64,000 bases of DNA. It comes from Planctomycetota bacterium. Its GTDB lineage: Bacteria; Planctomycetota; UBA1135; GCA-002686595. The notes beneath the pieces were generated by a model. The model was not told where the DNA came from and did not search any database. It saw only the letters and a program-made list of their open reading frames with translations. A program made the position numbers and the translations under genes. Position 1 is the first letter of the stretch. Each line of letters opens with the position of its first letter. Below, one piece after another: positions 1 through 64,000 of the stretch. Location of the stretch: contig JAEUIA010000022.1 in the NCBI GenBank assembly GCA_016795245.1, positions 1-64,000 of the forward strand, given 5' to 3'.

Positions 1-4
1 CACA

Positions 5-90
5 GGAGCCTGGCTCCGTACGGTCAAACTCAACCAGCTTCCGCAACAGCGGCGACGAAAACGGCGGAGTGGAGCCTGACTCCGTACCGT
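5..90. repeat. Pair of 20-bp palindromic repeats
   Basis: Two copies of a 20-bp element lie at 5-24 and 71-90 in the same orientation, 66 bp apart. They differ at two positions. Each begins with a 13-bp palindrome-like core (GGAGCCTGGCTCC in the first copy, perfect with a 1-nt centre; GGAGCCTGACTCC in the second, one imperfect pair), followed by GTACGGT or GTACCGT. The arrangement resembles a REP-type dispersed intergenic repeat. Family membership cannot be shown from one window. Confidence 0.6.
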
Positions 91-461
91 GAATCACAAC
101 CGACGCCTCAGCCGCACGTGTCGAGGTCGTCGCCGTCGTCCCGCGCGCGGTGAGCCGCGCGCCAGCAGTAGAGGGAGATACCCTTCGCGACCTCTCTCCC
201 ACCCCTCACGGCACGCTCCCATCCTCCTCCGCTCTCTTTCCCAGCTCCCTCTCGCTTCCTCCTGCCCTCTGCCCACTCCACAACCTCCCTCCAACCCACT
301 CCAAACACGCGCCCGCCGAATTTCTCCGCCCTCACTTCCAGCTCGAGGTGCACAATGCCCCTCAGCCTCGCTCGATCCGCCGCACGGGATCGACCGACCG
401 GCGACCGTACTCACCTTGTGTCTGCGCCCCGCGCGCACTTGAACTCTGGGAGACCTTCCAA
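91..461. other. Non-coding or unassigned stretch upstream of 462
   Basis: Open frames cross this stretch on both strands, but their translations are Arg/Pro/Ser-rich low-complexity protein with no recognisable domain. I assign no gene. Much of it is a C-rich, CTCC/CCTC-biased tract (about 180-350), a composition unlike the flanking coding sequence. A promoter for the gene at 462 is expected here, but I could not identify one. Confidence 0.45.
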
Positions 462-896
462 ATGAACTCCGACTTCAACACCCTCAACGCCCGCCTCACT
501 CAACTCGAGCGCGAAAACCGCCGTCTGAAAAAGTGGGGCGCCATCGCGAGCGGCGCGCTCTGCACACTCGCCCTCGTGGGCTTCGCCGCTCCGATCGTGT
601 GCGACATCGTCACCGGTGAGCGCCTCGTGATCCGCGACCACACCGGACGCGCGCGCGTCGGCATCGACGCCTACCGCACCGAACTCCCCGGTCTCACCCT
701 GCACGACAAGTCCGGCCGCGAGCGCGCCAAACTCGCGATCGACGACAAGGGCGATGCCACGCTCAGCTTCACCGACGAAAAAGGCGTCGCGAAGGCGAGC
801 TACCTCTTCGCCGCCAACGGCGCGCCGAAGGCCGATCAGCCGACCACCGGCGACGACAAACCGGTCAAGACGGATCCGTCGATGGCGAATCGCTGA
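462..896 (+). CDS. Small single-span membrane protein with beta-rich outer domain
   Basis: A 144-residue protein. The first ~25 residues look like a short coiled coil (LTQLERENRRLKK). A hydrophobic segment follows at about residues 26-48, then a polar domain containing repeated strand-turn units of the type 'DHTGRARVGID' and 'DKSGRERAKLAID', then a disordered Lys/Asp/Pro tail. Such units suggest a small repetitive beta-structure, but I cannot name a family. The ATG at 462 was chosen over upstream in-frame starts because a GGGAGA-like ribosome site precedes it and the upstream translation is low complexity. A strong terminator follows at 918. Function unknown. Confidence 0.75.
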   Translation: MNSDFNTLNARLTQLERENRRLKKWGAIASGALCTLALVGFAAPIVCDIVTGERLVIRDHTGRARVGIDAYRTELPGLTLHDKSGRERAKLAIDDKGDATLSFTDEKGVAKASYLFAANGAPKADQPTTGDDKPVKTDPSMANR

Positions 897-917
897 GAAG
901 CGCCGGCACTGAGATAT

Positions 918-958
918 GCGAGCGGGCGGGACGGCTGACGTCCCGCCCGCTCGCGTTT
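918..958 (+). terminator. Strong intrinsic terminator
   Basis: A perfect 16-bp GC-rich stem (918-933 pairs with 939-954) encloses the 5-nt loop GCTGA and is followed by GTTTGT. It starts 21 nt after the stop of the gene at 462 and ends that transcript. The T run is short, but the stem is exceptionally stable. Confidence 0.8.
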
Positions 959-1103
959 GTATTCCAGGCCGCGCGGTCGCAACGAGAGCCTGCGCGAATT
1001 TCTCCGAGATTCGTGTCTCGCGCGAGAGGCGCTCCCTTCTCCCGCTACTGGACCTCAAAGCAGCGCGTGCTCGACGCGCCCGGAACCGGTCCAGGAGACA
1101 ACC

Positions 1104-2393
1104 ATGAACACCTTCCACTCAGCACTTTCCGCGCTCGTTCTGACCGCCCTCACCGCTTTCGTCCCCGTCGCGCTCGCCCGCGCAGGCGGGCCCGGCCTGA
1201 CGGAACCCGACAAGCCTTGGATGGGATGGGTCTTCGACGAGGGCTCGGGCACGATCACGATCGATCGCTTCGGCCTGCAGACAGGCACACTCGAGAATTT
1301 CTCCACCGCTCCGTGGGGTTCGCCCGGTCCGTTCCTGTACCCGTTCAACTTCTACCGCGGGTTCGACGGCATCAACGATCGCGTCGTCGTGAGCGAAGGC
1401 GGCATTCTCGCGTCGCGCCCGACCTCCACCGTCTCGGCCTGGTTCAAATTCCCGATGTCGCCGGCCCCGCGTCAGCACGTGATCTACTCCGAACGCGACA
1501 TGTGCGAGTTCAACATTTTCTGGCTCGGCATCGAACTGCGCCCCGGATCGATGCCGGGATTGACGTTCGCGATCTACGACTCGACGAGTCCGGCGTGCGG
1601 CTCGGGATTCTGGCACACCTTGACGCACCCGTTCGTCCCCACCGACGGCGGATGGCACCACATCGCAGGCACACTCGAACCGGGTGCGGGCATGAAGCTC
1701 TACTTCGACGGCGCTCTGGTGGGGACCTTGCCCGGCATCCCGCCGTACCTGGGCGGCGTGCAATCGAAGAGCACGATCGGCCACAGCCACACGGTCGGAG
1801 CACCGAATTACTGGTCCGGCATCATCGATGAGGTCGGACTGTTCGGCTACGCACTCACCCCGCCCGAGGTGGCCTGGTTGCACGCGCACAGCTTGACCGA
1901 AATCGCACAGTGGACCTTCGACGGCGCGTGCTTCGGCGACGGGTCGGGCACGGCTTGCCCGTGCTCGAACGAAGGCCCGGTCAGTTGGGAGGGTGGCTGC
2001 AAGAACTCCAGAAACGTCGGCGCGCAGCTCACCGTACGGGGCTCGCCGCGCACCTCGTTCGACTCAGCGACGCTCACCGTCCTCGAGATGACGATCGGCG
2101 CGCCATGCCTCTTCTTCCAAGGCACGGCGCTCGTGAACGGCGGCGCGGGCATCACCTTCGGGGACGGCCTCTTGTGCGTCGGCGGGACGATCACGCGCCT
2201 GGGCGTGAAGTTCTCGACGGATCACTTCGCCTACCTGCCGCACGCGGGTGATCCGACGCTTAGTGTCTTGGGTCTGGTGCCGGGCGGCGGCGGTGAGCGC
2301 TACTACCAGGCCTGGTACCGCGACGCAGCGGATTACTGCAGCAGTTCGACCTACAACTTGACGAACGCGGTCCGCGTTCCGTGGGGGATCTGA
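1104..2393 (+). CDS. Secreted LamG-like lectin-fold protein with C-terminal Cys module
   Basis: A 429-residue protein with a Sec signal peptide (hydrophobic core at about residues 8-22, cleavage near ALARA). Residues ~30-270 look like a LamG/concanavalin-type jelly-roll domain: typical elements are 'FDGINDRVVVSEGG', 'STVSAWFKFP', 'WHHIAGTLEPG', 'KLYFDGALVGT' and 'GIIDEVGLFGYAL'. The last ~155 residues are a separate Cys-rich module (CFGDGSGTACPCSN, GGCKNSRNVGAQL, 'FGDGLLCVGGTITRLG'). The ATG at 1104 has an AGGAGA ribosome site 6-11 nt upstream, which decides it over starts further 5'. The protein is probably extracellular or surface-bound and glycan- or protein-binding. No catalytic motif is visible. 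Confidence 0.8.
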   Translation: MNTFHSALSALVLTALTAFVPVALARAGGPGLTEPDKPWMGWVFDEGSGTITIDRFGLQTGTLENFSTAPWGSPGPFLYPFNFYRGFDGINDRVVVSEGGILASRPTSTVSAWFKFPMSPAPRQHVIYSERDMCEFNIFWLGIELRPGSMPGLTFAIYDSTSPACGSGFWHTLTHPFVPTDGGWHHIAGTLEPGAGMKLYFDGALVGTLPGIPPYLGGVQSKSTIGHSHTVGAPNYWSGIIDEVGLFGYALTPPEVAWLHAHSLTEIAQWTFDGACFGDGSGTACPCSNEGPVSWEGGCKNSRNVGAQLTVRGSPRTSFDSATLTVLEMTIGAPCLFFQGTALVNGGAGITFGDGLLCVGGTITRLGVKFSTDHFAYLPHAGDPTLSVLGLVPGGGGERYYQAWYRDAADYCSSSTYNLTNAVRVPWGI

Positions 2394-2399
2394 GGGAGA

Positions 2400-4532
2400 T
2401 CACTCCAGCCGGCGCAGCGCGCTTTCGAGCCTCGCGGTTCGCGCGCTGCGCTCGCGCACGTCCAAGAGCGAACGCAACTCGACGCTGACGGGCTCGCGCA
2501 GGCCTTTGTCGAGGGCGATCGAGACGATGGTGCGCAACAGGTCTTCGTCGCGTCCGGCGTCGATGTGCAGCGCGCGCACGAGATGCTCGCTGCCCTGCGC
2601 GCGATCAGGCACCTCGGGTGCATGCTGAAACGCTTCGACGCAACGCGCACAGCGATCGCCCAGTGCGCCGAGTTGCAGGTAACCCAGGTAGGCCAGCGCG
2701 AAGGCGTGATCCGGACGGCGGCGGACGAGGTCTGCGTACTCGACGGCGGCTGCGCCCAGCAGGTGATCGGAATCGAGCGAGACCGCGAGCGCGAAGCGTG
2801 TGTAGTCGTCATCGGGGTCAACGGCGAGCCGCTCGCGCAGGATCGCCTGCAACGCAGCGTGATCCGTCGAGCGCTCGAGGAGCTTGGGCAGACGCGTCGG
2901 CGGCTCGCCTTCGCGCGACGCGAGCAAAGCGGCCGTGTGCGCGGCTTCGACGGCCGAGCGCGTCTCGCCGCGCTCGAAACACCAGGTCGCCAGAGCTTCG
3001 TGCGCCAACGGATTGTCCGCGTCCAAGTTGATCGCACGCTCGAAACGCGCGCGCGCCTCGGTGAAATCGCCGCTCTCGGAATGCAGCCATGCGCTTTCTG
3101 CCGCGAGTGCGGCGGATTGCGGATGCGCGGCCAGGGCACTCTGCAAGATCGCGCCGGCTTCCGATACGCGCCCTGCGATACGCGCCGCCCGCGCGCGCTC
3201 CAAGGCGCCGGCCGCTTCTGCCAATCCGGATCGCGGCGTCGGTGTCGCGAGTGCGTCGAACGGCCCTCGTTCGATGCTCGCCGAGAGGGCCGCGACATCC
3301 GTGTCCGTAGGCGCCAGCCCGCGCGCGATCAGCGCGTGCCGACGCGCGAGACGTTCGTGTCCGTCCACCCAGGCCCAGGCCGAGCGATCCAAGGCCCGCA
3401 CGACCTCAGGCCCCACACTCACCGGGGCGGGCCGTGATGCCAGATACCCGACCACGAACACCGTCGCCGCGATTGCGCTCCCGATCGCCAACGTCCGTCG
3501 CGGTGCCGTGCGCGCAGTGCGCCACGCCCGAGCTGCGATTCCCGGTGGACGTGCGTGTACGGGTTCACCCGCCAAGAAGCGCGCCAGATCCTCGGCGAGC
3601 GCATGCGCCGTCGCGTAGCGGCGCGCGGGTTCCAGCGCCGTCGCCTGCAAGATGATCTTCTCCAGCGCGCGCGGAATGCCGGGCGCGATGCTGCGCGGAC
3701 GGCGCACGACGCCGCGCAAGACGCCGCTCAAGATCTCCTCCCGGCTGTGGCCTTCGTGCGCATGCTGGCCGCAGACGAGTTCGAACAGGATCAAGCCGAG
3801 CGCGTGCACATCGGTGCGCGCATCACAGGCCTGTCCCAACACTTGTTCGGGCGCCATGTAGCGCGGCGTGCCGAGCAATTCGCCGGTCGAAGTGAGGCTG
3901 CCTTCGTCCTCCGACTGCACGAGTCCGAAGTCGCACAACACGGGCTTGTCGTCCGCGTCGAGCAGGACGTTCGACGGCTTGAGGTCGCGATGCAACACCC
4001 CGCTCGAGTGAACGGCCTGAAGTGCGACGGCCATCGCGCGCAGCACCTCGGCTGCGGCGCGCGGCTCGGTGCGCCCGACGAGTTCGGTCAACGGCCGTCC
4101 GAGGACGAGATCCATCGCCAGCCAGGGCGCGCCTTCGACCACACCCTCGTCGCGCACGCGCACGACGCCTGTGTGCTCGACGCGACGCAGCGCCGCCGCC
4201 TCGCGCCGGAATCGCTCGAGCGCGCGCGGTCCGCGCATGTGAGCGTGCAGCAGGACTTTGACCGCCGCGCGCTCGCCGTCGCGCTCCGCTTCGTACACCA
4301 CACCCATGCCGCCGCGGCCGAGTTCGCGCACGATGCGGTAGGGGCCGATCCAATCCGGCCGGGGGAGCGCGACCGTTCCGAGCAGTGCCTCCGCATCCAG
4401 CGCCGCGCTCAAGGCGGAGAGGAGTTCGCTGCCGGCGCCGCCGTGCACAGCAGCGAATTGTTCCGGCGTGAGATCGGGTTCGTGCTCCCGTCGCACCAGA
4501 AAATCTTCGACCAGATCTTCGAGCGTGCTCAC
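2400..4532 (-). CDS. Transmembrane Ser/Thr protein kinase with TPR-like outer region
   Basis: A 710-residue Hanks-type kinase. After a ~60-residue N-terminal segment come the glycine loop GRGGMGVVY (72-80), the ATP-binding Lys 92, the catalytic loop HRDLKPSN (181-188), DFG (201-203) and APE (227-229), so the kinase looks active. A single transmembrane helix lies at about 347-365. The ~340 residues beyond it are Ala-rich helical repeats resembling TPRs. Its start overlaps the stop of the upstream ECF sigma gene by 4 nt (ATGA), so the two are translationally coupled. Kinase-linked ECF sigma factors are known in planctomycetes and related phyla, where the kinase is thought to control sigma activity. 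That this kinase does so is inferred from position. Confidence 0.9.
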   Translation of the reverse strand: MSTLEDLVEDFLVRREHEPDLTPEQFAAVHGGAGSELLSALSAALDAEALLGTVALPRPDWIGPYRIVRELGRGGMGVVYEAERDGERAAVKVLLHAHMRGPRALERFRREAAALRRVEHTGVVRVRDEGVVEGAPWLAMDLVLGRPLTELVGRTEPRAAAEVLRAMAVALQAVHSSGVLHRDLKPSNVLLDADDKPVLCDFGLVQSEDEGSLTSTGELLGTPRYMAPEQVLGQACDARTDVHALGLILFELVCGQHAHEGHSREEILSGVLRGVVRRPRSIAPGIPRALEKIILQATALEPARRYATAHALAEDLARFLAGEPVHARPPGIAARAWRTARTAPRRTLAIGSAIAATVFVVGYLASRPAPVSVGPEVVRALDRSAWAWVDGHERLARRHALIARGLAPTDTDVAALSASIERGPFDALATPTPRSGLAEAAGALERARAARIAGRVSEAGAILQSALAAHPQSAALAAESAWLHSESGDFTEARARFERAINLDADNPLAHEALATWCFERGETRSAVEAAHTAALLASREGEPPTRLPKLLERSTDHAALQAILRERLAVDPDDDYTRFALAVSLDSDHLLGAAAVEYADLVRRRPDHAFALAYLGYLQLGALGDRCARCVEAFQHAPEVPDRAQGSEHLVRALHIDAGRDEDLLRTIVSIALDKGLREPVSVELRSLLDVRERSARTARLESALRRLE

Positions 4533-5140
4533 GCGCTTCCTTTCTGCGCCGCGAGCAACACGCCGAGGCGTGCGAGAGCCCGCGTGTAGAGTTTCGACGT
4601 CGCAGCAGGAGTGCGCCCGAGGGCGCGCGCCGCGTCTTCGTTCGAGAGGCCTTCGACCGAGCGCAAGATCACGACCTCGCGCGCATCGTCGGCCAGTCGG
4701 GCCAAGGCCGGCTCCAGACTGCCCCAGCGCTCGGCGTCGAAGTACTGCGGCTCAAGACTCGGTGCCGCGAGTCCGTCGGCCACGGTAGCCGTGAGCGGCT
4801 CTGCTCCGCTGCGTTTTGCGGCACCGTGGAATTCAGCCTTCGCGCGGATCTTGTTCAATACACACACGTGCAGCCAATGCGCGAGCGAATCGCCACCGCG
4901 GGCTTCGAAGCGCTGAATGTCGCTCAAGGCGTCCTTGAACACGCTCTGCAGCACGTCCTCCGATTCGAGGGCAGTGCGCAGGTGCGTCCCGAGTCGCGCG
5001 CGGATCGCGAACAGGAGCGGGTCGTGGTAGCGCCGGTAGAGATCCTCGAATGCGGTGCTGTCGCCGCCCTGGATGCGGTGAACGAGTTCGACCGAGAGGT
5101 CGCCTGGCGCCGATTCGCCTGCGGGACTCATGCCGTCCAT
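4529..5140 (-). CDS. ECF-family RNA polymerase sigma factor
   Basis: A 203-residue protein with the two-domain layout of ECF sigma factors. Region 2 spans about residues 25-95 (FEDLYRRYHDPLLFAIR, then SEDVLQSVFKDAL and a WLHVCVLNKIR recognition helix). Region 4 is a helix-turn-helix at about 140-195 (AREVVILRSVEGLSNEDAA, GRTPAATSKLYTRAL). No anti-sigma gene is adjacent. The overlapping downstream gene encodes a transmembrane kinase, suggesting regulation by phosphorylation rather than by a classical anti-sigma factor. The gene starts 40 nt after the HerA-like ATPase gene and may be co-transcribed with it. Confidence 0.88.
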   Translation of the reverse strand: MDGMSPAGESAPGDLSVELVHRIQGGDSTAFEDLYRRYHDPLLFAIRARLGTHLRTALESEDVLQSVFKDALSDIQRFEARGGDSLAHWLHVCVLNKIRAKAEFHGAAKRSGAEPLTATVADGLAAPSLEPQYFDAERWGSLEPALARLADDAREVVILRSVEGLSNEDAARALGRTPAATSKLYTRALARLGVLLAAQKGSA

Positions 5141-5180
5141 TGTGCCACGCCGGCCTCGCCGGTGGTTCCAAGCCGTGGCG

Positions 5181-7574
5181 TCAGTCGATCCACACCAGCC
5201 CGATGAAGCTGACGGTGACGTTCGTCTTCTTGGGCTTGAGTGCCAGGTCTTCGAGCGGCACGAGCAGCGGATCGAAACGCGCGTCCATCGCGCTCAGCTC
5301 GGCTTCCAGGCTCGCATCGAGTTCCTTGATCTTCGCGCTGATCGACTCGACGTTCTCTTCGGCGCGGTCGACGTCGCCGGAGTCGCGCAGCGCTTTCCCC
5401 ACGCCGCGCATGCCGGTCGCGGTGCGTGACATGCTCGTGGCGCTGACGGCCTTCTTGCCGAGAAAGGCGCTGAGCAGCGCGGAGCCGAAGGAAAGCGCCG
5501 CGCCGACTTTCGAGTCGCGAGCTTGCGCAGCCTCCTTCTGCACGGCTTGTTCGGCCTTGCGCAGGCGTTCCTCGAGCACGGCCTTCTTGGGGCCGTATTT
5601 GGCGCGCAACTTCTCCTTCTCGAAGTCCTTCGTCTCGCGCGCCGTCTGCGCCATGCGGATGCGGAAATCGCGCTCGGGCTCGAAGGGCTTCGAGAGCAAG
5701 TTGAGTTCCTTGCAGCGCAAGAGATGGAGTTCCTCGGTGCGCACCAGGTGGTCGATCAAGGCCTTCTTCCAGACGTCGTAACTCTTCTTCTTCTGCGCCT
5801 CGCCCACGAGCGGCGCGAAGGTCGCGCCTTCAGGCGCCGCCGGAGTCAATCCCGAGTCGTCGATGTCGACCTCGTCCGCGGCTTGCCAGTCGATCACATT
5901 GGGCGCTTCACCGAACGGAGCCAGCAGGTTGCTCGCAACCTCGCACGCGATGCCGGTCTTCGTGTCGTTGAAATACACCTTGGCGCAGCCGAGCACCGCC
6001 GGTCGCAGCGCGCTGTTCGCTGCCAGACCGATCTTGAAGTACTGCGGAATGTCGGGCGGCAGCACGGGCATGTTCGCACTGCCCCCGGCGGCGGATCGAA
6101 TCGGAGCGCTCGCGCGTGCCGCGGGAGCGGCGGCCGCGGCTGCAGCCGGTAACGTGACGCGTCGCGGCGCCATCAACGTCTTGATCTGTTCGCGCGTCAA
6201 AGGTCCGCGCAGGTACGAGAGCACCCAGCGCGTCTCGAAGATCACGGGCGCCTTGGCGTGCACGTTGTTGAGCAGGAACACGCGCTTCTTGAGGCTGGAG
6301 AGGATCTGGTCCATCCGTGCGCGATCGAAACCCGCGCCGGCTGTCTGCGAGGCGCCTTCCAGGCCCTCCAGAAGACGGGCTTTGTCGCGCTCGGTCTGCA
6401 ACCGTCCGATGAACCAACTGCCGCAGTTCGCGAGACCTTTGTAGTCGAGGTCGACGGGGTTCTGCGTGGCGAGCACGACGCCGAGTCCGAAGGCGCGCGC
6501 CTGCTTCAAGAGCGTCAAGAGCGGCTGCTTGGACGGCGGATTCGCGACCGGCGGGAAGTAGCCGAAGATCTCGTCCATGTAGAGCAGTGCGCGCAGAGAC
6601 GATGTGCCGCTCTGCGTGCGCATCCACGACAAGGTCTGGTTCAAGAGCAGCGACACGAAGAACATGCGCTCCGCGTCCGACAAGTGCGCGATCGAGAAGA
6701 TCGACACCCGCGGCTTGCCGGTGTCGGTCCACAACGCGCGACCGATGTCGAGCCCTTCGCCTTCGAGCCAACCCGAGAACGACGGAGAAGCGAGCAAATT
6801 GTTCAGGCGCATCGCCAGGGCGAAGCGGTCCTTGGCCGGAAAAAACGCTTCCAGCTCGAACACTCCGATGCGCTGCATGGGCGGCGCCTGGATCGCGCCG
6901 ATCAAGGCCGCGAGATCCAGGTCGCGCCCCTCGCGCCAGGCGGCATCGAGGATGTTCGAGAGCAAGATGTGCTCGCGGCTCTGCAACGGATCCGCGTCGA
7001 CGCCGATCAACCCGAGCAGCGAAGTCACGGTGCTCGCGATGCGTGCTTGGAAAATCTCCGCGTCGTCGAGCACCGCGCGCGGCGGCGCCGAGAACGAGCG
7101 CAGGATCGAGACCGGCACACCGGCGTTGCTGCCCGGCGTGTAGATCGTGAATTCGGCCGAATCCTTCAAGCGCTGGATGCGTGCGCCATCCTGCTGCCAG
7201 CCTTCGATGCCCTGCTTCCACTTCGCGGCCTCGCTCGCTGCGAACAGAGCCGGCTCGACGTTGTTGCGGCGCGCTTCTTCGGGGTCGATCCACGGCGCGA
7301 AATCACGCGCCGCGAGATCAGGGAACTGCAACAGCAGGTTCGTGAGATCGCCCTTCGGATCGATCACGATCGCGGGGATGCCGTCGATGGCGGCTTCCTC
7401 GAGCAAGGCCAGGCACAATCCCGTCTTGCCGCTGCCCGTCATGCCGACGCACAGAGCGTGCGTGACGAGGTCCTGGCTCTCGTAGAGCAGCGGTACGTCG
7501 TGGCGTTGCCCGGCTGCGAGGTCGTAGGTCTTGCCCAGGTAGAAGATGCCGAGCTTCTCGTAGTCCGGTTGCAT
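5181..7574 (-). CDS. HerA-like P-loop ATPase with DUF853/DUF87-type core
   Basis: A 797-residue cytosolic protein with Walker A GMTGSGKT at 44-51, VIDPKGDLTNLL shortly after, a Walker B-like LLYMDEIF, and an ATQNP sensor segment. This order is typical of the HerA/FtsK superfamily, in the branch often annotated as helicase HerA-like or DUF853 protein. An Ala/Pro linker around residue 475 leads to a C-terminal part with a long charged coiled coil (about 620-780: EKLRAKYGPKKAVLEERLRK). Family members are DNA-translocating or oligomeric ATPases, but the substrate here is unknown. No nuclease (NurA) or DNA-repair partner is adjacent. The ECF sigma and kinase genes lie downstream on the same strand. 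Confidence 0.82.
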   Translation of the reverse strand: MQPDYEKLGIFYLGKTYDLAAGQRHDVPLLYESQDLVTHALCVGMTGSGKTGLCLALLEEAAIDGIPAIVIDPKGDLTNLLLQFPDLAARDFAPWIDPEEARRNNVEPALFAASEAAKWKQGIEGWQQDGARIQRLKDSAEFTIYTPGSNAGVPVSILRSFSAPPRAVLDDAEIFQARIASTVTSLLGLIGVDADPLQSREHILLSNILDAAWREGRDLDLAALIGAIQAPPMQRIGVFELEAFFPAKDRFALAMRLNNLLASPSFSGWLEGEGLDIGRALWTDTGKPRVSIFSIAHLSDAERMFFVSLLLNQTLSWMRTQSGTSSLRALLYMDEIFGYFPPVANPPSKQPLLTLLKQARAFGLGVVLATQNPVDLDYKGLANCGSWFIGRLQTERDKARLLEGLEGASQTAGAGFDRARMDQILSSLKKRVFLLNNVHAKAPVIFETRWVLSYLRGPLTREQIKTLMAPRRVTLPAAAAAAAPAARASAPIRSAAGGSANMPVLPPDIPQYFKIGLAANSALRPAVLGCAKVYFNDTKTGIACEVASNLLAPFGEAPNVIDWQAADEVDIDDSGLTPAAPEGATFAPLVGEAQKKKSYDVWKKALIDHLVRTEELHLLRCKELNLLSKPFEPERDFRIRMAQTARETKDFEKEKLRAKYGPKKAVLEERLRKAEQAVQKEAAQARDSKVGAALSFGSALLSAFLGKKAVSATSMSRTATGMRGVGKALRDSGDVDRAEENVESISAKIKELDASLEAELSAMDARFDPLLVPLEDLALKPKKTNVTVSFIGLVWID

Positions 7575-7726
7575 GAGGCGCGACGGTAGCGCCGGCCGCG
7601 CGGACCCTCAACTTCGTTCGACCGGCACCGTCCTTTCGCTCCGCGGCTGTAGTCGTGTCCGAACGTGCGCGCTAGCAAAGCCTCCATGGCGCCCGCATCT
7701 GGTGCGCCCCGGCTGAAAGGGAAAGC

Positions 7727-9826
7727 ATGTCCACGCAACTCTCGCTCACACTGGTGCTCGTCGCGCTTCCAGCCCTCGCTTCGCAGGCCTCCGCATTCGG
7801 GTGACCCGGCATGGTCGTGCCCCCCAGTTGGGGGAGGCCCAATCCAGGCGTGATCGCCCCCGGCGGACGCGAGGGCGGAATCGAAGGAACATCTCCGACC
7901 ACCGGCGCTCCCGGGGCGAGCGCGCCTGCCGCACCCGCGACGGGCACTTCGGCCGGCTCGCCGACGGGACCGCGTGGTGCGGCCACCGGTGGTGCGGGCA
8001 GGCTCGGTCCGCGCACGCCCGCGGATGTAGCGGTGGACAGCACGAGCTGGGAGACGTGGTGGCAGCTCAACCGCGATCTCTTCATCGACGCGCGCGCACA
8101 ACTCGACCCGCAGTCGCGCACGACCTTGTCGGACGAGCTCGCGCGTCTCGCGGCGCGCAGTGCGCGACCGGATGCGGCCCAGGTCGTCTCGATCGCGGCA
8201 CCGGCCTTGATGCGCGTCTTGCACGAGGAGTCGAATCCCGAGATACTGCGCTCGTGCCTGATCGCGCTGGCGCGCATCGACGGACCCACGGAAGGCGCAT
8301 TGGCGCAGTGGGACCAGGATCTGGACGAAGTTCTGGCTTCGTTCCTCGCGCACCAGCAACTGCAAGTCAGCGAAGCCGCCGCGCTCGCGCTCGGCATCCG
8401 CGGTCGCGAAGCGGGCGCACGCATCCTGGAGTCCGTCGTCATCGACAACGAACTCGGTCGCGAGCGTGTCGCGCGCCACAGCGTGCCCGAGCGCACGCGC
8501 GCTTTCGCGGCCTTCGGACTGGGATTGTGCGCACGCCGGGCCGAGAGCGAAGACCTGCGGCGCTGGATCGTGCATGCGCTCGTCGCGGCCAACGGCGCGG
8601 TGCGCGGATCGTCGCGCGACCTGCAAGGCGCAGTCGTGGCGGCGCTGGGGCTCGCGCGTCTGGACCCGTACTCGGCCTACTTCGATCGCGTCGTGTCGTT
8701 CAAACGCGACCTGTTGAACGCCGGTGAACGCATGCCCGCCACCGCCGCCGCCGTGGCGCTCGTCGCGGACATGTTCACGCTGCTCGCCGACGAGAAGCGT
8801 CCGACCGAAGCGCGGGCGCAGATCCCGACCGCCATCGCCAACGTGATTCAGGGCGCGGAAGAAACGTTGCGCGCCGAGTGCGTGCGCGAGTTCGTGCGCA
8901 TCCTGAAATCCGGGGTGAAACAGCGCGAGATCACGGCCGGCGTGATGCTGGCTCTGGGCACGATCGTTCTGCCGCTCGATACGCCGCACGACCGCACGGC
9001 GCGAGCGCTGCTCGCCGATACCGCGCGCGTCGGCGAACGTTCGGCGCGCGGCTTCGCCTTGATCTCGGCCGGGCGCATCGGACGCGCCGCGTGGCGCAGC
9101 GAAGAGCGCGCGGGCGCGCTCGAGATGGAGGAATTGCTCCTCGAGGCGTTGACGCGCGGCAAGAGCGGGGCGCCGGGTTGGGCGGCGATCGGCCTGGGCA
9201 TCCTGGGCGATGCGCACGGCCTGCTCGACGTGCAACGCGGCAACGCGGCGCTGCGTGCGGTGTTCGCGAGCGACCGCAACCAGAGTGATTCGGGCGCCGC
9301 CGCGTTGGCGCTGGGAATGCGACGTGATCTGCAGGTCAAAGAGGCGTTGCGCGAGCGCGTGCTTGCTACCGGTGCGGACGAAGTCCGCGGCCGCTACGCG
9401 CTGGCGTTGGGCTTGATGCTCGACTGCGACGCAGGCACGACGCTGCGCGAACTCGTGGCGGGGACGGCCAATCGGCCGACCTTGTTGCGCGAGATCGTCA
9501 CGTCGCTCGCGCTGCTCGGAGACGCCAGCTTGACCGAAGAACTCGTCCGCGCGCTGGCCGAGGCGCCGACGCAGGCCGACAAGGCGGCCTTCGCCGAAGC
9601 CCTCGCGCTCGTCGGTGACGCACGCAGCCTGAGTCCGCTCGCGGAACTGGCGACGGCGGAAAAAGTGAGTCTGGGTGTGCGCACGCACGCGGTGCGCGCG
9701 CTGGGTTCGGTCGCGGACCTCGATCCGCTGCCGTGGAATGCGCCGTTCGCGTTCAACGCGCAATACCTCGCCGCAGCCGACGTGCTCTTGTCGCGCTCCG
9801 GCGGGAGTGTGCTCGATCCGCGCTGA
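7727..9826 (+). pseudogene. Secreted HEAT-like repeat protein interrupted by in-frame TGA
   Basis: An ATG at 7727 with a good ribosome site (AAAGGGAAAG) opens a 25-codon frame encoding a hydrophobic signal-peptide-like sequence ending in ASQASAFG. It stops at TGA 7802-7804. The same frame resumes immediately (Pro-Gly-Met from 7805; ATG at 7811) and stays open for 671 codons. That long part begins with a Gly/Pro/Ala-rich linker (~70 residues) and continues as Ala/Leu-rich paired helices resembling HEAT or PBS-lyase repeats. Because the frame is unchanged, the simplest reading is one secreted protein of ~699 codons with a nonsense base, either a real mutation or a sequence error. If translation starts only at 7811, the product lacks a signal peptide. 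Function unknown; a scaffold role is plausible for the repeat type. Confidence 0.65.
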
Positions 9827-9839
9827 CGCGAGTCAGCGC
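9820..9839. terminator. Bidirectional hairpin terminator between convergent genes
   Basis: GCGCTGAC (9820-9827) pairs perfectly with GTCAGCGC (9832-9839) around a 4-nt loop. The stem arms contain the stop codons of both converging genes: TGA 9824-9826 on plus, and TGA at 9835-9833 on minus. No T tract follows. Confidence 0.5.
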
Positions 9840-10978
9840 CGGGAAAAACACCGCGCCAGCGTCAGGTCCTGGTCGCGGTAGCTCGCCGCGCGGCCTTCGC
9901 CGTAGAGGCGTGAGGGGCGGCCGCTCGTGCGGAAGAAGCTCAGGCGGCAGAAGGGCTGGCCGTCTTCGACCAGGAAGGGCACGTCGTGCGCGCGCACTTC
10001 GAGCACGGCGGGCGTGCCTCGGCGCGCGGACTTGTCGGCGTTCCAGCCGAAGCCGTTGTCGAAGAAGCCGGCGTAGTTGTTGCGCAGTTCGCCGATGCCG
10101 ACGTCGATCGGCAGCATCTCGGCCGCGTAGTCGGGCGGAACGCACAGGCGTTCCTTGCTGGCGAAGATGTAGAAGCTGCCGGGGGCCAGGATCGCGCGGC
10201 CCTGGTGCGCGTGCACGGGCTCCCAGTATTCGCGCGGATCGTGCGCGCCTTCTTGCGCAAACTCCACGACGTCGGTCTGCGTCGCCGCGCGCCAGCCGCT
10301 CGGATCGCGGCCGACGAGACCGAGCGAGAGCGCGAGGCAGCCGTCGCTGTCGATCGTGACTTCGCTGTCTTCCAAGGCGCGTCCTTCGTCGTAGACGAGC
10401 GGCGTGTGCGCGTGCAGCACGCGCAACTCCGACACCGACAACGCTGCGTCGCCGCGCGACAAGCGCAGTTGTGCGAGGCGATCTCCGCGGCGCAGGCGCA
10501 CCGGGAACGACAGAGGCGCGATCTCGATCCACAGGCGTCCGTGGTAGCCGGCGGGCGCCTCGTCGAAGCGCGGATGTCCGTCGCACAGGATGCGCGTGAA
10601 GATGTCGCAGCGTCCTGTCGAACTGCGCGGGTTGAAGCGCGCGCGCATGTCGGCGGGCAACGCCAGTTCTTCCTCGAGCGGCACGAGGTAGGCCAGTCCG
10701 CGTTCGAGCACGGCTCCTTCGCCCTCGAGATCGAGTTTCGACACGGCCAATTCCTCGACGCGCTCTTCGATCGAGCCGCTCCCGGGCAAGAAGCCCGCGC
10801 GGATGCGCCACGCGTAGCGGCCTAGGCGCAGATCGACGCTGGCGGGGGAGACCTGTGCGCGCGTGAGCGCCGCGGCGCCCCCGCTCGCGCGCAACGCCGT
10901 GCCGAACAGGGCTTCGAGCTCGTGATCGACGAGCAGGAAGCCCTTGGAATGCGCTGCGTGCGGTAGAGGTGCGCTCAT
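9833..10978 (-). CDS. dcd: Fused two-domain dCTP deaminase-family protein (DCD, PF06559-like)
   Basis: A 381-residue protein with two tandem dUTPase/dCTP-deaminase folds. The N-terminal half contains the nucleotide-binding signature NPRSSTGR followed by GYHGRLWIEIAPLSFPV. The C-terminal half repeats the fold with APGSFYIFASKE and GFFDNGFGWN. Classical Dcd is ~190 residues and trimeric; the double-length form is a recognised family of 2'-deoxycytidine 5'-triphosphate deaminases. The expected role is conversion of dCTP to dUTP for dTMP synthesis. The ATG at 10978 was chosen because translation further upstream looks non-coding and it gives the family's usual length. Whether both halves are catalytic is not clear from sequence. 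Confidence 0.8.
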   Translation of the reverse strand: MSAPLPHAAHSKGFLLVDHELEALFGTALRASGGAAALTRAQVSPASVDLRLGRYAWRIRAGFLPGSGSIEERVEELAVSKLDLEGEGAVLERGLAYLVPLEEELALPADMRARFNPRSSTGRCDIFTRILCDGHPRFDEAPAGYHGRLWIEIAPLSFPVRLRRGDRLAQLRLSRGDAALSVSELRVLHAHTPLVYDEGRALEDSEVTIDSDGCLALSLGLVGRDPSGWRAATQTDVVEFAQEGAHDPREYWEPVHAHQGRAILAPGSFYIFASKERLCVPPDYAAEMLPIDVGIGELRNNYAGFFDNGFGWNADKSARRGTPAVLEVRAHDVPFLVEDGQPFCRLSFFRTSGRPSRLYGEGRAASYRDQDLTLARCFSRR

Positions 10979-11022
10979 CGGGCCGGAGATTGAAGCAGGT
11001 TCCGCGCGCATCGGCCATACCG

Positions 11023-11051
11023 TGGTCCCGCGCACACTCCGCCGCTACACT
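11023..11051 (+). promoter_or_regulatory. Candidate sigma-70-like promoter for sucCD-mnmD
   Basis: TGGTCC (11023-11028), a 17-bp spacer, then TACACT (11046-11051), 45 bp before the sucC ATG. The -10 resembles TAnACT hexamers found upstream of three other genes here; the -35 match is weak. Confidence 0.35.
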
Positions 11052-11095
11052 CTTCAGCTCGATTTTCCTGAACCTGCGAAGCGCGAAAGAACCCC

Positions 11096-12265
<1,170 letters not shown>

Positions 12266-12272
12266 GGCAACG

Positions 12273-13190
12273 ATGAGCATCTACGTCAACAAGCACACCA
12301 AGGTCATCTGCCAGGGTTTCACCGGCAAGACCGGCACGTTCCACAGCGAACAGGCCATCGAGTACGGCACCCACATGGTCGGCGGCGTCCACCCGACCAA
12401 GGCCGGAACCAAACACCTGGGCCTGCCGGTCTTCGGCTCCTGCAAAGAGGCGCGTGAGAAGACCGGTTGCAACGCCACCGTGCTCTACGTCCCGCCGCCC
12501 TCGGCTGCCGAAGCCATTTTGGAAGCGATCGACGCCGGCATCGAACTGATCGTCACGATCACCGAAGGCATCCCGGTGATGGACATGGTCCGCGTCGTCG
12601 AGCGCCTGTCGGACAAGAACTGCAAGTCGCGTTTGATCGGGCCCAACTGCCCGGGAGTCATCACGCCGGGCGAGTGCAAGATCGGCATCATGCCGGGCTA
12701 CATCCACAAGCCCGGCCGCGTCGGCGTCGTTTCGCGCTCGGGCACGCTCACGTACGAAGCCGTGTGGCAACTCACGTCGCGCGGCATCGGTCAATCGACC
12801 TGCGTCGGCATCGGCGGCGATCCGGTCAACGGCACGAACTTCGTCGACGTGCTCACGGCGTTCAACAACGACCCCGATACCGACGCGATCGTGATGATCG
12901 GTGAGATCGGCGGCAACGCCGAGGAACGTGCGGCCGAGTACATCAAGGCCAACATCAAGAAGCCGATGGTCGGTTTCATCGCCGGTCAGACCGCTCCGCC
13001 GGGCCGCCGCATGGGCCACGCGGGTGCGATCATCTCGGGCGGGCAGGGCACGGCCGCGGACAAGATCAAGGCGCTCGAGGCGGCCGGTGTGCGCATGACG
13101 AAGAGCCCGTCGCGCCTCGGTGAGACGATGGAGCTCGCGCTCAAGGAGAAGGGGCTGCTCGACCGCGCCAAGGCGAAGCAACTCGTGTGA
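12273..13190 (+). CDS. sucD: Succinyl-CoA synthetase alpha subunit
   Basis: A 305-residue protein of normal SucD length. The N-terminal CoA-binding Rossmann domain shows [10 protein letters not shown] (15-24). The phosphorylated catalytic histidine is His 249 in [14 protein letters not shown]. It forms the catalytic heterodimer with SucC. The ribosome site GTGAGG precedes the ATG. Its stop codon overlaps the GTG start of the downstream mnmD-like gene, suggesting a three-gene transcript. Confidence 0.97.
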
Positions 13191-14023
13191 ACTCGGCGCG
13201 CGCGAGCTGGATGCCGGTGGTGACGGGCGACGGCTCGCTCACCTTCGCGCACCCCGTGCACGGACAGACCTGCCACTCGAAAGCCGGAGCGTGGACCGAG
13301 TCGCGCGAACGCTACGCCGTCGCCTGTCGCGTGCGCGAGCGCGCGCTCGAGATCAAGGCAGCCGGCGCGACTTCCTTCCGGCTGCTCGACGTCGGCACCG
13401 GTCTGGGCCTGAACCTCGCGGCCGCGCTGGAGGCGCTGAGCGGTACTGGGCTCACACTCGACGCCGACACGCTCGAGATCGATCGCAGCGTGATCGAAGC
13501 GACGCTCGCACAGGGGGTCGCGACGCTCGCCGACCTGGAACGCTGGCATGCACCCGTGCGCGTCGCCCTGGCGGGAGCATTGCGCGCCCCGTCGGGGACC
13601 CCTGTGGAATGCGCGGGTGGAACGCTGCGCCTCTACCTCGGTGATGGCCGTGAGAGCTTGCGCACGCTGGATCCGTCGGCGCGCTTCGACGCCGTGTTCC
13701 TGGACCCGTTCTCGCCCGGTGTCGATGCGAGCCTGTGGGAAGCGCAGTTCCTCGCAGAGATCGCGCGGCGCATGGCCCCGGGGAGCATGCTCTCGACCTA
13801 CACCGTCTCGCTGGGTGTGCGCGCGGCACTGGCGCGCGCCGGATTGAAGGTCGGGTGCGGCGCAGCCGTCTTGACCAAGGCCGCCGGAACGCTGGCGAGC
13901 CCCGACCGCGAGCCTTTGCCGCTGGACGCGAAAACAATGCGGCGCCTGGAGGCACGTTTGGCGCGCGCGGACGGATTCCGACCCGAATTCCGGCCCGCGT
14001 CCGGGTTTCCGGACGACGCTTGA
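13187..14023 (+). CDS. mnmD: MnmD-type tRNA (mnm5s2U34) methyltransferase
   Basis: A 278-residue SAM-dependent methyltransferase of the MnmC N-terminal (DUF752/MnmD) family. Diagnostic stretches are [22 protein letters not shown] near residue 40, the SAM loop [14 protein letters not shown], the catalytic-region [18 protein letters not shown], and [13 protein letters not shown]. In E. coli this activity is fused to an FAD oxidase in MnmC; here only the methyltransferase is present, as in many bacteria. It would finish 5-methylaminomethyl-2-thiouridine at the tRNA wobble base. The GTG at 13187 overlaps the sucD stop; an in-frame ATG at 13211 is the alternative start. Confidence 0.8.
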
Positions 14024-14129
14024 TCTAGACTTTGAGTCGGAACAGATTTCCATCTCCCTCGCCGGCCCCGAGGGACGCGACACGGACCGCTTGAACCGGT
14101 CGGCGCGACAACCCGGGCTGGACACACAC

Positions 14130-14345
14130 ATGTCTCAATTCGCACTCATGGGCCTCGGAGAATGGTGGCCCATTCTCATCATCGTCGTGCTCCTCTTCGG
14201 AGCCAAGAAACTGCCTGACCTCGCGCGGTCGCTCGGCAGCAGCGTCAACGAGTTCAAGAAGGGCGCGGCTGAAGGCGCCAAGGACGACAAGGGCACGACC
14301 GAAGTGCGCACGCCGAACCGCCCGCACAACGGCAAGGACTTCTAG
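14130..14345 (+). CDS. tatA: Twin-arginine translocase TatA-like subunit
   Basis: A 71-residue protein with the TatA/E signature: a short N-terminal transmembrane helix preceded by GLGEWWP, the [14 protein letters not shown] hinge and amphipathic helix, then a charged tail ([14 protein letters not shown]). TatA oligomers form the conduit for folded proteins across the inner membrane. No tatB or tatC is nearby. The ATG at 14130 was chosen; an in-frame ATG at 14148 (MGLGEW) is also possible. A TAGACT hexamer at 14026-14031 may be the -10 element. The next gene is mobA; molybdoenzymes are frequent Tat substrates, so the adjacency may be meaningful, but this is inference. Confidence 0.9.
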
Positions 14346-14422
14346 GGTCCGCTCTGGAATGTGCTTTGGTGGCGACACCTCCGGGTGATGCGCGCTCGAC
14401 AACGGTGTCGAGGCCGCGTGGG

Positions 14423-15043
14423 ATGAACGAGCAGGCGGTGCGCGTGCTCGGTATCGTTCTGTGCGGAGGGCGCAGTTCGCGCATGGGGCGCGACAAGGCC
14501 GAGATCGAAATCGGCGGGCGGACCTTGCTCGAACACGCGACGCAAACCTTGCTGGCGGTGACCGACGACGTCCGCATCGCCTGCGGCGCCGAAGCGCGCT
14601 ACGCGCAGGCCGGCTTCGAACTCGTATTGGATCGCGAGCGCGATCTGGGACCGCTGGGCGGTCTCGAAGCAGCCTTGGCCACCGCGAGCGCCGATTGGGT
14701 GCTGGCCGTGGCGACCGACATGCCCCGTCTGGAGGCACGCGCGCTGAGTCGGATCGTCGACACGGCGCAGTCGCAGGCGCTCGACGTGTGCGTGTTGCGC
14801 TCGGCGCGCGGAGTGGAACCTCTGTGCGGCGTCTGGCGGCATTCGATGCTCGGCGCGGTCCGGCGCACGCTGGCGCGCGGCGAGCGACGCGTCGTGCGCG
14901 CATTCGACGAGCAACTCGACGACGGCACGCTGCCGAAGGTCGGCTACGTCGACGTGGACGACGCCGGGTGCGTCGCGAACGTCAACACGCCCGCCGACCT
15001 GGCCCGCGAGCGCCAGGATCGCGGCGGCGGAGACGAAGCATGA
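14423..15043 (+). CDS. mobA: Molybdenum cofactor guanylyltransferase
   Basis: A 206-residue nucleotidyltransferase. The N-terminal GTP-binding signature GIVLCGGRSSRMGRDKA is canonical for MobA and is followed by the conserved TDMP (metal-binding Asp) and a C-terminal NVNTPADL. MobA transfers GMP from GTP to Mo-molybdopterin to make the guanine dinucleotide form. The ATG at 14423 gives the standard family length; an upstream GTG at 14366 adds residues without homology. Its stop overlaps the start of the polyprenyl synthase gene (ATGA). A MoaD-MoaE fusion at 50.4 kb belongs to the same pathway. Confidence 0.9.
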   Translation: MNEQAVRVLGIVLCGGRSSRMGRDKAEIEIGGRTLLEHATQTLLAVTDDVRIACGAEARYAQAGFELVLDRERDLGPLGGLEAALATASADWVLAVATDMPRLEARALSRIVDTAQSQALDVCVLRSARGVEPLCGVWRHSMLGAVRRTLARGERRVVRAFDEQLDDGTLPKVGYVDVDDAGCVANVNTPADLARERQDRGGGDEA

Positions 15044-16029
15044 GTTCCACCGACCAGCGCCTGGAGCGCATCGTCGCGCCGGTCAAAGAAGGGCTGTCGC
15101 GCATGCGCGAAGTGCTCGTCGGGCAGATCCTCGAGTCTTCGAATGCCGTGTCCGACATGACCGGCCACGTACAGCGCTTCCGTGGCAAACAATTGCGCGG
15201 AGCACTCGTGCTCCTCTCGGGCGACGCGACCGGCAACAGCACGGACGAACATCCCTCGGTCGCCGCGATCGTCGAGATGATCCATCTCGCGACGCTGGTG
15301 CACGACGATGTGCTCGACGGGGCGCGCACGCGGCGTCGCGTCGCGAGCGTCAACCAGCGTTGGGACAACCAGACCGCCGTGCTCCTCGGCGATTTCCTGT
15401 ACGCGCGTGCTTTCGCGCTCTCCGCGGACCTCAGCTCGCGCCTCGCGAGTCGCCTGCTGGCCGAGACGACGCGGCGTCTGTGTGTCGGCGAAATCGAGCA
15501 GAGCACGAAGCGCTTCGATTTCGAACTCACGCAGGCCACCTACGAATCGATCGCCGGCGCGAAGACCGCGACGCTGTACTCGGCCGCGTGCGAACTCGGT
15601 GCGCGGTATCCCGGCGGCCGCGAGGACCTCGGGAAGGAACTGGCCCAATTCGGCTACGAGATCGGCCTCGCGTTCCAGATCGTCGACGACTGCCTCGACG
15701 TCGTCGGCGACGCGGAAGTCGTCGGCAAGCCGGTCGGCAACGACGTCGAGGACGGCAAGATCACGCTGCCGGTCTTGTGGACCTACGCGCGCGCCGACGA
15801 GACCCGCCGGGCCAGGATGCGCGATATCTACACGACGGTGGGGCTCGAGGGACGCAGGCTCGAAGGCTTGAAATCCGTGTGTGACCTTCAAGGGGGCGTC
15901 GAGTACTCCATGGAGCGTGCTACCGAACTCGTCGACCGCGCGCGCGCGCGCCTCGGCCTCCTGGAGGCAGGGCCGGCCCGCGACGGCCTCGCCGAACTGG
16001 CGGCATTCGTGCTCGAACGGCGCTGGTGA
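15040..16029 (+). CDS. Trans-polyprenyl diphosphate synthase
   Basis: A 329-residue all-helical prenyltransferase. The first Asp-rich motif is DDVLD at 89-93, with GARTRRR after it; the second is DDCLD at 216-220 in FQIVDDCLDVVGD. It elongates allylic diphosphates with isopentenyl diphosphate. The length and the 'LVHDDVLD' context fit a long-chain synthase (octaprenyl, heptaprenyl or similar, for quinone side chains). Chain length cannot be read with confidence. It is translationally coupled to mobA through an ATGA overlap, an association without an obvious metabolic reason. Confidence 0.88.
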   Translation: MSSTDQRLERIVAPVKEGLSRMREVLVGQILESSNAVSDMTGHVQRFRGKQLRGALVLLSGDATGNSTDEHPSVAAIVEMIHLATLVHDDVLDGARTRRRVASVNQRWDNQTAVLLGDFLYARAFALSADLSSRLASRLLAETTRRLCVGEIEQSTKRFDFELTQATYESIAGAKTATLYSAACELGARYPGGREDLGKELAQFGYEIGLAFQIVDDCLDVVGDAEVVGKPVGNDVEDGKITLPVLWTYARADETRRARMRDIYTTVGLEGRRLEGLKSVCDLQGGVEYSMERATELVDRARARLGLLEAGPARDGLAELAAFVLERRW

Positions 16030-16149
16030 AGGTCTACGAAGCCTCTATCGGCGACGCAGCGTGACGGCGGCACGGCGCTGGGGCCATACTACTCGGCACA
16101 AGCAACACGAGGGCGAGCCCGGAGCGCCCACACGAGAACCTAGAGAATC

Positions 16150-18765
16150 ATGACCGACGCCATCGCAACGCCTACGCCCAAGAAGCCTTTCAAGTGGGGC
16201 TTCGCCTCGGCCGCACTCGTGATCTTCACGATCATGATCGCGGGCCAGTTCGTGGGCACGATCATCGAGGGTCTCCGGCAGCCCGGGGAGTGGGGCGGCC
16301 GCGAGAAGCTGCTCGCGGCGGTGCTCGCGGGCTTCGTCGTTTCCAGCGCTGCTTTCGTCGTCATGCAGTGGAGCGCCGTGCTGCGCTTCTTCCGCACGAT
16401 GAACGTGGGCGTGTCCCTCGTCTCGATCTCGCTCCTGGCCGTGTTCGCGGGCGTGCTCGTGCCGCAGATCGACAACTTCGAGGATTCGACGGAGCGCGTG
16501 CCGTCGATCAGCGACATCTCCGACGACTTGTTCTACGCGTACCTGGCGTTGCCCGACGAGACCGATGCCAACTTGAGCCCGGAACAGCGCGCGAAGGCCC
16601 AAGCGCGCGCCGACGAGGTCTTGAAGGGGCTCGACGGCGATCAGCGCGCGCGTCTGCGCAAGTACCGAGCCGGCTACAACGCGTTCCGCTGGGCCGAGGG
16701 CTACTTCATCTACCACCTCGTGCATCCGTACGGGATCGGGATGCCCAAGCCCGCTCCGCTGCCCGCGCAGGTCGTCGACGGCCTGGATCGCTACGGCAAG
16801 AAGTACGGCCGCGAGGAGCGCGACAACCGCGAGAAACAGATGAAGGCGGCGTTCAACGGGCGCACCGTGTCGCAGGAGATCGGCGCCATGATCCGGCGCA
16901 ACGAGAGCCTCTTCCGCAGCGCCTTCGACATCTCCACGACGCTGCACTTGAACCGCGCGTACAAGTCGCACTGGTTCGCGACGCTGCTCGGGATGCTGTT
17001 CGTCGGAGTGTTCTTCAACACGTTCAAGGGCCGTCCATCGACCTGGATCTCGATGCGCAAGATCGGCTTCTTCACCGTGCACCTGGGTGTGATGACGCTC
17101 TTGATCGGCGGCGCGATCAGCAAGATCTACACGGTGCGCGGCATCATGCACATGGACCTGCGCGAAGGTCCCACCGATGAATTCTGGGCCTATTTCGATC
17201 GCACGAAACTGCGCGGCCTGCCGTTCCACTTGAAGCTGGACCGCTTCGCCCGGCGCGATTGGAAGACGCTCGAAGTCGGCTTCCCGGCCGAGTCGTTCTC
17301 CTCGCAGCCGCCGCAGTACACACTCTGGCCGGGCCGCAAGGTCGACCTGGATTTCGCGCCTGACGCGAAGGGCGTCGAGCGTCCGCGCATTCGGCTCGAG
17401 GTCTTGTCCGTGCACGAGCGCGCACGCGTCGAGCCCAGCGAATTGGTCGAAGGCGGCCCGGATGCAGCCGATTCGCTGGGGCCGATCGCGACTCTGTCCG
17501 TGACGACGCCGCAGTCGGACGGGACCGGCGCGAGCGGTGCGAGCACACGCAAGTACTTCCTCTCGCCCGAGCGCAGTGAACTGCGCCTGATGTTCGATCC
17601 GGCCGTGCGCTTCCGGATGTCGTCGGATTTCAGCGACGACATCGCCACGGCGCACAAACTCCTGCGCGAAGTCGACGACGGACGCGTCGGGTGGCTGCAG
17701 ATGCGCGTGGCTGCCGCTGGAGGCGTCGAGCCCATGCGCGTGCCGATCAAGGTCGGAGACACGGTGGCCGGACCGGGCGGCTATTCGCTGCGCGTGACGC
17801 GCGCGACACCGACCTTCCGCTTTGATCGCAACACGATGAAGGAAGTGATCGACGACCAGCCGATCGCCGAGCAGTACCCGTCGAATCCGGCCGTGATCCT
17901 GGAGATCACGCACAAGGACGGCGGAGTCCCCGAGGAGCGTCCGATCCTCGAGCGTCTGGACTACGAGGACGCCGGGCTGCAGAAGGGCTTCCGCTTCAGC
18001 GAACTGGCCGTCAATTTCGTGTGGGATCCGTGGAACGCGCCCGGGCCCGAGCGGCGGGTGTTTCACTGGGACAAGAGCGGACGCGCGACGATCGTCGCGC
18101 CCGACGGGAGTGCCGTGCCCGTGGCGGTCGGGACCGTGTTGCCGCTCCCTGGGGACACGCGCGTCCACCTCGAGAAGGTCATGCTCAACGCGCGTGTCGA
18201 GCGCAACATCGTGCTCGACCCGGCTGCACCCATCATCGACGGGCCGCACTTCGACTCGTCCTTCTATTCGACGGATCCGACGGGCGTGGAAGTGCGCGTC
18301 ACGACGAATCCCGAGACACCCTCCGAGCGTTCGGAAGTGGTCACGCTGGCCTCGACTGAAACGGTCTTCGCCAACTACTGGTCCTCGCCCGACAAGCGCT
18401 TCTACCTGCACTACTTCGAGAACGACCGCGCGCAGCCCTTCGAATGGCGCAGTGTCCTGTCGGTGTGGGGGCGCGACGCCAACGGGAAGCTGTCGGTGCG
18501 CGACGCGGGGTCCGAGGCCGAGCGCGAAATCCGTGTGAACGATTACTTCAAGTACGCCGGGTACAGGTTCTTTCAAACCAATGCCGTGCCGCAACTGCCG
18601 ACGTACTCCGGCATCGGAGTCGTGTACGACCCCGGCATCCCGACCGTGCTGGTCGGCATGTACCTGACCATCCTGGGGACACTGCTGGCCTTCATCCTCA
18701 GGCCCATCGCCGAGGCCTACGGCAAGAAGAAGAAGGAATCCGAGGCGCCTCCGCAGGCGGTTTGA
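16150..18765 (+). CDS. resB: ResB-like cytochrome c biogenesis membrane protein, unusually long
   Basis: An 871-residue protein with ResB-type architecture: three N-terminal transmembrane segments within residues ~15-115, a fourth at about 275-295, a fifth that reads GVMTLLIGGAISKIYTV (about 315-330), a very large periplasmic region, and one C-terminal membrane helix (GMYLTILGTLLAFIL). ResB proteins work with CcsA in system II cytochrome c maturation, delivering haem to apocytochromes. The periplasmic part here is far larger than in typical ResB (~450 residues total). The ccsA gene follows 3 nt after the stop, which strongly supports the call. Confidence 0.85.
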   Translation: MTDAIATPTPKKPFKWGFASAALVIFTIMIAGQFVGTIIEGLRQPGEWGGREKLLAAVLAGFVVSSAAFVVMQWSAVLRFFRTMNVGVSLVSISLLAVFAGVLVPQIDNFEDSTERVPSISDISDDLFYAYLALPDETDANLSPEQRAKAQARADEVLKGLDGDQRARLRKYRAGYNAFRWAEGYFIYHLVHPYGIGMPKPAPLPAQVVDGLDRYGKKYGREERDNREKQMKAAFNGRTVSQEIGAMIRRNESLFRSAFDISTTLHLNRAYKSHWFATLLGMLFVGVFFNTFKGRPSTWISMRKIGFFTVHLGVMTLLIGGAISKIYTVRGIMHMDLREGPTDEFWAYFDRTKLRGLPFHLKLDRFARRDWKTLEVGFPAESFSSQPPQYTLWPGRKVDLDFAPDAKGVERPRIRLEVLSVHERARVEPSELVEGGPDAADSLGPIATLSVTTPQSDGTGASGASTRKYFLSPERSELRLMFDPAVRFRMSSDFSDDIATAHKLLREVDDGRVGWLQMRVAAAGGVEPMRVPIKVGDTVAGPGGYSLRVTRATPTFRFDRNTMKEVIDDQPIAEQYPSNPAVILEITHKDGGVPEERPILERLDYEDAGLQKGFRFSELAVNFVWDPWNAPGPERRVFHWDKSGRATIVAPDGSAVPVAVGTVLPLPGDTRVHLEKVMLNARVERNIVLDPAAPIIDGPHFDSSFYSTDPTGVEVRVTTNPETPSERSEVVTLASTETVFANYWSSPDKRFYLHYFENDRAQPFEWRSVLSVWGRDANGKLSVRDAGSEAEREIRVNDYFKYAGYRFFQTNAVPQLPTYSGIGVVYDPGIPTVLVGMYLTILGTLLAFILRPIAEAYGKKKKESEAPPQAV

Positions 18766-18768
18766 ACC

Positions 18769-19917
18769 ATGAATCCGATCCAATCTTTCTTGCACTCGGA
18801 CATCTCGACTTCGGCCCGTTTGCTGATCGCAGTCGACGTGCTGTGCCTGCTTGGAATCGTGGCTGCGGTCGTCGCCGCGTTCGTGCGTCGATCGCGCGCG
18901 AAGCGTGGGCTGGTCGGTGCCTCGTTCGTGACGCGCCTGCCGATCCAGTTCTTGACGGTCGCGCTCGCAGTCATGGTCGCCGTCGTCGCGGCGCGCTGGC
19001 GCGAGGTCAATCACTTCCCTTCGCAGACGATGTCCGAAGTGCTGACGATGTTCTCGTTCGCGCTCTTGGGAGCGATGGTCGTCCTGCACTACGCGCTCGG
19101 CCTCGCGCGGCGCGGGGGCGGGTGGGCGATCCTCGACGACATGTTGATCCTGTTGGTCTTCGCGGGTTCGTTCGCGACGCACGCCTGGATCCGCGGTCTG
19201 TCGACCGCGCAACGTGACTTGCCGCCGGCGCTGCAGTCGTACTGGTTTCCGTTCCACTTGACCGCGTTGATCTTCAGCTACGCCACGATGGCGATCGCGG
19301 CCTTCGTGTGCCTGCTCTACTTCGTCACGCGCTTTTGGAGCGGAGTGTTCCTCGGCGGCCAGTCGAAGAAGACACAGATCCTGACGGCGGCGGCGCTGAT
19401 CCTGATCCCGTTCGTGCACATCGTCACGCTGCCGATCCTGGCGCTCTCGGGGCTGGTTTTCTGGTTCGTGGTCAAGAGCGGCAAGATGCCGCACGGCGCC
19501 GAACTCGAGAAGCTCGAGAAGAGCTTCGACGACGTGTCCTTCCGCACCTTCGCCGTCGGATTCCCGTTCCTCACGGCCGGCCTCTGGATGGGGGCCTTCT
19601 GGGCGCAGGAAGCCTGGGCCAATTACTGGGGCTGGGACAGCAAGGAGAACTCGGCGCTGATCACCTGGCTCGTCTACGTCCTGTACATCCACCTGCGCAT
19701 GTTGGGCGGCTACCGCGGCTCGAAAGCGATGTCGGTGCTCGTCGGCGGTGCGGCCTCGGTGTTCTTGACGTTCCAGTTGTTCGGCTACCTGCCCGACAGC
19801 CAGAAGAGCCTGCACCGCTACACCGACGACGGCGTGGTGCCGCAGGAAGGTCAGGCCGGTCCGGCGCCGGCGGAAGAGCAAGCCCGAGTCGAGCCCGCTC
19901 CCAAAGAAGCGCGATGA
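18769..19917 (+). CDS. ccsA: Cytochrome c biogenesis protein CcsA (ResC)
   Basis: A 382-residue polytopic membrane protein with about eight transmembrane helices and the Trp-rich haem-handling WWD motif (AWANYWGWDSKENSALITW, about residues 280-300). With ResB it forms the system II haem export and attachment complex. The gene begins 3 nt after resB and its stop overlaps the folD start. The C-terminal ~25 residues are a charged Glu/Ala-rich tail. Confidence 0.93.
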   Translation: MNPIQSFLHSDISTSARLLIAVDVLCLLGIVAAVVAAFVRRSRAKRGLVGASFVTRLPIQFLTVALAVMVAVVAARWREVNHFPSQTMSEVLTMFSFALLGAMVVLHYALGLARRGGGWAILDDMLILLVFAGSFATHAWIRGLSTAQRDLPPALQSYWFPFHLTALIFSYATMAIAAFVCLLYFVTRFWSGVFLGGQSKKTQILTAAALILIPFVHIVTLPILALSGLVFWFVVKSGKMPHGAELEKLEKSFDDVSFRTFAVGFPFLTAGLWMGAFWAQEAWANYWGWDSKENSALITWLVYVLYIHLRMLGGYRGSKAMSVLVGGAASVFLTFQLFGYLPDSQKSLHRYTDDGVVPQEGQAGPAPAEEQARVEPAPKEAR

Positions 19918-20771
19918 GCCCGGCCCGGCTGATCGACGGCAAACAGATCGCCGCAGACGTACGCAGCGAGATCAAGCGCGATGCGGCGGTCCTGATCGCG
20001 CGCGGCGTGCGGCCCTCGCTCGTCGTCGTACTCGTCGGGGACGATCCCGCGAGCCACGTCTACGTGCGCAATAAGGACAAAGCCGCGGTCGAAGCCGGCT
20101 TCGCGGTGCGGACGGTGCAGTTGTCGGCGACGACGACGCAGCGCGACCTGGAACGCGTCGTAGGTGAGTTGAACGAAGACCGCTCGGTGCACGGGATCCT
20201 GGTGCAGATGCCGCTGCCGCAGGGGCTGGATGCGCGCGCGATCATCGACGCGATCGATCCCGACAAAGACGTGGACGGCCTGACGCCGACGAACGTCGCC
20301 GCGCTCGCGCTCGGACGCGCGGGGCACCGCCCGTGCACACCTGCAGGTTGCCTCGTGTTGCTCGATCGCCACGACATCGCGCTGGAAGGCCGCGACGTGG
20401 TGGTGCTCGGGCGCTCGATGCTGGTCGGAAAGCCTTTCCTGCTGCTCGCGTTGGAGCGCAACGCCACCGTCACGATCGCGCACAGCAAGACGCGCGACCT
20501 GGCGGCAGTCGTGGCTCGAGCAGACATCGTCGTGGCCGCCGTCGGCCGCGCAGGACTCGTGCGCGGCGCTTGGATCAAACCCGGGGCGGCGGTGCTGGAC
20601 GTAGGCATCAACCGGCTTGAAAACGGACGAATTCAGGGCGATGTCGATTTCGAGTCCGCACGCGAGCGCGCAGGCTGGATCACTCCGGTTCCGGGCGGCG
20701 TCGGGCCGATGACGATAGCGATGCTGCTTTCGAACACGCTCGCCTCCGCGGCGCGCGCCGCAGGCGGCTGA
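19914..20771 (+). CDS. folD: Bifunctional methylenetetrahydrofolate dehydrogenase/cyclohydrolase
   Basis: A 285-residue protein of standard FolD length. Signatures present: YVRNKDKAAVEAG with the catalytic Lys, GILVQMPLPQGL, PDKDVDGLTPTN, the NADP-binding GRSMLVGKPFLLL, and the C-terminal TPVPGGVGPMTIAMLL. It interconverts 5,10-methylene-THF and 10-formyl-THF in one-carbon metabolism. The ATG overlaps the ccsA stop by 4 nt, so the gene is in the resB-ccsA transcript. Confidence 0.97.
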   Translation: MSPARLIDGKQIAADVRSEIKRDAAVLIARGVRPSLVVVLVGDDPASHVYVRNKDKAAVEAGFAVRTVQLSATTTQRDLERVVGELNEDRSVHGILVQMPLPQGLDARAIIDAIDPDKDVDGLTPTNVAALALGRAGHRPCTPAGCLVLLDRHDIALEGRDVVVLGRSMLVGKPFLLLALERNATVTIAHSKTRDLAAVVARADIVVAAVGRAGLVRGAWIKPGAAVLDVGINRLENGRIQGDVDFESARERAGWITPVPGGVGPMTIAMLLSNTLASAARAAGG

Positions 20772-20782
20772 CTCACGCCCAC

Positions 20783-21637
20783 ATGGTTCCGCCCTACGAA
20801 GACGAACACCGCATGCAGACCGGGATGCCGCAGTTCGTGCTGCCGCGCCTGACCAAGGTCGTGCGCCGGATCATGATCGCGAACGTGGCGGTCTTCGTGC
20901 CCTTCTTCCTGTGGTGGTACACCGAGGGCAGCATCTTCGGGCTGACGTACTTCGATGCCGTGCGTCAGCTGGGGATGGACTCCGGGCGCTGGGTCGAGAG
21001 CTTCCCGCTCGCGCCGGGCTGGCAGATCCTCACGTACGGGTTCCTGCACACGCCGAATACCGCGTGGCACCTCCTCGGCAACATGCTGATGCTGTACTTC
21101 TTCGGCACGATGCTGGAGGAGCGCCTCGGCGGACGCAGGTTCTTCCTGACGTACATGGCGGCCCAGATCGTCGGCGCGTTGTTGTTCGTCGTGCCGGCCT
21201 TCTTCGGAATGTCGGGCTCGCTCGCGATCGGGGCCTCGGGTGCGGTCTTCGGCGTGATGATCGCAGCCGCAACGCTGTTTCCGAATCAGCGCGTCTTCAT
21301 CTTCTTTATCCCGGTGAAGATGAAGTGGCTCGCAATCGGCATCGTCGGGCTCGAAGCCTTCGCGGCGCTCGTCGATTTCAAGCAAGGCTCGGACGGCATC
21401 GCGCACCTCGTGCACCTCGGCGGGGCCGCCTACGGATTCCTGGCCGTGCGCTTCGGATTGATCCAGAAGGACCCGATCCAGATCCTCGAGCGCAAGCGCG
21501 CCGTGATGCAGGTCGCGCGTGAGGCCGACGACGAAGTCCGCATGGATCGCTTGCTGGAGAAGATCCACTCCGAGGGGATGGCCGCCCTCACGCGCTCCGA
21601 GAAGGAATTCTTGAAGCGCATGTCGTCGCGGCGCTGA
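20783..21637 (+). CDS. Rhomboid-family intramembrane serine protease
   Basis: A 284-residue polytopic membrane protein. Rhomboid landmarks: the HLLGNMLMLYFFG helix (His 97, Asn 100), the catalytic serine in GASGAVFG (Ser 152), and the partner histidine in AHLVHLGGAAYG (His 211). About six transmembrane helices are followed by a ~60-residue cytosolic tail of basic and acidic helices. It cleaves membrane proteins within or near their transmembrane segment; its substrate is unknown. The gene starts 11 nt after folD and is probably the last gene of the resB-ccsA-folD transcript. Confidence 0.92.
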   Translation: MVPPYEDEHRMQTGMPQFVLPRLTKVVRRIMIANVAVFVPFFLWWYTEGSIFGLTYFDAVRQLGMDSGRWVESFPLAPGWQILTYGFLHTPNTAWHLLGNMLMLYFFGTMLEERLGGRRFFLTYMAAQIVGALLFVVPAFFGMSGSLAIGASGAVFGVMIAAATLFPNQRVFIFFIPVKMKWLAIGIVGLEAFAALVDFKQGSDGIAHLVHLGGAAYGFLAVRFGLIQKDPIQILERKRAVMQVAREADDEVRMDRLLEKIHSEGMAALTRSEKEFLKRMSSRR

Positions 21638-21647
21638 GGCGCAGTGA

Positions 21648-21676
21648 TTGTCCGGGGTTTTCGGACCCTGTAGACT
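21648..21676 (+). promoter_or_regulatory. Candidate sigma-70-like promoter for the 21770 gene
   Basis: TTGTCC (21648-21653) and TAGACT (21671-21676) are separated by exactly 17 bp, the best -35/-10 pair I find in the window. Transcription would begin near 21683, leaving a leader of roughly 87 nt before the ATG at 21770. Confidence 0.5.
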
Positions 21677-21769
21677 GATCGCCCTTCACCTGAACGCGGG
21701 GCTCCAACCGGTTCACCCGCACGCTTCGAGGTGCAGCAGAAAGGCCGCGCGCGACTCGCGCGCACCCCC

Positions 21770-23815
21770 ATGAAATTCCACCGGATCCTCTTCGCGCTCA
21801 CCTTCGCCCTGCCGCTCGCGCTGGTCCCGTCCGGCACGGCGCGCGCATTCGCAGAGCCCCTGGTCGCGGTCCTCGGCGCTCCGGACGCGGCGTTTCGCGA
21901 GAAGTTCAAGAAGCTGATGGAGAAGGACCAGAAGTCCGACATGGAGAAGCTCGTCAAGAGCGAGAGTTCTCATGCGTCGGCCTGGATCAACCGCGCCAAC
22001 GAGATTCTCTTTGCGCGCCCGGACGATCCCGAGATGGGGCCGTTCCTGGAGCAACTCACGCTCGCCTGGAATGCGGCGCAGAAGACCGCCTACCCCGAAA
22101 AGCAAAAGGCCTACTTCGACGGCCTCACCGGGAACAACAAGGACGACCGCGTCGATCTACGTCGCCGCTTCGACAAGGTGATCGGTGAGTTCGAGAGCAA
22201 CGCCGAAAAGAAGGATGCGTACCTGTACACGCAGATGATCGAGGAGATGGAGATCCTCGGCTTCGCGTTCGAGCAGATCGGCGATCAATACTTCGCCTCC
22301 GAGATGTGGCTCGTGTTCGCAGCCTGCCACGACGAGGAACTGCGCGGCCCGGGCGCGGATACGAAGCGCACCATCGCGAGCCTGGAACGCGCGATCGCCG
22401 CGCGCGCGAAGCTCGAGTTGACGGACGACAAGAAGGAGGCAGCCGAGAAGCGCAAGGCCGTGCTCTCTGCGAAGAGCGGCGCGAAGCCTTCCGCCGACGC
22501 GCCCGGTGAGGGCCCGACACCGACCGCCAATCCGATCAACGTTCCGCTCACATTCGACATGCTCGCGAGTCCGGACGCGTTTCAGCGCCCCAACTACCAC
22601 GCCGACGATTTCTTCGTGCTGTGGCGCAACGTCGGGCTCAAGGGCAACGACTCGAGCGCCACGCTCGAGGGATTGACGGACGGGCCGAACTTCTATCGCC
22701 TGGGAGCGGCCGACGTGCGCATCGATGCCGACGGCGACGGCAAGGCGGACGGACCGAACGACATCAAGGTCATGCTGACGGGCTCCGTCCTGCCGGTGAA
22801 GCTCAGCCTGGGGACGGGTGCGGCGGCACGCCCGTGGGCCTTCTTCGCGGTGACGGCCGGCCAGCAGGAGCTGTACCAGGGCATCCAGGTCAACATGTCG
22901 CCGACGGACAACCAGCTCGTGCTCTACGGGCTGTCGGCGGCGAGTCTGACGGGGACCCTCGACGGGCAAGCGATTCGGATCATCGACGATTCGATGGATG
23001 GTGTGTACGGCAGCGTGCCGCAGACCTACGGCTTCGTCGGTCTGACGAAAGGCTTCTACCAGCCCGACGTGGACTCGTTCGTGGTCGGCAACTCGAAGCG
23101 TGCGCGCCCCTGGAGCGAGATCGCGGAGGTCAACGGCAAGTGGTGGAAGTTCGACATGGGCGTGACGGGCGAGAAGATCAGCGCGACGCCGATCAAGACC
23201 GACACGGGGCTCCTCAAGCTCGAGTTCAAGGGCCCGAACGCACCCAACTGCTTGATCATGCGCGGCACGGACAAATTGAAGGACAGCTTCTTCGACATCA
23301 CCGAAGCCGGCTCGAAGGGCGTACAAGTGCCTGTCGGTCGCTACACGCTGTACTACGGTGAGATTCGCAAAGGCAAAAAGCGCCAGATGGAGAAGTGCGT
23401 CATCGTGCCGCCGAAGAGTGCGATCAATTACGACGTGACGAAAGGCGGGACGACCGTGGTCACCCTCGGCGCGCCCTTCGGTTTCGACTTCACCTATCGC
23501 TACGAGGAGAACAAGCTCACCGTGGTCGGACAGAGTGTCGTCGTCACCGGCTCGATCGGCGAACGCTACGAGCGCCCGTGGCAATCCGTCGCGCACCCCG
23601 AGGCCGGTTGGCGCAAGAAGGGCGCGAAGAAGGCCGCACACACGTCCAAAATGCCGCCCGCGATGGGCTACGACAGCATCGAGAAGCACGGCTGGGAATC
23701 GGCCTGGTTCCCGCTCGACCACGAGATGGAGGTCAAGGGTGCGGATGAGGTCGAGGTTCAGCTCATCGACAAGAAGCACGACCTGTTCGGCAAGGTCGAA
23801 TCAGACTGGAAATAA
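21770..23815 (+). CDS. Large secreted protein of unknown function
   Basis: A 681-residue protein with a clear Sec signal peptide (FALTFALPLALVPSG, cleavage near ARA). The first ~200 residues after it are Lys/Glu-rich and helical. A Pro/Ala linker follows, then a ~430-residue predicted beta-rich region. That region contains a Ca-binding-like Asp loop, DADGDGKADGPND, of the kind seen in EF-hand or dockerin loops, though only one is present. No catalytic motif is recognised. The ATG at 21770 directly precedes the signal peptide, which decides the start. The next gene, serS, lies 11 nt downstream. Confidence 0.75.
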   Translation: MKFHRILFALTFALPLALVPSGTARAFAEPLVAVLGAPDAAFREKFKKLMEKDQKSDMEKLVKSESSHASAWINRANEILFARPDDPEMGPFLEQLTLAWNAAQKTAYPEKQKAYFDGLTGNNKDDRVDLRRRFDKVIGEFESNAEKKDAYLYTQMIEEMEILGFAFEQIGDQYFASEMWLVFAACHDEELRGPGADTKRTIASLERAIAARAKLELTDDKKEAAEKRKAVLSAKSGAKPSADAPGEGPTPTANPINVPLTFDMLASPDAFQRPNYHADDFFVLWRNVGLKGNDSSATLEGLTDGPNFYRLGAADVRIDADGDGKADGPNDIKVMLTGSVLPVKLSLGTGAAARPWAFFAVTAGQQELYQGIQVNMSPTDNQLVLYGLSAASLTGTLDGQAIRIIDDSMDGVYGSVPQTYGFVGLTKGFYQPDVDSFVVGNSKRARPWSEIAEVNGKWWKFDMGVTGEKISATPIKTDTGLLKLEFKGPNAPNCLIMRGTDKLKDSFFDITEAGSKGVQVPVGRYTLYYGEIRKGKKRQMEKCVIVPPKSAINYDVTKGGTTVVTLGAPFGFDFTYRYEENKLTVVGQSVVVTGSIGERYERPWQSVAHPEAGWRKKGAKKAAHTSKMPPAMGYDSIEKHGWESAWFPLDHEMEVKGADEVEVQLIDKKHDLFGKVESDWK

Positions 23816-23826
23816 GGTACGCCTAC

Positions 23827-25107
23827 GTGCTCGACATCAAATTCATTCGTGCGCATCCCGACGTCGTCCGTGCGGGTGCCGCAAAAAAGCGCATCGCGTG
23901 CGACATCGACAAGATCCTGGCCCTCGATCGCGAGTGGCGCGAGATGACGGTGGAAGTCGACTCGCTGCGACAGGAACAGAAGAACGCCAGCAAGTTGATC
24001 GGCGCGGCCGCGCCCGCGGATCGTCCACGACTCGCGGAGGAGCAGAAGCAGAAGAAGGAACTGCTCAAGCAGCGCGAAGCAGCGGTGGAAGTCCACTACA
24101 AGGCGCTGCACGAACTCCTGCTGCGCGTGCCCAACGTACCGGCGGAAGAAGTGCCGGAGGGCAAGGACGACAGCGAGAACGTCGAGATCAAGCGCTTCGG
24201 AACGCCGCGTACCTTCGACTTCGAGGCGCGCGACCACATCGCGATCGGTGAAGCGCAAGGCTGGCTCGACGTCCTGGCGGGGGCGCGCATCGCCGGGTCG
24301 CGCAACTACTTCCTGAAGGGCGATCTCTCGCTCCTCGAAGGCGCCGTCATGCGCTACGCGCTCGACCTGATGGTCAAGAAGGGCTTCATGCCGCTGTCGG
24401 TGCCGACCCTCGTGCGCAGCGAGATCATGGTCGGCACGGGTTATTTTCCAGGCGGCGAAGACCAGGCCTACCGCTGTGACGAGCGCGATGATCTATGCCT
24501 CGTCGGAACGTCCGAAGTGCCGGTGACCGCGCTGCACCAGGACGAAATCATGAACGCCGCCGACCTGCCCAAGCGCTACGTCGCGCAGTCTTCCTGCTAT
24601 CGACGCGAGGCGGGCACGTACGGGAAGGACACGCGCGGCTTGTACCGCGTGCACCAGTTCCAGAAAGTCGAGCAGGTGATCGTCGACGTCGCCGACGCCG
24701 AGCGCTCGCTCGCGCACCATCACGCGATCGTGGCGAACGCGGAGGAAGTCCTGCAGGCGCTCGAGTTGCCGTACCGCATCGTCAACGTGTGCGGCGGAGA
24801 TCTGGGACAGCCGCAGATCCAGAAATTCGACATCGAGACCTGGATGCCGTCGCGCGGGAATTATGGCGAGACGCACAGCGCCTCGCGCTTCCACGACTTC
24901 CAGGCACGCCGGCTGAACATGCGCTACCGCACAGCGGAAGGGACGGTGCACGTGTGTCACACGCTGAACAACACCGTCGCGGCCAGCGTGCGCATGCTCA
25001 TCGCGCTGCTCGAGAACCACCAGCGCCGCGACGGAACGGTCTACCTGCCGCCGGCGCTGCGTCCCTACATGGGCGGTCGCGAGGCGATCGGTCGTCCGAT
25101 CGCCTGA
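23827..25107 (+). CDS. serS: Seryl-tRNA synthetase
   Basis: A 426-residue class II synthetase of normal length. The N-terminal tRNA-binding antiparallel coiled coil covers about residues 25-110 (VDSLRQEQKNASKLIG). The catalytic core has motif 2 (CYRREAGTYGKDTRGLYRVH) and a motif 3-like segment ending in LLENHQ. It charges tRNA-Ser, and tRNA-Sec if that is present. Translation starts at GTG 23827, giving the canonical MLDIKFIRAHPD N terminus. The upstream gene encodes an unrelated secreted protein. Confidence 0.96.
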   Translation: MLDIKFIRAHPDVVRAGAAKKRIACDIDKILALDREWREMTVEVDSLRQEQKNASKLIGAAAPADRPRLAEEQKQKKELLKQREAAVEVHYKALHELLLRVPNVPAEEVPEGKDDSENVEIKRFGTPRTFDFEARDHIAIGEAQGWLDVLAGARIAGSRNYFLKGDLSLLEGAVMRYALDLMVKKGFMPLSVPTLVRSEIMVGTGYFPGGEDQAYRCDERDDLCLVGTSEVPVTALHQDEIMNAADLPKRYVAQSSCYRREAGTYGKDTRGLYRVHQFQKVEQVIVDVADAERSLAHHHAIVANAEEVLQALELPYRIVNVCGGDLGQPQIQKFDIETWMPSRGNYGETHSASRFHDFQARRLNMRYRTAEGTVHVCHTLNNTVAASVRMLIALLENHQRRDGTVYLPPALRPYMGGREAIGRPIA

Positions 25108-25145
25108 ACCCGGGCACGCCCTGGCCTCACACGCCGCGGATGCGA

Positions 25146-26102
25146 CTACTGCTTGCCGCCGCCGAGCGGATTCGAACCCTGCTGCGGCAGCGTGCCGAGG
25201 CCGTCCAGGCCGCGCCCGCCGCCACCGCCGCCGCCGCGCCCGCCGCCGCCTGCGCCAGTCGCGGCGCCGCCGGTTGCGCTCGTCGCGTTGTTCGCCTGGC
25301 CCGGCTGGGCGCCCGCTGCGGGCGCGGTCGGGATCTTCGGCACCGGAATCTCTTCTTCGACGCCGCGCAGGCCCTCGGGAAAGCGGATCACGCGCCGGTA
25401 GGTGAGCGTGCGGCGTTCGCTGGGCAGGATGATCATCTGTTCGTTCACGAGTCGCGGCGCGAGTTCGAGGATCAGCGTCACTTCGATGCGCGCGGGCAGT
25501 CCGATGTGCTCGGCATTGACTTCGGAGCCCCATTCGTCGATCGGCTGCTCGTCGCGGCCGTCGGCGGCGAAGCACTGGATGTCGAAACTCTTCACGCGGT
25601 CGTGCAGGAACATGAACACGCCGTCCTCGAACGGGTCGTCGTCGACGCCGAAGTCTTCGCGCCGGTAGATTTCGAGGAACTGGTCGGAGAATTCCGTGCT
25701 CGGCCGCAGCCTGTAGCCGACCTCGTTGATGTCGGCCTTCACGAAGCGATCGCTGAGATTCGTCAGCGAGAGGCTGTCTGCAGTGGTGACGAAATCGATG
25801 CTGTCGGCGTCCATGCCGAGCAGCACGCGGTTCTTGACGCGCAGGTGGAGTTGTTTCGTGCGGTCGTAGGTGACGACCCCGCGAATGTCGCGCTCGAGCA
25901 GGTCCAGGATCGCAGGGCCCGCGAGTTGCGTCTCTTCGATGTTGTGGATCATGTCGCGCGTGTTGCGCGCGGCCGTCAGGATCTGGGTCATCGAGACCAT
26001 GATCCCGCCCATGATCACCAGAGTGACGAGCACTTCGACGAGCGTGAAACCGGCGCGCCTCGCCGTCTTGGAACCAACCGAGAATCGGATGTTGTGCTTC
26101 AT
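25146..26102 (-). CDS. gspJ: Type II secretion minor pseudopilin, GspJ-like
   Basis: A 318-residue protein. A short basic leader ends at the prepilin cleavage motif ARRAG|FTLVEVLVTL with Glu at +5, followed by the N-terminal pilin helix. Its length, position after gspI, and 'LLERDIRG' after the pilin helix fit GspJ. The C-terminal ~70 residues are low-complexity Ala/Gly/Asn with a Gly/Arg run, unusual for a pseudopilin. The ATG at 26102 overlaps the gspI stop by 4 nt. GspJ would sit at the tip of the periplasmic pseudopilus. Confidence 0.75.
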   Translation of the reverse strand: MKHNIRFSVGSKTARRAGFTLVEVLVTLVIMGGIMVSMTQILTAARNTRDMIHNIEETQLAGPAILDLLERDIRGVVTYDRTKQLHLRVKNRVLLGMDADSIDFVTTADSLSLTNLSDRFVKADINEVGYRLRPSTEFSDQFLEIYRREDFGVDDDPFEDGVFMFLHDRVKSFDIQCFAADGRDEQPIDEWGSEVNAEHIGLPARIEVTLILELAPRLVNEQMIILPSERRTLTYRRVIRFPEGLRGVEEEIPVPKIPTAPAAGAQPGQANNATSATGGAATGAGGGGRGGGGGGGRGLDGLGTLPQQGSNPLGGGKQ

Positions 26103-26656
26103 TTCGCCGTCGTCCCGCTGGTCGTTCCCGCTGTCTTGCTGCTCGAGCTGTCCGCTTCCGTGTCGCCGTAGACCTGTTTCCAGGGGATCCAACGCTCGAG
26201 CACGAGTTCGTTGGGATACTCGGCGTACTTCGGGAAGGTGATCCTGATCTTCACCTTTTCGTAGGGCTCGGGCAGGTCTTCCTCTTCTTTCTGCTTCTGC
26301 AGGTCGAGTTCCTTCTGCGTGCGCGGTTTCCAGGAATCGAAGCCGCCGTTCGGATCGGACTCGACGAAAGCCTCGTCACCGACGACGACGTCGTACACGA
26401 ACGCAGCGTAGCCCTGATCGGAATAGTTGCCCTGCAGACCGAGCTTGATGTCGTCCTGGTACAACCCCGACTCGACCTGGCCGAGCGTGTAGAGCGCGAG
26501 TTCGCGCGCCAGCTTGGAATTGCGCGTGTGTGCTGCCGTGGTCTTGGCGTTGTTCAGACCCTGGAGCACGAGGACGAGCCCGATGCCCACGATCACGATC
26601 GTGACCGCGACCTCAGCCAGCGTGAAACCGCCGCGTGCCTGCTGACGTGCGCGCAT
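26099..26656 (-). CDS. gspI: Type II secretion minor pseudopilin, GspI-like
   Basis: A 185-residue protein with the class III signal ARGG|FTLAEVAVTIVIVGIG (Glu +5). The 'NSKLARELALYTLGQVESG' segment after the pilin helix is typical of GspI. The start codon shares one base with the gspH stop (TGATG). The C terminus is acidic and Ser/Thr-rich. In the known complex GspI nucleates the minor pseudopilin tip with GspJ and GspK. No gspK follows here. Confidence 0.75.
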   Translation of the reverse strand: MRARQQARGGFTLAEVAVTIVIVGIGLVLVLQGLNNAKTTAAHTRNSKLARELALYTLGQVESGLYQDDIKLGLQGNYSDQGYAAFVYDVVVGDEAFVESDPNGGFDSWKPRTQKELDLQKQKEEEDLPEPYEKVKIRITFPKYAEYPNELVLERWIPWKQVYGDTEADSSSSKTAGTTSGTTAK

Positions 26657-27231
26657 CAGCGGAAGTCCGCCTCCTTGGGCGGGGGGCGCGTGTAGACGCC
26701 TTCGTAGTAGTCGATCAGGCCCAAGAGACCCTGGACCTCGATCGTGTAGCGGTTTTCGTAGGGGACCTGGACCAGCACGATGGTGTGCCCCGAGGCGGTT
26801 CCGAGCGCGTCGAAGCGCACGTAGACGATGCCCTTCTTGTACTCGATGCCGTCGATCGTGATCGCCTCGAACCGCACGCTCTTCGGGAGGGGCGTCCACT
26901 GCAAGGCGAGGCGGTCTTCTTCGCCGACGGCCAGGCCGGAACCGTCCACGCGGAACGGCGTCACGACGCGGTGACGATGCTCGTCGAGGTCGTACTGGAT
27001 CTGGAAGGTCGCGTTGCGCGCGATCGCTTCCGAGCGCGTGCCCGACAGCGACGACGAAAGGATGCGCACGGCCGAGTGCAGATCCGACTTGGGCAGAATC
27101 GCGTTCCAGTTGATGCTCACGATCGTGGCGACGAGCGCCAGGATCACGAGCACGCCCATCATCTCGATCAGGCTGAACCCAGCCTGTGCTCGCGCAGCGC
27201 GGCGAGCGGACCGAGGCTGGAAGGATTGCAT
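26656..27231 (-). CDS. gspH: Type II secretion minor pseudopilin, GspH-like
   Basis: A 191-residue prepilin-like protein. The basic leader (RSARRAARAQ) precedes the cleavage site AG|FSLIEMMGVLVILALV. The 'AVRILSSSLSGTRSEAIAR' segment is characteristic of GspH/FimT proteins. The ATG at 27231 places the cleavage site about 18 residues in. An upstream in-frame start would put it implausibly deep. It lies 19 nt after gspG. Confidence 0.75.
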   Translation of the reverse strand: MQSFQPRSARRAARAQAGFSLIEMMGVLVILALVATIVSINWNAILPKSDLHSAVRILSSSLSGTRSEAIARNATFQIQYDLDEHRHRVVTPFRVDGSGLAVGEEDRLALQWTPLPKSVRFEAITIDGIEYKKGIVYVRFDALGTASGHTIVLVQVPYENRYTIEVQGLLGLIDYYEGVYTRPPPKEADFR

Positions 27232-27250
27232 GGTACGTCCGCGCGCTTTT

Positions 27251-27679
27251 TCAGCCGCCGTCAACGATGCTCTGGTAATCGATGTCGGCGTCTTCGCCCT
27301 CACCGCCGAGCGACTTGTCCCGGCCCATCGTGAAGATGCGCGGCTGGGGCTGACCGGGTGACGGCGGCTCGTATTGGTACTCCTCGTTCCACGGATCCTT
27401 GGGGACCTTGGACTGGTTCAGGTAGCGGTGGCCGTTCAAGTCGGGCTGCACCAGGCGCTCGAGGGAGTCGGGGTACTGCCCGTTGTTCGACATCGCGAAC
27501 TGATCCAGGGCGTCCTTGATGACGGTGATGTCGGCCTTGACCTTGGCCTTCTGGCCTTGGAAGAACTTCTGCCAGACGTTGGGCACGACGATCGTCGCCA
27601 GGATGCCGATGATGACGATCACGACCATCATCTCGGCCAGCGTGAAGCCTTTGCGGCGTTGGGTTTGGGAGGTCTTCAT
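27251..27679 (-). CDS. gspG: Type II secretion major pseudopilin
   Basis: A 142-residue protein, the usual GspG size. The leader TSQTQRRKG is followed by FTLAEMMVVIVIIGILATIV with Glu at +5. The conserved GspG features are KAKVKADITVIKDALDQF, the YPDSLERLVQP segment, and the C-terminal DPWNEEYQYEPP with the acidic GGEGEDADID loop associated with calcium binding. GspG polymerises into the periplasmic pseudopilus that drives secretion. The ATG at 27679 was chosen by the leader length. Confidence 0.92.
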   Translation of the reverse strand: MKTSQTQRRKGFTLAEMMVVIVIIGILATIVVPNVWQKFFQGQKAKVKADITVIKDALDQFAMSNNGQYPDSLERLVQPDLNGHRYLNQSKVPKDPWNEEYQYEPPSPGQPQPRIFTMGRDKSLGGEGEDADIDYQSIVDGG

Positions 27680-27732
27680 GTTTCGCACTCGCTTCGGCGC
27701 ATCCACGGCGCCGATCTCAGGTTGATCCAGGC

Positions 27733-28995
27733 CTATTTGACCTGTCCGATCTGCAGGATGGGTAGGACGATCGAAACCACGATGTACCCGACCACAACCG
27801 CCAAAAAGATGATCATGATCGGCTCGATCACGGCGGTCATGCGCTCCGTGGCGATGTCGATCTCCTCGTCGTAGGCGATCGCGACCCGGTCGAGCATCTG
27901 CTCCAGCTCGCCCGATTGCTCGCCTACCGAGACCATGTAGCCTACCAGAGGGGGGAAGGCACCGGTCTGTTTGAGGGGGGTAGCGATGTCCGTACCCTCC
28001 AGGATGCGCACCCGGACGTGCTCGGTGGCGTCCGCGATGACCCGGTTGCCGACGACCTTGCGCGTGATCTCCAGGCTGTTCACGGCTGGGACGCCGCTCT
28101 GGAGCAGCGTCGAGAGGGTGCGCGTGAAGCGCGCCACGGCCTGCTTGCGCATCAGGTCGCCCAGGATCGGGATGCGCAAGACGGTCGTGTCCAGCCAGAG
28201 CCGGCCCTTGTCGGTCTTGTACACGCGCTCCAGGATGAAGAAGACGAGGGCGACGAGCAGGCCGGCGGCCCACCAGTAGTTCTTGAAGAGATCGCTGATG
28301 ACGATCAGGATCCGCGTCGGCGTCGGCAAGGTCTGGCCCTGGTCGAGCAACATCTGCGTGATCTTCGGCACGACGACCGTCATCAGGATGCTGACGACGA
28401 TGAGGCCGATGCCGATCATCATCACCGGATAGGTGAGCGCCGACACGATCTTGCGGCGCAAGGCGCGCTGCGACTGGAGATAGTCCGCCAGACGACGCAA
28501 CACGACGTCCACGTTTCCGGTCGCTTCGCCGGCGCGCACCATGTTCACGTACAGCTCGCCGAACATCGACGGGTGATCGGACAAAGCGTCGGCCAGGGAG
28601 GCACCCTGGTTGATGCGCTCGCGGATCTCGCGGAACATCGTTTCGGTCGAGCGCTGCTCGGCCTGTTCGATCATCGCCTTGAGCGTCTCCGCGAGCGGGA
28701 TGCCCGAAGCCAGGAGCGTGCCCATCTGACGCGTCGCGCCGGTCAGGATCTCGAGGTTGCGCATGCTCGGCGTCGCGCTCGCGGCGCGCTTCCGGCGCAT
28801 GTTCTCGAGGAAGCCGATCTTGACGCCCTTCTTCGTCTTCAGCGAGCGGCGCCCGCCCTTCATCTCGACGATCTCGCTGACGAGCAGGTTCTCGCGCCGC
28901 AGACGTACGCGTGCCTCGCGCGGCGTGTCGGCGTCGATCACGCCGGCTTGCACGGCACCGCCGGGAGCGTAGGCCTTGTACTCGAAGATCGGCAT
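27733..28995 (-). CDS. gspF: Type II secretion inner-membrane platform protein
   Basis: A 420-residue protein of the PilC/GspF family: the N-terminal MPIFEYKAYAPGG is typical, and two T2SSF domains follow (about residues 80-200 and 285-405), each ending in membrane helices; the C-terminal helix is near 385-415. 'SGIPLAETLKAM' and 'SGVPAVNSLEITRKVVGN' mark the two repeats. It is the platform for pseudopilus assembly by GspE. It starts 14 nt after gspE. Confidence 0.93.
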   Translation of the reverse strand: MPIFEYKAYAPGGAVQAGVIDADTPREARVRLRRENLLVSEIVEMKGGRRSLKTKKGVKIGFLENMRRKRAASATPSMRNLEILTGATRQMGTLLASGIPLAETLKAMIEQAEQRSTETMFREIRERINQGASLADALSDHPSMFGELYVNMVRAGEATGNVDVVLRRLADYLQSQRALRRKIVSALTYPVMMIGIGLIVVSILMTVVVPKITQMLLDQGQTLPTPTRILIVISDLFKNYWWAAGLLVALVFFILERVYKTDKGRLWLDTTVLRIPILGDLMRKQAVARFTRTLSTLLQSGVPAVNSLEITRKVVGNRVIADATEHVRVRILEGTDIATPLKQTGAFPPLVGYMVSVGEQSGELEQMLDRVAIAYDEEIDIATERMTAVIEPIMIIFLAVVVGYIVVSIVLPILQIGQVK

Positions 28996-29009
28996 GTGGG
29001 TTCAGCCTG

Positions 29010-30773
29010 TCAGTCGAGATCGAGTTGCGTGACGCGCAGGACTTCGTCCGGTGTCGTTTGTCCGGACATGACCTTCAGACGACCGTCCTCGCGCAGCGTG
29101 ATCATGCCGCGCTCGACCGCGCCGCGCTTCATCTGCGCGGCGGTGGCGTTGTTCATGATCTGCGTGCGCAGCACCTCGTCGATCGGCATGAATTCGTAGA
29201 TCGCGGTCCGGCCGGCGTAGCCCGACTGGAAGCACTCGTCGCAGCCCTTGCCGAAGGCCACGCGCCCGCCCATCTGCTCGGGATCGAGGCCGACCTTGTG
29301 CAGCTTCGCAGCCCATTCGTCGTTGATCGGTCCGTAGGTGTGACAGTGCTTGCAGATCGTGCGCACCAGGCGCTGCGCGATGACGAGCACGAGCGAACTC
29401 GAGACCAGGTACGGTTCGACGCCCTGGTCGACCATGCGCTGGATCGTGCTCGGCGCGTCGTTCGTGTGCACCGTCGAGAACACCAGGTGACCCGTGAGCG
29501 CGGCGCGGATCGCGACTTCGGCCGTCTCGAGGTCGCGGATTTCGCCGACCATCATGACGTCGGGGTCTTGGCGCAGAAACGAGCGCAGACCGTGCGCGAA
29601 AGTCAGGCCCTTCTTGACGTTGACCTGCACCTGGCTGATGCCCGGCAGCGAGTATTCGACCGGGTCTTCGATCGTCAGCACGTTCTTCTGCGTGGTGTCG
29701 ACCTCGCTCATGCCGGCGTAGAGCGTCGTCGTCTTGCCCGAACCGGTCGGACCGGTGACGAGGATGATGCCGTGGCTGTAGTTCAGGTACTCGCGCAGCA
29801 TCGCGAGGTTCTTCGGCGCGAGCCCGATTTCCTCGAGCGTGTAGACCTTGGAGGTCTTGTCCAGGAGACGCATGACGATGCGCTCGCCGTTCGTGGTCGG
29901 CACCGAACTGATACGCACGTCGACCTCGCCGTCGCCGATCTTGATCGTGGCGCGGCCGTCCTGCGGCAGACGACGCTCGGCGATGTCCATCTTGCCCATG
30001 ACCTTGACGCGGCTGACGATGGCGTCCTGCGCTTTGCGCGGGATCGGATCCATGTCGTAGAGGATGCCGTCGATGCGAAAGCGCACCTGCATGCGGTCGG
30101 GGTAGCTCTGGAAGTGCACGTCCGAGGCGCGCAGCTTCAGCGCCTGGAACAGGATCGTGTTGACGAGCTTGATGATCGGCGCCTTGTTGGCGACGTCGAG
30201 CACGTCCTCGCCTTCGTCGATCTGATCGGCGAGACCGGCGAAGTTCCCGTCTTCGGCCACGTCGGCCAGCGCTTCGTCGACGCCGTCCGCCTTGTGGCGG
30301 TACGCGCGACCGAGCAGCGTCGTGATCTCGAAGCGCGGTGCGAGCACCGGATCGATCTCGGCTCCGAGCATCGCCGACAGATCGTCCATCGGGTGCGGCT
30401 GCATCGGTGTGCAGGTCGCGACCTTGAACACGTTGTCGCCCGATGTCTCGAGCGCGACGAGGTTGTAATTGCGCGCGAAGTGCACAGGCACCACGGACAC
30501 GAATTCGGCCGGCACCTGCGTCCCGTCCAGGGACTTGCGGAACTCGAATCCGAGGTGCTTGGCATAGATCGACAGCAGCGTGACTTCGTCGAGGTAGTCC
30601 TTCGCGAGGATCACGCGGTCGAGCGACTCCCCGGACGTCGCCGCGGCGCGCCGACATTCTTCGAGGCGCTCGCGCGAGAGCCCGGCGTCGACGAGCATCT
30701 CACCCAGGCTGCCGACCGCACCCGGTGCCGCAGCCTTCGGTCCGGCCATCGGAGAGTTCGGACCCGAGCTCAT
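29010..30773 (-). CDS. gspE: Type II secretion assembly ATPase
   Basis: A 587-residue ATPase. An N-terminal GspE/PilB domain (about 20-180) binds the inner-membrane platform. The catalytic part contains the Walker A box GPTGSGKTTTLYAG, Asp box VLTIEDPVEY, a Walker B LRQDPDVMMVGEIRD, and a His box TGHLVFSTVHTNDA. A zinc-binding CxxC pair is present (CKHCHTYG and KGCDECF). It powers pseudopilus assembly. The ATG overlaps the gspD stop by 4 nt. Confidence 0.95.
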   Translation of the reverse strand: MSSGPNSPMAGPKAAAPGAVGSLGEMLVDAGLSRERLEECRRAAATSGESLDRVILAKDYLDEVTLLSIYAKHLGFEFRKSLDGTQVPAEFVSVVPVHFARNYNLVALETSGDNVFKVATCTPMQPHPMDDLSAMLGAEIDPVLAPRFEITTLLGRAYRHKADGVDEALADVAEDGNFAGLADQIDEGEDVLDVANKAPIIKLVNTILFQALKLRASDVHFQSYPDRMQVRFRIDGILYDMDPIPRKAQDAIVSRVKVMGKMDIAERRLPQDGRATIKIGDGEVDVRISSVPTTNGERIVMRLLDKTSKVYTLEEIGLAPKNLAMLREYLNYSHGIILVTGPTGSGKTTTLYAGMSEVDTTQKNVLTIEDPVEYSLPGISQVQVNVKKGLTFAHGLRSFLRQDPDVMMVGEIRDLETAEVAIRAALTGHLVFSTVHTNDAPSTIQRMVDQGVEPYLVSSSLVLVIAQRLVRTICKHCHTYGPINDEWAAKLHKVGLDPEQMGGRVAFGKGCDECFQSGYAGRTAIYEFMPIDEVLRTQIMNNATAAQMKRGAVERGMITLREDGRLKVMSGQTTPDEVLRVTQLDLD

Positions 30774-33100
30774 CGATTGCCTTCGTGCGTGGCGGACGCA
30801 CCTCGGTCTTTGGACGCGCGCTCCTCGCTCTTCAGGAGATCTTCGACCTTGGCCGGATCGAGCCCGATCGCCGAGTCCTTGACCTCGCCGCGCTCGGGGC
30901 CGCGGTAGAGCGGGACCTCGAATCCGCGCATGTCGACGCCGGTGGTCTCGCGGCCGAAGGTCGGATCGATCACACGGATGCGCGTCGCACCGATCGCGTC
31001 GGCGGCCGCCAGCTTGCGCTTGTAGGAATACTCGGCCAGGTCGGCGAAGTCATGGTCGCGCATGATGTGTGGCGTCACGAAGAAGTACAGCGTCGTCTTC
31101 GAGCCCGAAGTGCTGTTGCTGCCGAACAGGGCGCCGATGATCGGCAGATCCCCGAAGAAGGGGATCGAGCGCCGCTCCGAGCCCTTGTTGTCGGTGATGA
31201 TGCCGCCGATGACCATCGTGTCGCCGTCCGGCACGTTGATCGTCGTCTGGATCGTGCGCGTCGTGCGCGGCGGCGGGATCGCGCCGCTGACCGAGCCGAG
31301 GAAGTTCGAGACCTCAAGCGAGACCATGAGTCGCAGGTAGTGCGACGCGCTGATCGTGGGGGAGATCTCCATCGTGATCCCGGCCTCGACGTACTCCTTG
31401 AAGTTCGTCTGCGTCTGGTTGCCGACGCCGCCCGTCGCGGTGATCGTCGTGGTCGGCTGTTCATCCTTGGAAGTCACCTTCGCGCTCTTGTTGTTGTTCA
31501 CGAGCACGCTCGGCACGTTCAAGACGTTCGTGTCGCGGCGCGTCTTGAGCGCGTTGATCAAGATCGGCAGCGAGAAATCGTCGCCGCGCAAGATGCCGGC
31601 CGTGATGCCGCCGAGCGGTGTGCCGCCGTCCGCGCCCTGCACGAGGCGGATGTCGGGGATGCCGTCGCTGTTCGTGTCCTGGAAGGTCGAGAGGCCGAAC
31701 GACGACACGCCGAACTGGCCGTTACCGCTGCCCGAGATGTCGGCCAGACCCAATTCGACCGTCAGGTTGTACGAGTCCTGGTCGGACAACTCGACGAGCG
31801 CGGTCTCGATCAGCACTTGTTCCTGGCGCTGGTCGAGGCGCCGGATCAGTTGCAGGATCTCTTCGTAGCGCGAGCGGTTGGCTGCGATCAGGAGCGAGTT
31901 GGTGGACTTGTCGGCCACGACGACGACTTCGTTGCGCGCGGCCGTCGATCCGGTCGCACCCGTGCCGCCGGGCCGGGCCTGACCGCCGGTGCCGGCGCCC
32001 GTGCTGACGCGGCTCGCATTGCGGATGAAGTCGTCGAGCGTCTTGGCCAGTTCCTCGGCGTCGACGTTGTCGAGGCTGTAGGTGTGGTAGGTGCGCTCGC
32101 CCTGGATCACCTCGACGTCGAGGCGCGCGACGAGTTCCTTGATGCGCGGCATGTCCTCGGGCATCGCCATCACGAGCAGCGAGTTCGTGCGCGAATCGAC
32201 CAGGATCTTCGATTCGGCCTGACCTGTTGCGAGCGGCGCGGTCACGCCGGTATTGCTGGCTTGTTGTGCGGTACGCGCTTGCGTGGCGCGCTTGCTGGCG
32301 TCGAGCAGGTCGGCGATCACCTCGGAGATCTCTTCGGCCGAAGCGAACTCGAGCGGCAAGACTTCGAATTCGGGCGAGACCAGATTCGTCACGCTGGAGG
32401 CGTCGTCGACGAACTTCAGCATCCGCACGATCGAAACGACGTTGCTGCCGAAGCCGGTGATGATCAGGCTGTTGCTGTTGCCGACCGGGATGATCTGTTG
32501 CGAGGTCGGATCGGTGAACATCTGCCGCATCGAGTTCGACAGGTCGCGCACGTTCGTGTGCGGCAGGTCGACGACGGTCGTGATCGGAACGGCGGGTTGA
32601 TCGGTGTACTTGTCGAGATCGCTCGCCAACACGTAGACCGCGTCCTTGCGCACGCCGGCTCCGCGGTTGCCTTGCGGCTGCGTCGACTGGATCAGGACGA
32701 CCGCGAGGTGGTCGGGCCCGATCTTCGTGCAGACGTAGTCGTTGATGATCATCATGATCTGGAAGAACGGGTAGAAGTCGCTCTTCGGGATCGTCTTGTT
32801 GCCGTACATGCGCAGCGGCAATCGACCGAGCTGCGCGGCCGTCTCGATCGTGTAGGTGAAGTTGATGCCGGTGACTTCCTGGCACTGCTTCACGAACTGC
32901 TCGAGCGTCAGCGCATCCGCACCGCCGGTCTCGTCGAAATTGAGGACGTAGAAATCGCCCGTCTGCTGGATGTTCGGGACCTTGCCGCCGGCTTGCGCGC
33001 CGCCCGGTTGGGGCTGAGCTTGGGCGGGGCGATTCGGCGCCTGGGCGAGAGCCGGAGAGGCGAGCAGGGCGAGCGCGGCGGCGAAAGCGATCATGAGCAT
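30770..33100 (-). CDS. gspD: Type II secretion outer-membrane secretin
   Basis: A 776-residue secretin with a Sec signal peptide (AFAAALALLASPALA). The periplasmic N-domains span about 30-400, including several 'TNSLLVMAMPEDMPRIKELV' type N1-N3 repeats. The C-terminal secretin domain (about 470-690) ends with the diagnostic FFGDLPIIGALFG and 'TLYFFVTPHIM'. It forms the outer-membrane channel. It is the first gene of the minus-strand D-E-F-G-H-I-J operon. No gspC, K, L, M or prepilin peptidase gene is next to it. Confidence 0.94.
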   Translation of the reverse strand: MLMIAFAAALALLASPALAQAPNRPAQAQPQPGGAQAGGKVPNIQQTGDFYVLNFDETGGADALTLEQFVKQCQEVTGINFTYTIETAAQLGRLPLRMYGNKTIPKSDFYPFFQIMMIINDYVCTKIGPDHLAVVLIQSTQPQGNRGAGVRKDAVYVLASDLDKYTDQPAVPITTVVDLPHTNVRDLSNSMRQMFTDPTSQQIIPVGNSNSLIITGFGSNVVSIVRMLKFVDDASSVTNLVSPEFEVLPLEFASAEEISEVIADLLDASKRATQARTAQQASNTGVTAPLATGQAESKILVDSRTNSLLVMAMPEDMPRIKELVARLDVEVIQGERTYHTYSLDNVDAEELAKTLDDFIRNASRVSTGAGTGGQARPGGTGATGSTAARNEVVVVADKSTNSLLIAANRSRYEEILQLIRRLDQRQEQVLIETALVELSDQDSYNLTVELGLADISGSGNGQFGVSSFGLSTFQDTNSDGIPDIRLVQGADGGTPLGGITAGILRGDDFSLPILINALKTRRDTNVLNVPSVLVNNNKSAKVTSKDEQPTTTITATGGVGNQTQTNFKEYVEAGITMEISPTISASHYLRLMVSLEVSNFLGSVSGAIPPPRTTRTIQTTINVPDGDTMVIGGIITDNKGSERRSIPFFGDLPIIGALFGSNSTSGSKTTLYFFVTPHIMRDHDFADLAEYSYKRKLAAADAIGATRIRVIDPTFGRETTGVDMRGFEVPLYRGPERGEVKDSAIGLDPAKVEDLLKSEERASKDRGASATHEGNR

Positions 33101-33393
33101 TCCAACTGGGCGGTTTGTGGGGCCGGCCGTAGCGCTCTATCCCGTTGATGCACCATGGGTTAGATCCTACGCTCGGGGAGCCGTGTGGCGCGCACTCTAG
33201 GTCCGCGAGATGTAGGAGTCAAACAGGCGAAACAGGGAAAGTAGCACGCCGGCTGAATCGGAGGGTTGGGACGGCGACTGGAGCGAGAACTTCCCCGACA
33301 TCGGTCGCAGCCTGCGATCGGGTCATTCTTTCCTGCCTACGCGCCCGCCCGATTCCCTCCGAGCGTGCGCCATTGTATTCTCGACCGCTCGTC
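33101..33393. other. Divergent intergenic region between gspD and the EIIA gene
   Basis: This stretch separates two divergent operons and should hold promoters for both. I see no convincing gene. TATTCT at 33376-33381 is a possible -10 for the plus-strand gene; it would give an almost leaderless transcript, but no good -35 accompanies it. Confidence 0.4.
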
Positions 33394-33873
33394 ATGCGCC
33401 TCAGCGAACTCTTCCGAGCCGAGGACGTCCTGGTCGGCTTCGCGCCTCCCGACAAGTGGGGAGCGATCCGGCAGATGGTCGATCATCTCGTGCAGCGCGG
33501 CCGTCTCAAGGCCGATGCGGGAGCGGTCATCACCGAAGCGGTGATCGCCCGCGAGCGTTCGATGTCGACCGGGATGGAGCACGGCATCGCCATTCCGCAC
33601 GCAGCCGTCGACGCGGTCGACAGCGTGGTCGCGTGCATGGGCATCGTGGCCGCACCCGAGGGCCTCCCGTTCGAGAGCATCGACGGCAGACCGGCGCGGG
33701 TCGTCGTCCTGCTCGTGATTCCGAAGTCGCAAAAGTTGTTGCACATCCGCACGCTCGCGGACATCGCGCGCGTGCTGCACCGCGATGCGGTGCGCGAGCA
33801 GTTGATCGCCGCCGGCACGAGCGCCGAAGCCTGGGCGGCGCTGGCCGAAGGCGACGCCGCCAAGCGCGGTTGA
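33394..33873 (+). CDS. PTS EIIA domain protein (fructose/mannitol/nitrogen type)
   Basis: A 159-residue single-domain protein of the PTS EIIA type-2 fold. The phosphorylatable histidine is His 69 in MEHGIAIPHAAVDAVD, the family's signature site. 'IDGRPARVVVLLVIPKSQ' and 'HIRTLADIARVLH' are the other conserved stretches. No EIIB or EIIC transporter gene is adjacent, so it more likely has a regulatory role like PtsN than a transport role. The ATG at 33394 gives the usual length. The next gene may overlap its stop (in-frame TTG at 33870). Confidence 0.88.
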   Translation: MRLSELFRAEDVLVGFAPPDKWGAIRQMVDHLVQRGRLKADAGAVITEAVIARERSMSTGMEHGIAIPHAAVDAVDSVVACMGIVAAPEGLPFESIDGRPARVVVLLVIPKSQKLLHIRTLADIARVLHRDAVREQLIAAGTSAEAWAALAEGDAAKRG

Positions 33874-33911
33874 ACTCGACCCTGGTCGTGGGCGCGCGCG
33901 GAAGTCCCTGG

Positions 33912-36584
33912 ATGCTGCGCGGCGCGGCCGCCTTTCTCGCCGGTGCCTCCGGACTCGCCCTGCAGAGCCTGCTCGTCTCCGCCGGCGGCCTCGCGCTCGG
34001 CTACGGGGGCTCGGTCGCGATCGGACTCGCGTTGTGGCTCGCGGCCTGGGCGGTGGGCGCCTTTTGCTCGCGCCGGAGTTGGGGCGCGCACGCGCACGCG
34101 CCGCTTTGGATCGGAACCGCTCTGCTCGTGGTCGCACCGGCGTCGGTCTGGGCCGTGTTGTGGGCCGGATCCGAGCTCGCCGGCCGCGGATCCGCGCTGC
34201 TCGTCGCCGCTTGCGCTCTGAGCGTGCCGGCGTTTCTGCAGGGCTTCTTCCTGCCGATCCTGGCGCGCGGCACGGCGCAGGTCGGGGGTCTGTTCGCGCT
34301 CAACCTGCTGGGCTGCTTCGCGGGCGCGTACGGGATCGCCGATGGGGTCGTGGGCGAGGGCGGGCGACTGTGGGCGGCGGCAACAGCCGGAGTCGCCGGT
34401 CTGGCTGCGGGACTCTGCGCGCTCGCCGCTGTGCGCGCGAGCTCGTCCGCGAGTGTCGCGCCGAGGGCGCACGCAGACCAGCTGTCGCCGGTGCGCGCCG
34501 CGCTGGTCGTGGGGTTGGCGGTGGCGTGGATGTCGGCGCTCGAGTGGCTGCTCTTGCGTCTCGGAGTCCTGTGGTTCGGCGGCATGCAGAACGCACTCAA
34601 TGTGGTGTTGTGCGCGTCGCTCCTCGCCCTGGCGCTGGGTGCGGCCTGCTTGCCGCCCCTGGTCGCGCGCCGGCGTCACGCCTTGCCCACGCTGCTCTGC
34701 GTGTGTGCGCTCGGGTCGCTGTGGCCTTTCGTCGCGGCGCCGGCTCTAGCATCTCTGGCCCAGAGCCCCGTGTTCGTGCGCGCGCTGGTCCTGTGCGGTC
34801 CGGCGCTGCTCGGATTCGGTGCCGTGATTCCGTTGGTGCACGCGCGCGTCGCCGCGAGCGGAGACAGCGGCGACCGTCTCGCGCGACTCCTGTTGCACGA
34901 AGCCTGGGGAGCGGTCCTCGGCATTCCGCTCGTGCACTTCGTGGTGGTGCCGCAGTTCGGTCTGAACGGCGCGCTCGCCCTGGGCCTCGTGTTCGGTGCG
35001 ACGGCTCTCTGGGCCGCGGCCGGCGGCAGAGCGGTGCGCCTCATCGTCGTACCGATCCTCCTTCTCGCCGCGCTCGCGACGCAACTGCCGACGCCCGCGC
35101 GAGCTTCGGCGCCGCTCGCGAATCCGGCCTTCACCTTGCTCTCGTTGCGCGAGGATCGCGAGTTCGCGGTCGCCGTGGTCGACGACGGCCGTCTGGGTGA
35201 GCGCACGTTGTTGACCGACGGATTCCGCGCGGCCGGAACCGGGCGCGAGTACCTGTACATGGAAGCGCTCGGACACCTGCCGCTGCTCCTGCACCCCGCG
35301 CCGCGCCGAGTGGCCGTGTTGGCGTTGGGGACGGGGACGACGCTCGGCTCGGTCGCGCTGCACACGGAAGTCGAGCGCATCGACGTGCTCGAGATCTCGC
35401 GCGCGGTGGTGGAGGCTGCGCCGTTTTTCATCGAGAAGAATCACGGCGCGCTCAGCGAAGGCCTGCCCGGCCTGTGCGCGGACGACGACGGCGTGGCGCG
35501 CGTCGTCGTGCGCCTCGGCGACGGTCGGCGAAGCCTCGCTACCGCGCCCGACACGTACGACGTGATCACGATGGAGCCGCTCCTGCCGGACTCGCCGTTC
35601 GCGGTCTACCTGTACACGCGCGAGTTCTACGCCATCGCGCGTCGCGCGCTGCGCGCCGGTGGAATCGTGTGTCAATGGGTGCCGCCGCACGCGCTCGAAC
35701 CTGTGACTTTCGACGCGGTGCTGCGCGCCTTCGGCGGCGCGTTCGAATGGTCGGGAGTGTGGGTGTTCGGCACGCAGGTCGTGCTCATCGGGGCGGCGCA
35801 CGAACCTGAACTCGAGGCGGCGCGCTGGAGCGGCCATGATGAGCGCTTGGACTCCGCCTTGCAGAGGCTAGGCCTCGGTTCCGCGCTAGAAGTTGCCGCG
35901 CGCTGGTGCGGTCCGGCGCCCGAACCGGATGCGAGCGCGCGCAGTTTGAGCGACGCCGACCCGTGGATCGTGTACCGCCCGCGCAGACGCGGCGCAGCGT
36001 TGCTGCTGGATCTGCCGCAGAACCTCGCGCAGACCGATGCGGTCGAACATGCGCTCCCCAGCGACTGGTGTCGTGACCAGCGCGCGGGCGCGCTGCACGC
36101 CGCCGCCGGTCAGCGGGCGTTGCGCGGCGCGCGGCGTGCGCACGCCTTCGCCGAAGCCGAACTGCGTCAGGCCTACGCACCGGAGTCGACCGCTCCGGAG
36201 TTCGACGCGCTGCTCGCCGCCGCGCGCCGCCTCCTGGGCGACGATCCCGATCTCGCCCGTTTCGTGGACGAGGTCGCGTTCGTGGCCGAGTTGCAGCGCG
36301 GGTTGGCTGCGCTGGGCGCGGGTTCGGATCGAGTCCACGCCGAGGCCGCGCGCCGGCCGCTCATCGCGGCGGCAAAACTGCGGCCCGAGCGAGCGGACGT
36401 GCATCTGTACGCCGCCGTGGCTCTGGATCGCGCGGGTGCGGAAGCTATCGCTTTGGAAGCTTTGAAACTGGCGCTGGAGCTGTGTCCCGGACTCGCGCGC
36501 ACGAATGAGGCTCGCATCGCACGGCAGCTCGGACTATCCGCTGCGCTCGAAGCGCGCGCGCAGGCCGAAATAACAGCCCGTTGA
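33912..36584 (+). CDS. Membrane-anchored spermidine-synthase-like methyltransferase-fold protein
   Basis: About 890 residues in three parts. An N-terminal ~390 residues form roughly 10-12 transmembrane helices. The middle is a polyamine aminopropyltransferase-like Rossmann domain (VAVLALGTGTTLGSVAL, 'RIDVLEISRAVVEAAPFF', 'VVVRLGDGRRSL', 'YDVITMEPLLPDSPFAVYLY'). The C-terminal ~250 residues are Ala/Arg-rich helices, possibly TPR-like. Multi-span spermidine-synthase homologues are widespread and mostly uncharacterised. An acidic 'YDVITMEPL' stands where catalytic SpeE has a Asp-containing 'D...D' motif, so aminopropyl transfer is uncertain. The ATG at 33912 is used; TTG 33870 or GTG 33888 would couple it to the EIIA stop. 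Confidence 0.78.
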   Translation: MLRGAAAFLAGASGLALQSLLVSAGGLALGYGGSVAIGLALWLAAWAVGAFCSRRSWGAHAHAPLWIGTALLVVAPASVWAVLWAGSELAGRGSALLVAACALSVPAFLQGFFLPILARGTAQVGGLFALNLLGCFAGAYGIADGVVGEGGRLWAAATAGVAGLAAGLCALAAVRASSSASVAPRAHADQLSPVRAALVVGLAVAWMSALEWLLLRLGVLWFGGMQNALNVVLCASLLALALGAACLPPLVARRRHALPTLLCVCALGSLWPFVAAPALASLAQSPVFVRALVLCGPALLGFGAVIPLVHARVAASGDSGDRLARLLLHEAWGAVLGIPLVHFVVVPQFGLNGALALGLVFGATALWAAAGGRAVRLIVVPILLLAALATQLPTPARASAPLANPAFTLLSLREDREFAVAVVDDGRLGERTLLTDGFRAAGTGREYLYMEALGHLPLLLHPAPRRVAVLALGTGTTLGSVALHTEVERIDVLEISRAVVEAAPFFIEKNHGALSEGLPGLCADDDGVARVVVRLGDGRRSLATAPDTYDVITMEPLLPDSPFAVYLYTREFYAIARRALRAGGIVCQWVPPHALEPVTFDAVLRAFGGAFEWSGVWVFGTQVVLIGAAHEPELEAARWSGHDERLDSALQRLGLGSALEVAARWCGPAPEPDASARSLSDADPWIVYRPRRRGAALLLDLPQNLAQTDAVEHALPSDWCRDQRAGALHAAAGQRALRGARRAHAFAEAELRQAYAPESTAPEFDALLAAARRLLGDDPDLARFVDEVAFVAELQRGLAALGAGSDRVHAEAARRPLIAAAKLRPERADVHLYAAVALDRAGAEAIALEALKLALELCPGLARTNEARIARQLGLSAALEARAQAEITAR

Positions 36585-36686
36585 ACGCTGCCTGTTCGCT
36601 TTGAGTTCAACCCCGATGTGCCCCTGTCTATCGTCGGGCCCAAGGGGCAAGATCACGAACGTCGCGACCCTTCCCTGGAATCGATC

Positions 36687-38123
36687 ATGCGCACACGCAA
36701 CACACTCATCGTCGGCCTGGCGTTCGCCGGACTCGCCTTCGGCTTCGCGCGCCCCGAACTCCCGTACGAGAAGATCGCGCGCGATTTCGCGGCGGCCAAC
36801 GGGCTCGGCGACGCTGCGCCGGAGTCGCTCAAGTACGAGGACGTGCTGGCGAAGAGTTTCGTGAAGCTCGAGCTGGGCGCCTTCGACGTGCGCTTCCCGC
36901 GCTCCGCGCTCGCCACGCACGGTGAAGAGTTCAAGACCTGCGCCGCGGCACTCGTCGCCGCGCAGGAGGAATTCGTCGACTGGCTCAACCCGAACACGGT
37001 GGACAAGGCGCTGCGCGACGATCTCAAGGTTCTCACGGCCTGGGTCAAATCCTGGCGCACGCAGTCGCTGGCGCGCGGCAAGTCGGGCGAAGAGAGCGAC
37101 GTTGCCAAACTCGTCGGCGCCACACCCGCGCAATTGGAGGCGTCCAAGCACTTGTTCAACGCCTTGGCGAAAGGCGAAGCGCTGGGCCCCGCGCGCGAGG
37201 TTGCGTTGCATCCGCGGTTGATCCTCTTGCCGACGCGCAAGCTGTTCAGCGAGTTCGTGTTCTTCACCGGCTGGATCGCGAGCGACATGCGCGGCTTGTT
37301 CTGGCTCGAGAACGTGCCCGACTGGACGCAGTGCTACGTCGTCGACGATCAGCTCATCGCGCTCGAGTACGGCATCGCGAACCGTCCGCCGAACGACTAC
37401 ACCTCGGGCACCTCGATGGACCTCCTGCTTCAGCAACAAGTCGCGCAGCTCGGGACCAATTCGCTGCTGCTCGCGCACTACAAGGAGCGCGTCCCGGGCG
37501 CCTTCATCGGCGGCTTGTCGATGAACCTCGTGATCGACACCTACGGCAGCGTGCAGACGCGCGTCGACGGCGACACGCGCTCCAAGGTCACGCAGAAGCG
37601 CGACGTCTTCGTCGCCGGCGGCGCCAGCGAAGGCGGCTTCCTGGCCAAGAACTCGGCCGAGACGAAGTGGCGCGAGAACGGGGGACGCGACCACTTCATC
37701 CCGACGCTGCGTGCCGCCCAGGAAGACGGCAACAAGCTGGCCAAGGACTCGAAGCAGAAGAACCTCGTCTTCGCGGTCCGCTCCGACGACGGCGGCGACA
37801 AGTGGGCGGCGATCGCGCCGTTCTTCAGCGAGGCCGGGCCGGAGCACAAGCCGGCCGCCAAGTTCGAAGGCGACTACGCCGAGTTCCTGCGTGCGTACAA
37901 GAGCGCCTTCATCTACTGGTTGCAGACCAAATCGCAGAGCAATGAGAAGGCTTCCCGCGAAAAGTTCGCACTGCTCCTCAGGAAGCTCGACGATCCCAAC
38001 ATGGCGGTCGATTTCGAGTCCGTGTTCAAGGACGTGTACGACGGCGCAGCCCTGTCCGCCCCCGATGCGGACAAGGAGTCGCTCGAAGGCCGGTTCCTGA
38101 TCTGGTTGTCGCGCCAGCGCTGA
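36687..38123 (+). CDS. Secreted protein of unknown function
   Basis: A 478-residue protein with a short N-terminal signal peptide (RTRNTLIVGLAFAGLAFGFA). The body is mainly helical and soluble, with conserved-looking stretches such as 'TRKLFSEFVFFTGWIAS' and 'FEGDYAEFLRAYKSAFIYWL'. I recognise no family or catalytic motif. An HExxH-type metalloprotease motif is absent. The ATG at 36687 directly precedes the signal peptide. It follows the spermidine-synthase-like gene by ~100 nt and converges on the Sua5 fusion. Confidence 0.7.
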   Translation: MRTRNTLIVGLAFAGLAFGFARPELPYEKIARDFAAANGLGDAAPESLKYEDVLAKSFVKLELGAFDVRFPRSALATHGEEFKTCAAALVAAQEEFVDWLNPNTVDKALRDDLKVLTAWVKSWRTQSLARGKSGEESDVAKLVGATPAQLEASKHLFNALAKGEALGPAREVALHPRLILLPTRKLFSEFVFFTGWIASDMRGLFWLENVPDWTQCYVVDDQLIALEYGIANRPPNDYTSGTSMDLLLQQQVAQLGTNSLLLAHYKERVPGAFIGGLSMNLVIDTYGSVQTRVDGDTRSKVTQKRDVFVAGGASEGGFLAKNSAETKWRENGGRDHFIPTLRAAQEDGNKLAKDSKQKNLVFAVRSDDGGDKWAAIAPFFSEAGPEHKPAAKFEGDYAEFLRAYKSAFIYWLQTKSQSNEKASREKFALLLRKLDDPNMAVDFESVFKDVYDGAALSAPDADKESLEGRFLIWLSRQR

Positions 38124-38160
38124 CGCGCCTGGCCGCCGCAGCGACTTTTTCTACGGGCTC

Positions 38161-39255
38161 CTAGGCCCACTCCGGCAGGCGCGCCTCGATCGCCGCGCGG
38201 ATCTGGCGCGCCGTGCGTTCGTAGTCGGCGCGCGTGCCGCCGATCGGATCGGAGATGTTCACTCCGTTCGGATCGAGCAGCAGGACGAGCTTCGAGCGCC
38301 CGGGCGGGAGGATGCGGCGCAACTCGTCGACGTGACTCGCGGTGAGTCCGTACACACGGTCCATGCGCGTGGTTTCCTCGAGCGTCGCGGAGCGCGAGCG
38401 GTGTCCCGACAGATCGATGCCGTCGTCGGCCAGGACGTCGACGGAGAACTGCGAGGCCGGCGCGCCGTTCGCGGCTTGGACGCCCATCGACTGGACGCTG
38501 AAACCGAAGTCCGCCAGTCCCTTGGGATCGGTCATCAAGCGTTTCGCGAGCAGTTCGCGCGCCAGCGCCTCGGCCATCGGACTGCGGCAGGTGTTGCCGG
38601 TGCACACGAACGCGAGCTTCAAGCCTGCGACGGCGCGCAGTTGCTCTGGAGTGAAAAGGCCCGCCCGCAGCAGTTCGAAACGGCCGCGTCCGAGCCGCAG
38701 CACGCTCGAAGCCTCGCCCATGCGCGAGGGCCCGCCGTCGACGACGATCTCCACGGCGGATTCGAACTGCGCTTCGACTGCATCCGCGTCGGTGGCGGGC
38801 GCGCTGCCGTGGCGATTCGCGCTCGTCATCACGACCGGGAAGGGCAGGTCCGCGAGGATGGCGCTCGTGGCCTTGTGCGCGGGCACGCGCACGCCGGTCC
38901 AATCGTCGCGCGCCACCCGTTCCAGCCCGGACGGAACTCCGGGCAAGACCAGCGTCAGCGGGCCGGGCCAGTAGCGCTCCGCCAGCCGGCGCGCCATGGG
39001 CGACAGCGCGGGGAAGGCGTCCAAGGCACGCGCATCGCCGGCGTGCCAGGTCAGCGCCATGTCCGTCGGGCGGTCCTTGGCTTCGACCAGGCGCGCGAGC
39101 GCCGCGGCGTCGTCCGCGCGCACCGCGAGACCGTACACGGTCTCCGTGGGCAGCGCCGCCAGACCGCCCCGTTCGAGCACGTCGCGCACGCGGCGGACGA
39201 TTTCGGGGGCGGGCGTCTCGTCCAGGACGCGGGCGCGTTCTCGAGCAGTGCTCAT
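38161..39255 (-). CDS. Sua5/YrdC - protein arginine phosphatase (YwlE-type) fusion
   Basis: A 364-residue two-domain protein. Residues ~18-200 are a Sua5/YrdC domain: PTETVYGL (36-43), KDRP at 60-63, YWPGPLTLVLPG and VVMTSAN. This family makes threonylcarbamoyl-AMP for tRNA t6A37. Residues ~213-364 are a low-molecular-weight phosphatase: P-loop C218-TGNTC-R224-S with CX5R intact, and the acid Asp in DPIGG (336). The Thr 222 in the P-loop is the residue that distinguishes arginine phosphatase YwlE from tyrosine phosphatases, which carry Ile or Leu there. In Bacillus ywlC (Sua5-like) and ywlE are close neighbours, so a fusion is plausible. The ATG at 39255 excludes an upstream low-complexity extension. 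Confidence 0.87.
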   Translation of the reverse strand: MSTARERARVLDETPAPEIVRRVRDVLERGGLAALPTETVYGLAVRADDAAALARLVEAKDRPTDMALTWHAGDARALDAFPALSPMARRLAERYWPGPLTLVLPGVPSGLERVARDDWTGVRVPAHKATSAILADLPFPVVMTSANRHGSAPATDADAVEAQFESAVEIVVDGGPSRMGEASSVLRLGRGRFELLRAGLFTPEQLRAVAGLKLAFVCTGNTCRSPMAEALARELLAKRLMTDPKGLADFGFSVQSMGVQAANGAPASQFSVDVLADDGIDLSGHRSRSATLEETTRMDRVYGLTASHVDELRRILPPGRSKLVLLLDPNGVNISDPIGGTRADYERTARQIRAAIEARLPEWA

Positions 39256-39340
39256 CGTGGGGCGCTCGGCTCGGGCGTGGTCGCGCGCAAGCGGCAGCGT
39301 TAGCCTATCGGACGATCGACGGGCTTTCACCCGAACCATC

Positions 39341-40155
39341 ATGGAGGTTTCGAAAGACGACAAGCGCGCGAACCCCGAGCCGGAGAGCGTCGAGCGCGCC
39401 GCGGAGGTCGCTCGCACGGTCGAGCGCTCGGCCGCGACGGAGCGCATGCTCGCGAGCCTCGCGGCGGGCCTGGCCCACGAAATCAAGAATCCCTTGTCCA
39501 CGATGGCGATCAATCTGGCGCTCCTGGAGGAGGAATGGGGGCGCGGGCGCGAGGGGGGGGAGCCCAGTGCGCGCGAGAAGCGCGCCTTGAAGCGCGTCGC
39601 CACGCTGCAGCGCGAGATCTCGCGCCTCGAGACCATCGTCGAGGATTTTCTGCGCTACGCGCGCGGCGGCGTGGTCAATCGCTCGCCCCGCGATCTGTGC
39701 CAGGTCGTGCGCGAGACGCTGGAGTTCGTCGAGCCGGAAGACACCCTGCAGGGCATTCGCCACCACGCGGAACTGCCGGTGGGGTTGCCGCTCGTGATGC
39801 TGGACGACGGCGCCTTCCGCCAGGCGCTCTTGAACCTGTTCGTGAACGCGCGCCACGCGATGCCCATGGGCGGCGAATTGATCGTGCGCGTGCAACGCAG
39901 CGGGAATCAGGTCGAACTGTCGGTCACCGACACGGGCGTGGGGATGCCGCCGGACGCGCTCGAGCGCTGCTTCGACGTCTACTGGTCCACCAAGAAGGGC
40001 GGTACGGGTCTCGGGCTCTCGACGACGCGCCGCATCGTGGAAGAGCACGGCGGGCACATCACGGTCATCTCCGAGCCCACGCGCGGCACGAGCTTCTCGA
40101 TCTTCCTGCCGCTGATCGTCGAGATTCACAAGCAGCGCGGACCTGAGGAAAGAGC

Positions 40156-40159
<4 letters not shown>
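39341..40159 (+). CDS. NtrB-like soluble sensor histidine kinase
   Basis: A 272-residue cytosolic histidine kinase. The phosphoacceptor is His 46 in GLAHEIKNPL. The catalytic ATPase domain has the N-box LLNLFVNARHAMP, the G1 box SVTDTGVGMPPDALERC and the G2 box GGTGLGLSTTRRIVEEHGG. There is no transmembrane helix and no PAS or GAF domain. The N-terminal ~35 residues are only a charged helix, so the input signal is unclear. It is coupled (ATGA overlap) to a sigma-54-type response regulator, as in NtrBC-like pairs. Confidence 0.92.
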
Positions 40160-41529
<1,370 letters not shown>

Positions 41530-41533
41530 ACCC

Positions 41534-41589
41534 CTGCCAGCGCGGCAGACCCGCGCGGAACGAGCCGGGGAGCCTGCCAGTCCGGCAGG
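41534..41589. repeat. Two similar CTGCC-N5-GGCAG hairpins
   Basis: Stem-loops at 41534-41548 (CTGCC/GGCAG, loop AGCGC) and 41573-41589 (CCTGCC/GGCAGG, loop AGTCC) share the word CTGCCAG-N2-CGGCAG and lie 39 bp apart. They start 5 nt after the NtrC-like stop, so they could end that transcript or be REP-like repeat units. No T tract follows either. Confidence 0.5.
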
Positions 41590-41653
41590 AAGGGCCCGGC
41601 GACGGTGACGCGGTAAGGCCTTATGCAGTAATGACTTCTGTCGCCTCCGAGGG

Positions 41654-41669
41654 TGGCACGCCGTTTGTC
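41654..41669 (+). promoter_or_regulatory. Possible sigma-54 (-24/-12) promoter of dnaK
   Basis: TGGCACG, 4 nt, then TTGTC, against the consensus TGGCACG-N4-TTGC. The -24 half is perfect and the spacing correct; the -12 GC is GT here, a weakness at an important base. It ends 32 nt before the dnaK ATG. A sigma-54 activator gene lies immediately upstream. I see no CIRCE element. Confidence 0.3.
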
Positions 41670-41701
41670 TAAGGGGGGAGGCGAAAGGACACCCAAGACT
41701 C

Positions 41702-43609
41702 ATGGCTCAACAAGGCAAGATCATCGGAATCGACCTCGGCACGACCAACTCCGTCGTGTGCGTGATGGAGGGCGGCGCCCCCGTCGTCATCCCCAACGCC
41801 GAGGGCGGTCGTACCACCCCGTCGGTCGTCGCGTTCCAACCCGACGGTGCCGTCCTGGTCGGCGCGCCGGCGAAGCGTCAGGCGGTCACGAACCCCACGC
41901 GCACGATCGCTTCGATCAAGCGCTTCATGGGGCGTCGCCACCACGAAGTCGCGATGGAAGAAAAGAACGTGGCGTACAAGCTCGTCGGCGGAGCGGACGA
42001 ACTCGTCAAGGTCGAGATCGACTCGAAGCGCCTGACGCCGCCCGAGATCAGCGCCAAGGTCCTCGGTTACTTGAAGGAAGCGGCCGAGTCCTATCTCGGC
42101 GAGAAGGTCACGCGCGCGGTCATCACCGTGCCTGCGTACTTCAACGACGCACAGCGCCAGGCGACGAAGGACGCCGGCACCATCGCCGGTCTCACCGTCG
42201 AGCGCATCATCAACGAGCCGACGGCGTCCGCGCTCGCCTTCGGTCTGGACAAGCAGAAGTCGGGCCGCATCGCGGTGTTCGACTTCGGCGGCGGCACGTT
42301 CGACATCTCGATCCTCGAGATCGGCGACGGCGTGTTCGAAGTGCTCGCCACGAACGGCGACACGCATCTCGGTGGCGACGACTTCGACAAGGCGCTGATC
42401 GATCACGTGGCTGAAGAGTTCAAGAAGTCCTCGGGCATCGACGTCCGCAAGGACCCGATGGCCATGCAGCGCCTCAAGGAAGCCTGCGAGAAGGCCAAGA
42501 TCGACCTGTCCTCGATGCCGCAGACCGACATCAACCTGCCGTTCATCACGGCGGATGCGTCGGGTCCCAAGCACCTTCAGGTCGGCATCACGCGCTCGAA
42601 ATTCGAAGCGCTGATCGACGGCCTCATCGACCGCGCCAAAGGCCCGTGCTTGCAGGCCTTGAAGGACGCCGGCATCGACACGAGCAAGATCGACGACGTG
42701 ATCCTCGTCGGCGGATCGACGCGCGTTCCCGCCGTGCAGGCGCTCGCCAAGAAGATCTTCAACCGCGAACCGAACCGCGGCGTCAACCCGGACGAAGTCG
42801 TGGCCCTGGGCGCCGCGATCCAAGGCGCGGTGCTGGCGGGCGAGGTCAAGGACGTCGTCCTGCTCGACGTCACGCCGCTCTCGCTAGGTATCGAGACGCT
42901 GGGTGGCGTGTGCACGAAACTCATCGAGAAGAACACCACGATCCCGTCCAGCAAGAGCCAGGTGTTCTCGACCGCGAGCGACAACCAGCCGAGTGTCGAG
43001 ATCCACGTCTTGCAGGGCGAGCGCGAGTTCGCGCGCGACAACCGCACGCTGGGCAAGTTCCACCTCGACGGCATCGCTTCGGCACCGCGCGGGATGCCGC
43101 AGATCGAAGTGACCTTCGACATCGACGCCAACGGCATCTTGAACGTCAAGGCCGTCGACAAGGGCACCGGCAAGCAGCAGTCGATCCGCCTCGAAGCCTC
43201 CTCGGGCTTGTCGAAGGAAGAGATCGAGCGCATGCGCCGCGATGCCGAAACGCACGCGGCTGAGGACAAGGCGAAGCGCGAGATGGTCGATCTGAAGAAT
43301 CAGGCCGATCACGCCGTGCACGAAATCGAGAAGCAGCTCACGGAGCACAAAGCCAAGCTGCCCGCCGATGTCGTGTCCGAGATCGAAGCGGCGCGCGACG
43401 CCTTGAAGACGGCTGCGCAAGGTGCGGACAAGGCCGCGCTGCAAACGGCGCTGTCCGACCTGCAGACGAAGGCGCAGAAGATCGGCGCCGCGGTCAACGC
43501 ACAAGCTCAGGCGGCGAGCGGCGACGAAGCACCCCCGCGGGCTGAGGGCAAGTCGGGCTCGAAGAGCGACGACGAACCGGTCGACGCCGATTTCGAAGTC
43601 AAGGCCTGA
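41702..43609 (+). CDS. dnaK: Hsp70 chaperone DnaK
   Basis: A 635-residue protein of normal DnaK length. The ATPase domain starts with [17 protein letters not shown] and contains [19 protein letters not shown] and '[13 protein letters not shown]'. The interdomain linker is [19 protein letters not shown]. The substrate-binding domain and helical lid follow, and the C-terminal tail ends in DADFEVKA. No grpE or dnaJ gene is adjacent, unlike the common heat-shock operon. A strong terminator follows at 43631. Ribosome site candidates AGGGGGGAGG and AAAGGA precede the ATG. Confidence 0.98.
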
Positions 43610-43630
43610 GCGCTTCGGGCACCTGAAGTC

Positions 43631-43667
43631 CGCGCGCGGCGCCGGTCTAGGACCGGGGCCGCGCGCG
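43631..43667 (+). terminator. Terminator downstream of dnaK
   Basis: A long GC-rich inverted repeat: CGCGCGCGGC (43631-43640) pairs with 43658-43667, and CCGGTC (43642-43647) with GACCGG (43651-43656), with one G-G mismatch between the two helices and a TAG loop. It starts 22 nt after the dnaK stop. No T tract follows. Confidence 0.7.
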
Positions 43668-44025
43668 CTCGTTTGCCGGCAGTTCCGCCGCTAGTCCTGC
43701 GGGTCTGACTCAAGGGCGGCCGCGACGGCGCGAGCGCTCTTCGCCGCGGCGTCGGCGGACTTGCACACGGCGTGCGGTCGCAACCGAGCGCACGAGCGGA
43801 AGCGCACGAGGGACTGGGAACGTGTGTGTCCCTGGCGCGCGCCACATGGACTGCAGCAACTGGTACAGGCTTTGCTTCCGCACGCACGAAACCCTCGGGG
43901 ATCGTCGGTGAGCCTTGTCTGCCAGGTCCGGTTCGCCGGCGATCCCCAGTTTCATTCCCTCGCGCCGCTCTCTTTCGTGTTGAGTCGCGTTTGAGGGCGC
44001 ACCCTCGCACCGCTACTGTGTCCGC
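43668..44025. other. Intergenic region without a supported gene
   Basis: About 360 bp between the dnaK terminator and the ABC transporter operon. The short frames here (up to ~85 codons) lack coding-like composition or a recognisable domain. A promoter for the transporter operon is expected; GCTACTGTG near 44011 is the only vaguely -10-like sequence and is not convincing. Confidence 0.5.
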
Positions 44026-45225
44026 GTGATCTCCGTATCTCACCTCACGCGCACGTTCGGCGACTTCACCGCGCTCGACGATGTCTCCTTCGAGATCGCG
44101 AAGGGCGAGGTCGTCGGTTTCCTGGGGCCGAACGGCGCAGGCAAGACCACGACGTTGCGCATCCTGGCCGGGTATCTGCCGGCGACCTCGGGCACGGCGC
44201 GCGTCGCCGGATTCGACGTCCTGCGCGACTCGATCGAAGTGCGCCGGCGCATCGGGTACCTGCCCGAGTCCGTCCCGCTCTACCGCGAACACCGCGTGAT
44301 CGAGATGCTCGAATTCCAGGCGCGTCTGCACGGCATGTCGCGCGCGGACACGCGGCGCCGCGTGGGTGAGGTGTTGCAACAGGTCGGCCTCACGGACCGC
44401 AGCCGCGACCTCGTGGGGCATCTCTCGCGCGGCCTGCGTCAGCGCGCGGGTCTGGCGGTCGCGCTGTTGCCCGACCCCGAGGTCCTGATCCTCGACGAGC
44501 CGACCAGCGGACTCGATCCCCTGCAGCGCATCGAAGTGCGCGCGCTGGTGCGCGAATTGGCTACCAAGCACACGGTCATTCTCTCGTCGCACATCCTGCC
44601 CGAGATCGAGGCCACCTGTCCGCGCGTCGTGATCTTGCACGAAGGCCGGCTCGTCGCCGACGGAACCCCCGACCAATTGGTGCGCGCGCACAGCGAGATC
44701 AGCCACGTGCGCCTCGAAGCCGTGCTCGGCGCCGACGCGCCGAATGCCGCGAAGTTCCTGCGCGCCATCGCGGGCGTGCGCGAGGTCGTGGACCGCGGGC
44801 GCCTGGGCATCCACCATCAATTCGACATCGTGTGCGACGAAGATCTGCGCGAAGACGTCGGTGCACTGGCCGCGGCGCGCAAGTGGGCGCTGCGCGAACT
44901 CTCGTGGCGACGGCCCACATTGGAGCAGCTCTTCAGCCGTATCGCGATCGGCGGATCGGCAGTGACTGCGGCGCACCCACCCGGCAGTTCCGCGGGGACC
45001 GCGGACCCCGCGACAACCGCAGGCACGGCGTCCGTGCCGCTGCACGTCTCACTCCCGCTCTCGAGTGCCGCCCCGCAACCCGGTAAGTCCGCGCCGGCGA
45101 AGATCGTCTACAACCTCAATCCCTTCGATCAGGGCGCAACGCGCCATCTCGGCACACCCAAGGCCGTCGAAGGCCAGACACCCAGCGCCGCCGAACAACG
45201 CGCGCGCGAATCCGGCGGCGAATGA
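44026..45225 (+). CDS. Gld-type ABC transporter ATP-binding protein
   Basis: A 399-residue ATPase starting at GTG. Walker A is GPNGAGKT (34-41), the signature is LSRGLRQR, typical of the GldA/NatA-like branch rather than LSGGQ, Walker B is VLILDEPTSGLDP, and the switch His is in SSHILPE. The first ~230 residues are the ATPase, followed by an accessory domain as in GldA-like proteins. The last ~85 residues are a Pro/Ala/Thr-rich extension, absent from typical homologues. It powers the permease encoded next, 7 nt downstream. Confidence 0.92.
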   Translation: MISVSHLTRTFGDFTALDDVSFEIAKGEVVGFLGPNGAGKTTTLRILAGYLPATSGTARVAGFDVLRDSIEVRRRIGYLPESVPLYREHRVIEMLEFQARLHGMSRADTRRRVGEVLQQVGLTDRSRDLVGHLSRGLRQRAGLAVALLPDPEVLILDEPTSGLDPLQRIEVRALVRELATKHTVILSSHILPEIEATCPRVVILHEGRLVADGTPDQLVRAHSEISHVRLEAVLGADAPNAAKFLRAIAGVREVVDRGRLGIHHQFDIVCDEDLREDVGALAAARKWALRELSWRRPTLEQLFSRIAIGGSAVTAAHPPGSSAGTADPATTAGTASVPLHVSLPLSSAAPQPGKSAPAKIVYNLNPFDQGATRHLGTPKAVEGQTPSAAEQRARESGGE

Positions 45226-45232
45226 ACGCAGC

Positions 45233-45970
45233 ATGAGAGGTGTGTTCGCCATCTACCGGCGCGAAATGGCCGGGCTGTTCTTCGGGCCGCTGGCCTGGGC
45301 CGTATTGGCGCTGGCGTTCTGCTTGAACGGCTATCTGTTCGTGCTCTACCTGAAGAGCCAGGCCGGCGACGTCGACGTGGCCGTGCGTCTCGCGTTGGGT
45401 GAATCGTGGGCGTTCTGGATGTTGTTGATCCTCGTGCCGCCGCTCTTGACGATGCGGATGATCAGCGAGGAATCACGCAGCGGCATCCTCGAGTTCCTGT
45501 TGACCGCGCCGATCTCGGATGCGGCCGTCGTCACCGGCAAGTTCCTGGCGGCCACGAGCTTCATGGCGATCCTGTGGGCGAGCGTTTTCCTGTACGCCGC
45601 CGTCACGGCGTCCTTGGGCGTGTCCGTGGACCCCGGAGTCTTGATCGGCGGCTACACCGGTGCCGTGCTGGCTTCGGCCTTGTTCACCGCCGTCGGGTTG
45701 CTCGCGAGTTCGCTGACGAACACGCCGGTGTTGTCGGCCTTCGCGGCCGTGCTCGCGAATCTCGCCATCGTGATCGCGCCGCTCTTGTCGAACCTCGCGG
45801 ACGATCCGGTCGTGCGCCGCGCGATTCGTCACATCGACGTGATCGACCACCACTCGAACTCCTTCCTGCTCGGGGTATTCGACACGGCGTATGCGCTGTT
45901 CTTCGTGGCCTGGACGGCGCTCGTCTTGTTCCTGACGGTGCGAGCGCTGGAGACGCGGCGATGGGCGTGA
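45233..45970 (+). CDS. Gld-type ABC transporter permease (GldF-like)
   Basis: A 245-residue ABC-2 membrane protein with six transmembrane helices. The cytoplasmic loop MRMISEESRSGILEFLLTAP is the hallmark of ABC-2 permeases of this group (E-x-R-x-G-x-x-E-x-L-x-x-x-P). It starts at the ATG 7 nt after the ATPase gene and overlaps the downstream GldG-like gene by 10 nt. The transported substrate is unknown; the family also includes the gliding-motility GldF proteins. Confidence 0.9.
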   Translation: MRGVFAIYRREMAGLFFGPLAWAVLALAFCLNGYLFVLYLKSQAGDVDVAVRLALGESWAFWMLLILVPPLLTMRMISEESRSGILEFLLTAPISDAAVVTGKFLAATSFMAILWASVFLYAAVTASLGVSVDPGVLIGGYTGAVLASALFTAVGLLASSLTNTPVLSAFAAVLANLAIVIAPLLSNLADDPVVRRAIRHIDVIDHHSNSFLLGVFDTAYALFFVAWTALVLFLTVRALETRRWA

Positions 45971-47583
45971 CGATCCAATCGAGCGCTTTCGAGAAGCGGC
46001 GCGCGCGGCGTGCGCGTCTCGCGACGTTGGCACAGGTCGCGCTGGCGGCGCTGTTGGCGTTGGCTGCCGTATTGCTCATCACGTGGCTCTCCGAGCGCCG
46101 TGGATTCCGCGCGCGCTTCGACCTCACGCGCTCGGCCGAGAACACGCTCGATCCGGTCTCGGTGTCCGTGATCGAGAAGCTGCCCGTCGAGATCGCGATC
46201 GACGTCTTCTTCCGCGGCGCCGATCCGCCGTTGAGCGGAGAAGTCGCCAAGGCGCAGAACCGCATGCGCAAGCTCTTGCGGCGCGCAGCCGACGAATCGG
46301 GCGGGCGTATCGTGATCGAAGACCACGACCTGTCGAACGTCGCCCGCCTGCCCGCGCGCGCGCAGGCGCGGATGGGGGAGTTGAAGATCACGGCGCTCGA
46401 GCCCGGCGGGATGCTGGTCGTCTCCGCCGGCACGCGCCGCGAACTCGTGCGGTTGCGTCCCGACATCGCCGATCTGGATCCAGGTCAGCCGGGTGGACCG
46501 GGCGTCCACTACCAGCCGCCGCGCACCGTGAGTTTTCGCGGGGAAGAGGCGCTGATGAGCGCGCTCTTGAAGGTCAGTCTGGCCACGACGAAGAAGGTCG
46601 TCTTCACGCAAGGACACGGCGAGCCCGATCTCGTGTCCGTCGATCATTACGGTCTGTCGCTCTTGAAAGGTGAACTCGAAGGCGACGGCTTCGAGGTCGT
46701 CACGTGGGACGGTGCGCGCGCCGGACCTCTGCCGGCGGATTGTGATGTGCTCGTCGTGCTCGGTCCCGAACAGGTCCTCACGAGTGCGGAGAGCGCCGAC
46801 GTGCGCAAGTTCGTCGACGCCGGCGGGCGCCTGATCGCAGCGCCCGGCGTGCGACCGCTCGCGGGCGAGGGCAGCCTCGCTGCGCTTCTCGCCGACTACG
46901 GCGTGCGTCTCTTAGCGCGCGGCGTCGTGGCCTATCCGCTGCCCGCGACGGCGGGCGGAGCGCCGCACTACGGACTCGAAGAGTGCGGTGATCTGGCGAT
47001 CGGCTTCGAAGGCATGCCGGCATTGAATCCGATCACCGAACCTCTGCGGCGCTCGGGGAGGCGCGTGCTCATGCGCGGCGCCCACGTCTTGGAGCGCGCG
47101 GAGTCCGACGGTGCGACGCCGGTTTCGGTGCGCGATCTGCTGCGCTCGCCCGAAGATTCCTGGCACGAGTTGCCGCTCCCCGGCACCGAGGATCGCTTCG
47201 ATTGGAAGCCCGAGAACGACAGCGAACGCGGCCGTTTCCTGGTGGCGTTGCAGGCCTCGTTCTCGCCGCGCGCGAAGCCGCCCGAGCGCGCGAACGACGA
47301 CGGGCGTTCGCGTCCGGAGTCCCGCATCGTCGTCATCGGCTCCAAGGATTCGTTCCAGAATTATCTGTTGCCGAGCAACCGCGACTTCATCTTGAACTGC
47401 TTCAACTGGGCCGGCTCGCGCGAATACCGCGTCAAAGTGTCGAAGACGAACCCCGAAGCGCGCCGTATCGACGTCAAGAGCGAAGGCAGTCTCGCGCGGG
47501 TGACGTGGATTGCGCTGTTCGGATTGCCGCTGATCTCTGCCGTGCTCGGGATCGCCACCGTGTGGCGGAGGAACCGCCGATGA
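45961..47583 (+). CDS. GldG-like transport-associated protein (DUF4350/ABC_transp_aux type)
   Basis: A 540-residue protein with one N-terminal transmembrane helix (about residues 20-42), a large periplasmic domain and a C-terminal transmembrane helix (ALFGLPLISAVLGIATVW). 'RFDLTRSAENTLDPVS' after the first helix and 'KKVVFTQGHGEPDL' in the body are characteristic of GldG-like ABC auxiliary proteins. These pair with GldA/GldF-like ATPase and permease. The ATG at 45961 overlaps the permease stop by 10 nt. Confidence 0.88.
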   Translation: MGVTIQSSAFEKRRARRARLATLAQVALAALLALAAVLLITWLSERRGFRARFDLTRSAENTLDPVSVSVIEKLPVEIAIDVFFRGADPPLSGEVAKAQNRMRKLLRRAADESGGRIVIEDHDLSNVARLPARAQARMGELKITALEPGGMLVVSAGTRRELVRLRPDIADLDPGQPGGPGVHYQPPRTVSFRGEEALMSALLKVSLATTKKVVFTQGHGEPDLVSVDHYGLSLLKGELEGDGFEVVTWDGARAGPLPADCDVLVVLGPEQVLTSAESADVRKFVDAGGRLIAAPGVRPLAGEGSLAALLADYGVRLLARGVVAYPLPATAGGAPHYGLEECGDLAIGFEGMPALNPITEPLRRSGRRVLMRGAHVLERAESDGATPVSVRDLLRSPEDSWHELPLPGTEDRFDWKPENDSERGRFLVALQASFSPRAKPPERANDDGRSRPESRIVVIGSKDSFQNYLLPSNRDFILNCFNWAGSREYRVKVSKTNPEARRIDVKSEGSLARVTWIALFGLPLISAVLGIATVWRRNRR

Positions 47584-49337
47584 GTCGTCTGACATTGCTG
47601 CTGCTCTTGGTGCTGGTCGCAGGTCTCGGTTACCTCGCGTGGCGCCAATCGCAAGCGGACGCGACCTGGGTCAAGGACAACGACGTCCCGCTCTTCCCTG
47701 GGTTGGCCGTGAACGACGTCGCCGCCGTGCGCATCGACAATCTCGAGCGCGGGGCGCAGATGCGTTTCGAGCGCGATGCCAAACTCGGGTGGATGATGGT
47801 CGATCCGGTGCGCGTCCGGGCCGAGAGCGGCATCCTCGACCTGCTCGTGAAGAGCGCCGTCGAGCGCAGAGCCACGCCGATCGCGGAATCCGAGATCGAC
47901 ACGCAGCGACTCGGCTTCGAGCCGCCGCGCTTCGTGCTCGAGTTCATCACCGCCACAGGCGAGCGCAGCCGCATCGACGTGGGAGCGGCGGATCTGGATC
48001 GCAACCGCGTCTACGTGCGCATCGGCGGCAAGATCATGCGCGCCGTGCGCGACTTCGAGACGATGCTCGACCTGGGCGCCGAGGAATACCAATCGCACTA
48101 CGCGACGACGCTCGACGCGCGCAACATCGCCGAGTTGCACCGGCGCGGGACGATGCGTTTCCCGGGCAGCACGGAAGAGGTCGACGTGACCTTGGATGCG
48201 CTGCTCGACGACGGGCAATGGCGCTCGACCGCTCCGGTCCACGCGCTGCTCGATCCCGTAGGCATGGCGATCCTCGCGCAAGGCGGGGCGAGCCTGCAGT
48301 TCGATCATCTGGTGCCCACGGGCGGCGCGCCGCTCGCAGCGTTGGGTCTGGATCCGCCGGCATTCCAGATCGAGTTTCAAGAGGCACGGGGCGAGAGCGC
48401 CACGCTGCTGCTCGGTCCGAGCGATCCGCTGCGCCCGGCGCAATGGAACGGAACACGCGTCGGCGAGAACACCGTCTGGCGCATCCCGTCGGATCTGGCG
48501 CTCGCGCTGGCGACCAGGATCGACGATCTGCTCGACCACCGCATCCATCGCCTCGGGCGCGAGGAGATGGCGGAGATCCAGCTGTCGAGCGCGCACGGCG
48601 AAGTGCGCCTCCAGAGTTCGCGCCTGGGTTGGGCGGTCTCGGAGGCCAACCCCGGTTCGAAAGTGTTCGGTCCGGTACGGATGGCCGATTCGAAGCGTGT
48701 CGCGGACTTCCTGGGCCGCTTGCACCAGCTCGAGATCCGCACCTTCATCGTCGAGCGCAGCGCGCTCACACCTGAAGAAACGCAGGTCACGCTGCGCATC
48801 ACGACGCCCGCCGGCGCGGTCAGCGCGTGTTCGTTCGGCGGCGCGCACCCTAGCGGTGGCGTGCGATTCCAACGCGCAGGCGACGACGTCATCGGCGTCG
48901 TCGACGAAGCCGCGCTGGAACTCCTCGGCCGGCGCGCGCAGTCCTTCTGGAGCACGACGATCCTGGAGACGGCCGAGATCTCGGTCGTGTCCCTGACACT
49001 TTCACGCGGTCCGGTCGAACGCGTGTTCGAGCGCGACCGCGCCGGATTGTGGGTCGAGAAGGGCCGGACGAGCGAGGCCAAGGAGTTGCACCCGCTGCTC
49101 GATCCGCTGCTCTTCTTGCGCGCCGAGAGGCATCTGTCGTCGCTCGCGCCGCCCATCGCGGAGCCGTTGCGCGTGCGCTGGACGCTGAGCCAGGCGCAAA
49201 GCGTCCTCGATTTCGGCTACGTCGAACTCGACGGGGTGCGGACGGCCGTGTGCGATTTCGAAGGCCGGCGCAGCGTGCTCGAACGGCCGGACCTGATCGA
49301 CAAACTCGGGCAACTGCTCGACGCAGTTCCGCGCTGA
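47580..49337 (+). CDS. DUF4340-type periplasmic protein
   Basis: A 585-residue protein with an N-terminal signal anchor (LTLLLLLVLVAGLGYLAW). The remainder is a tandem of beta-rich modules with the DUF4340-like patterns 'AVRIDNLERGAQMRFERD', 'VLEFITATGERSRIDVG', 'IPSDLALALATRIDDLLD'. Such genes commonly follow GldG-like genes and are thought to complete the transporter assembly. No catalytic residues are recognised. It overlaps the upstream stop by 4 nt, forming the last gene of a four-gene operon. Confidence 0.8.
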   Translation: MSRLTLLLLLVLVAGLGYLAWRQSQADATWVKDNDVPLFPGLAVNDVAAVRIDNLERGAQMRFERDAKLGWMMVDPVRVRAESGILDLLVKSAVERRATPIAESEIDTQRLGFEPPRFVLEFITATGERSRIDVGAADLDRNRVYVRIGGKIMRAVRDFETMLDLGAEEYQSHYATTLDARNIAELHRRGTMRFPGSTEEVDVTLDALLDDGQWRSTAPVHALLDPVGMAILAQGGASLQFDHLVPTGGAPLAALGLDPPAFQIEFQEARGESATLLLGPSDPLRPAQWNGTRVGENTVWRIPSDLALALATRIDDLLDHRIHRLGREEMAEIQLSSAHGEVRLQSSRLGWAVSEANPGSKVFGPVRMADSKRVADFLGRLHQLEIRTFIVERSALTPEETQVTLRITTPAGAVSACSFGGAHPSGGVRFQRAGDDVIGVVDEAALELLGRRAQSFWSTTILETAEISVVSLTLSRGPVERVFERDRAGLWVEKGRTSEAKELHPLLDPLLFLRAERHLSSLAPPIAEPLRVRWTLSQAQSVLDFGYVELDGVRTAVCDFEGRRSVLERPDLIDKLGQLLDAVPR

Positions 49338-49353
49338 AGCGGGCGACGCCGTC

Positions 49354-49740
49354 TCAGGGCTGCGGCGGGCGCGTACCGACGTAGGCTTCCATCAGTCCGC
49401 GATCAGCTTCCGACATCTCGTGCAGGAAGACCGCGATCTCGAAGTGCTCGACGCCCTTCGCGATGCGCTCGCAGCGCACGACGGCGCCGTGTCCGTGGAT
49501 CGCCTGCTTGCCTTTCGCCGTCTTCATCTCGAGCGTGACTTCGAGCACGGTCATCAGCGGAATCGGCCGATCGAGGAAGAAGCACACGCCCGCGCGCGAG
49601 ACGTCGCGCACGCGCGCCGGGTTCTTCGAGCCCGCGACCGCGACCGTGATCGGCAGGTCGGATTGCGCACGCGCCCAGCGCCGGCGATCGGCTGCGCTGC
49701 CGGCGGAGTTCGAAGGACGGGGGGAGGGTTGGGACACCAT
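49354..49740 (-). CDS. PilZ-domain protein
   Basis: A 128-residue single-domain protein. The c-di-GMP-binding signatures are visible: the RRRWAR basic motif at about residues 19-24 (RxxxR) and RDVSRAGVCF (DxSxxG) about 24 residues later. PilZ domains bind cyclic di-GMP and modulate motility or secretion machines. No other domain is fused. It is convergent with the DUF4340 gene, and divergent from ssb. Confidence 0.85.
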   Translation of the reverse strand: MVSQPSPRPSNSAGSAADRRRWARAQSDLPITVAVAGSKNPARVRDVSRAGVCFFLDRPIPLMTVLEVTLEMKTAKGKQAIHGHGAVVRCERIAKGVEHFEIAVFLHEMSEADRGLMEAYVGTRPPQP

Positions 49741-49852
49741 GGCGGATTCGCTCGCGTGGGGGGAAAGGATGCGGAAGATCGTAAACGAGCCGCGGGGTCC
49801 CTGGGAGCAGGATCTGGCCGTGACTCGAATTATCCGCGCGCGATCGCTCGCG

Positions 49853-49880
49853 TTTCCATGCTGGGCGCAAGCTTGATAAT
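49853..49880 (+). promoter_or_regulatory. Candidate promoter for ssb
   Basis: TTTCCA (49853-49858), a 16-bp spacer, then GATAAT (49875-49880), one of the most AT-rich spots between the divergent PilZ and ssb genes. The -10 is near consensus; the ATG of ssb is 77 bp downstream. Confidence 0.42.
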
Positions 49881-49956
49881 CTCAGGCACTTCCCGCTGCC
49901 ACGGCGATCTCGCCGCGCACGGTCCGTTCCCACCCAGACACCCCTCGAGTATCCCG

Positions 49957-50415
49957 ATGGCCAGCTTCAACCGAGTGATTTTGATGGGGAATCTCACGCG
50001 AGATCCCGAATTGCGCTTCACGCCCAGCAACATGCCGATCTGCAAGTTCGGACTGGCGGTCAACCGTCGCTTCAAGGACGGACAGAGCGGCGAGTGGAAG
50101 GAAGAAGCCACCTTCGTCGACGTGACGATCTTCGGTTCGCGCGCCGAACCGTTCGCCAAGTACCACCAGAAGGGCAAGCAGGCGTTCATCGAAGGCACGC
50201 TGCGCATGGACACCTGGGAAGACAAGAACGGCGGCGGCAAGCGCAGCAAGCTGTACGTCGTCGCGGACTCGTGGGAATTCGTCGGTTCGGGCGGCGGACG
50301 TTCCGAGGGCGGCGGTTCGGATCGCGGCGGATTCTCGCAGAGCGACACCCAGGGCGGCGGTTCGAGTTCGCAAGGCGAGCCCGAGTACCAGCAGGCCGAC
50401 GACACGCCGTTCTGA
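49957..50415 (+). CDS. ssb: Single-stranded DNA-binding protein
   Basis: A 152-residue SSB. The OB-fold covers about residues 1-108 (SFNRVILMGNLTRDPELRFTP, 'FVDVTIFGSRAE', 'QKGKQAFIEGTLRMDTW'). A Gly/Ser-rich linker leads to the acidic tail ADDTPF, which recruits partner proteins. It binds single-stranded DNA as a tetramer in replication and repair. The ATG at 49957 follows a region of low coding potential, giving the canonical N terminus. The MoaD-MoaE gene starts 23 nt downstream. Confidence 0.96.
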   Translation: MASFNRVILMGNLTRDPELRFTPSNMPICKFGLAVNRRFKDGQSGEWKEEATFVDVTIFGSRAEPFAKYHQKGKQAFIEGTLRMDTWEDKNGGGKRSKLYVVADSWEFVGSGGGRSEGGGSDRGGFSQSDTQGGGSSSQGEPEYQQADDTPF

Positions 50416-50438
50416 GCGCGAACTCGCGCTCAGCCCAG

Positions 50439-51134
50439 ATGCGTCTCAAGGTCCGCTTGTTCGCGCTCCTGGCCGAGAAGGCCGGCGCGCGCGAGATCGT
50501 GCTCGACGATCTGCCTGAGGCGCTCACGCTGGGCGATCTCAAGCGCGAGATCGCGCGGCGACGGCCTGAACTCGGCTCGCTCGCGCACATTTCGGGCGTG
50601 GTCGGCACGGAGTACGCACGCGACGAGCGAGAACTGCACGCGGACGACGAAGTGAGCTTGCTGCCGCCCGTCTCCGGCGGCGGGCAAGACGACGACGCAG
50701 CGCTCGCGCGCGGAGTGTTCCTGCTCGTGGCGGAGCCGCTGGACGTGCAGGCACTCGCCGACCGCGTGTGGCACGCAAGCTGCGGCGCGGTGTGCACCTT
50801 CGTCGGGACGACGCGCGACACGAACCGCGACTCCACGGTCGTCCGTCTCGACTACGAAGCCTTCGAAGCGATGACAGGGCCGGAAATGGCGCGCATTTTC
50901 GCGCGTTGCCGCGCGGAACTGGGTGCCGAGGTCAAGGTGCGCATGCTGTGCGCCCATCGCACCGGCACGGTGGCGGTGGGCGAGCCTTCCGTCTTGATCG
51001 CGGTCGCGAGCCCGCACCGTGACGCGGCCTTCCGGGCCTGTCGCTTCCTGATCGACGAGCTCAAGCGCACGCTGCCGATCTGGAAGAAGGAAATCTACTC
51101 CGACGGGCACCACTGGATCGGAGATCGCTCTTGA
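50439..51134 (+). CDS. MoaD-MoaE fusion, molybdopterin synthase
   Basis: A 231-residue protein. Residues 1-82 are a ubiquitin-like MoaD (RLKVRLFALLAEKAGA ... VSLLPPVSGGG). Residues ~90-231 are MoaE (GAVCTFVGTTRD, YEAFEAMTGPEM, HRTGTVAVGEPSV, IWKKEIYSDG). Free MoaD must end in Gly-Gly to be adenylated and thiocarboxylated. Here the Gly-Gly (80-82) is internal, as in the mycobacterial MoaX protein, which is cleaved after this site. Molybdopterin synthase inserts two sulphurs into precursor Z. The GGQDDD linker is a plausible protease site. Confidence 0.88.
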   Translation: MRLKVRLFALLAEKAGAREIVLDDLPEALTLGDLKREIARRRPELGSLAHISGVVGTEYARDERELHADDEVSLLPPVSGGGQDDDAALARGVFLLVAEPLDVQALADRVWHASCGAVCTFVGTTRDTNRDSTVVRLDYEAFEAMTGPEMARIFARCRAELGAEVKVRMLCAHRTGTVAVGEPSVLIAVASPHRDAAFRACRFLIDELKRTLPIWKKEIYSDGHHWIGDRS

Positions 51135-51159
51135 GCAATCGCATCCCGCGGACACTAGG

Positions 51160-52869
51160 ATGGGCGGCCCCCCGAGCATGAAACAGCACTCCCTGAATCT
51201 CCCGAACATCGAGCGCGAGGAGCTGCCCGTCGACGTCCTCCTCATCGGCGCCGGCGCCGCGAACATCGCGTGCGCCATTCATCTCGCGCGCCTGTTGAAG
51301 GCGCGCGGCATCGAGGACAAGACGATCCTCGTCCTGGAGAAATCCGAAGAGATCGGCAATCACACGCTCTCCGGCGCCGTGATGAACCCGCGCGGCATGG
51401 CTGAGCTGTTTCCCGATTGGCGCGAGCGCGGTTGCCCGATCGAAGGCGACGTCGGGCGCGACGCGATGTGGTGGCTGAAGAAGAACGGCAAGCACAGCCA
51501 GTTCGAGGGCGCGCTCTGTCCGCCGCAGCTCAAGAACCACGGCAACGTAATCGTCGCGCTGAACAAGGTCGTCGGCTGGATGAAGTCGCAGGCCGAAGAA
51601 CTCGGTGTGCAGGTCTACCCCGGCTTTGCCGCGGCAGAGATCCTGTTCGAAACGGACGCGCAGGGCGTCGAGAAGGTCGTGGGCGTGCAGACGCGCGATG
51701 CGGGCATCGACAAGCACGGCGCGGCGAAGGCCGGCTTCCAGCCGGGGATGAACGTTCGCGCTCCGATCACGGTGTTCGGCGAAGGCCCGCGCGGTCATCT
51801 CGCGAAGCACCTGATCAAGCGTCACAAGCTCGACGCCGGCAAGAATCCGCAGACCTACGGCACGGGCATCAAGGAGATCTGGGAAGTCCCTGCCGCGACC
51901 GGAGCGGAGTGGAAGAACCGCGTCGTCCACACCGGCGGCTACCCACTGGGCTTCGACGGCTACGGCGGCAGCTGGATCTACGGGCTCGCCGACAATCAGC
52001 TCTCGATCGGTTACGTCGTCGGCCTCGATCACCACGACGCGAAGCTCGATCCGCACGCGTTGTTCGTGAAGTGGAAACAACATCCGGCGATCGCGCGCGT
52101 GCTCGAGGGCGGCAAGGTCGTGCGCTACGGCGCGAAGACCGTGCCCGAAGGCGGCTACTTTGCGATGCCGAGGCTGTACGGCAACGGTTACGTGCTCGTC
52201 GGTGACACGGCTGGATTCCTGAACAGCTCGACCTTGAAAGGCATCCACCTCTCGATCAAGTCGGGGATGCTCGCCGCCGAAGCGATCGCGGATGCAATCG
52301 TCGCCGGTCAGACGAGCGCCGCGCAGTTGAAGCGCTACGAGGAACTCTTCGAGGCCTCCTGGGCGCGCGACGAACTCTACGGCGTGCGCAACTGGCGTCA
52401 GGCCTTCGACCAGGGCTTCCTGGCGGGAATGATCGACTCCGCGTTCCAGATGATCACCGGTGGCCGCGGGCTCGTGAAGCGTCGCAGCGGTCATGCCGAT
52501 CACACGACGACACGTCGCATCGGCGAATCGCGCTTCGAAAAGCCCAAGTTCGACGACAAGGGCTCGCTCGACAAACTGACCGACGTGTTTCACTCGGGCA
52601 CGATCCACGAAGAAGACCAGCCGGCGCACCTGCTCGTGCTCGACACGACGATCTGCGTCGACCGCTGCACCAAGGAATTCGGAAACCCCTGCCAGCACTT
52701 CTGTCCCGCCGCCGTGTACGAATGGCCGAGCGAAGGCGAGCCCAAGGGCCCGACCGTCAACTTCAGCAACTGCGTGCACTGCAAGACGTGCGACATCGCC
52801 GATCCGTACGAGAACATCGAATGGGTCGTGCCAGAAGGCGGCGGCGGTCCCAAGTACCACGGCATGTGA
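51160..52869 (+). CDS. Electron-transfer flavoprotein:ubiquinone oxidoreductase
   Basis: A 569-residue flavoprotein. FAD is bound by VDVLLIGAGAANIACAIHL at the N terminus. The ubiquinone-binding insert 'GYPLGFDGYGGSWIYGL' and 'GDTAGFLNSSTLKGIH' (FAD) are canonical for ETF-QO. The C-terminal [4Fe-4S] ferredoxin domain has Cys ligands in TTICVDRCTKEFG, HFCPAAVYEW and CVHCKTCDIADPYENI. It passes electrons from ETF to the quinone pool during fatty acid and amino acid oxidation. An alternative ATG at 51178 removes six residues. No etfAB genes are in the window. Confidence 0.95.
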   Translation: MGGPPSMKQHSLNLPNIEREELPVDVLLIGAGAANIACAIHLARLLKARGIEDKTILVLEKSEEIGNHTLSGAVMNPRGMAELFPDWRERGCPIEGDVGRDAMWWLKKNGKHSQFEGALCPPQLKNHGNVIVALNKVVGWMKSQAEELGVQVYPGFAAAEILFETDAQGVEKVVGVQTRDAGIDKHGAAKAGFQPGMNVRAPITVFGEGPRGHLAKHLIKRHKLDAGKNPQTYGTGIKEIWEVPAATGAEWKNRVVHTGGYPLGFDGYGGSWIYGLADNQLSIGYVVGLDHHDAKLDPHALFVKWKQHPAIARVLEGGKVVRYGAKTVPEGGYFAMPRLYGNGYVLVGDTAGFLNSSTLKGIHLSIKSGMLAAEAIADAIVAGQTSAAQLKRYEELFEASWARDELYGVRNWRQAFDQGFLAGMIDSAFQMITGGRGLVKRRSGHADHTTTRRIGESRFEKPKFDDKGSLDKLTDVFHSGTIHEEDQPAHLLVLDTTICVDRCTKEFGNPCQHFCPAAVYEWPSEGEPKGPTVNFSNCVHCKTCDIADPYENIEWVVPEGGGGPKYHGM

Positions 52870-52870
52870 G

Positions 52871-52910
52871 CCTTCGGCTGACACCGCTCGACTTCGGCTG
52901 ACGCCGCTCG
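52871..52910. repeat. 20-bp tandem direct repeat
   Basis: Two adjacent 20-bp units (52871-52890 and 52891-52910) differ at two positions. Each contains CTTCGGCTGAC and CCGCTCG. They lie between the ETF-QO stop and the aminopeptidase start; one unit can form a weak hairpin. A role is not apparent; a slippage-type duplication is the simplest view. Confidence 0.6.
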
Positions 52911-52944
52911 GCGCCGAACTCTCGCCAGACCCCGGATCTACTCC

Positions 52945-54405
52945 ATGAAACTGACTCACAAAGATTCCACTTCCAAGCTCACCGACACCGACGTGCTCGT
53001 CGTCTTCACACTCGAAGGCGAAAAGCCCGCGCTCCCGGGGGGCATCACGCTGACGAAGCACGCCCTCGAGGGTTTCAAGGGCGAGTTCCGTGAAGCGCGC
53101 CTGTGCGATGCGGTGAGCGGTCCCGCGCGGCGCGTCTTGTGCGTGGGCCTGGGCAAGAAAGCACAAGTCGACGCCGAGCGCCTGCGGCGTGTCGCGGCGG
53201 TCGCGGTGACGCGCGCGGAGGCGGCGCAGGCGACGACGTGCACGCTGCACGTCGATACCGCCGTCGCGAAACTCGCGGACGCGCTCGATCTTGGACTCGC
53301 GCTCACCGAAGGTGCGCTCCTAGGCGCGTACACGTGGCAGAAAGGTAAGAGCAAACCCAAGGTCGCGAAACTCACGGCGGTGACCTTGCACGGACCGAAG
53401 AACCTGGCCGCCGCCGTCACGCTGGGCCGCGCCACCGCCGACGCGTGCATGTTCGCTCGCGATCTGCAGAACGAGCCGGCCAATCGCCTGACGCCGATCG
53501 ACATGGCGCAGGCCGCCAAGGGTCTCGCGAAGGCGGGCCGTATCAAGTGCACGGTGCTCGACGAGAAGGCCATGAAGAAACTCGGCATGGGCCTCTTGCT
53601 CGGCGTCGCCGCGGGCTCCAGCGAACCGCCGCGCTTGATTCACCTCGTGTACAAGCCGAAGGGCAAATCCAAAGGCCGCATCGCGCTGGTCGGCAAGGGT
53701 CTGACCTTCGACTCGGGCGGCATCAGCATCAAGCCGTCGGCCAAGATGGACGAGATGCGCTTCGACATGTCCGGCGGCGCCGCCGTGTTGGGCGCGTTTC
53801 ACGGACTGCGTTCGCTGGATGTGCCCTACGAAGTGCACGGTCTCGTCGGCGCGACGGAGAACATGCCCGGCAATCGCGCGACGAAACCGGGCGACATCCA
53901 CGTCGCGATGGACGGGACGACGGTTGAAGTGCTCAACACCGACGCCGAAGGACGTCTCGTTCTGGCGGACGTGATCTGCTACGCGAAGGCGAAAGTGAAA
54001 CCCGACACGCTCGTCGATCTGGCGACGCTGACGGGTGCCGTCGTCACTGCGCTCGGCCACGAGATGGCGGGCATGTTCGCGTCGAACGAAGGACTCGAGC
54101 GCGAACTGCGCGCGGCGGGTGACGCGGCCGGCGAGCGCTTGTGGCCGCTGCCGCTCATCGACGTGCACAAGGACGCGATGAAAGGCACGTTCGCCGATCT
54201 GAAGAACATCTCCGGCGGCGATCTGGGCGCGGGCTCCAGTGCGGGTGCTGCGTTCCTCGCACCGTTCGTGCCGAGCGGCATGAACTGGGCGCACCTCGAC
54301 ATCGCCGGCACGGCGTGGGGCGGAAGCGCGCGCGACTGGGTCGGCGGCTCGATGGGTTCAGGGTTCGGCGCACGCTTGTTGTTGCGCTGGCTCGGCGCAC
54401 GCTGA
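52945..54405 (+). CDS. pepA: Leucyl aminopeptidase (M17, PepA-like)
   Basis: A 486-residue protein. The C-terminal M17 peptidase domain (about 170-486) shows GKGLTFDSGGISIKPSAKMD with metal-binding Lys and Asp, then DMSGGAAVLGA, and the second-metal signature NTDAEGRLVLADVI. The N-terminal ~160 residues are the less conserved macro-like domain. It releases N-terminal residues from peptides as a hexamer with two metals per site. No association with the neighbouring tRNA genes is implied. Confidence 0.95.
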   Translation: MKLTHKDSTSKLTDTDVLVVFTLEGEKPALPGGITLTKHALEGFKGEFREARLCDAVSGPARRVLCVGLGKKAQVDAERLRRVAAVAVTRAEAAQATTCTLHVDTAVAKLADALDLGLALTEGALLGAYTWQKGKSKPKVAKLTAVTLHGPKNLAAAVTLGRATADACMFARDLQNEPANRLTPIDMAQAAKGLAKAGRIKCTVLDEKAMKKLGMGLLLGVAAGSSEPPRLIHLVYKPKGKSKGRIALVGKGLTFDSGGISIKPSAKMDEMRFDMSGGAAVLGAFHGLRSLDVPYEVHGLVGATENMPGNRATKPGDIHVAMDGTTVEVLNTDAEGRLVLADVICYAKAKVKPDTLVDLATLTGAVVTALGHEMAGMFASNEGLERELRAAGDAAGERLWPLPLIDVHKDAMKGTFADLKNISGGDLGAGSSAGAAFLAPFVPSGMNWAHLDIAGTAWGGSARDWVGGSMGSGFGARLLLRWLGAR

Positions 54406-54442
54406 GTGGCGCTGTCGACTCGCTACAGGCGATCTGTGGTGC

Positions 54443-54527
54443 TGGTGAGGAAGGGGGGACTCGAACCCCCACGCCCGAAGGCTTCGGATTTTAAGTCCGA
54501 TGCGTCTGCCGATTTCGCCACTTCCTC
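54443..54527 (-). tRNA. tRNA-Leu (TAA anticodon)
   Basis: An 85-nt tRNA on the minus strand. Acceptor stem GAGGAAG/CTTCCTC, anticodon stem TCGGA/TCCGA around CT-TAA-AA, a long variable arm (GCC-TTCG-GGC) as expected for Leu, T arm GGGGG-TTCGAGT-CCCCC, and an encoded CCA end. It decodes UUA and UUG. Confidence 0.95.
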
Positions 54528-54613
54528 AGCAGGATTGAGGATAGCGCTGCGACAGACCGATGCGGCGGCTTGACCCCTGATCCAAGCGAGATAAGCTCTT
54601 CCACCCGATCTGC

Positions 54614-54687
54614 GGCGGCATAGCCAAGTGGTAAGGCAGTGGATTGCAAATCCACCATCCCCGGTTCAAATCCGGGTGCCGCCTCCA
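54614..54687 (+). tRNA. tRNA-Cys (GCA anticodon)
   Basis: A 74-nt tRNA. Acceptor stem GGCGGCA/TGCCGCC, anticodon stem GTGGA/TCCAC around TT-GCA-AA, T arm CCCGG-TTCAAAT-CCGGG, discriminator U and an encoded CCA end. Transcribed divergently from the tRNA-Leu, 86 bp away. Confidence 0.95.
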
Positions 54688-54774
54688 GTTCCGGTCCCGG
54701 GCGCGGGGCACATCGCTCGGTGGAGACGCACGCTGCGCAACCTTTATCGGCGTGCCGCGATCTCCTAGTCTTGG

Positions 54775-55539
54775 GTGGTGCTCCTCCTCCGCATGGCTGC
54801 GATCCTCGCGTCTGCACTGTTCGCGGCGCTCGCCTCCTGCTCGAGCACGGGACAGCACTTCGAGCGCGAACACTGGCGCGGCGGGTTCGATCAGTTCTCG
54901 CGCGCTCCCTACCAGTGGGTGCCGACTGCGGTAGCGGTCGCGGCCACGCCGATCGCGATCATGATCGACCGTTCGACGTCGGCCGAGAGCGTCGAGGATC
55001 ACGTGTTCAACAGCAACACGAAGTACGGCGACGAACTCGCGCTCGGAATCGGATTCGCCCCGGTCGTGCTCGGCGGTGCGCTGGGGCTCGCGACGGGCGA
55101 CGCACGCGTGTTCCACGTCGCGACCGAGGCCACGGCGCTCACGGCGGCCCAGACTCAGCTCTTGAAGATCGCCGTGAACCGCAAACGGCCCGACGGTTCA
55201 GCGCAGGATTCGTTTCCTTCGGGTCACACGTCGTTCACCTTTTGCGGCGCGACGCTGCTCGCGCGTTGGTACGCGGAAGAGAACGACGGCAGCCCACTCG
55301 GCTACCTGCTGTATTTGCCGGCGTCCTACGTCGGCATCTCACGCCTCGAGGGCGACCGCCATTTCCTTTCGGACATCACGTTCGGCGCTGCGCTGGGGAT
55401 GTTCACGGCGCACATGGTCTGGAACGCGCACTTCGGCGACGACGCGCACGGCGGCCTGTTCGGCCGCGACGTCGCCGCGCAGCTCTTGCCTGTGGTCGAC
55501 GAAGACCGCGTCGGTCTGGCCTTGTCGATCTCGTTCTGA
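54775..55539 (+). CDS. PAP2-family lipoprotein phosphatase (first of tandem pair)
   Basis: A 254-residue protein. The N terminus has a lipoprotein signal (AALFAALASC-type, lipobox LASC), then a PAP2 domain with all three motifs: KIAVNRKRP (KxxxxxxRP), SFPSGHTS (PSGH) and SRLEGDRHFLSD (SRxxxxxHxxxD). Family members dephosphorylate lipid or isoprenyl phosphates. The lipobox is unusual, as most PAP2 enzymes are polytopic membrane proteins. Only two hydrophobic segments follow, so it may face the periplasm. GTG 54775 (or 54778) is used; an ATG at 54793 would remove the charged residue of the signal. The next gene is a paralogue. Confidence 0.83.
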   Translation: MVLLLRMAAILASALFAALASCSSTGQHFEREHWRGGFDQFSRAPYQWVPTAVAVAATPIAIMIDRSTSAESVEDHVFNSNTKYGDELALGIGFAPVVLGGALGLATGDARVFHVATEATALTAAQTQLLKIAVNRKRPDGSAQDSFPSGHTSFTFCGATLLARWYAEENDGSPLGYLLYLPASYVGISRLEGDRHFLSDITFGAALGMFTAHMVWNAHFGDDAHGGLFGRDVAAQLLPVVDEDRVGLALSISF

Positions 55540-55618
55540 GGTCCGAAACGCCCCGGTGAATCGGCCGCCGTAACGTCCGCGTCATTCGAGGCGCGCGCCC
55601 GGGGCGTACGCTCCGAGG

Positions 55619-56380
55619 ATGATGCGCGTGCGAGTTGGGGTACTGCTCATCGCAGCGTCGTCGGCGCTCTGCGGAGCGTGTGCAACTTCCCACAAGCATC
55701 TCGACTCGAGGCCGTGGCGCGAGAGCTTCGCTCAGTTCTCGAAAGCGCCGGTTCAGTGGGTACCCACCGCCGTCGCGCTCGCGGCTACTCCGATCCTCGC
55801 CGGCGTGGACCAGTCGCTCTCGATCAGCAGCGTCGAAGAGAAGGTGTTCAACACCAAGGCGCGCTACGGCGACGAGTGGTCCATGGGGTTGGGGCTGGCG
55901 CCGATCGCGATCGGCGCTGCGGTTGGACTGACGAGCGGTGATTCGCGCTTCTTCGAAGTCGCGACCGAAGCCACGCTGTTGACTGCGGCCCAGACGCAGA
56001 TCCTGAAGCTCGCCGTCAATCGGCAACGCCCCGACCGCGGCGGCGAAGATTCTTTTCCATCGGGGCACACCTCGTTTGCGTTCGGCGGCGCGACGCTGCT
56101 CGCGCGCTGGTGGGCCTACGAACACGAAGGCGATTCGCTCGGCTACCTCCTGTACGTTCCCGCGGCCTATGTCGGCGTCACGCGGTTGGAGGGCGAGCGC
56201 CACTTTCTGTCCGACATCACGTTCGGCGCTGCGTTGGGCATCTTCACCGCGCACATGGTGTGGAATGCACACTTCGGCGACGACGAGCACCCGGGACTCT
56301 TCGGGCGACACGTCGATGCGCGCATCGTGCCCGTCGTGAGCGAGGAGGGGGTTGGGATCGGGCTGTCGATCTCGTTCTGA
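55619..56380 (+). CDS. PAP2-family lipoprotein phosphatase (second of tandem pair)
   Basis: A 253-residue paralogue of the upstream protein, aligning along its whole length, with lipobox LCGAC. The three PAP2 motifs are KLAVNRQRP, SFPSGHTS and TRLEGERHFLSD (Thr replaces the usual Ser in the third). The 'HFLSDITFGAALG.FTAHMVWNAHFGDD' C-terminal part is nearly identical in the two genes. It probably arose by tandem duplication. Likely periplasmic or outer-membrane anchored. Substrate unknown. Confidence 0.83.
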   Translation: MMRVRVGVLLIAASSALCGACATSHKHLDSRPWRESFAQFSKAPVQWVPTAVALAATPILAGVDQSLSISSVEEKVFNTKARYGDEWSMGLGLAPIAIGAAVGLTSGDSRFFEVATEATLLTAAQTQILKLAVNRQRPDRGGEDSFPSGHTSFAFGGATLLARWWAYEHEGDSLGYLLYVPAAYVGVTRLEGERHFLSDITFGAALGIFTAHMVWNAHFGDDEHPGLFGRHVDARIVPVVSEEGVGIGLSISF

Positions 56381-56418
56381 CCGACGGCGGAGGGGCGCGA
56401 GGGTAGACTCAAGCGGTC

Positions 56419-58422
56419 ATGTCCTCGCGCGCCAGGGAAGACGGCCGTACGCGCAAGCTGCTGATTGCTTGTGCGAGTGTTGTCGTCTTGATCCTGATCT
56501 TGGCGCTGCTCGAGACGCGCGAACGCCGCTTCGGTTGTGACCCGCTCGAACCGCTGTCCGCCGAAGTTCCGCCGGCGACGGTGCTGGAGTCGCCGGCAAG
56601 AGTGCAGCTCGATCCCGTGGTGCGAGATGAGGCGCCTCCAGTCACCACCAGCGGAGTCGCCGACAGCCGGGCGATCCGCCTGCGCGGACGTGTCGTCGAT
56701 GCGCGCACGAACGACGGGGTGCCGTTCGTAGACGTCTACATTCAAAGCGCTGCGTCTGAGTGCCGCGTGCGCGCCAACACCGACGGGACCTTCGAGAGCA
56801 CCTCCGCTGTTGCACCCGGGACCGTGCGGCTCGAGGTGTTCGACCGCGAAGTGTCTTACGGTTCCAAGAGCGTCGAATTCCAAGCCTCCGGCAGCTTGTC
56901 CTACGTCGTCCTGCCGATCGCGATCGGACCGACGGTGTACGTGAACTCCATCGGCTCAGGCCCCGTCAGGTCCGCGGACGCGTGGTCGCTGTGCATCGTC
57001 GAGTCGACCTATCCCTATGTCAGCGCCGGCGAGATCGCGGTGCGCGACGAAGTTCTCCAGATCGCAGACGGAGCCGATGTGCGCGAATGGACCAGCGTCC
57101 AACTGCGCTTCGAAGGTGCTTCCGTTTTTGCGCGCTGGCCCACGATCGAGTTCCCTGCAGACCGCAGGTTCTTCCCGCGCCTGTGCGCACGCTCGGATCG
57201 ACTGTCGCTGGTCGCACGCGCCGAACTGATGGACACGATCGGGACGCACCGCAATCCGGCCTTCGACACGACGCGAATTCAGGTCTTCGAAGGACGACTC
57301 TCGACCAATGACAGGCAACCGCTCAAGTCGGTGCGTGTCCTGGCGCGGCCGCGCACTCGCGAAGCAGCGTTCGGCGAACCACCCGATTGGGGCGAAGTGG
57401 AGAGCGGGGATGATTCCTTCACGATCGAAGTGCGCGGCAGCGACAGCTTCACTCTGGTCGCCTGGAGTGATGGATACCTGCCCTCCGTCCTTCAAAACCG
57501 TGTCAGCGCCAGCCGGCGGACGACGCTCAAAGACCGAACCCTGGTGCGCGTTCCCGGCGAGTCCGTCGGCTCGACCGTGGATGCGACGACACCCGGCGCC
57601 GAATACGCAGGCACGCAACAGTTCGTGCGCGCGCGCACACCCGAGAGCGGGAATATGTCCAGGGCGGAAGTCTACGAATGGCCCCGCGCCGTGCGCCGCG
57701 ATGGTCGCGGCGTCCCGCGCAGCTTCTACACAGTCGAACTCGTCGGCGTCGATCGCGTGCCGCTCTCGAGTGGTTGGCCCGTGGCGCAGATTCTGCCCGA
57801 TGCGTTGAAGCCCATTGCGGATTGGACTGCAGTGGCGACTGTCCCGCATCGCATCGAGTGGTTCGATCGCGACCAAGACCGAGCACGCGACGACTTCGTG
57901 ATCACGGCCGGTCCGTCCGGCTGCATGGTGACGACGAAAGCAGTCGGGGCTGCAACTGCGTGGGATCTGGTTCCGCGTTCGAACGTGCAGTTCACGGCCT
58001 GGCGCGCCGGCTGCGAGCCGGTCGCGATCAGCGGCAAGGACTTTCAGAAGCGCGACGGCGAGTGCGTCGCTTCGATTCACCCGCAACCCGGCTGGGGTGT
58101 GTCGCTCTCGTTCCGCGTCTTCGATACGACAGCTCAGCCCTGGTCACGGAAGGCCGGCGCCGTGAAGCCCGAAGCGCTCGATTCCACGCGCGACGGTTTC
58201 GATCTCGCGCGCGTGCTGGCCGCGCCGGCGCTGCCGGGTGTCGGAGTGCTGGCGAACGGATCGAGGCTGGGACAGAGCGATGCGGATGGGAACTTGCTCG
58301 TTCGCGCCCGAATCTGGCCGACGCAGATGTCTTTGCGCGCCAGGGGTTGGCGGCTGATGGAACTCGAGCGCATGCCGGGGCCCGGGGTGCGCTGGATCGC
58401 GTGGATGGAAAAGGAGCGCTGA
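56419..58422 (+). CDS. Membrane-anchored protein with carboxypeptidase regulatory-like domain
   Basis: A 667-residue protein. A basic N terminus precedes one transmembrane helix (about residues 14-33). Residues ~75-155 look like a carboxypeptidase regulatory-like (transthyretin-type) beta domain: 'RLRGRVVDARTNDGVPFVDV' and 'TDGTFESTSAVAPGTVRLEV'. The remaining ~500 residues are beta-rich with no family I recognise. TAGACT at 56404-56409 ends 9 nt before the ATG, so the transcript could be nearly leaderless. Function unknown; the protein probably projects into the periplasm. Confidence 0.7.
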   Translation: MSSRAREDGRTRKLLIACASVVVLILILALLETRERRFGCDPLEPLSAEVPPATVLESPARVQLDPVVRDEAPPVTTSGVADSRAIRLRGRVVDARTNDGVPFVDVYIQSAASECRVRANTDGTFESTSAVAPGTVRLEVFDREVSYGSKSVEFQASGSLSYVVLPIAIGPTVYVNSIGSGPVRSADAWSLCIVESTYPYVSAGEIAVRDEVLQIADGADVREWTSVQLRFEGASVFARWPTIEFPADRRFFPRLCARSDRLSLVARAELMDTIGTHRNPAFDTTRIQVFEGRLSTNDRQPLKSVRVLARPRTREAAFGEPPDWGEVESGDDSFTIEVRGSDSFTLVAWSDGYLPSVLQNRVSASRRTTLKDRTLVRVPGESVGSTVDATTPGAEYAGTQQFVRARTPESGNMSRAEVYEWPRAVRRDGRGVPRSFYTVELVGVDRVPLSSGWPVAQILPDALKPIADWTAVATVPHRIEWFDRDQDRARDDFVITAGPSGCMVTTKAVGAATAWDLVPRSNVQFTAWRAGCEPVAISGKDFQKRDGECVASIHPQPGWGVSLSFRVFDTTAQPWSRKAGAVKPEALDSTRDGFDLARVLAAPALPGVGVLANGSRLGQSDADGNLLVRARIWPTQMSLRARGWRLMELERMPGPGVRWIAWMEKER

Positions 58423-58450
58423 TCGGGCGTGCGGCTGGTGGGACCGAGCT

Positions 58451-60871
58451 TCAGGGCAACTCTTGCATGAGCGCCAGCAGCGCGGCGCGATTCTCGAGAT
58501 TGTCGAGTCCGGCTGCGCGCAACGTGGCGAGCAGTGACCCCGAGGAGGCGGCCATCTGGGCCGCGCGCTGCAGGTAGATCGGATCGCGCGTGATGTCGTA
58601 CGCGTAGGCGAACGAACTCCAGCACTGGTACGAATCGCCGCCGTCCGCGAACCCGTTCGCAGGCGTCGCGCCGCAGAAGGGGACGTGTGTGTAGTCGGCG
58701 TCGCCCACGGCGAGTTTTGTCCAGGGTGCGTTGGCCGCGGCGTTCCAGCCCGGGGCCGTGACCATCGCGTTGAAGGACTTCGTGAGCACGGAATTGATCT
58801 TGGCCGTGCGCAGCGCGTCGTTGTCGCGCATCACGGTCTCGCGCAAACCGACGAGCATGTTCTCGGTGATGGCCTGTTCGATCGACTGGCGTGCGCGGTA
58901 CTGGCCCTGGAAGAGCTGTTCGTACACGTACGATTGAATGAATCCGCTGCACTGCGATTGACCGCGATCGACCAGGTCGACGACGCGCCTGAACCACGGT
59001 CGCACGCGATTGCGCCACTCCGGGTCGGCCATCGCAAAAGCGGCGATCACGCTGTCGAGCCCCCAGCTCTCCAGGCGTCCGAACGTGAACCCGATGCCGG
59101 GGTAGGCGGCGACATAGTGCTCGTCCGCGCCCATGCCAGTCGAAATGTAGTAGCCCCATTGCGAGTTCGGGAACTCGTTGTAGCTCAGGCGGAAGAGCGC
59201 AGCCGACATCATCAGCGAGTCCTTCGCCAGCGAGTCGTTGCCGATCCAAGCCAATGCCTTCGCCGGGGCGGTGTAGCGCACGAAGTGCTCGAAGTCGATC
59301 GGCTGGTAGCTCGCGAGCAGAGCCTCGTACGGCGGTTGCAGATTCTGCGCGATGACCTCGTCCACTTGAAAGGTCGGCGCGGTCGTGAATCCGAACGGAT
59401 CTGCGGCCCACAGGAGCGGCGTCAAGAAGCACCACACCGGAAGCCACTGTCCGCTCCAATCGACGACCGTCCATTGCAGGTAGTCGGTCGGCTCGCCGTC
59501 GTTGTTGTACAACGCGACCGGCTGGCGATCGGTGTACATGCGATGCTCCATCGCCAACGCGCGCCAACCGGCATTCGTCCCGGCCGCGAGCGCGCGCAGT
59601 CCGTGGTACATCACGATTCCGTCGCCGCCGGCCATGCCGCCGTGCGCGACGCCGTAAGGGTTGCACCAACCCAACGCGCCGCCGAGGAGCGGATAGCCGG
59701 GCGCGATGCCGGTGCGCAGCGCCCAGGAGAGGTGGTCGGCGCGCGCTTGTTGCTCGGCGCGCAACTCGCTCAGCGGGACGTGCTGCAGGTCGGGAATGCG
59801 CCGATTCTGCGGGAAATAGCGCGCTGTATCCCTGTTCCACCACGAAAAGAGCTGTTCGCCCTCGGCGTTGCGTCCGTCGCGGGCGAAGGCGAGGTTCTGG
59901 TCGCGCACGTAGCCCACGGCCTGGCGGACGTCGGCGGGGCGATAGATGACGAGTCGCCGCAGCGTCTGCGCCTGCCTGTGCATGACGTGCAGCTTGCCGT
60001 TCGGGAGCGGCTTGATGATCCAATAGCGCTCGTGGTCACCGTTCGTTTCGGGCCCGTCCGTGAACGAATCCGGATCGGCATCGCGCACCCACCATCCGTG
60101 GGGCAGATCCAATTCGAGGCCGTCGAAGTACACCGTCCCGAGCGGATCGTCGTAACTGACCGTCTGCGACAGTCCGCTGTGGCCGTTGTGGATGCGCAGG
60201 TCGAGCTCGATCACCGGCACTGAATCGAATACGCGCACGTACGAGTGAATGCCGACGAAGTGCGGCAGGGTCGCATTGGGCGCGCCGTGCGGCGCGATCG
60301 GCATCATCGTCCCGTGCGTGCGGAATTCCTTGACGGCCGAGCCGTTGCGCAAGACCTTCGACGGCAGGTTCTCTCGCAGCGGATCCAGCATGTAGATGTT
60401 GCCGTAGACGTCGCGTGCCTTGAACAAGAGCGCACGATCCGTGTTCAGGAACTCCGTCACAGCCGGATGAATCGCAATCGGACTCGGCGCGTGCGGTGAG
60501 AACACCACGTCGTAGTTCATGACTCCGCCGAGCGGCAAGGTCGGCGGTCGCGCCACACGCGCCGCGATTTCGACGACGTCGGCGCCTTCGCTGTCGACGG
60601 CGTAGCGTGACACCAACTCGGTCTGCGTCGGCACGAGCGTTCCGTCCACGTCGCGAATGGCGAACGGGGAGAAGCCATCCGCGCGCGGAAACGTGCCACG
60701 CGGAATCGGAATGGTCGCCTGCAGGACGAACTCTGCGTCGGCAGGCGGAAACAACTCCACGCGCGCGACCGTTCGTCCTGGTACGAGGCTCGCACTGCCT
60801 GCCAACAGCGGGCCGAGGACTGCCAGGAAGGAAATCAAGGGTGGCGAAGATACGTCAAAAATCAGGAACAC
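58451..60871 (-). CDS. Large secreted protein, paralogue of the protein at 62155
   Basis: About 806 residues. No good ATG precedes the signal-like hydrophobic segment (ISFLAVLGPLLAGSAS); GTG at 60871 or TTG at 60838 are the in-frame options that do not run into the divergent glycosyltransferase. I use 60871, with low certainty. The body is a mixture of a beta-rich front half ('RIHNGHSGLSQTV', 'YDDPLGTVYFDGLELDLP') and a helical rear half. It shares islands with the 62155 protein: HRMYTDRQP, WAADPFG, APTFQV, GLRET. I recognise no named family. The rear half, with repeated helical segments and aromatic and acidic residues, could be a sugar-binding or hydrolytic toroid, but that is speculative. 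Confidence 0.72.
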   Translation of the reverse strand: MFLIFDVSSPPLISFLAVLGPLLAGSASLVPGRTVARVELFPPADAEFVLQATIPIPRGTFPRADGFSPFAIRDVDGTLVPTQTELVSRYAVDSEGADVVEIAARVARPPTLPLGGVMNYDVVFSPHAPSPIAIHPAVTEFLNTDRALLFKARDVYGNIYMLDPLRENLPSKVLRNGSAVKEFRTHGTMMPIAPHGAPNATLPHFVGIHSYVRVFDSVPVIELDLRIHNGHSGLSQTVSYDDPLGTVYFDGLELDLPHGWWVRDADPDSFTDGPETNGDHERYWIIKPLPNGKLHVMHRQAQTLRRLVIYRPADVRQAVGYVRDQNLAFARDGRNAEGEQLFSWWNRDTARYFPQNRRIPDLQHVPLSELRAEQQARADHLSWALRTGIAPGYPLLGGALGWCNPYGVAHGGMAGGDGIVMYHGLRALAAGTNAGWRALAMEHRMYTDRQPVALYNNDGEPTDYLQWTVVDWSGQWLPVWCFLTPLLWAADPFGFTTAPTFQVDEVIAQNLQPPYEALLASYQPIDFEHFVRYTAPAKALAWIGNDSLAKDSLMMSAALFRLSYNEFPNSQWGYYISTGMGADEHYVAAYPGIGFTFGRLESWGLDSVIAAFAMADPEWRNRVRPWFRRVVDLVDRGQSQCSGFIQSYVYEQLFQGQYRARQSIEQAITENMLVGLRETVMRDNDALRTAKINSVLTKSFNAMVTAPGWNAAANAPWTKLAVGDADYTHVPFCGATPANGFADGGDSYQCWSSFAYAYDITRDPIYLQRAAQMAASSGSLLATLRAAGLDNLENRAALLALMQELP

Positions 60872-60926
60872 GCAATCAGACGTCGCTCGCGGAGGCGCCG
60901 GGGATGGCACACTCCGGCACGCCCTG

Positions 60927-62150
60927 ATGACGAGCACCGGGACAATTCTGTTCGTGAGCGAGAAGTTCCCCTGGCCCGTCGACGACGGCGGCCAGGCCCG
61001 CACCTACCACGTCCTCAAAGAACTGGCCCGCGCGCGCGCCACCGCGCTCGTTGCGCATTCGCCCGGCGATCCGAGCGGAATCTCGCGCATTCAGGCGCTG
61101 GGCGTCGACGTGGCCTGCCGCGGAGCGCGTTCCAGTTCCTGGACCGCGCCGCTCTACGCCGCACTTTCGACGTTCACGCGTGCTCCGTACCCGATGCGCA
61201 AGAACCGTTCGCGGGCGCTCCTCACCGAAATTCGGCGGCGCATCGAGTCCGGTGGCGTGGGTGTCCTGCACCTGAATCACCTCGATTCGGCGCAATATGT
61301 CGAGGATCTGGGGGCTCTGCGCGAGCGCGTCTTGTGCGTATTCGACACGCACAATCTGCTCACGACGATGTACGAGCGCTTCCATGCGACGGCAAAGGGC
61401 GCGCTGAAGCGCGGCTTCCTCAGCTTGCAGTGGATGAAGATGGGCCGCTACGAGCGTGAGATCATGCGGCAGATGGATCTCGTGCTCGTGTGTTCGGAGG
61501 TCGAGCGCAAGCTGTTGCACACGTGGGGCCTCGAGCGCGTGCTCGTGGTCCCGAACGGCGTCGACCTGGATCACTACACGCCGATCGAGTGGCGGCGCAA
61601 GGCCGAGCGCGAACCGCCGCTCGTCGTGTTCACCGGTGCGATGGGTTATGCCCCAAATGCCGACGCCGTGAGTTGGTTCTTGGATGCCGTGCTCCCGCTC
61701 GTGCGCGCGGAAGTGGGGCACGTCCTGTTGCGCGTCGTCGGCAAGGATCCGCCTCCCTCACTCTCGGCGCGAGCGCAGAGAGGTGCGATCGAATTCACGG
61801 GTTATGTGGATGACGTCCGCCCGCACATGAACGAGGCGCGCGTGTTCGTGTGTCCGCTGCGCATCGGTGGTGGTACACGCCTCAAGATCCTCGACGCGAT
61901 GTCGCAGGAGATTCCGGTCGTTTCGACCACGGTGGGCGCCGAAGGCCTGGCCGTCACCGCTGACGAGAACATCGTTCTCGCGGATGACCCGCACGCGTTC
62001 GCCGCTGCCGTCGTAGCGCTCCTTCGTGACGAGGCTCGCGCGCGCCGCATCGCAGCCGCGGGTTTGGAATTGGTGCGAGCGCGCTACGGCTGGACCGCTG
62101 TCACGCGACCCCTGATCGACGCGCTCGCACAGCCGCGCGCCGACCGTTGA
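60927..62150 (+). CDS. Glycosyltransferase, GT4-like
   Basis: A 407-residue GT-B fold enzyme. The N-terminal acceptor domain starts with ILFVSEKFPWPVDDGGQART, which is typical of this branch. The C-terminal donor domain contains VVPNGVDLDHYTP, 'VFTGAMGYAPNADAVSWF' and the nucleotide-sugar motif FVCPLRIGGGTRLKILDAMS followed by GAEGLAVT. It would transfer a sugar from a nucleotide donor onto a polysaccharide or protein. It lies between two genes for paralogous large secreted proteins on the opposite strand and is convergent with the second (4 bp between the stops). The acceptor is not deducible. Confidence 0.87.
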   Translation: MTSTGTILFVSEKFPWPVDDGGQARTYHVLKELARARATALVAHSPGDPSGISRIQALGVDVACRGARSSSWTAPLYAALSTFTRAPYPMRKNRSRALLTEIRRRIESGGVGVLHLNHLDSAQYVEDLGALRERVLCVFDTHNLLTTMYERFHATAKGALKRGFLSLQWMKMGRYEREIMRQMDLVLVCSEVERKLLHTWGLERVLVVPNGVDLDHYTPIEWRRKAEREPPLVVFTGAMGYAPNADAVSWFLDAVLPLVRAEVGHVLLRVVGKDPPPSLSARAQRGAIEFTGYVDDVRPHMNEARVFVCPLRIGGGTRLKILDAMSQEIPVVSTTVGAEGLAVTADENIVLADDPHAFAAAVVALLRDEARARRIAAAGLELVRARYGWTAVTRPLIDALAQPRADR

Positions 62151-62154
62151 CGGC

Positions 62155-64000
62155 TCACGGAGCCTCTGTCGCCATGTTCTGGGCCAACGCCATCAGCGCG
62201 GCACGATTCTGCCAGTTGTAGAGCGGGTAGGCCTGTCCTCCGGTCACGAAGTCGGTAGTGCCCATCGCTTCGGCGGCCTTCGTGAGGAAGATCGGATCGT
62301 GCGTCAGTTCCCAGCCGTACGCGAACGACGACCAGATCTGGTAGTGATCCGGAATGCCGTAGTTGCCGTCGGAGGGAATCCACGAGCAGTAAGGCGCTTG
62401 CGCCATGTCGAAGGGGCCGACCGCGATCATCGCCCACGGACCGTGGTGCGTCGTGCTCCACACGAGCGGCGAAACCATCGAGTACAACTCGCGACGCAAG
62501 ATGTTGTCGAGCAGGACCGTGCGCGCCGGGTCGCGTCCCAGGAATGCCGTTTCGCGCAAGCCCACGAGTGAATTCTCTACGATCGCGGCTTCGATCGATT
62601 GCCGACAGCGGTACTTCGCTCCGAACACATTGTAGAGCGGCACGGAGTGAATCACGTTCGAGCAACTCGTCTGGCCCTTCTCGAGCACGCCCAGGATCGC
62701 CTCCAACCACGGCAATTGGCGCGCACGCCAGGCATCGTCACCGGTGGAATAGGCCACCAATGCCACGTCCAGCCCCCAACCTTCACTGCGCCCGAAAGGG
62801 ATGCCGTTGTTCGGGTGGGCGGTGGTGTAGTTCTTCACGGCCAACAGACCCGTAGGGATGATCCCGCCCCAGATGTCCTGCGGCAACATCGTGTAGCTGA
62901 AGCGGAAACCTTCGGCTTGGGCACGCAGGTCTTCCTTGGCCAGCGCATCGTTGCCCAGCCACAGCAGGGTCTTGGCCGAGCGCGTGTATCGGATCAAGTG
63001 CTGTGTGTCGATCGCCTGAAACGACGCGAGTTGATCTTCGTACCAGGGCTTGCGCCCCGAAGCCGCAACCGCTTCGACCTGGAAGGTCGGTGCCTGGCCG
63101 TAACCGAACGGGTCGGCGGCCCAGAACATCGGTTCGTTGTACCACCAGATCGGCATGGTATCGCCGCTCGGTGTCGCGACGACCCACTGGTGCTCCTGCG
63201 TGTGCGTGCCGTCGCGATTGAAGAGCACGTTGGGCTGGCGGTCCGTGTACATGCGGTGCGTGATCTCGCTCAGCCGATACCCGTCACGCGAAGCGCTCCA
63301 AGCGACGTCGACGCCGTCGTAGAGGTAGATCTCGCTGCCGCTGACCATGCCGCCCGCGCTCGTGCCCCAGGGATGAGCCCAACCCATGTTGGCGTTCTCG
63401 ACCGGAAACTCGCCGACTGAGCCCGTCGCGATCTGATCGCGCATAGTCGCCATGCGGCCGCTCAAGTCGCCGCGCACCTGAGTTTCGTCCGCCGGCGCGA
63501 GCGAAGGCAAGACGTGACGTTGGCTGAACCAGCGGCCCGTGTTCTTGTTCCACCAGGAGAACCACTCGCGTCCGTCCGCGTTGATACCTGAGCGCGAGAA
63601 TGCCAGTCCTTCCTGCATGACCGCCGCGCTCGCTTCGGCCTCGCTGCCTTCACGGCACAGTGCGAATCGCCGATGGAATTGCGCCATGCGCGGCAGCATG
63701 TGCAACGAACCGACACCGCTGCCGTCGATGCGGCGCACGATCGGATAGACGCGCATGCCGGCCTCGTCGTAAGGCGTGCCCAGGTAGGGGTCCTGCAGCG
63801 ACGAGATGAGGGTCCAACCCATCGGAACGACGAGTTCCAGGCTCTCGAAGTACACCTTTCCGAGCGGATCGTCGTCGGTGGTCGTGGCGTCGAGACCGCT
63901 GAATGCGTTGTGCACGCGCAAGTCCAGCGACACGAAGTCCTCGCTCGCGTAGGTCGTCGCGTAAGCGTGCACACCGAGATGGTGCTTGAGCGTGCCTTGC
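62155..64000 (-). CDS. Large secreted protein paralogous to 58451 (partial, runs off edge)
   Basis: The C-terminal ~614 residues of a larger gene whose 5' end is beyond the window; the frame is open to 64000. It is homologous to the 58451 protein over its visible length: QGTLKHHLGVHAYA and DDPLGKVYFESLELVVP match the front half, and HRMYTDRQP, FWAADPFGYGQAPTFQV, RYTRSAKTLLWLGNDALAK and GRSEGWGLD match the rear half. Similarity is patchy rather than near-identical, so the duplication is old. Its N terminus and secretion signal are not visible here. Confidence 0.7.
   Translation of the reverse strand, partial: QGTLKHHLGVHAYATTYASEDFVSLDLRVHNAFSGLDATTTDDDPLGKVYFESLELVVPMGWTLISSLQDPYLGTPYDEAGMRVYPIVRRIDGSGVGSLHMLPRMAQFHRRFALCREGSEAEASAAVMQEGLAFSRSGINADGREWFSWWNKNTGRWFSQRHVLPSLAPADETQVRGDLSGRMATMRDQIATGSVGEFPVENANMGWAHPWGTSAGGMVSGSEIYLYDGVDVAWSASRDGYRLSEITHRMYTDRQPNVLFNRDGTHTQEHQWVVATPSGDTMPIWWYNEPMFWAADPFGYGQAPTFQVEAVAASGRKPWYEDQLASFQAIDTQHLIRYTRSAKTLLWLGNDALAKEDLRAQAEGFRFSYTMLPQDIWGGIIPTGLLAVKNYTTAHPNNGIPFGRSEGWGLDVALVAYSTGDDAWRARQLPWLEAILGVLEKGQTSCSNVIHSVPLYNVFGAKYRCRQSIEAAIVENSLVGLRETAFLGRDPARTVLLDNILRRELYSMVSPLVWSTTHHGPWAMIAVGPFDMAQAPYCSWIPSDGNYGIPDHYQIWSSFAYGWELTHDPIFLTKAAEAMGTTDFVTGGQAYPLYNWQNRAALMALAQNMATEAP

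Follow-up and report, generated by a model that had tools for sequence, protein, structure and literature searches.

Among the described systems closest to the locus studied here are the phosphatases YwlE and PtpB of Bacillus and Staphylococcus (PDB 4kk3, 4pic, 1zgg), which combine the LMW-PTP fold with a CTGNTCRSPMAE P-loop and a DPxGG acid loop. In both enzymes, Thr versus Ile at the selectivity position directs activity towards phosphoarginine (pArg) or phosphotyrosine (pTyr) (PMC8001253). Arginine phosphorylation has also been tied to t6A synthesis in B. subtilis, where TsaD, which uses threonylcarbamoyl-AMP (TC-AMP), is phosphorylated by McsB at Arg282 and degraded by ClpCP, and YwlE protects it (PMC7546277). 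This control is exerted by separate proteins and acts via the TsaD level. In the window, by which we mean the whole 64,000-nucleotide stretch of planctomycete DNA analyzed here, a phosphatase with the same fold and the same P-loop and acid-loop types (about 30% identity to YwlE/PtpB, compared by sequence and model) is instead fused behind TsaC.

Architecture of the fusion gene

The minus-strand frame running from position 39255 to 38161 is a single unbroken ORF of 364 amino acids, identified as a tsaC-LMWP fusion gene (38161..39255) by Pfam, NCBIfam and its homologues. Its TsaC/YrdC domain (threonylcarbamoyl-AMP synthase; 38659..39180, minus strand; PF01300, E 1.8e-43) keeps the PTET, KxR (K-D-R), WPGP and SxN (SAN) motifs intact and is followed, after a linker of about 15 residues, by a low-molecular-weight (LMW) phosphatase domain of predicted arginine-phosphatase type (38185..38613, minus strand; PF01451, E 1.4e-24). 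Run on the fusion protein, Pfam places Sua5_yciO_yrdC at residues 26–199 (E 4.8e-43) and LMWPc at residues 215–357 (E 3.2e-24), and the NCBIfam model TIGR00057 for L-threonylcarbamoyladenylate synthase scores 140.7 bits against a curated cut-off of 123.2. Pfam detected PF01300 and PF01451 only; the SUA5 C-terminal domain was not found and the phosphatase stands in its place, which sets the protein apart from the Sua5 subtype. In an AlphaFold model built from 30 fusion homologues (pLDDT 95.2, pTM 0.86), the N-terminal half reaches Z 28–29 when aligned with archaeal Sua5 and with Thermotoga TsaC2 (Z 29 for TsaC2).

These results bear out the proposal of the earlier note that one polypeptide joins Sua5/YrdC to an LMW phosphatase. 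A frameshift or an assembly chimera can be ruled out, since at least ~150 genomes of the phylum carry full-length homologues. The fusion is real and conserved, and is mostly explained as a known enzyme pair in permanent union. No description of a Sua5-LMWP or YrdC-YwlE fusion was found in the literature searched, whose coverage leaves out most subscription journals.

No TsaC candidate besides the fusion was found in the window genome; the one other YrdC match (C93) was rejected as a second TsaC, being a NodU/TobZ-like carbamoyltransferase. Likewise, apart from the phosphatase of the fusion, no LMW phosphatase outside the ArsC type was found there, the other LMWP being ArsC-like. With the assembly at 92.6% completeness, a second copy may have escaped it. 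The surroundings of an ArsC-like phosphatase at G000:C53 (L002), which adjoins aquaporin-like and methyltransferase genes, resemble an arsenic cluster. In the window, the divergent neighbors of the fusion (39332–43609, plus strand) are a histidine kinase, identified by Pfam, and a sigma54-type response regulator and DnaK, both assigned by reading the sequence only.

The substrate of the phosphatase half

The C-terminal half has the CX5R P-loop, the DP acid loop and the fold of LMW phosphatases. Sequence and the alignment of fusions locate the Thr-containing P-loop CTGNTCRS at C218-T-G-N-T222-C223-R224-S225 (38581..38604, minus strand) and the acid loop DPIGG at D336 to G340 (38236..38250, minus strand), both as the earlier note had read them; YwlE has Phe in the acid loop (DPFGG) where the window protein has Ile. 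The residue deciding between pArg and pTyr can be specified as the fifth of the P-loop, which is T222 here and Thr11 in YwlE.

We surveyed the alignment columns of 111 fusions, comprising 70 from a mostly planctomycete group and 41 from Omnitrophota. C218, C223, R224, D336 and P337 are intact in all 111, although the sequences were chosen by the motif CxGNxCRS and the invariance of the P-loop Cys and Arg is thus by construction, whereas that of D336 and P337 is not. At the selectivity position, the planctomycete group carries Thr (66/70) or Ser (4/70), and Omnitrophota carry mostly Ser (33/41), with Thr in five and Ile in three. An assay of Ser at this position was not found in the literature searched. 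The P-loop of the Omnitrophota fusions L073, L081 and L232–L257 is mostly CTGNSCRSV, with Ser as the selectivity residue and Val replacing the Pro after CRS. Two further loci, L207 and L228 (G047), hold a fusion with the divergent P-loop CLGNLNRS, followed by rpiB.

Activity on tyrosine or on a small molecule (e.g. a by-product of the t6A pathway) instead of phosphoarginine would be in line with the name of the family, which refers to tyrosine phosphatase, with the three Ile-bearing Omnitrophota fusions and with the fold comparison. The best fold match of the modeled C-terminal half is B. subtilis YwlE 4etn (Z 24.7, rmsd 1.3, 143 aligned), and Thermoanaerobacter 4egs reaches Z 24.4; as tyrosine phosphatases score nearly as high (Z 22–24, slightly under YwlE), the substrate is not decided by the fold. 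We nevertheless consider such a substrate unlikely, given a selectivity residue that is Thr or Ser in 108 of the 111 fusions, the presence of McsB, McsA and ClpC in the genome and a branch of Ile-type tyrosine phosphatases that is separate from the fusions, albeit weakly supported (65/87). This branch was obtained in a tree of 58 phosphatase domains, in which ArsC proteins also stand apart (100/98), two YwlE sequences join 4egs (98/99), and the fusions form one planctomycete group (95/89) and one Omnitrophota group (99/98). The backbone of the tree is without resolution and gives the fusion domains no firm position beside YwlE, so that the tree speaks neither for nor against YwlE orthology or a single origin of the fusion. 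The top three PDB sequence matches of the phosphatase include YwlE 4pic and the YwlE-like 4egs; the latter, the best match, has a Thr P-loop and is labeled RpiB, a linkage also seen in the gene cluster described below, but differs in not being fused to TsaC.

The window genome encodes the kinase, activator and unfoldase of the arginine phosphorylation system, as do the genomes in which YwlE and PtpB operate. McsB (contig 86, 366 aa) matches a solved protein-arginine kinase with E 4.5e-77 over 350 residues and contains CPTNVGTGLRASVMMHLP and a C-terminal ERDRMRA, which corresponds to the RDxxRA phosphoarginine site. McsA (C73:23165-23689) is encoded immediately upstream of a ClpC-type gene on contig 73, whose product has two GTEH N-domain motifs, a UVR-like linker and an N-domain matching ClpC structures; elsewhere in the phylum, relatives have mcsA immediately upstream of mcsB. 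McsB and McsA score below the curated NCBIfam cut-offs, yet those models are their sole matches. The earlier note had suggested a search for mcsB and ClpC and would have seen a refutation in a genome lacking any arginine kinase combined with activity on phosphotyrosine only; since McsB, McsA and ClpC are all encoded, this objection falls away. Its assignment to the arginine-phosphatase type is backed by the sequence, the closest structures and this set of partners, and is weakened by the absence of a firm placement with YwlE in the tree and by the mostly Ser-type Omnitrophota. The phosphatase half very probably removes phosphate from protein arginines.

Distribution and gene neighborhood

Asked how widely it is conserved in the phylum, the fusion proves to be nearly phylum-wide and present in a second phylum. 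It occurs at full length in at least ~150 of 392 genomes of the window's phylum, the named relatives being Planctomycetota, and in about 80 of 117 genomes of Candidatus Omnitrophota; the named records comprise several planctomycete classes, Candidatus Omnitrophota and one Aerophobetes bin. McsB was found in 113 of the 117 Omnitrophota genomes and in 371 of the 392 genomes of the window's phylum (95%), a frequency that makes co-occurrence of fusion and McsB within the phylum uninformative. Several fusion-bearing draft genomes have no McsB match. B. subtilis has mcsB. Our control panel reported PF00217 as absent from this species; the control appears wrong for this family and was not taken as a background rate.

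Two genomes (G004 and G028) have neither a McsB match nor the fusion; they encode a stand-alone TsaC, and their phosphatases, among the matches read, are of the Ile (tyrosine) type or the ArsC type only. A third (G187) has a stand-alone Thr-type phosphatase and no McsB match. In families f31 and f57, TsaC is fused to TsaE and the phosphatases are of the Ile type, some genomes having McsB and some not. These data are partly what one would see if fusion-free lineages had lost McsB together with the Thr-type phosphatase, the sample being small and the draft genomes incomplete. The TsaC-TsaE fusion occurs in another planctomycete lineage (L201–L204, from G026, G071, G107 and G051) and was confirmed in L202 by TIGR00057 and TIGR00150, with a TsaD frame adjoining.

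In Bacillus, the gene order is ywlC..ywlE-ywlF(rpiB)..glyA. Of 56 named loci, about 20 have an ORF directly after the fusion that is RpiB-like by motif (three confirmed by NCBIfam), and in L101 (7051–8796) RpiB and serine hydroxymethyltransferase (GlyA) share one frame directly after the TsaC-LMWP fusion, the old cluster having collapsed into two double-enzymes. The Bacillus order is therefore still recognizable, and the conserved rpiB neighbor attests to an old cluster of genes. The window has no rpiB directly after the fusion, the next downstream gene being convergent. Unfused tsaC and LMWP genes lie 0–47 bp apart on one strand in 16 of the 117 Omnitrophota genomes and are neighbors in single records from a gemmatimonadote (L108), a lentisphaeral bacterium (L109) and a clostridium (L123). 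The fusion most likely originated in an old tsaC-ywlE-rpiB cluster. The same data speak for the main rival reading, a neutral fusion, in which old operon neighbors became joined and the enzymes work independently, with no functional meaning: the unfused genes are still adjacent in places, rpiB is next in many loci, and the RpiB label of 4egs and the RpiB-GlyA frame show that this cluster fuses readily. We regard a neutral fusion as a real possibility, though on balance not a probable one, as the linkage has been maintained across two phyla and is also found where the TsaC half has degenerated.

Degenerate TsaC halves and the possible meaning of the union

In about a quarter of the sampled planctomycete fusions, the TsaC active-site motifs are lost and the phosphatase is perfect, so that, unlike the window protein, many of its relatives are catalytically degenerate as TsaC enzymes. 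KxR is missing in 24 fusions, SxN in 20 and both in 19, all within the planctomycete group; both are lost beside an intact phosphatase in L024, L025, L026, L027, L029, L055, L070, L075, L083, L110 and others. In one such genome, G054, of which about 1.6 Mb was tiled, a separate gene of the Sua5 type that has every motif lies near C13:23800-24340. A TsaC without catalytic residues can thus stay attached, which a neutral fusion does not predict for a dead domain, the less so with a separate intact Sua5 in at least one of these genomes. These degenerate fusions are new here and the most surprising part of our results.

The earlier note had called a link between tRNA modification and arginine phosphorylation unexpected. 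This holds in part: the known tie through Bacillus TsaD (PMC7546277) and the rpiB neighbor, as a relic of an old cluster, make the link less of a surprise. Every planctomycete TsaD sequence covering the site, including that of the window genome, has an arginine equivalent to Arg282, as judged against an approximate B. subtilis reference sequence; this mapping is a lead, and weak evidence, since the arginine is probably universal in TsaD.

The reading that we favor, and hold to be rather probable, is that TsaC and the cell's protein-arginine phosphatase, the counterpart of YwlE, were brought into one protein from the tsaC-ywlE-rpiB cluster and kept together for proximity to the t6A enzymes. The N-terminal half would make TC-AMP for t6A37 of tRNA, and the C-terminal half, if active on phosphoarginine as predicted, would serve as the functional counterpart of YwlE, reversing arginine phosphorylation by McsB and thereby rescuing marked proteins from ClpC. 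The fusion would put this phosphatase on the very enzyme that hands TC-AMP to TsaD, and may have been kept since the phosphatase then sits beside the t6A enzymes, chiefly TsaD. A more far-reaching and rather doubtful proposal is that the TsaC domain in Planctomycetota and Omnitrophota docks or senses, steering the arginine phosphatase to TsaD/TsaB, so that the supply of threonine, ATP or TC-AMP would set protection from McsB/ClpC; this role would have outlived TsaC catalysis in many lineages, leaving a pseudo-TsaC phosphatase.

In the literature that we found, accounts of arginine phosphorylation as a degradation tag come almost exclusively from Gram-positive bacteria. In the two phyla examined here, both outside Bacillota, nearly all genomes have the arginine kinase, and its likely phosphatase is covalently joined to an essential tRNA-modification enzyme. 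The occurrence of the joined protein together with the matching kinase through two phyla suggests cooperation between the two systems. With the fusion, the reason for a coupling of t6A synthesis to protein-arginine phosphorylation becomes open to direct testing, and the fusions with a degenerate TsaC half offer a natural experiment on the role of the TsaC half beyond catalysis.

Follow-up and report, generated by a model that had tools for sequence, protein, structure and literature searches.

What do two large, mutually related proteins do on either side of a glycosyltransferase gene, and do the three genes form a functional unit? This question is raised by the end of the window (the whole 64,000-nucleotide stretch of planctomycete DNA analyzed here), where the sequence-only reading had noted two large same-strand proteins that share islands of sequence, with a glycosyltransferase between them on the opposite strand. 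That layout was borne out, coordinates and strands included:

58451–60871, minus strand: gene A (orthologue of tandem-2), coding for an apparently exported, PL26-like three-domain protein; reading frame open to 61003, likely GTG start at 60871
59857–60790, minus strand: N-terminal and central beta-sandwich region of A (model residues 1–311), with a PcRGLX_1st-like block, PRGTF..FAIRDVDGTLVPTQTELVSRY
58454–59857, minus strand: predicted C-terminal (alpha/alpha) toroid domain of A, which holds most of the invariant residues (R493, H573, R576, N589, D590, R643, W647, R664)
60927–62150, plus strand: GT4 glycosyltransferase, TIGR03087 (stp1)-like but below the cut-off (Pfam PF13692, 1.4e-30)
62155–64000, minus strand: gene B (orthologue of tandem-1), the C-terminal 614 aa that fall within the window; lipoprotein signal

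A and B are identical at 241 of 601 residues (40%, E 2e-159, 4 gaps; the part of B within the window was compared), so the islands common to them are not due to chance and, as judged by alignment, the two are real paralogues. A third, more distant paralogue is encoded elsewhere in the same genome (C121:29375–31564, 34% identical to A). The gene A reading frame spans 58451–61003 (minus strand, 850 aa), and its likely GTG start at 60871 is followed by an N-terminal stretch resembling an export signal; gene B extends beyond the window edge and in full occupies 62155–64725 (minus strand) of the same contig (C22), encoding 856 aa with an N-terminal lipobox (AALSGC). B reads as a lipoprotein, and A is apparently Sec-exported. 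Among 75 family members, 41 have a strict lipobox and many others carry Sec-type signals; pairs of the window type combine one lipoprotein with one secreted copy (signals read from sequence). The glycosyltransferase gene diverges from A, about 55 nt away, and converges on B, 5 nt away. Adjoining gene A is another large open reading frame without a named family (56419–58422, plus strand), with a weak CarboxypepD_reg-like domain near the N-terminus; upstream of the A, glycosyltransferase and B genes lie two PAP2-superfamily phosphatase genes, a tandem duplicate (54775–55539 and 55619–56380, plus strand), as well as tRNA-Leu(TAA) (54443–54527, minus strand) and tRNA-Cys(GCA) (54614–54687, plus strand), near each other on opposite strands.

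Searches of Pfam, NCBIfam and PDB sequences with A, B and a 15-member profile yielded nothing usable, in agreement with the earlier reading, which had recognized no named family for the large proteins. Structure prediction was more informative. The AlphaFold2 model of A, built from the family alignment (pLDDT 95, pTM 0.95), contains both folds that had been put forward as candidates, beta-sandwich domains followed by an (alpha/alpha) toroid, in the order found in PcRGLX of polysaccharide lyase family PL26 (PDB 5XQ3, 5XQG, 5XQJ and 5XQO; Pfam PcRGLX_1st and _3rd; YetA-like), an exo-rhamnogalacturonan lyase from Penicillium that cleaves plant pectin. PcRGLX also supplied the best PDB entries in a Foldseek search with this model (E 2.9e-7), and in a VIA comparison the match (Z 14.5, 566 residues aligned, rmsd 4.3, 11% identity) spans the whole chain, model residues 1–779 against residues 23–923, with the next entry at Z 9.3. 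The toroid of A taken alone resembles the GH88/GH105 unsaturated uronyl hydrolases, AGE epimerases and GH76 mannanases about equally (Z 13–15, a level usual for helical toroids); these share the (alpha/alpha) toroid, but the likeness is limited to this C-terminal domain and no sequence match to them was found. PL26 is absent among the matches listed for the toroid alone, which was not counted against the relation. The fold of A is also strongly matched by the model of an unnamed 738-aa viral protein (BFVD A0A516M318, E 2.5e-13), which suggests a virus-encoded relative.

Comparison of profiles points in the same direction. The hhalign score of the A/B family profile against PL26-like proteins collected from other Planctomycetota was 57.8 (default local alignment spanning just 58 columns), whereas 40 column shuffles reached 24.5 at most and nine unrelated families 17–24, a margin that supports a distant homology to PL26 beyond chance; against five canonical-type PL26 sequences alone, the match was weak (Prob 4%). 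Resemblances to PL26 further include an N-terminal block of the P(x)G..Q..sRY type and a carbohydrate context outside the cell. The differences are nevertheless substantial. None of 15 family members tested matched a PcRGLX Pfam model; no PF19501 match turned up in any of the 37 family genomes searched, and matches to PF21346 were limited to 3 genomes, from another bacterial family of the class. The toroid block that the alignment shows to be conserved in PcRGLX and its close bacterial homologues, RRWYGF.DYGD...GGYAWDNSEL, is missing as well: neither DYGD nor DNSE occurs in any of 70 family members, and both strings are also absent from divergent PL26-like proteins. Moreover, the A/B family is nearly confined to one planctomycete family, and its tandem pairs often adjoin box genes. 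Membership in PL26 proper was rejected because the PcRGLX Pfam models and the DYGD/DNSE blocks are absent despite the fold match; instead, the alignments and the predicted model indicate that the A/B family is a distant relative with PL26 architecture, that is, a new PL26-like family.

Structural likeness to PL26 is no proof of catalysis, and A and B could instead be binding proteins. On such a reading they would be non-catalytic surface or adhesion proteins (glycan-binding or matrix) that reuse a carbohydrate-enzyme fold and diversify quickly under pressure from phages or grazers. Lipoprotein anchoring, tandem duplication and loss of the PL26 signature blocks would fit, as would the rate of evolution: in the same box-linked genomes, median identity is 38% for the A/B family vs 73% for BoxB, so the family evolves fast, as exposed proteins often do. 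However, many polar and tryptophan residues (R, H, N, D, W) in the toroid are invariant across 70 divergent members, with the look of a conserved active site, and a non-catalytic role accordingly seems to us quite unlikely. Arguing against enzymes in general are the identity to PL26 of only about 11%, the toroid that alone does not single out PL26, the heterogeneous neighbors of copies that are not box-linked, and a commonest context, the box operon, that is not a sugar pathway. On balance, given the fold, the export signals, the invariant polar residues and the neighbors, we favor an anchored and a released enzyme: A and B are most likely surface-bound and released carbohydrate-active enzymes, whose activity and polysaccharide substrate we infer. 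They would make up a fast-evolving tandem pair of a new family, with beta-sandwich domains and then an (alpha/alpha) toroid as in the PL26 exo-rhamnogalacturonan lyases, B anchored at the surface and A released, each a lyase or otherwise a hydrolase. Together they may trim or depolymerize an extracellular polysaccharide that is acidic or decorated; in the lineage of the window, the pair sits in a polysaccharide-synthesis locus, with the GT4 gene a later insertion between the copies. This reading as a whole, tandem-duplicated exported enzymes of PL26 architecture acting on an extracellular polysaccharide and a glycosyltransferase inserted later, we hold to be probable rather than secure.

The distribution of the family is narrow. 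A search with a 70-row profile recovered it from 18 of 22 genomes in the planctomycete family to which the window belongs, and a sample of 370 other Planctomycetota yielded no member; in a whole-genome search, nearly all genomes of this bacterial family carried it, often in 2–4 copies, as did 1 genome among 24 others from the order. Members are present in the cultured strains Pla86, Pla163 and Poly30, the last of which is Saltatorellus ferox (PMC10896814). Tandem same-strand copies are common among the 72 loci with flanking sequence, most of them less than 400 nt apart. Single in-frame stop codons occur in a few copies (genomes G005, G010 and G030; locus L086), suggesting decaying paralogues or assembly errors. 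On sequence grounds, the A/B family dates back to the ancestor of one planctomycete family, within which it is usually located immediately downstream of boxC-boxB. A fold and a probable enzyme class can be proposed for a large orphan family, so far unnamed and confined to one planctomycete group, that nearly all members of a little-known planctomycete family possess, Pla86, Pla163 and Poly30 among them.

The tree of the family bears on whether the glycosyltransferase belongs with the pair, which would then be a conserved three-gene cassette for surface polysaccharide or protein glycosylation. A is the orthologue of tandem-2 and B of tandem-1 (support 100 and 99) in the pair of the two closest relatives, L039 and L040, where the two genes are directly adjacent with no glycosyltransferase between them. 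Beyond the presence of the glycosyltransferase between the copies in the window genome, an orthologue of it (65%) was found near a pair in only one other genome searched (G025, locus L044), downstream of the pair rather than between the copies; other glycosyltransferase homologues are unlinked to pairs. The arrangement with a glycosyltransferase between paralogues was not seen outside the window genome among the genomes searched. The three-gene arrangement, for which a neighborhood search had been advised, thus turned out not to be conserved; the cassette was rejected on the tree and the orthologue search, and we regard it as very improbable. Because the orthologues are directly adjacent in L039 and L040, the glycosyltransferase is most simply explained as a later insertion between the members of an older pair in the window lineage. 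The glycosyltransferase itself matches TIGR03087, the XrtA/PEP-CTERM (stp1) glycosyltransferase, over the full length, and a FemAB XrtA-associated protein is encoded in the same locus, but the score of 213.2 bits is below the curated cut-off of 316.65, and exosortase (TIGR02602) had no match in the window genome (92.55% complete), so that an XrtA/PEP-CTERM sorting system was rejected for this genome.

The surroundings of the pair nevertheless lend credit to part of the suggestion of a surface-polysaccharide or protein-glycosylation locus. Past the window, contig C22 encodes a NeuD/PglB-family acetyltransferase, a DegT aminotransferase, an Anp1-type glycosyltransferase, GMD, further glycosyltransferases and the FemAB protein, which scores above the XrtA-associated cut-off; the pair thus sits on the margin of a polysaccharide-type locus and has the predicted fold of carbohydrate-active enzymes. 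The three-gene unit did not survive, nothing specific was found for protein glycosylation, and a polysaccharide locus is not the general context, the box operon being the commonest one in the bacterial family. On the same contig beyond the window, a 370-aa open reading frame between the methyltransferase and GMD genes (L006:4756–5865, plus strand) looks transposase-like by eye, has no Pfam match and may have contributed to rearrangement of the locus. Sugar-related genes lie between the two copies elsewhere too: apart from GT4 in the window, these are PMT_2 (L072 and L089), a sulfatase (L052) and possibly a GDSL acylhydrolase (L061). GMD precedes the pair in L039 and L040, and a flippase and a sulfotransferase are beside it in L041–L043. 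A single polysaccharide context for all copies outside box loci was rejected, the Pfam tally of 114 neighboring reading frames being heterogeneous.

In the relatives, the commonest context, seen in 25 of 72 loci, is boxC-boxB of the aerobic benzoyl-CoA pathway followed by one or two family genes: boxB is directly upstream on the same strand, boxR is usually divergent where the contig reaches it, and gaps between the box-linked reading frames are 10–1173 nt, most of them below 370. Reference members score 753 (BoxC) and 756 bits (BoxB), over the equivalog cut-offs. These loci are spread across most parts of the family tree, including Pla86, Pla163 and Poly30, and the placement therefore looks old. 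The pair might then serve the box pathway: in one transcription unit, boxC-boxB-A-B, with boxR divergent, exported enzymes would detach aromatic acids, or oligosaccharides bearing aromatic groups, from a polymer and leave the released benzoyl groups to be catabolized by the box enzymes. BoxB and BoxC above cut-off with BoxR directly upstream in 25 loci, on the same strand, and the breadth of the tree covered speak for this; yet a P6C dehydrogenase and EttA are also conserved on the other side, so that synteny alone may suffice, and of the 61 genomes of the order, 57 have box genes, among them most from outside the bacterial family, where the A/B family is almost absent, and one from within it that lacks A/B members (G033). 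In the window genome, moreover, boxRCB is on another contig (C96), and in L039 and L040 the pair is likewise away from box. We therefore consider service to box unlikely, if still deserving attention. Its broader form, a family-wide secreted glycan-cleaving pair in one operon with aerobic benzoyl-CoA degradation, acting as depolymerases for aromatic-decorated polysaccharides whose benzoyl-type side groups feed box, seems distinctly doubtful. The adjacency may be retained synteny, as the conserved P6C dehydrogenase and EttA, the order-wide presence of box and the box genomes without the family would suggest, and any functional link to box is one that we infer.

No paper in the open library joined Planctomycet*, boxB and benzoyl-CoA or mentioned PcRGLX, and the papers searched held no link of box genes with exported PL-like genes; the adjacency thus appears to be undescribed. 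In cultured strains, it offers a testable connection of exported polysaccharide-lyase-like proteins to benzoyl-CoA catabolism. Some genomes in which no A/B family gene lies beside box (L119 on C96 of the window genome, L121 and L136) have a similar gene after boxB, the window-genome copy of which codes for an S1-domain RNA-binding protein.
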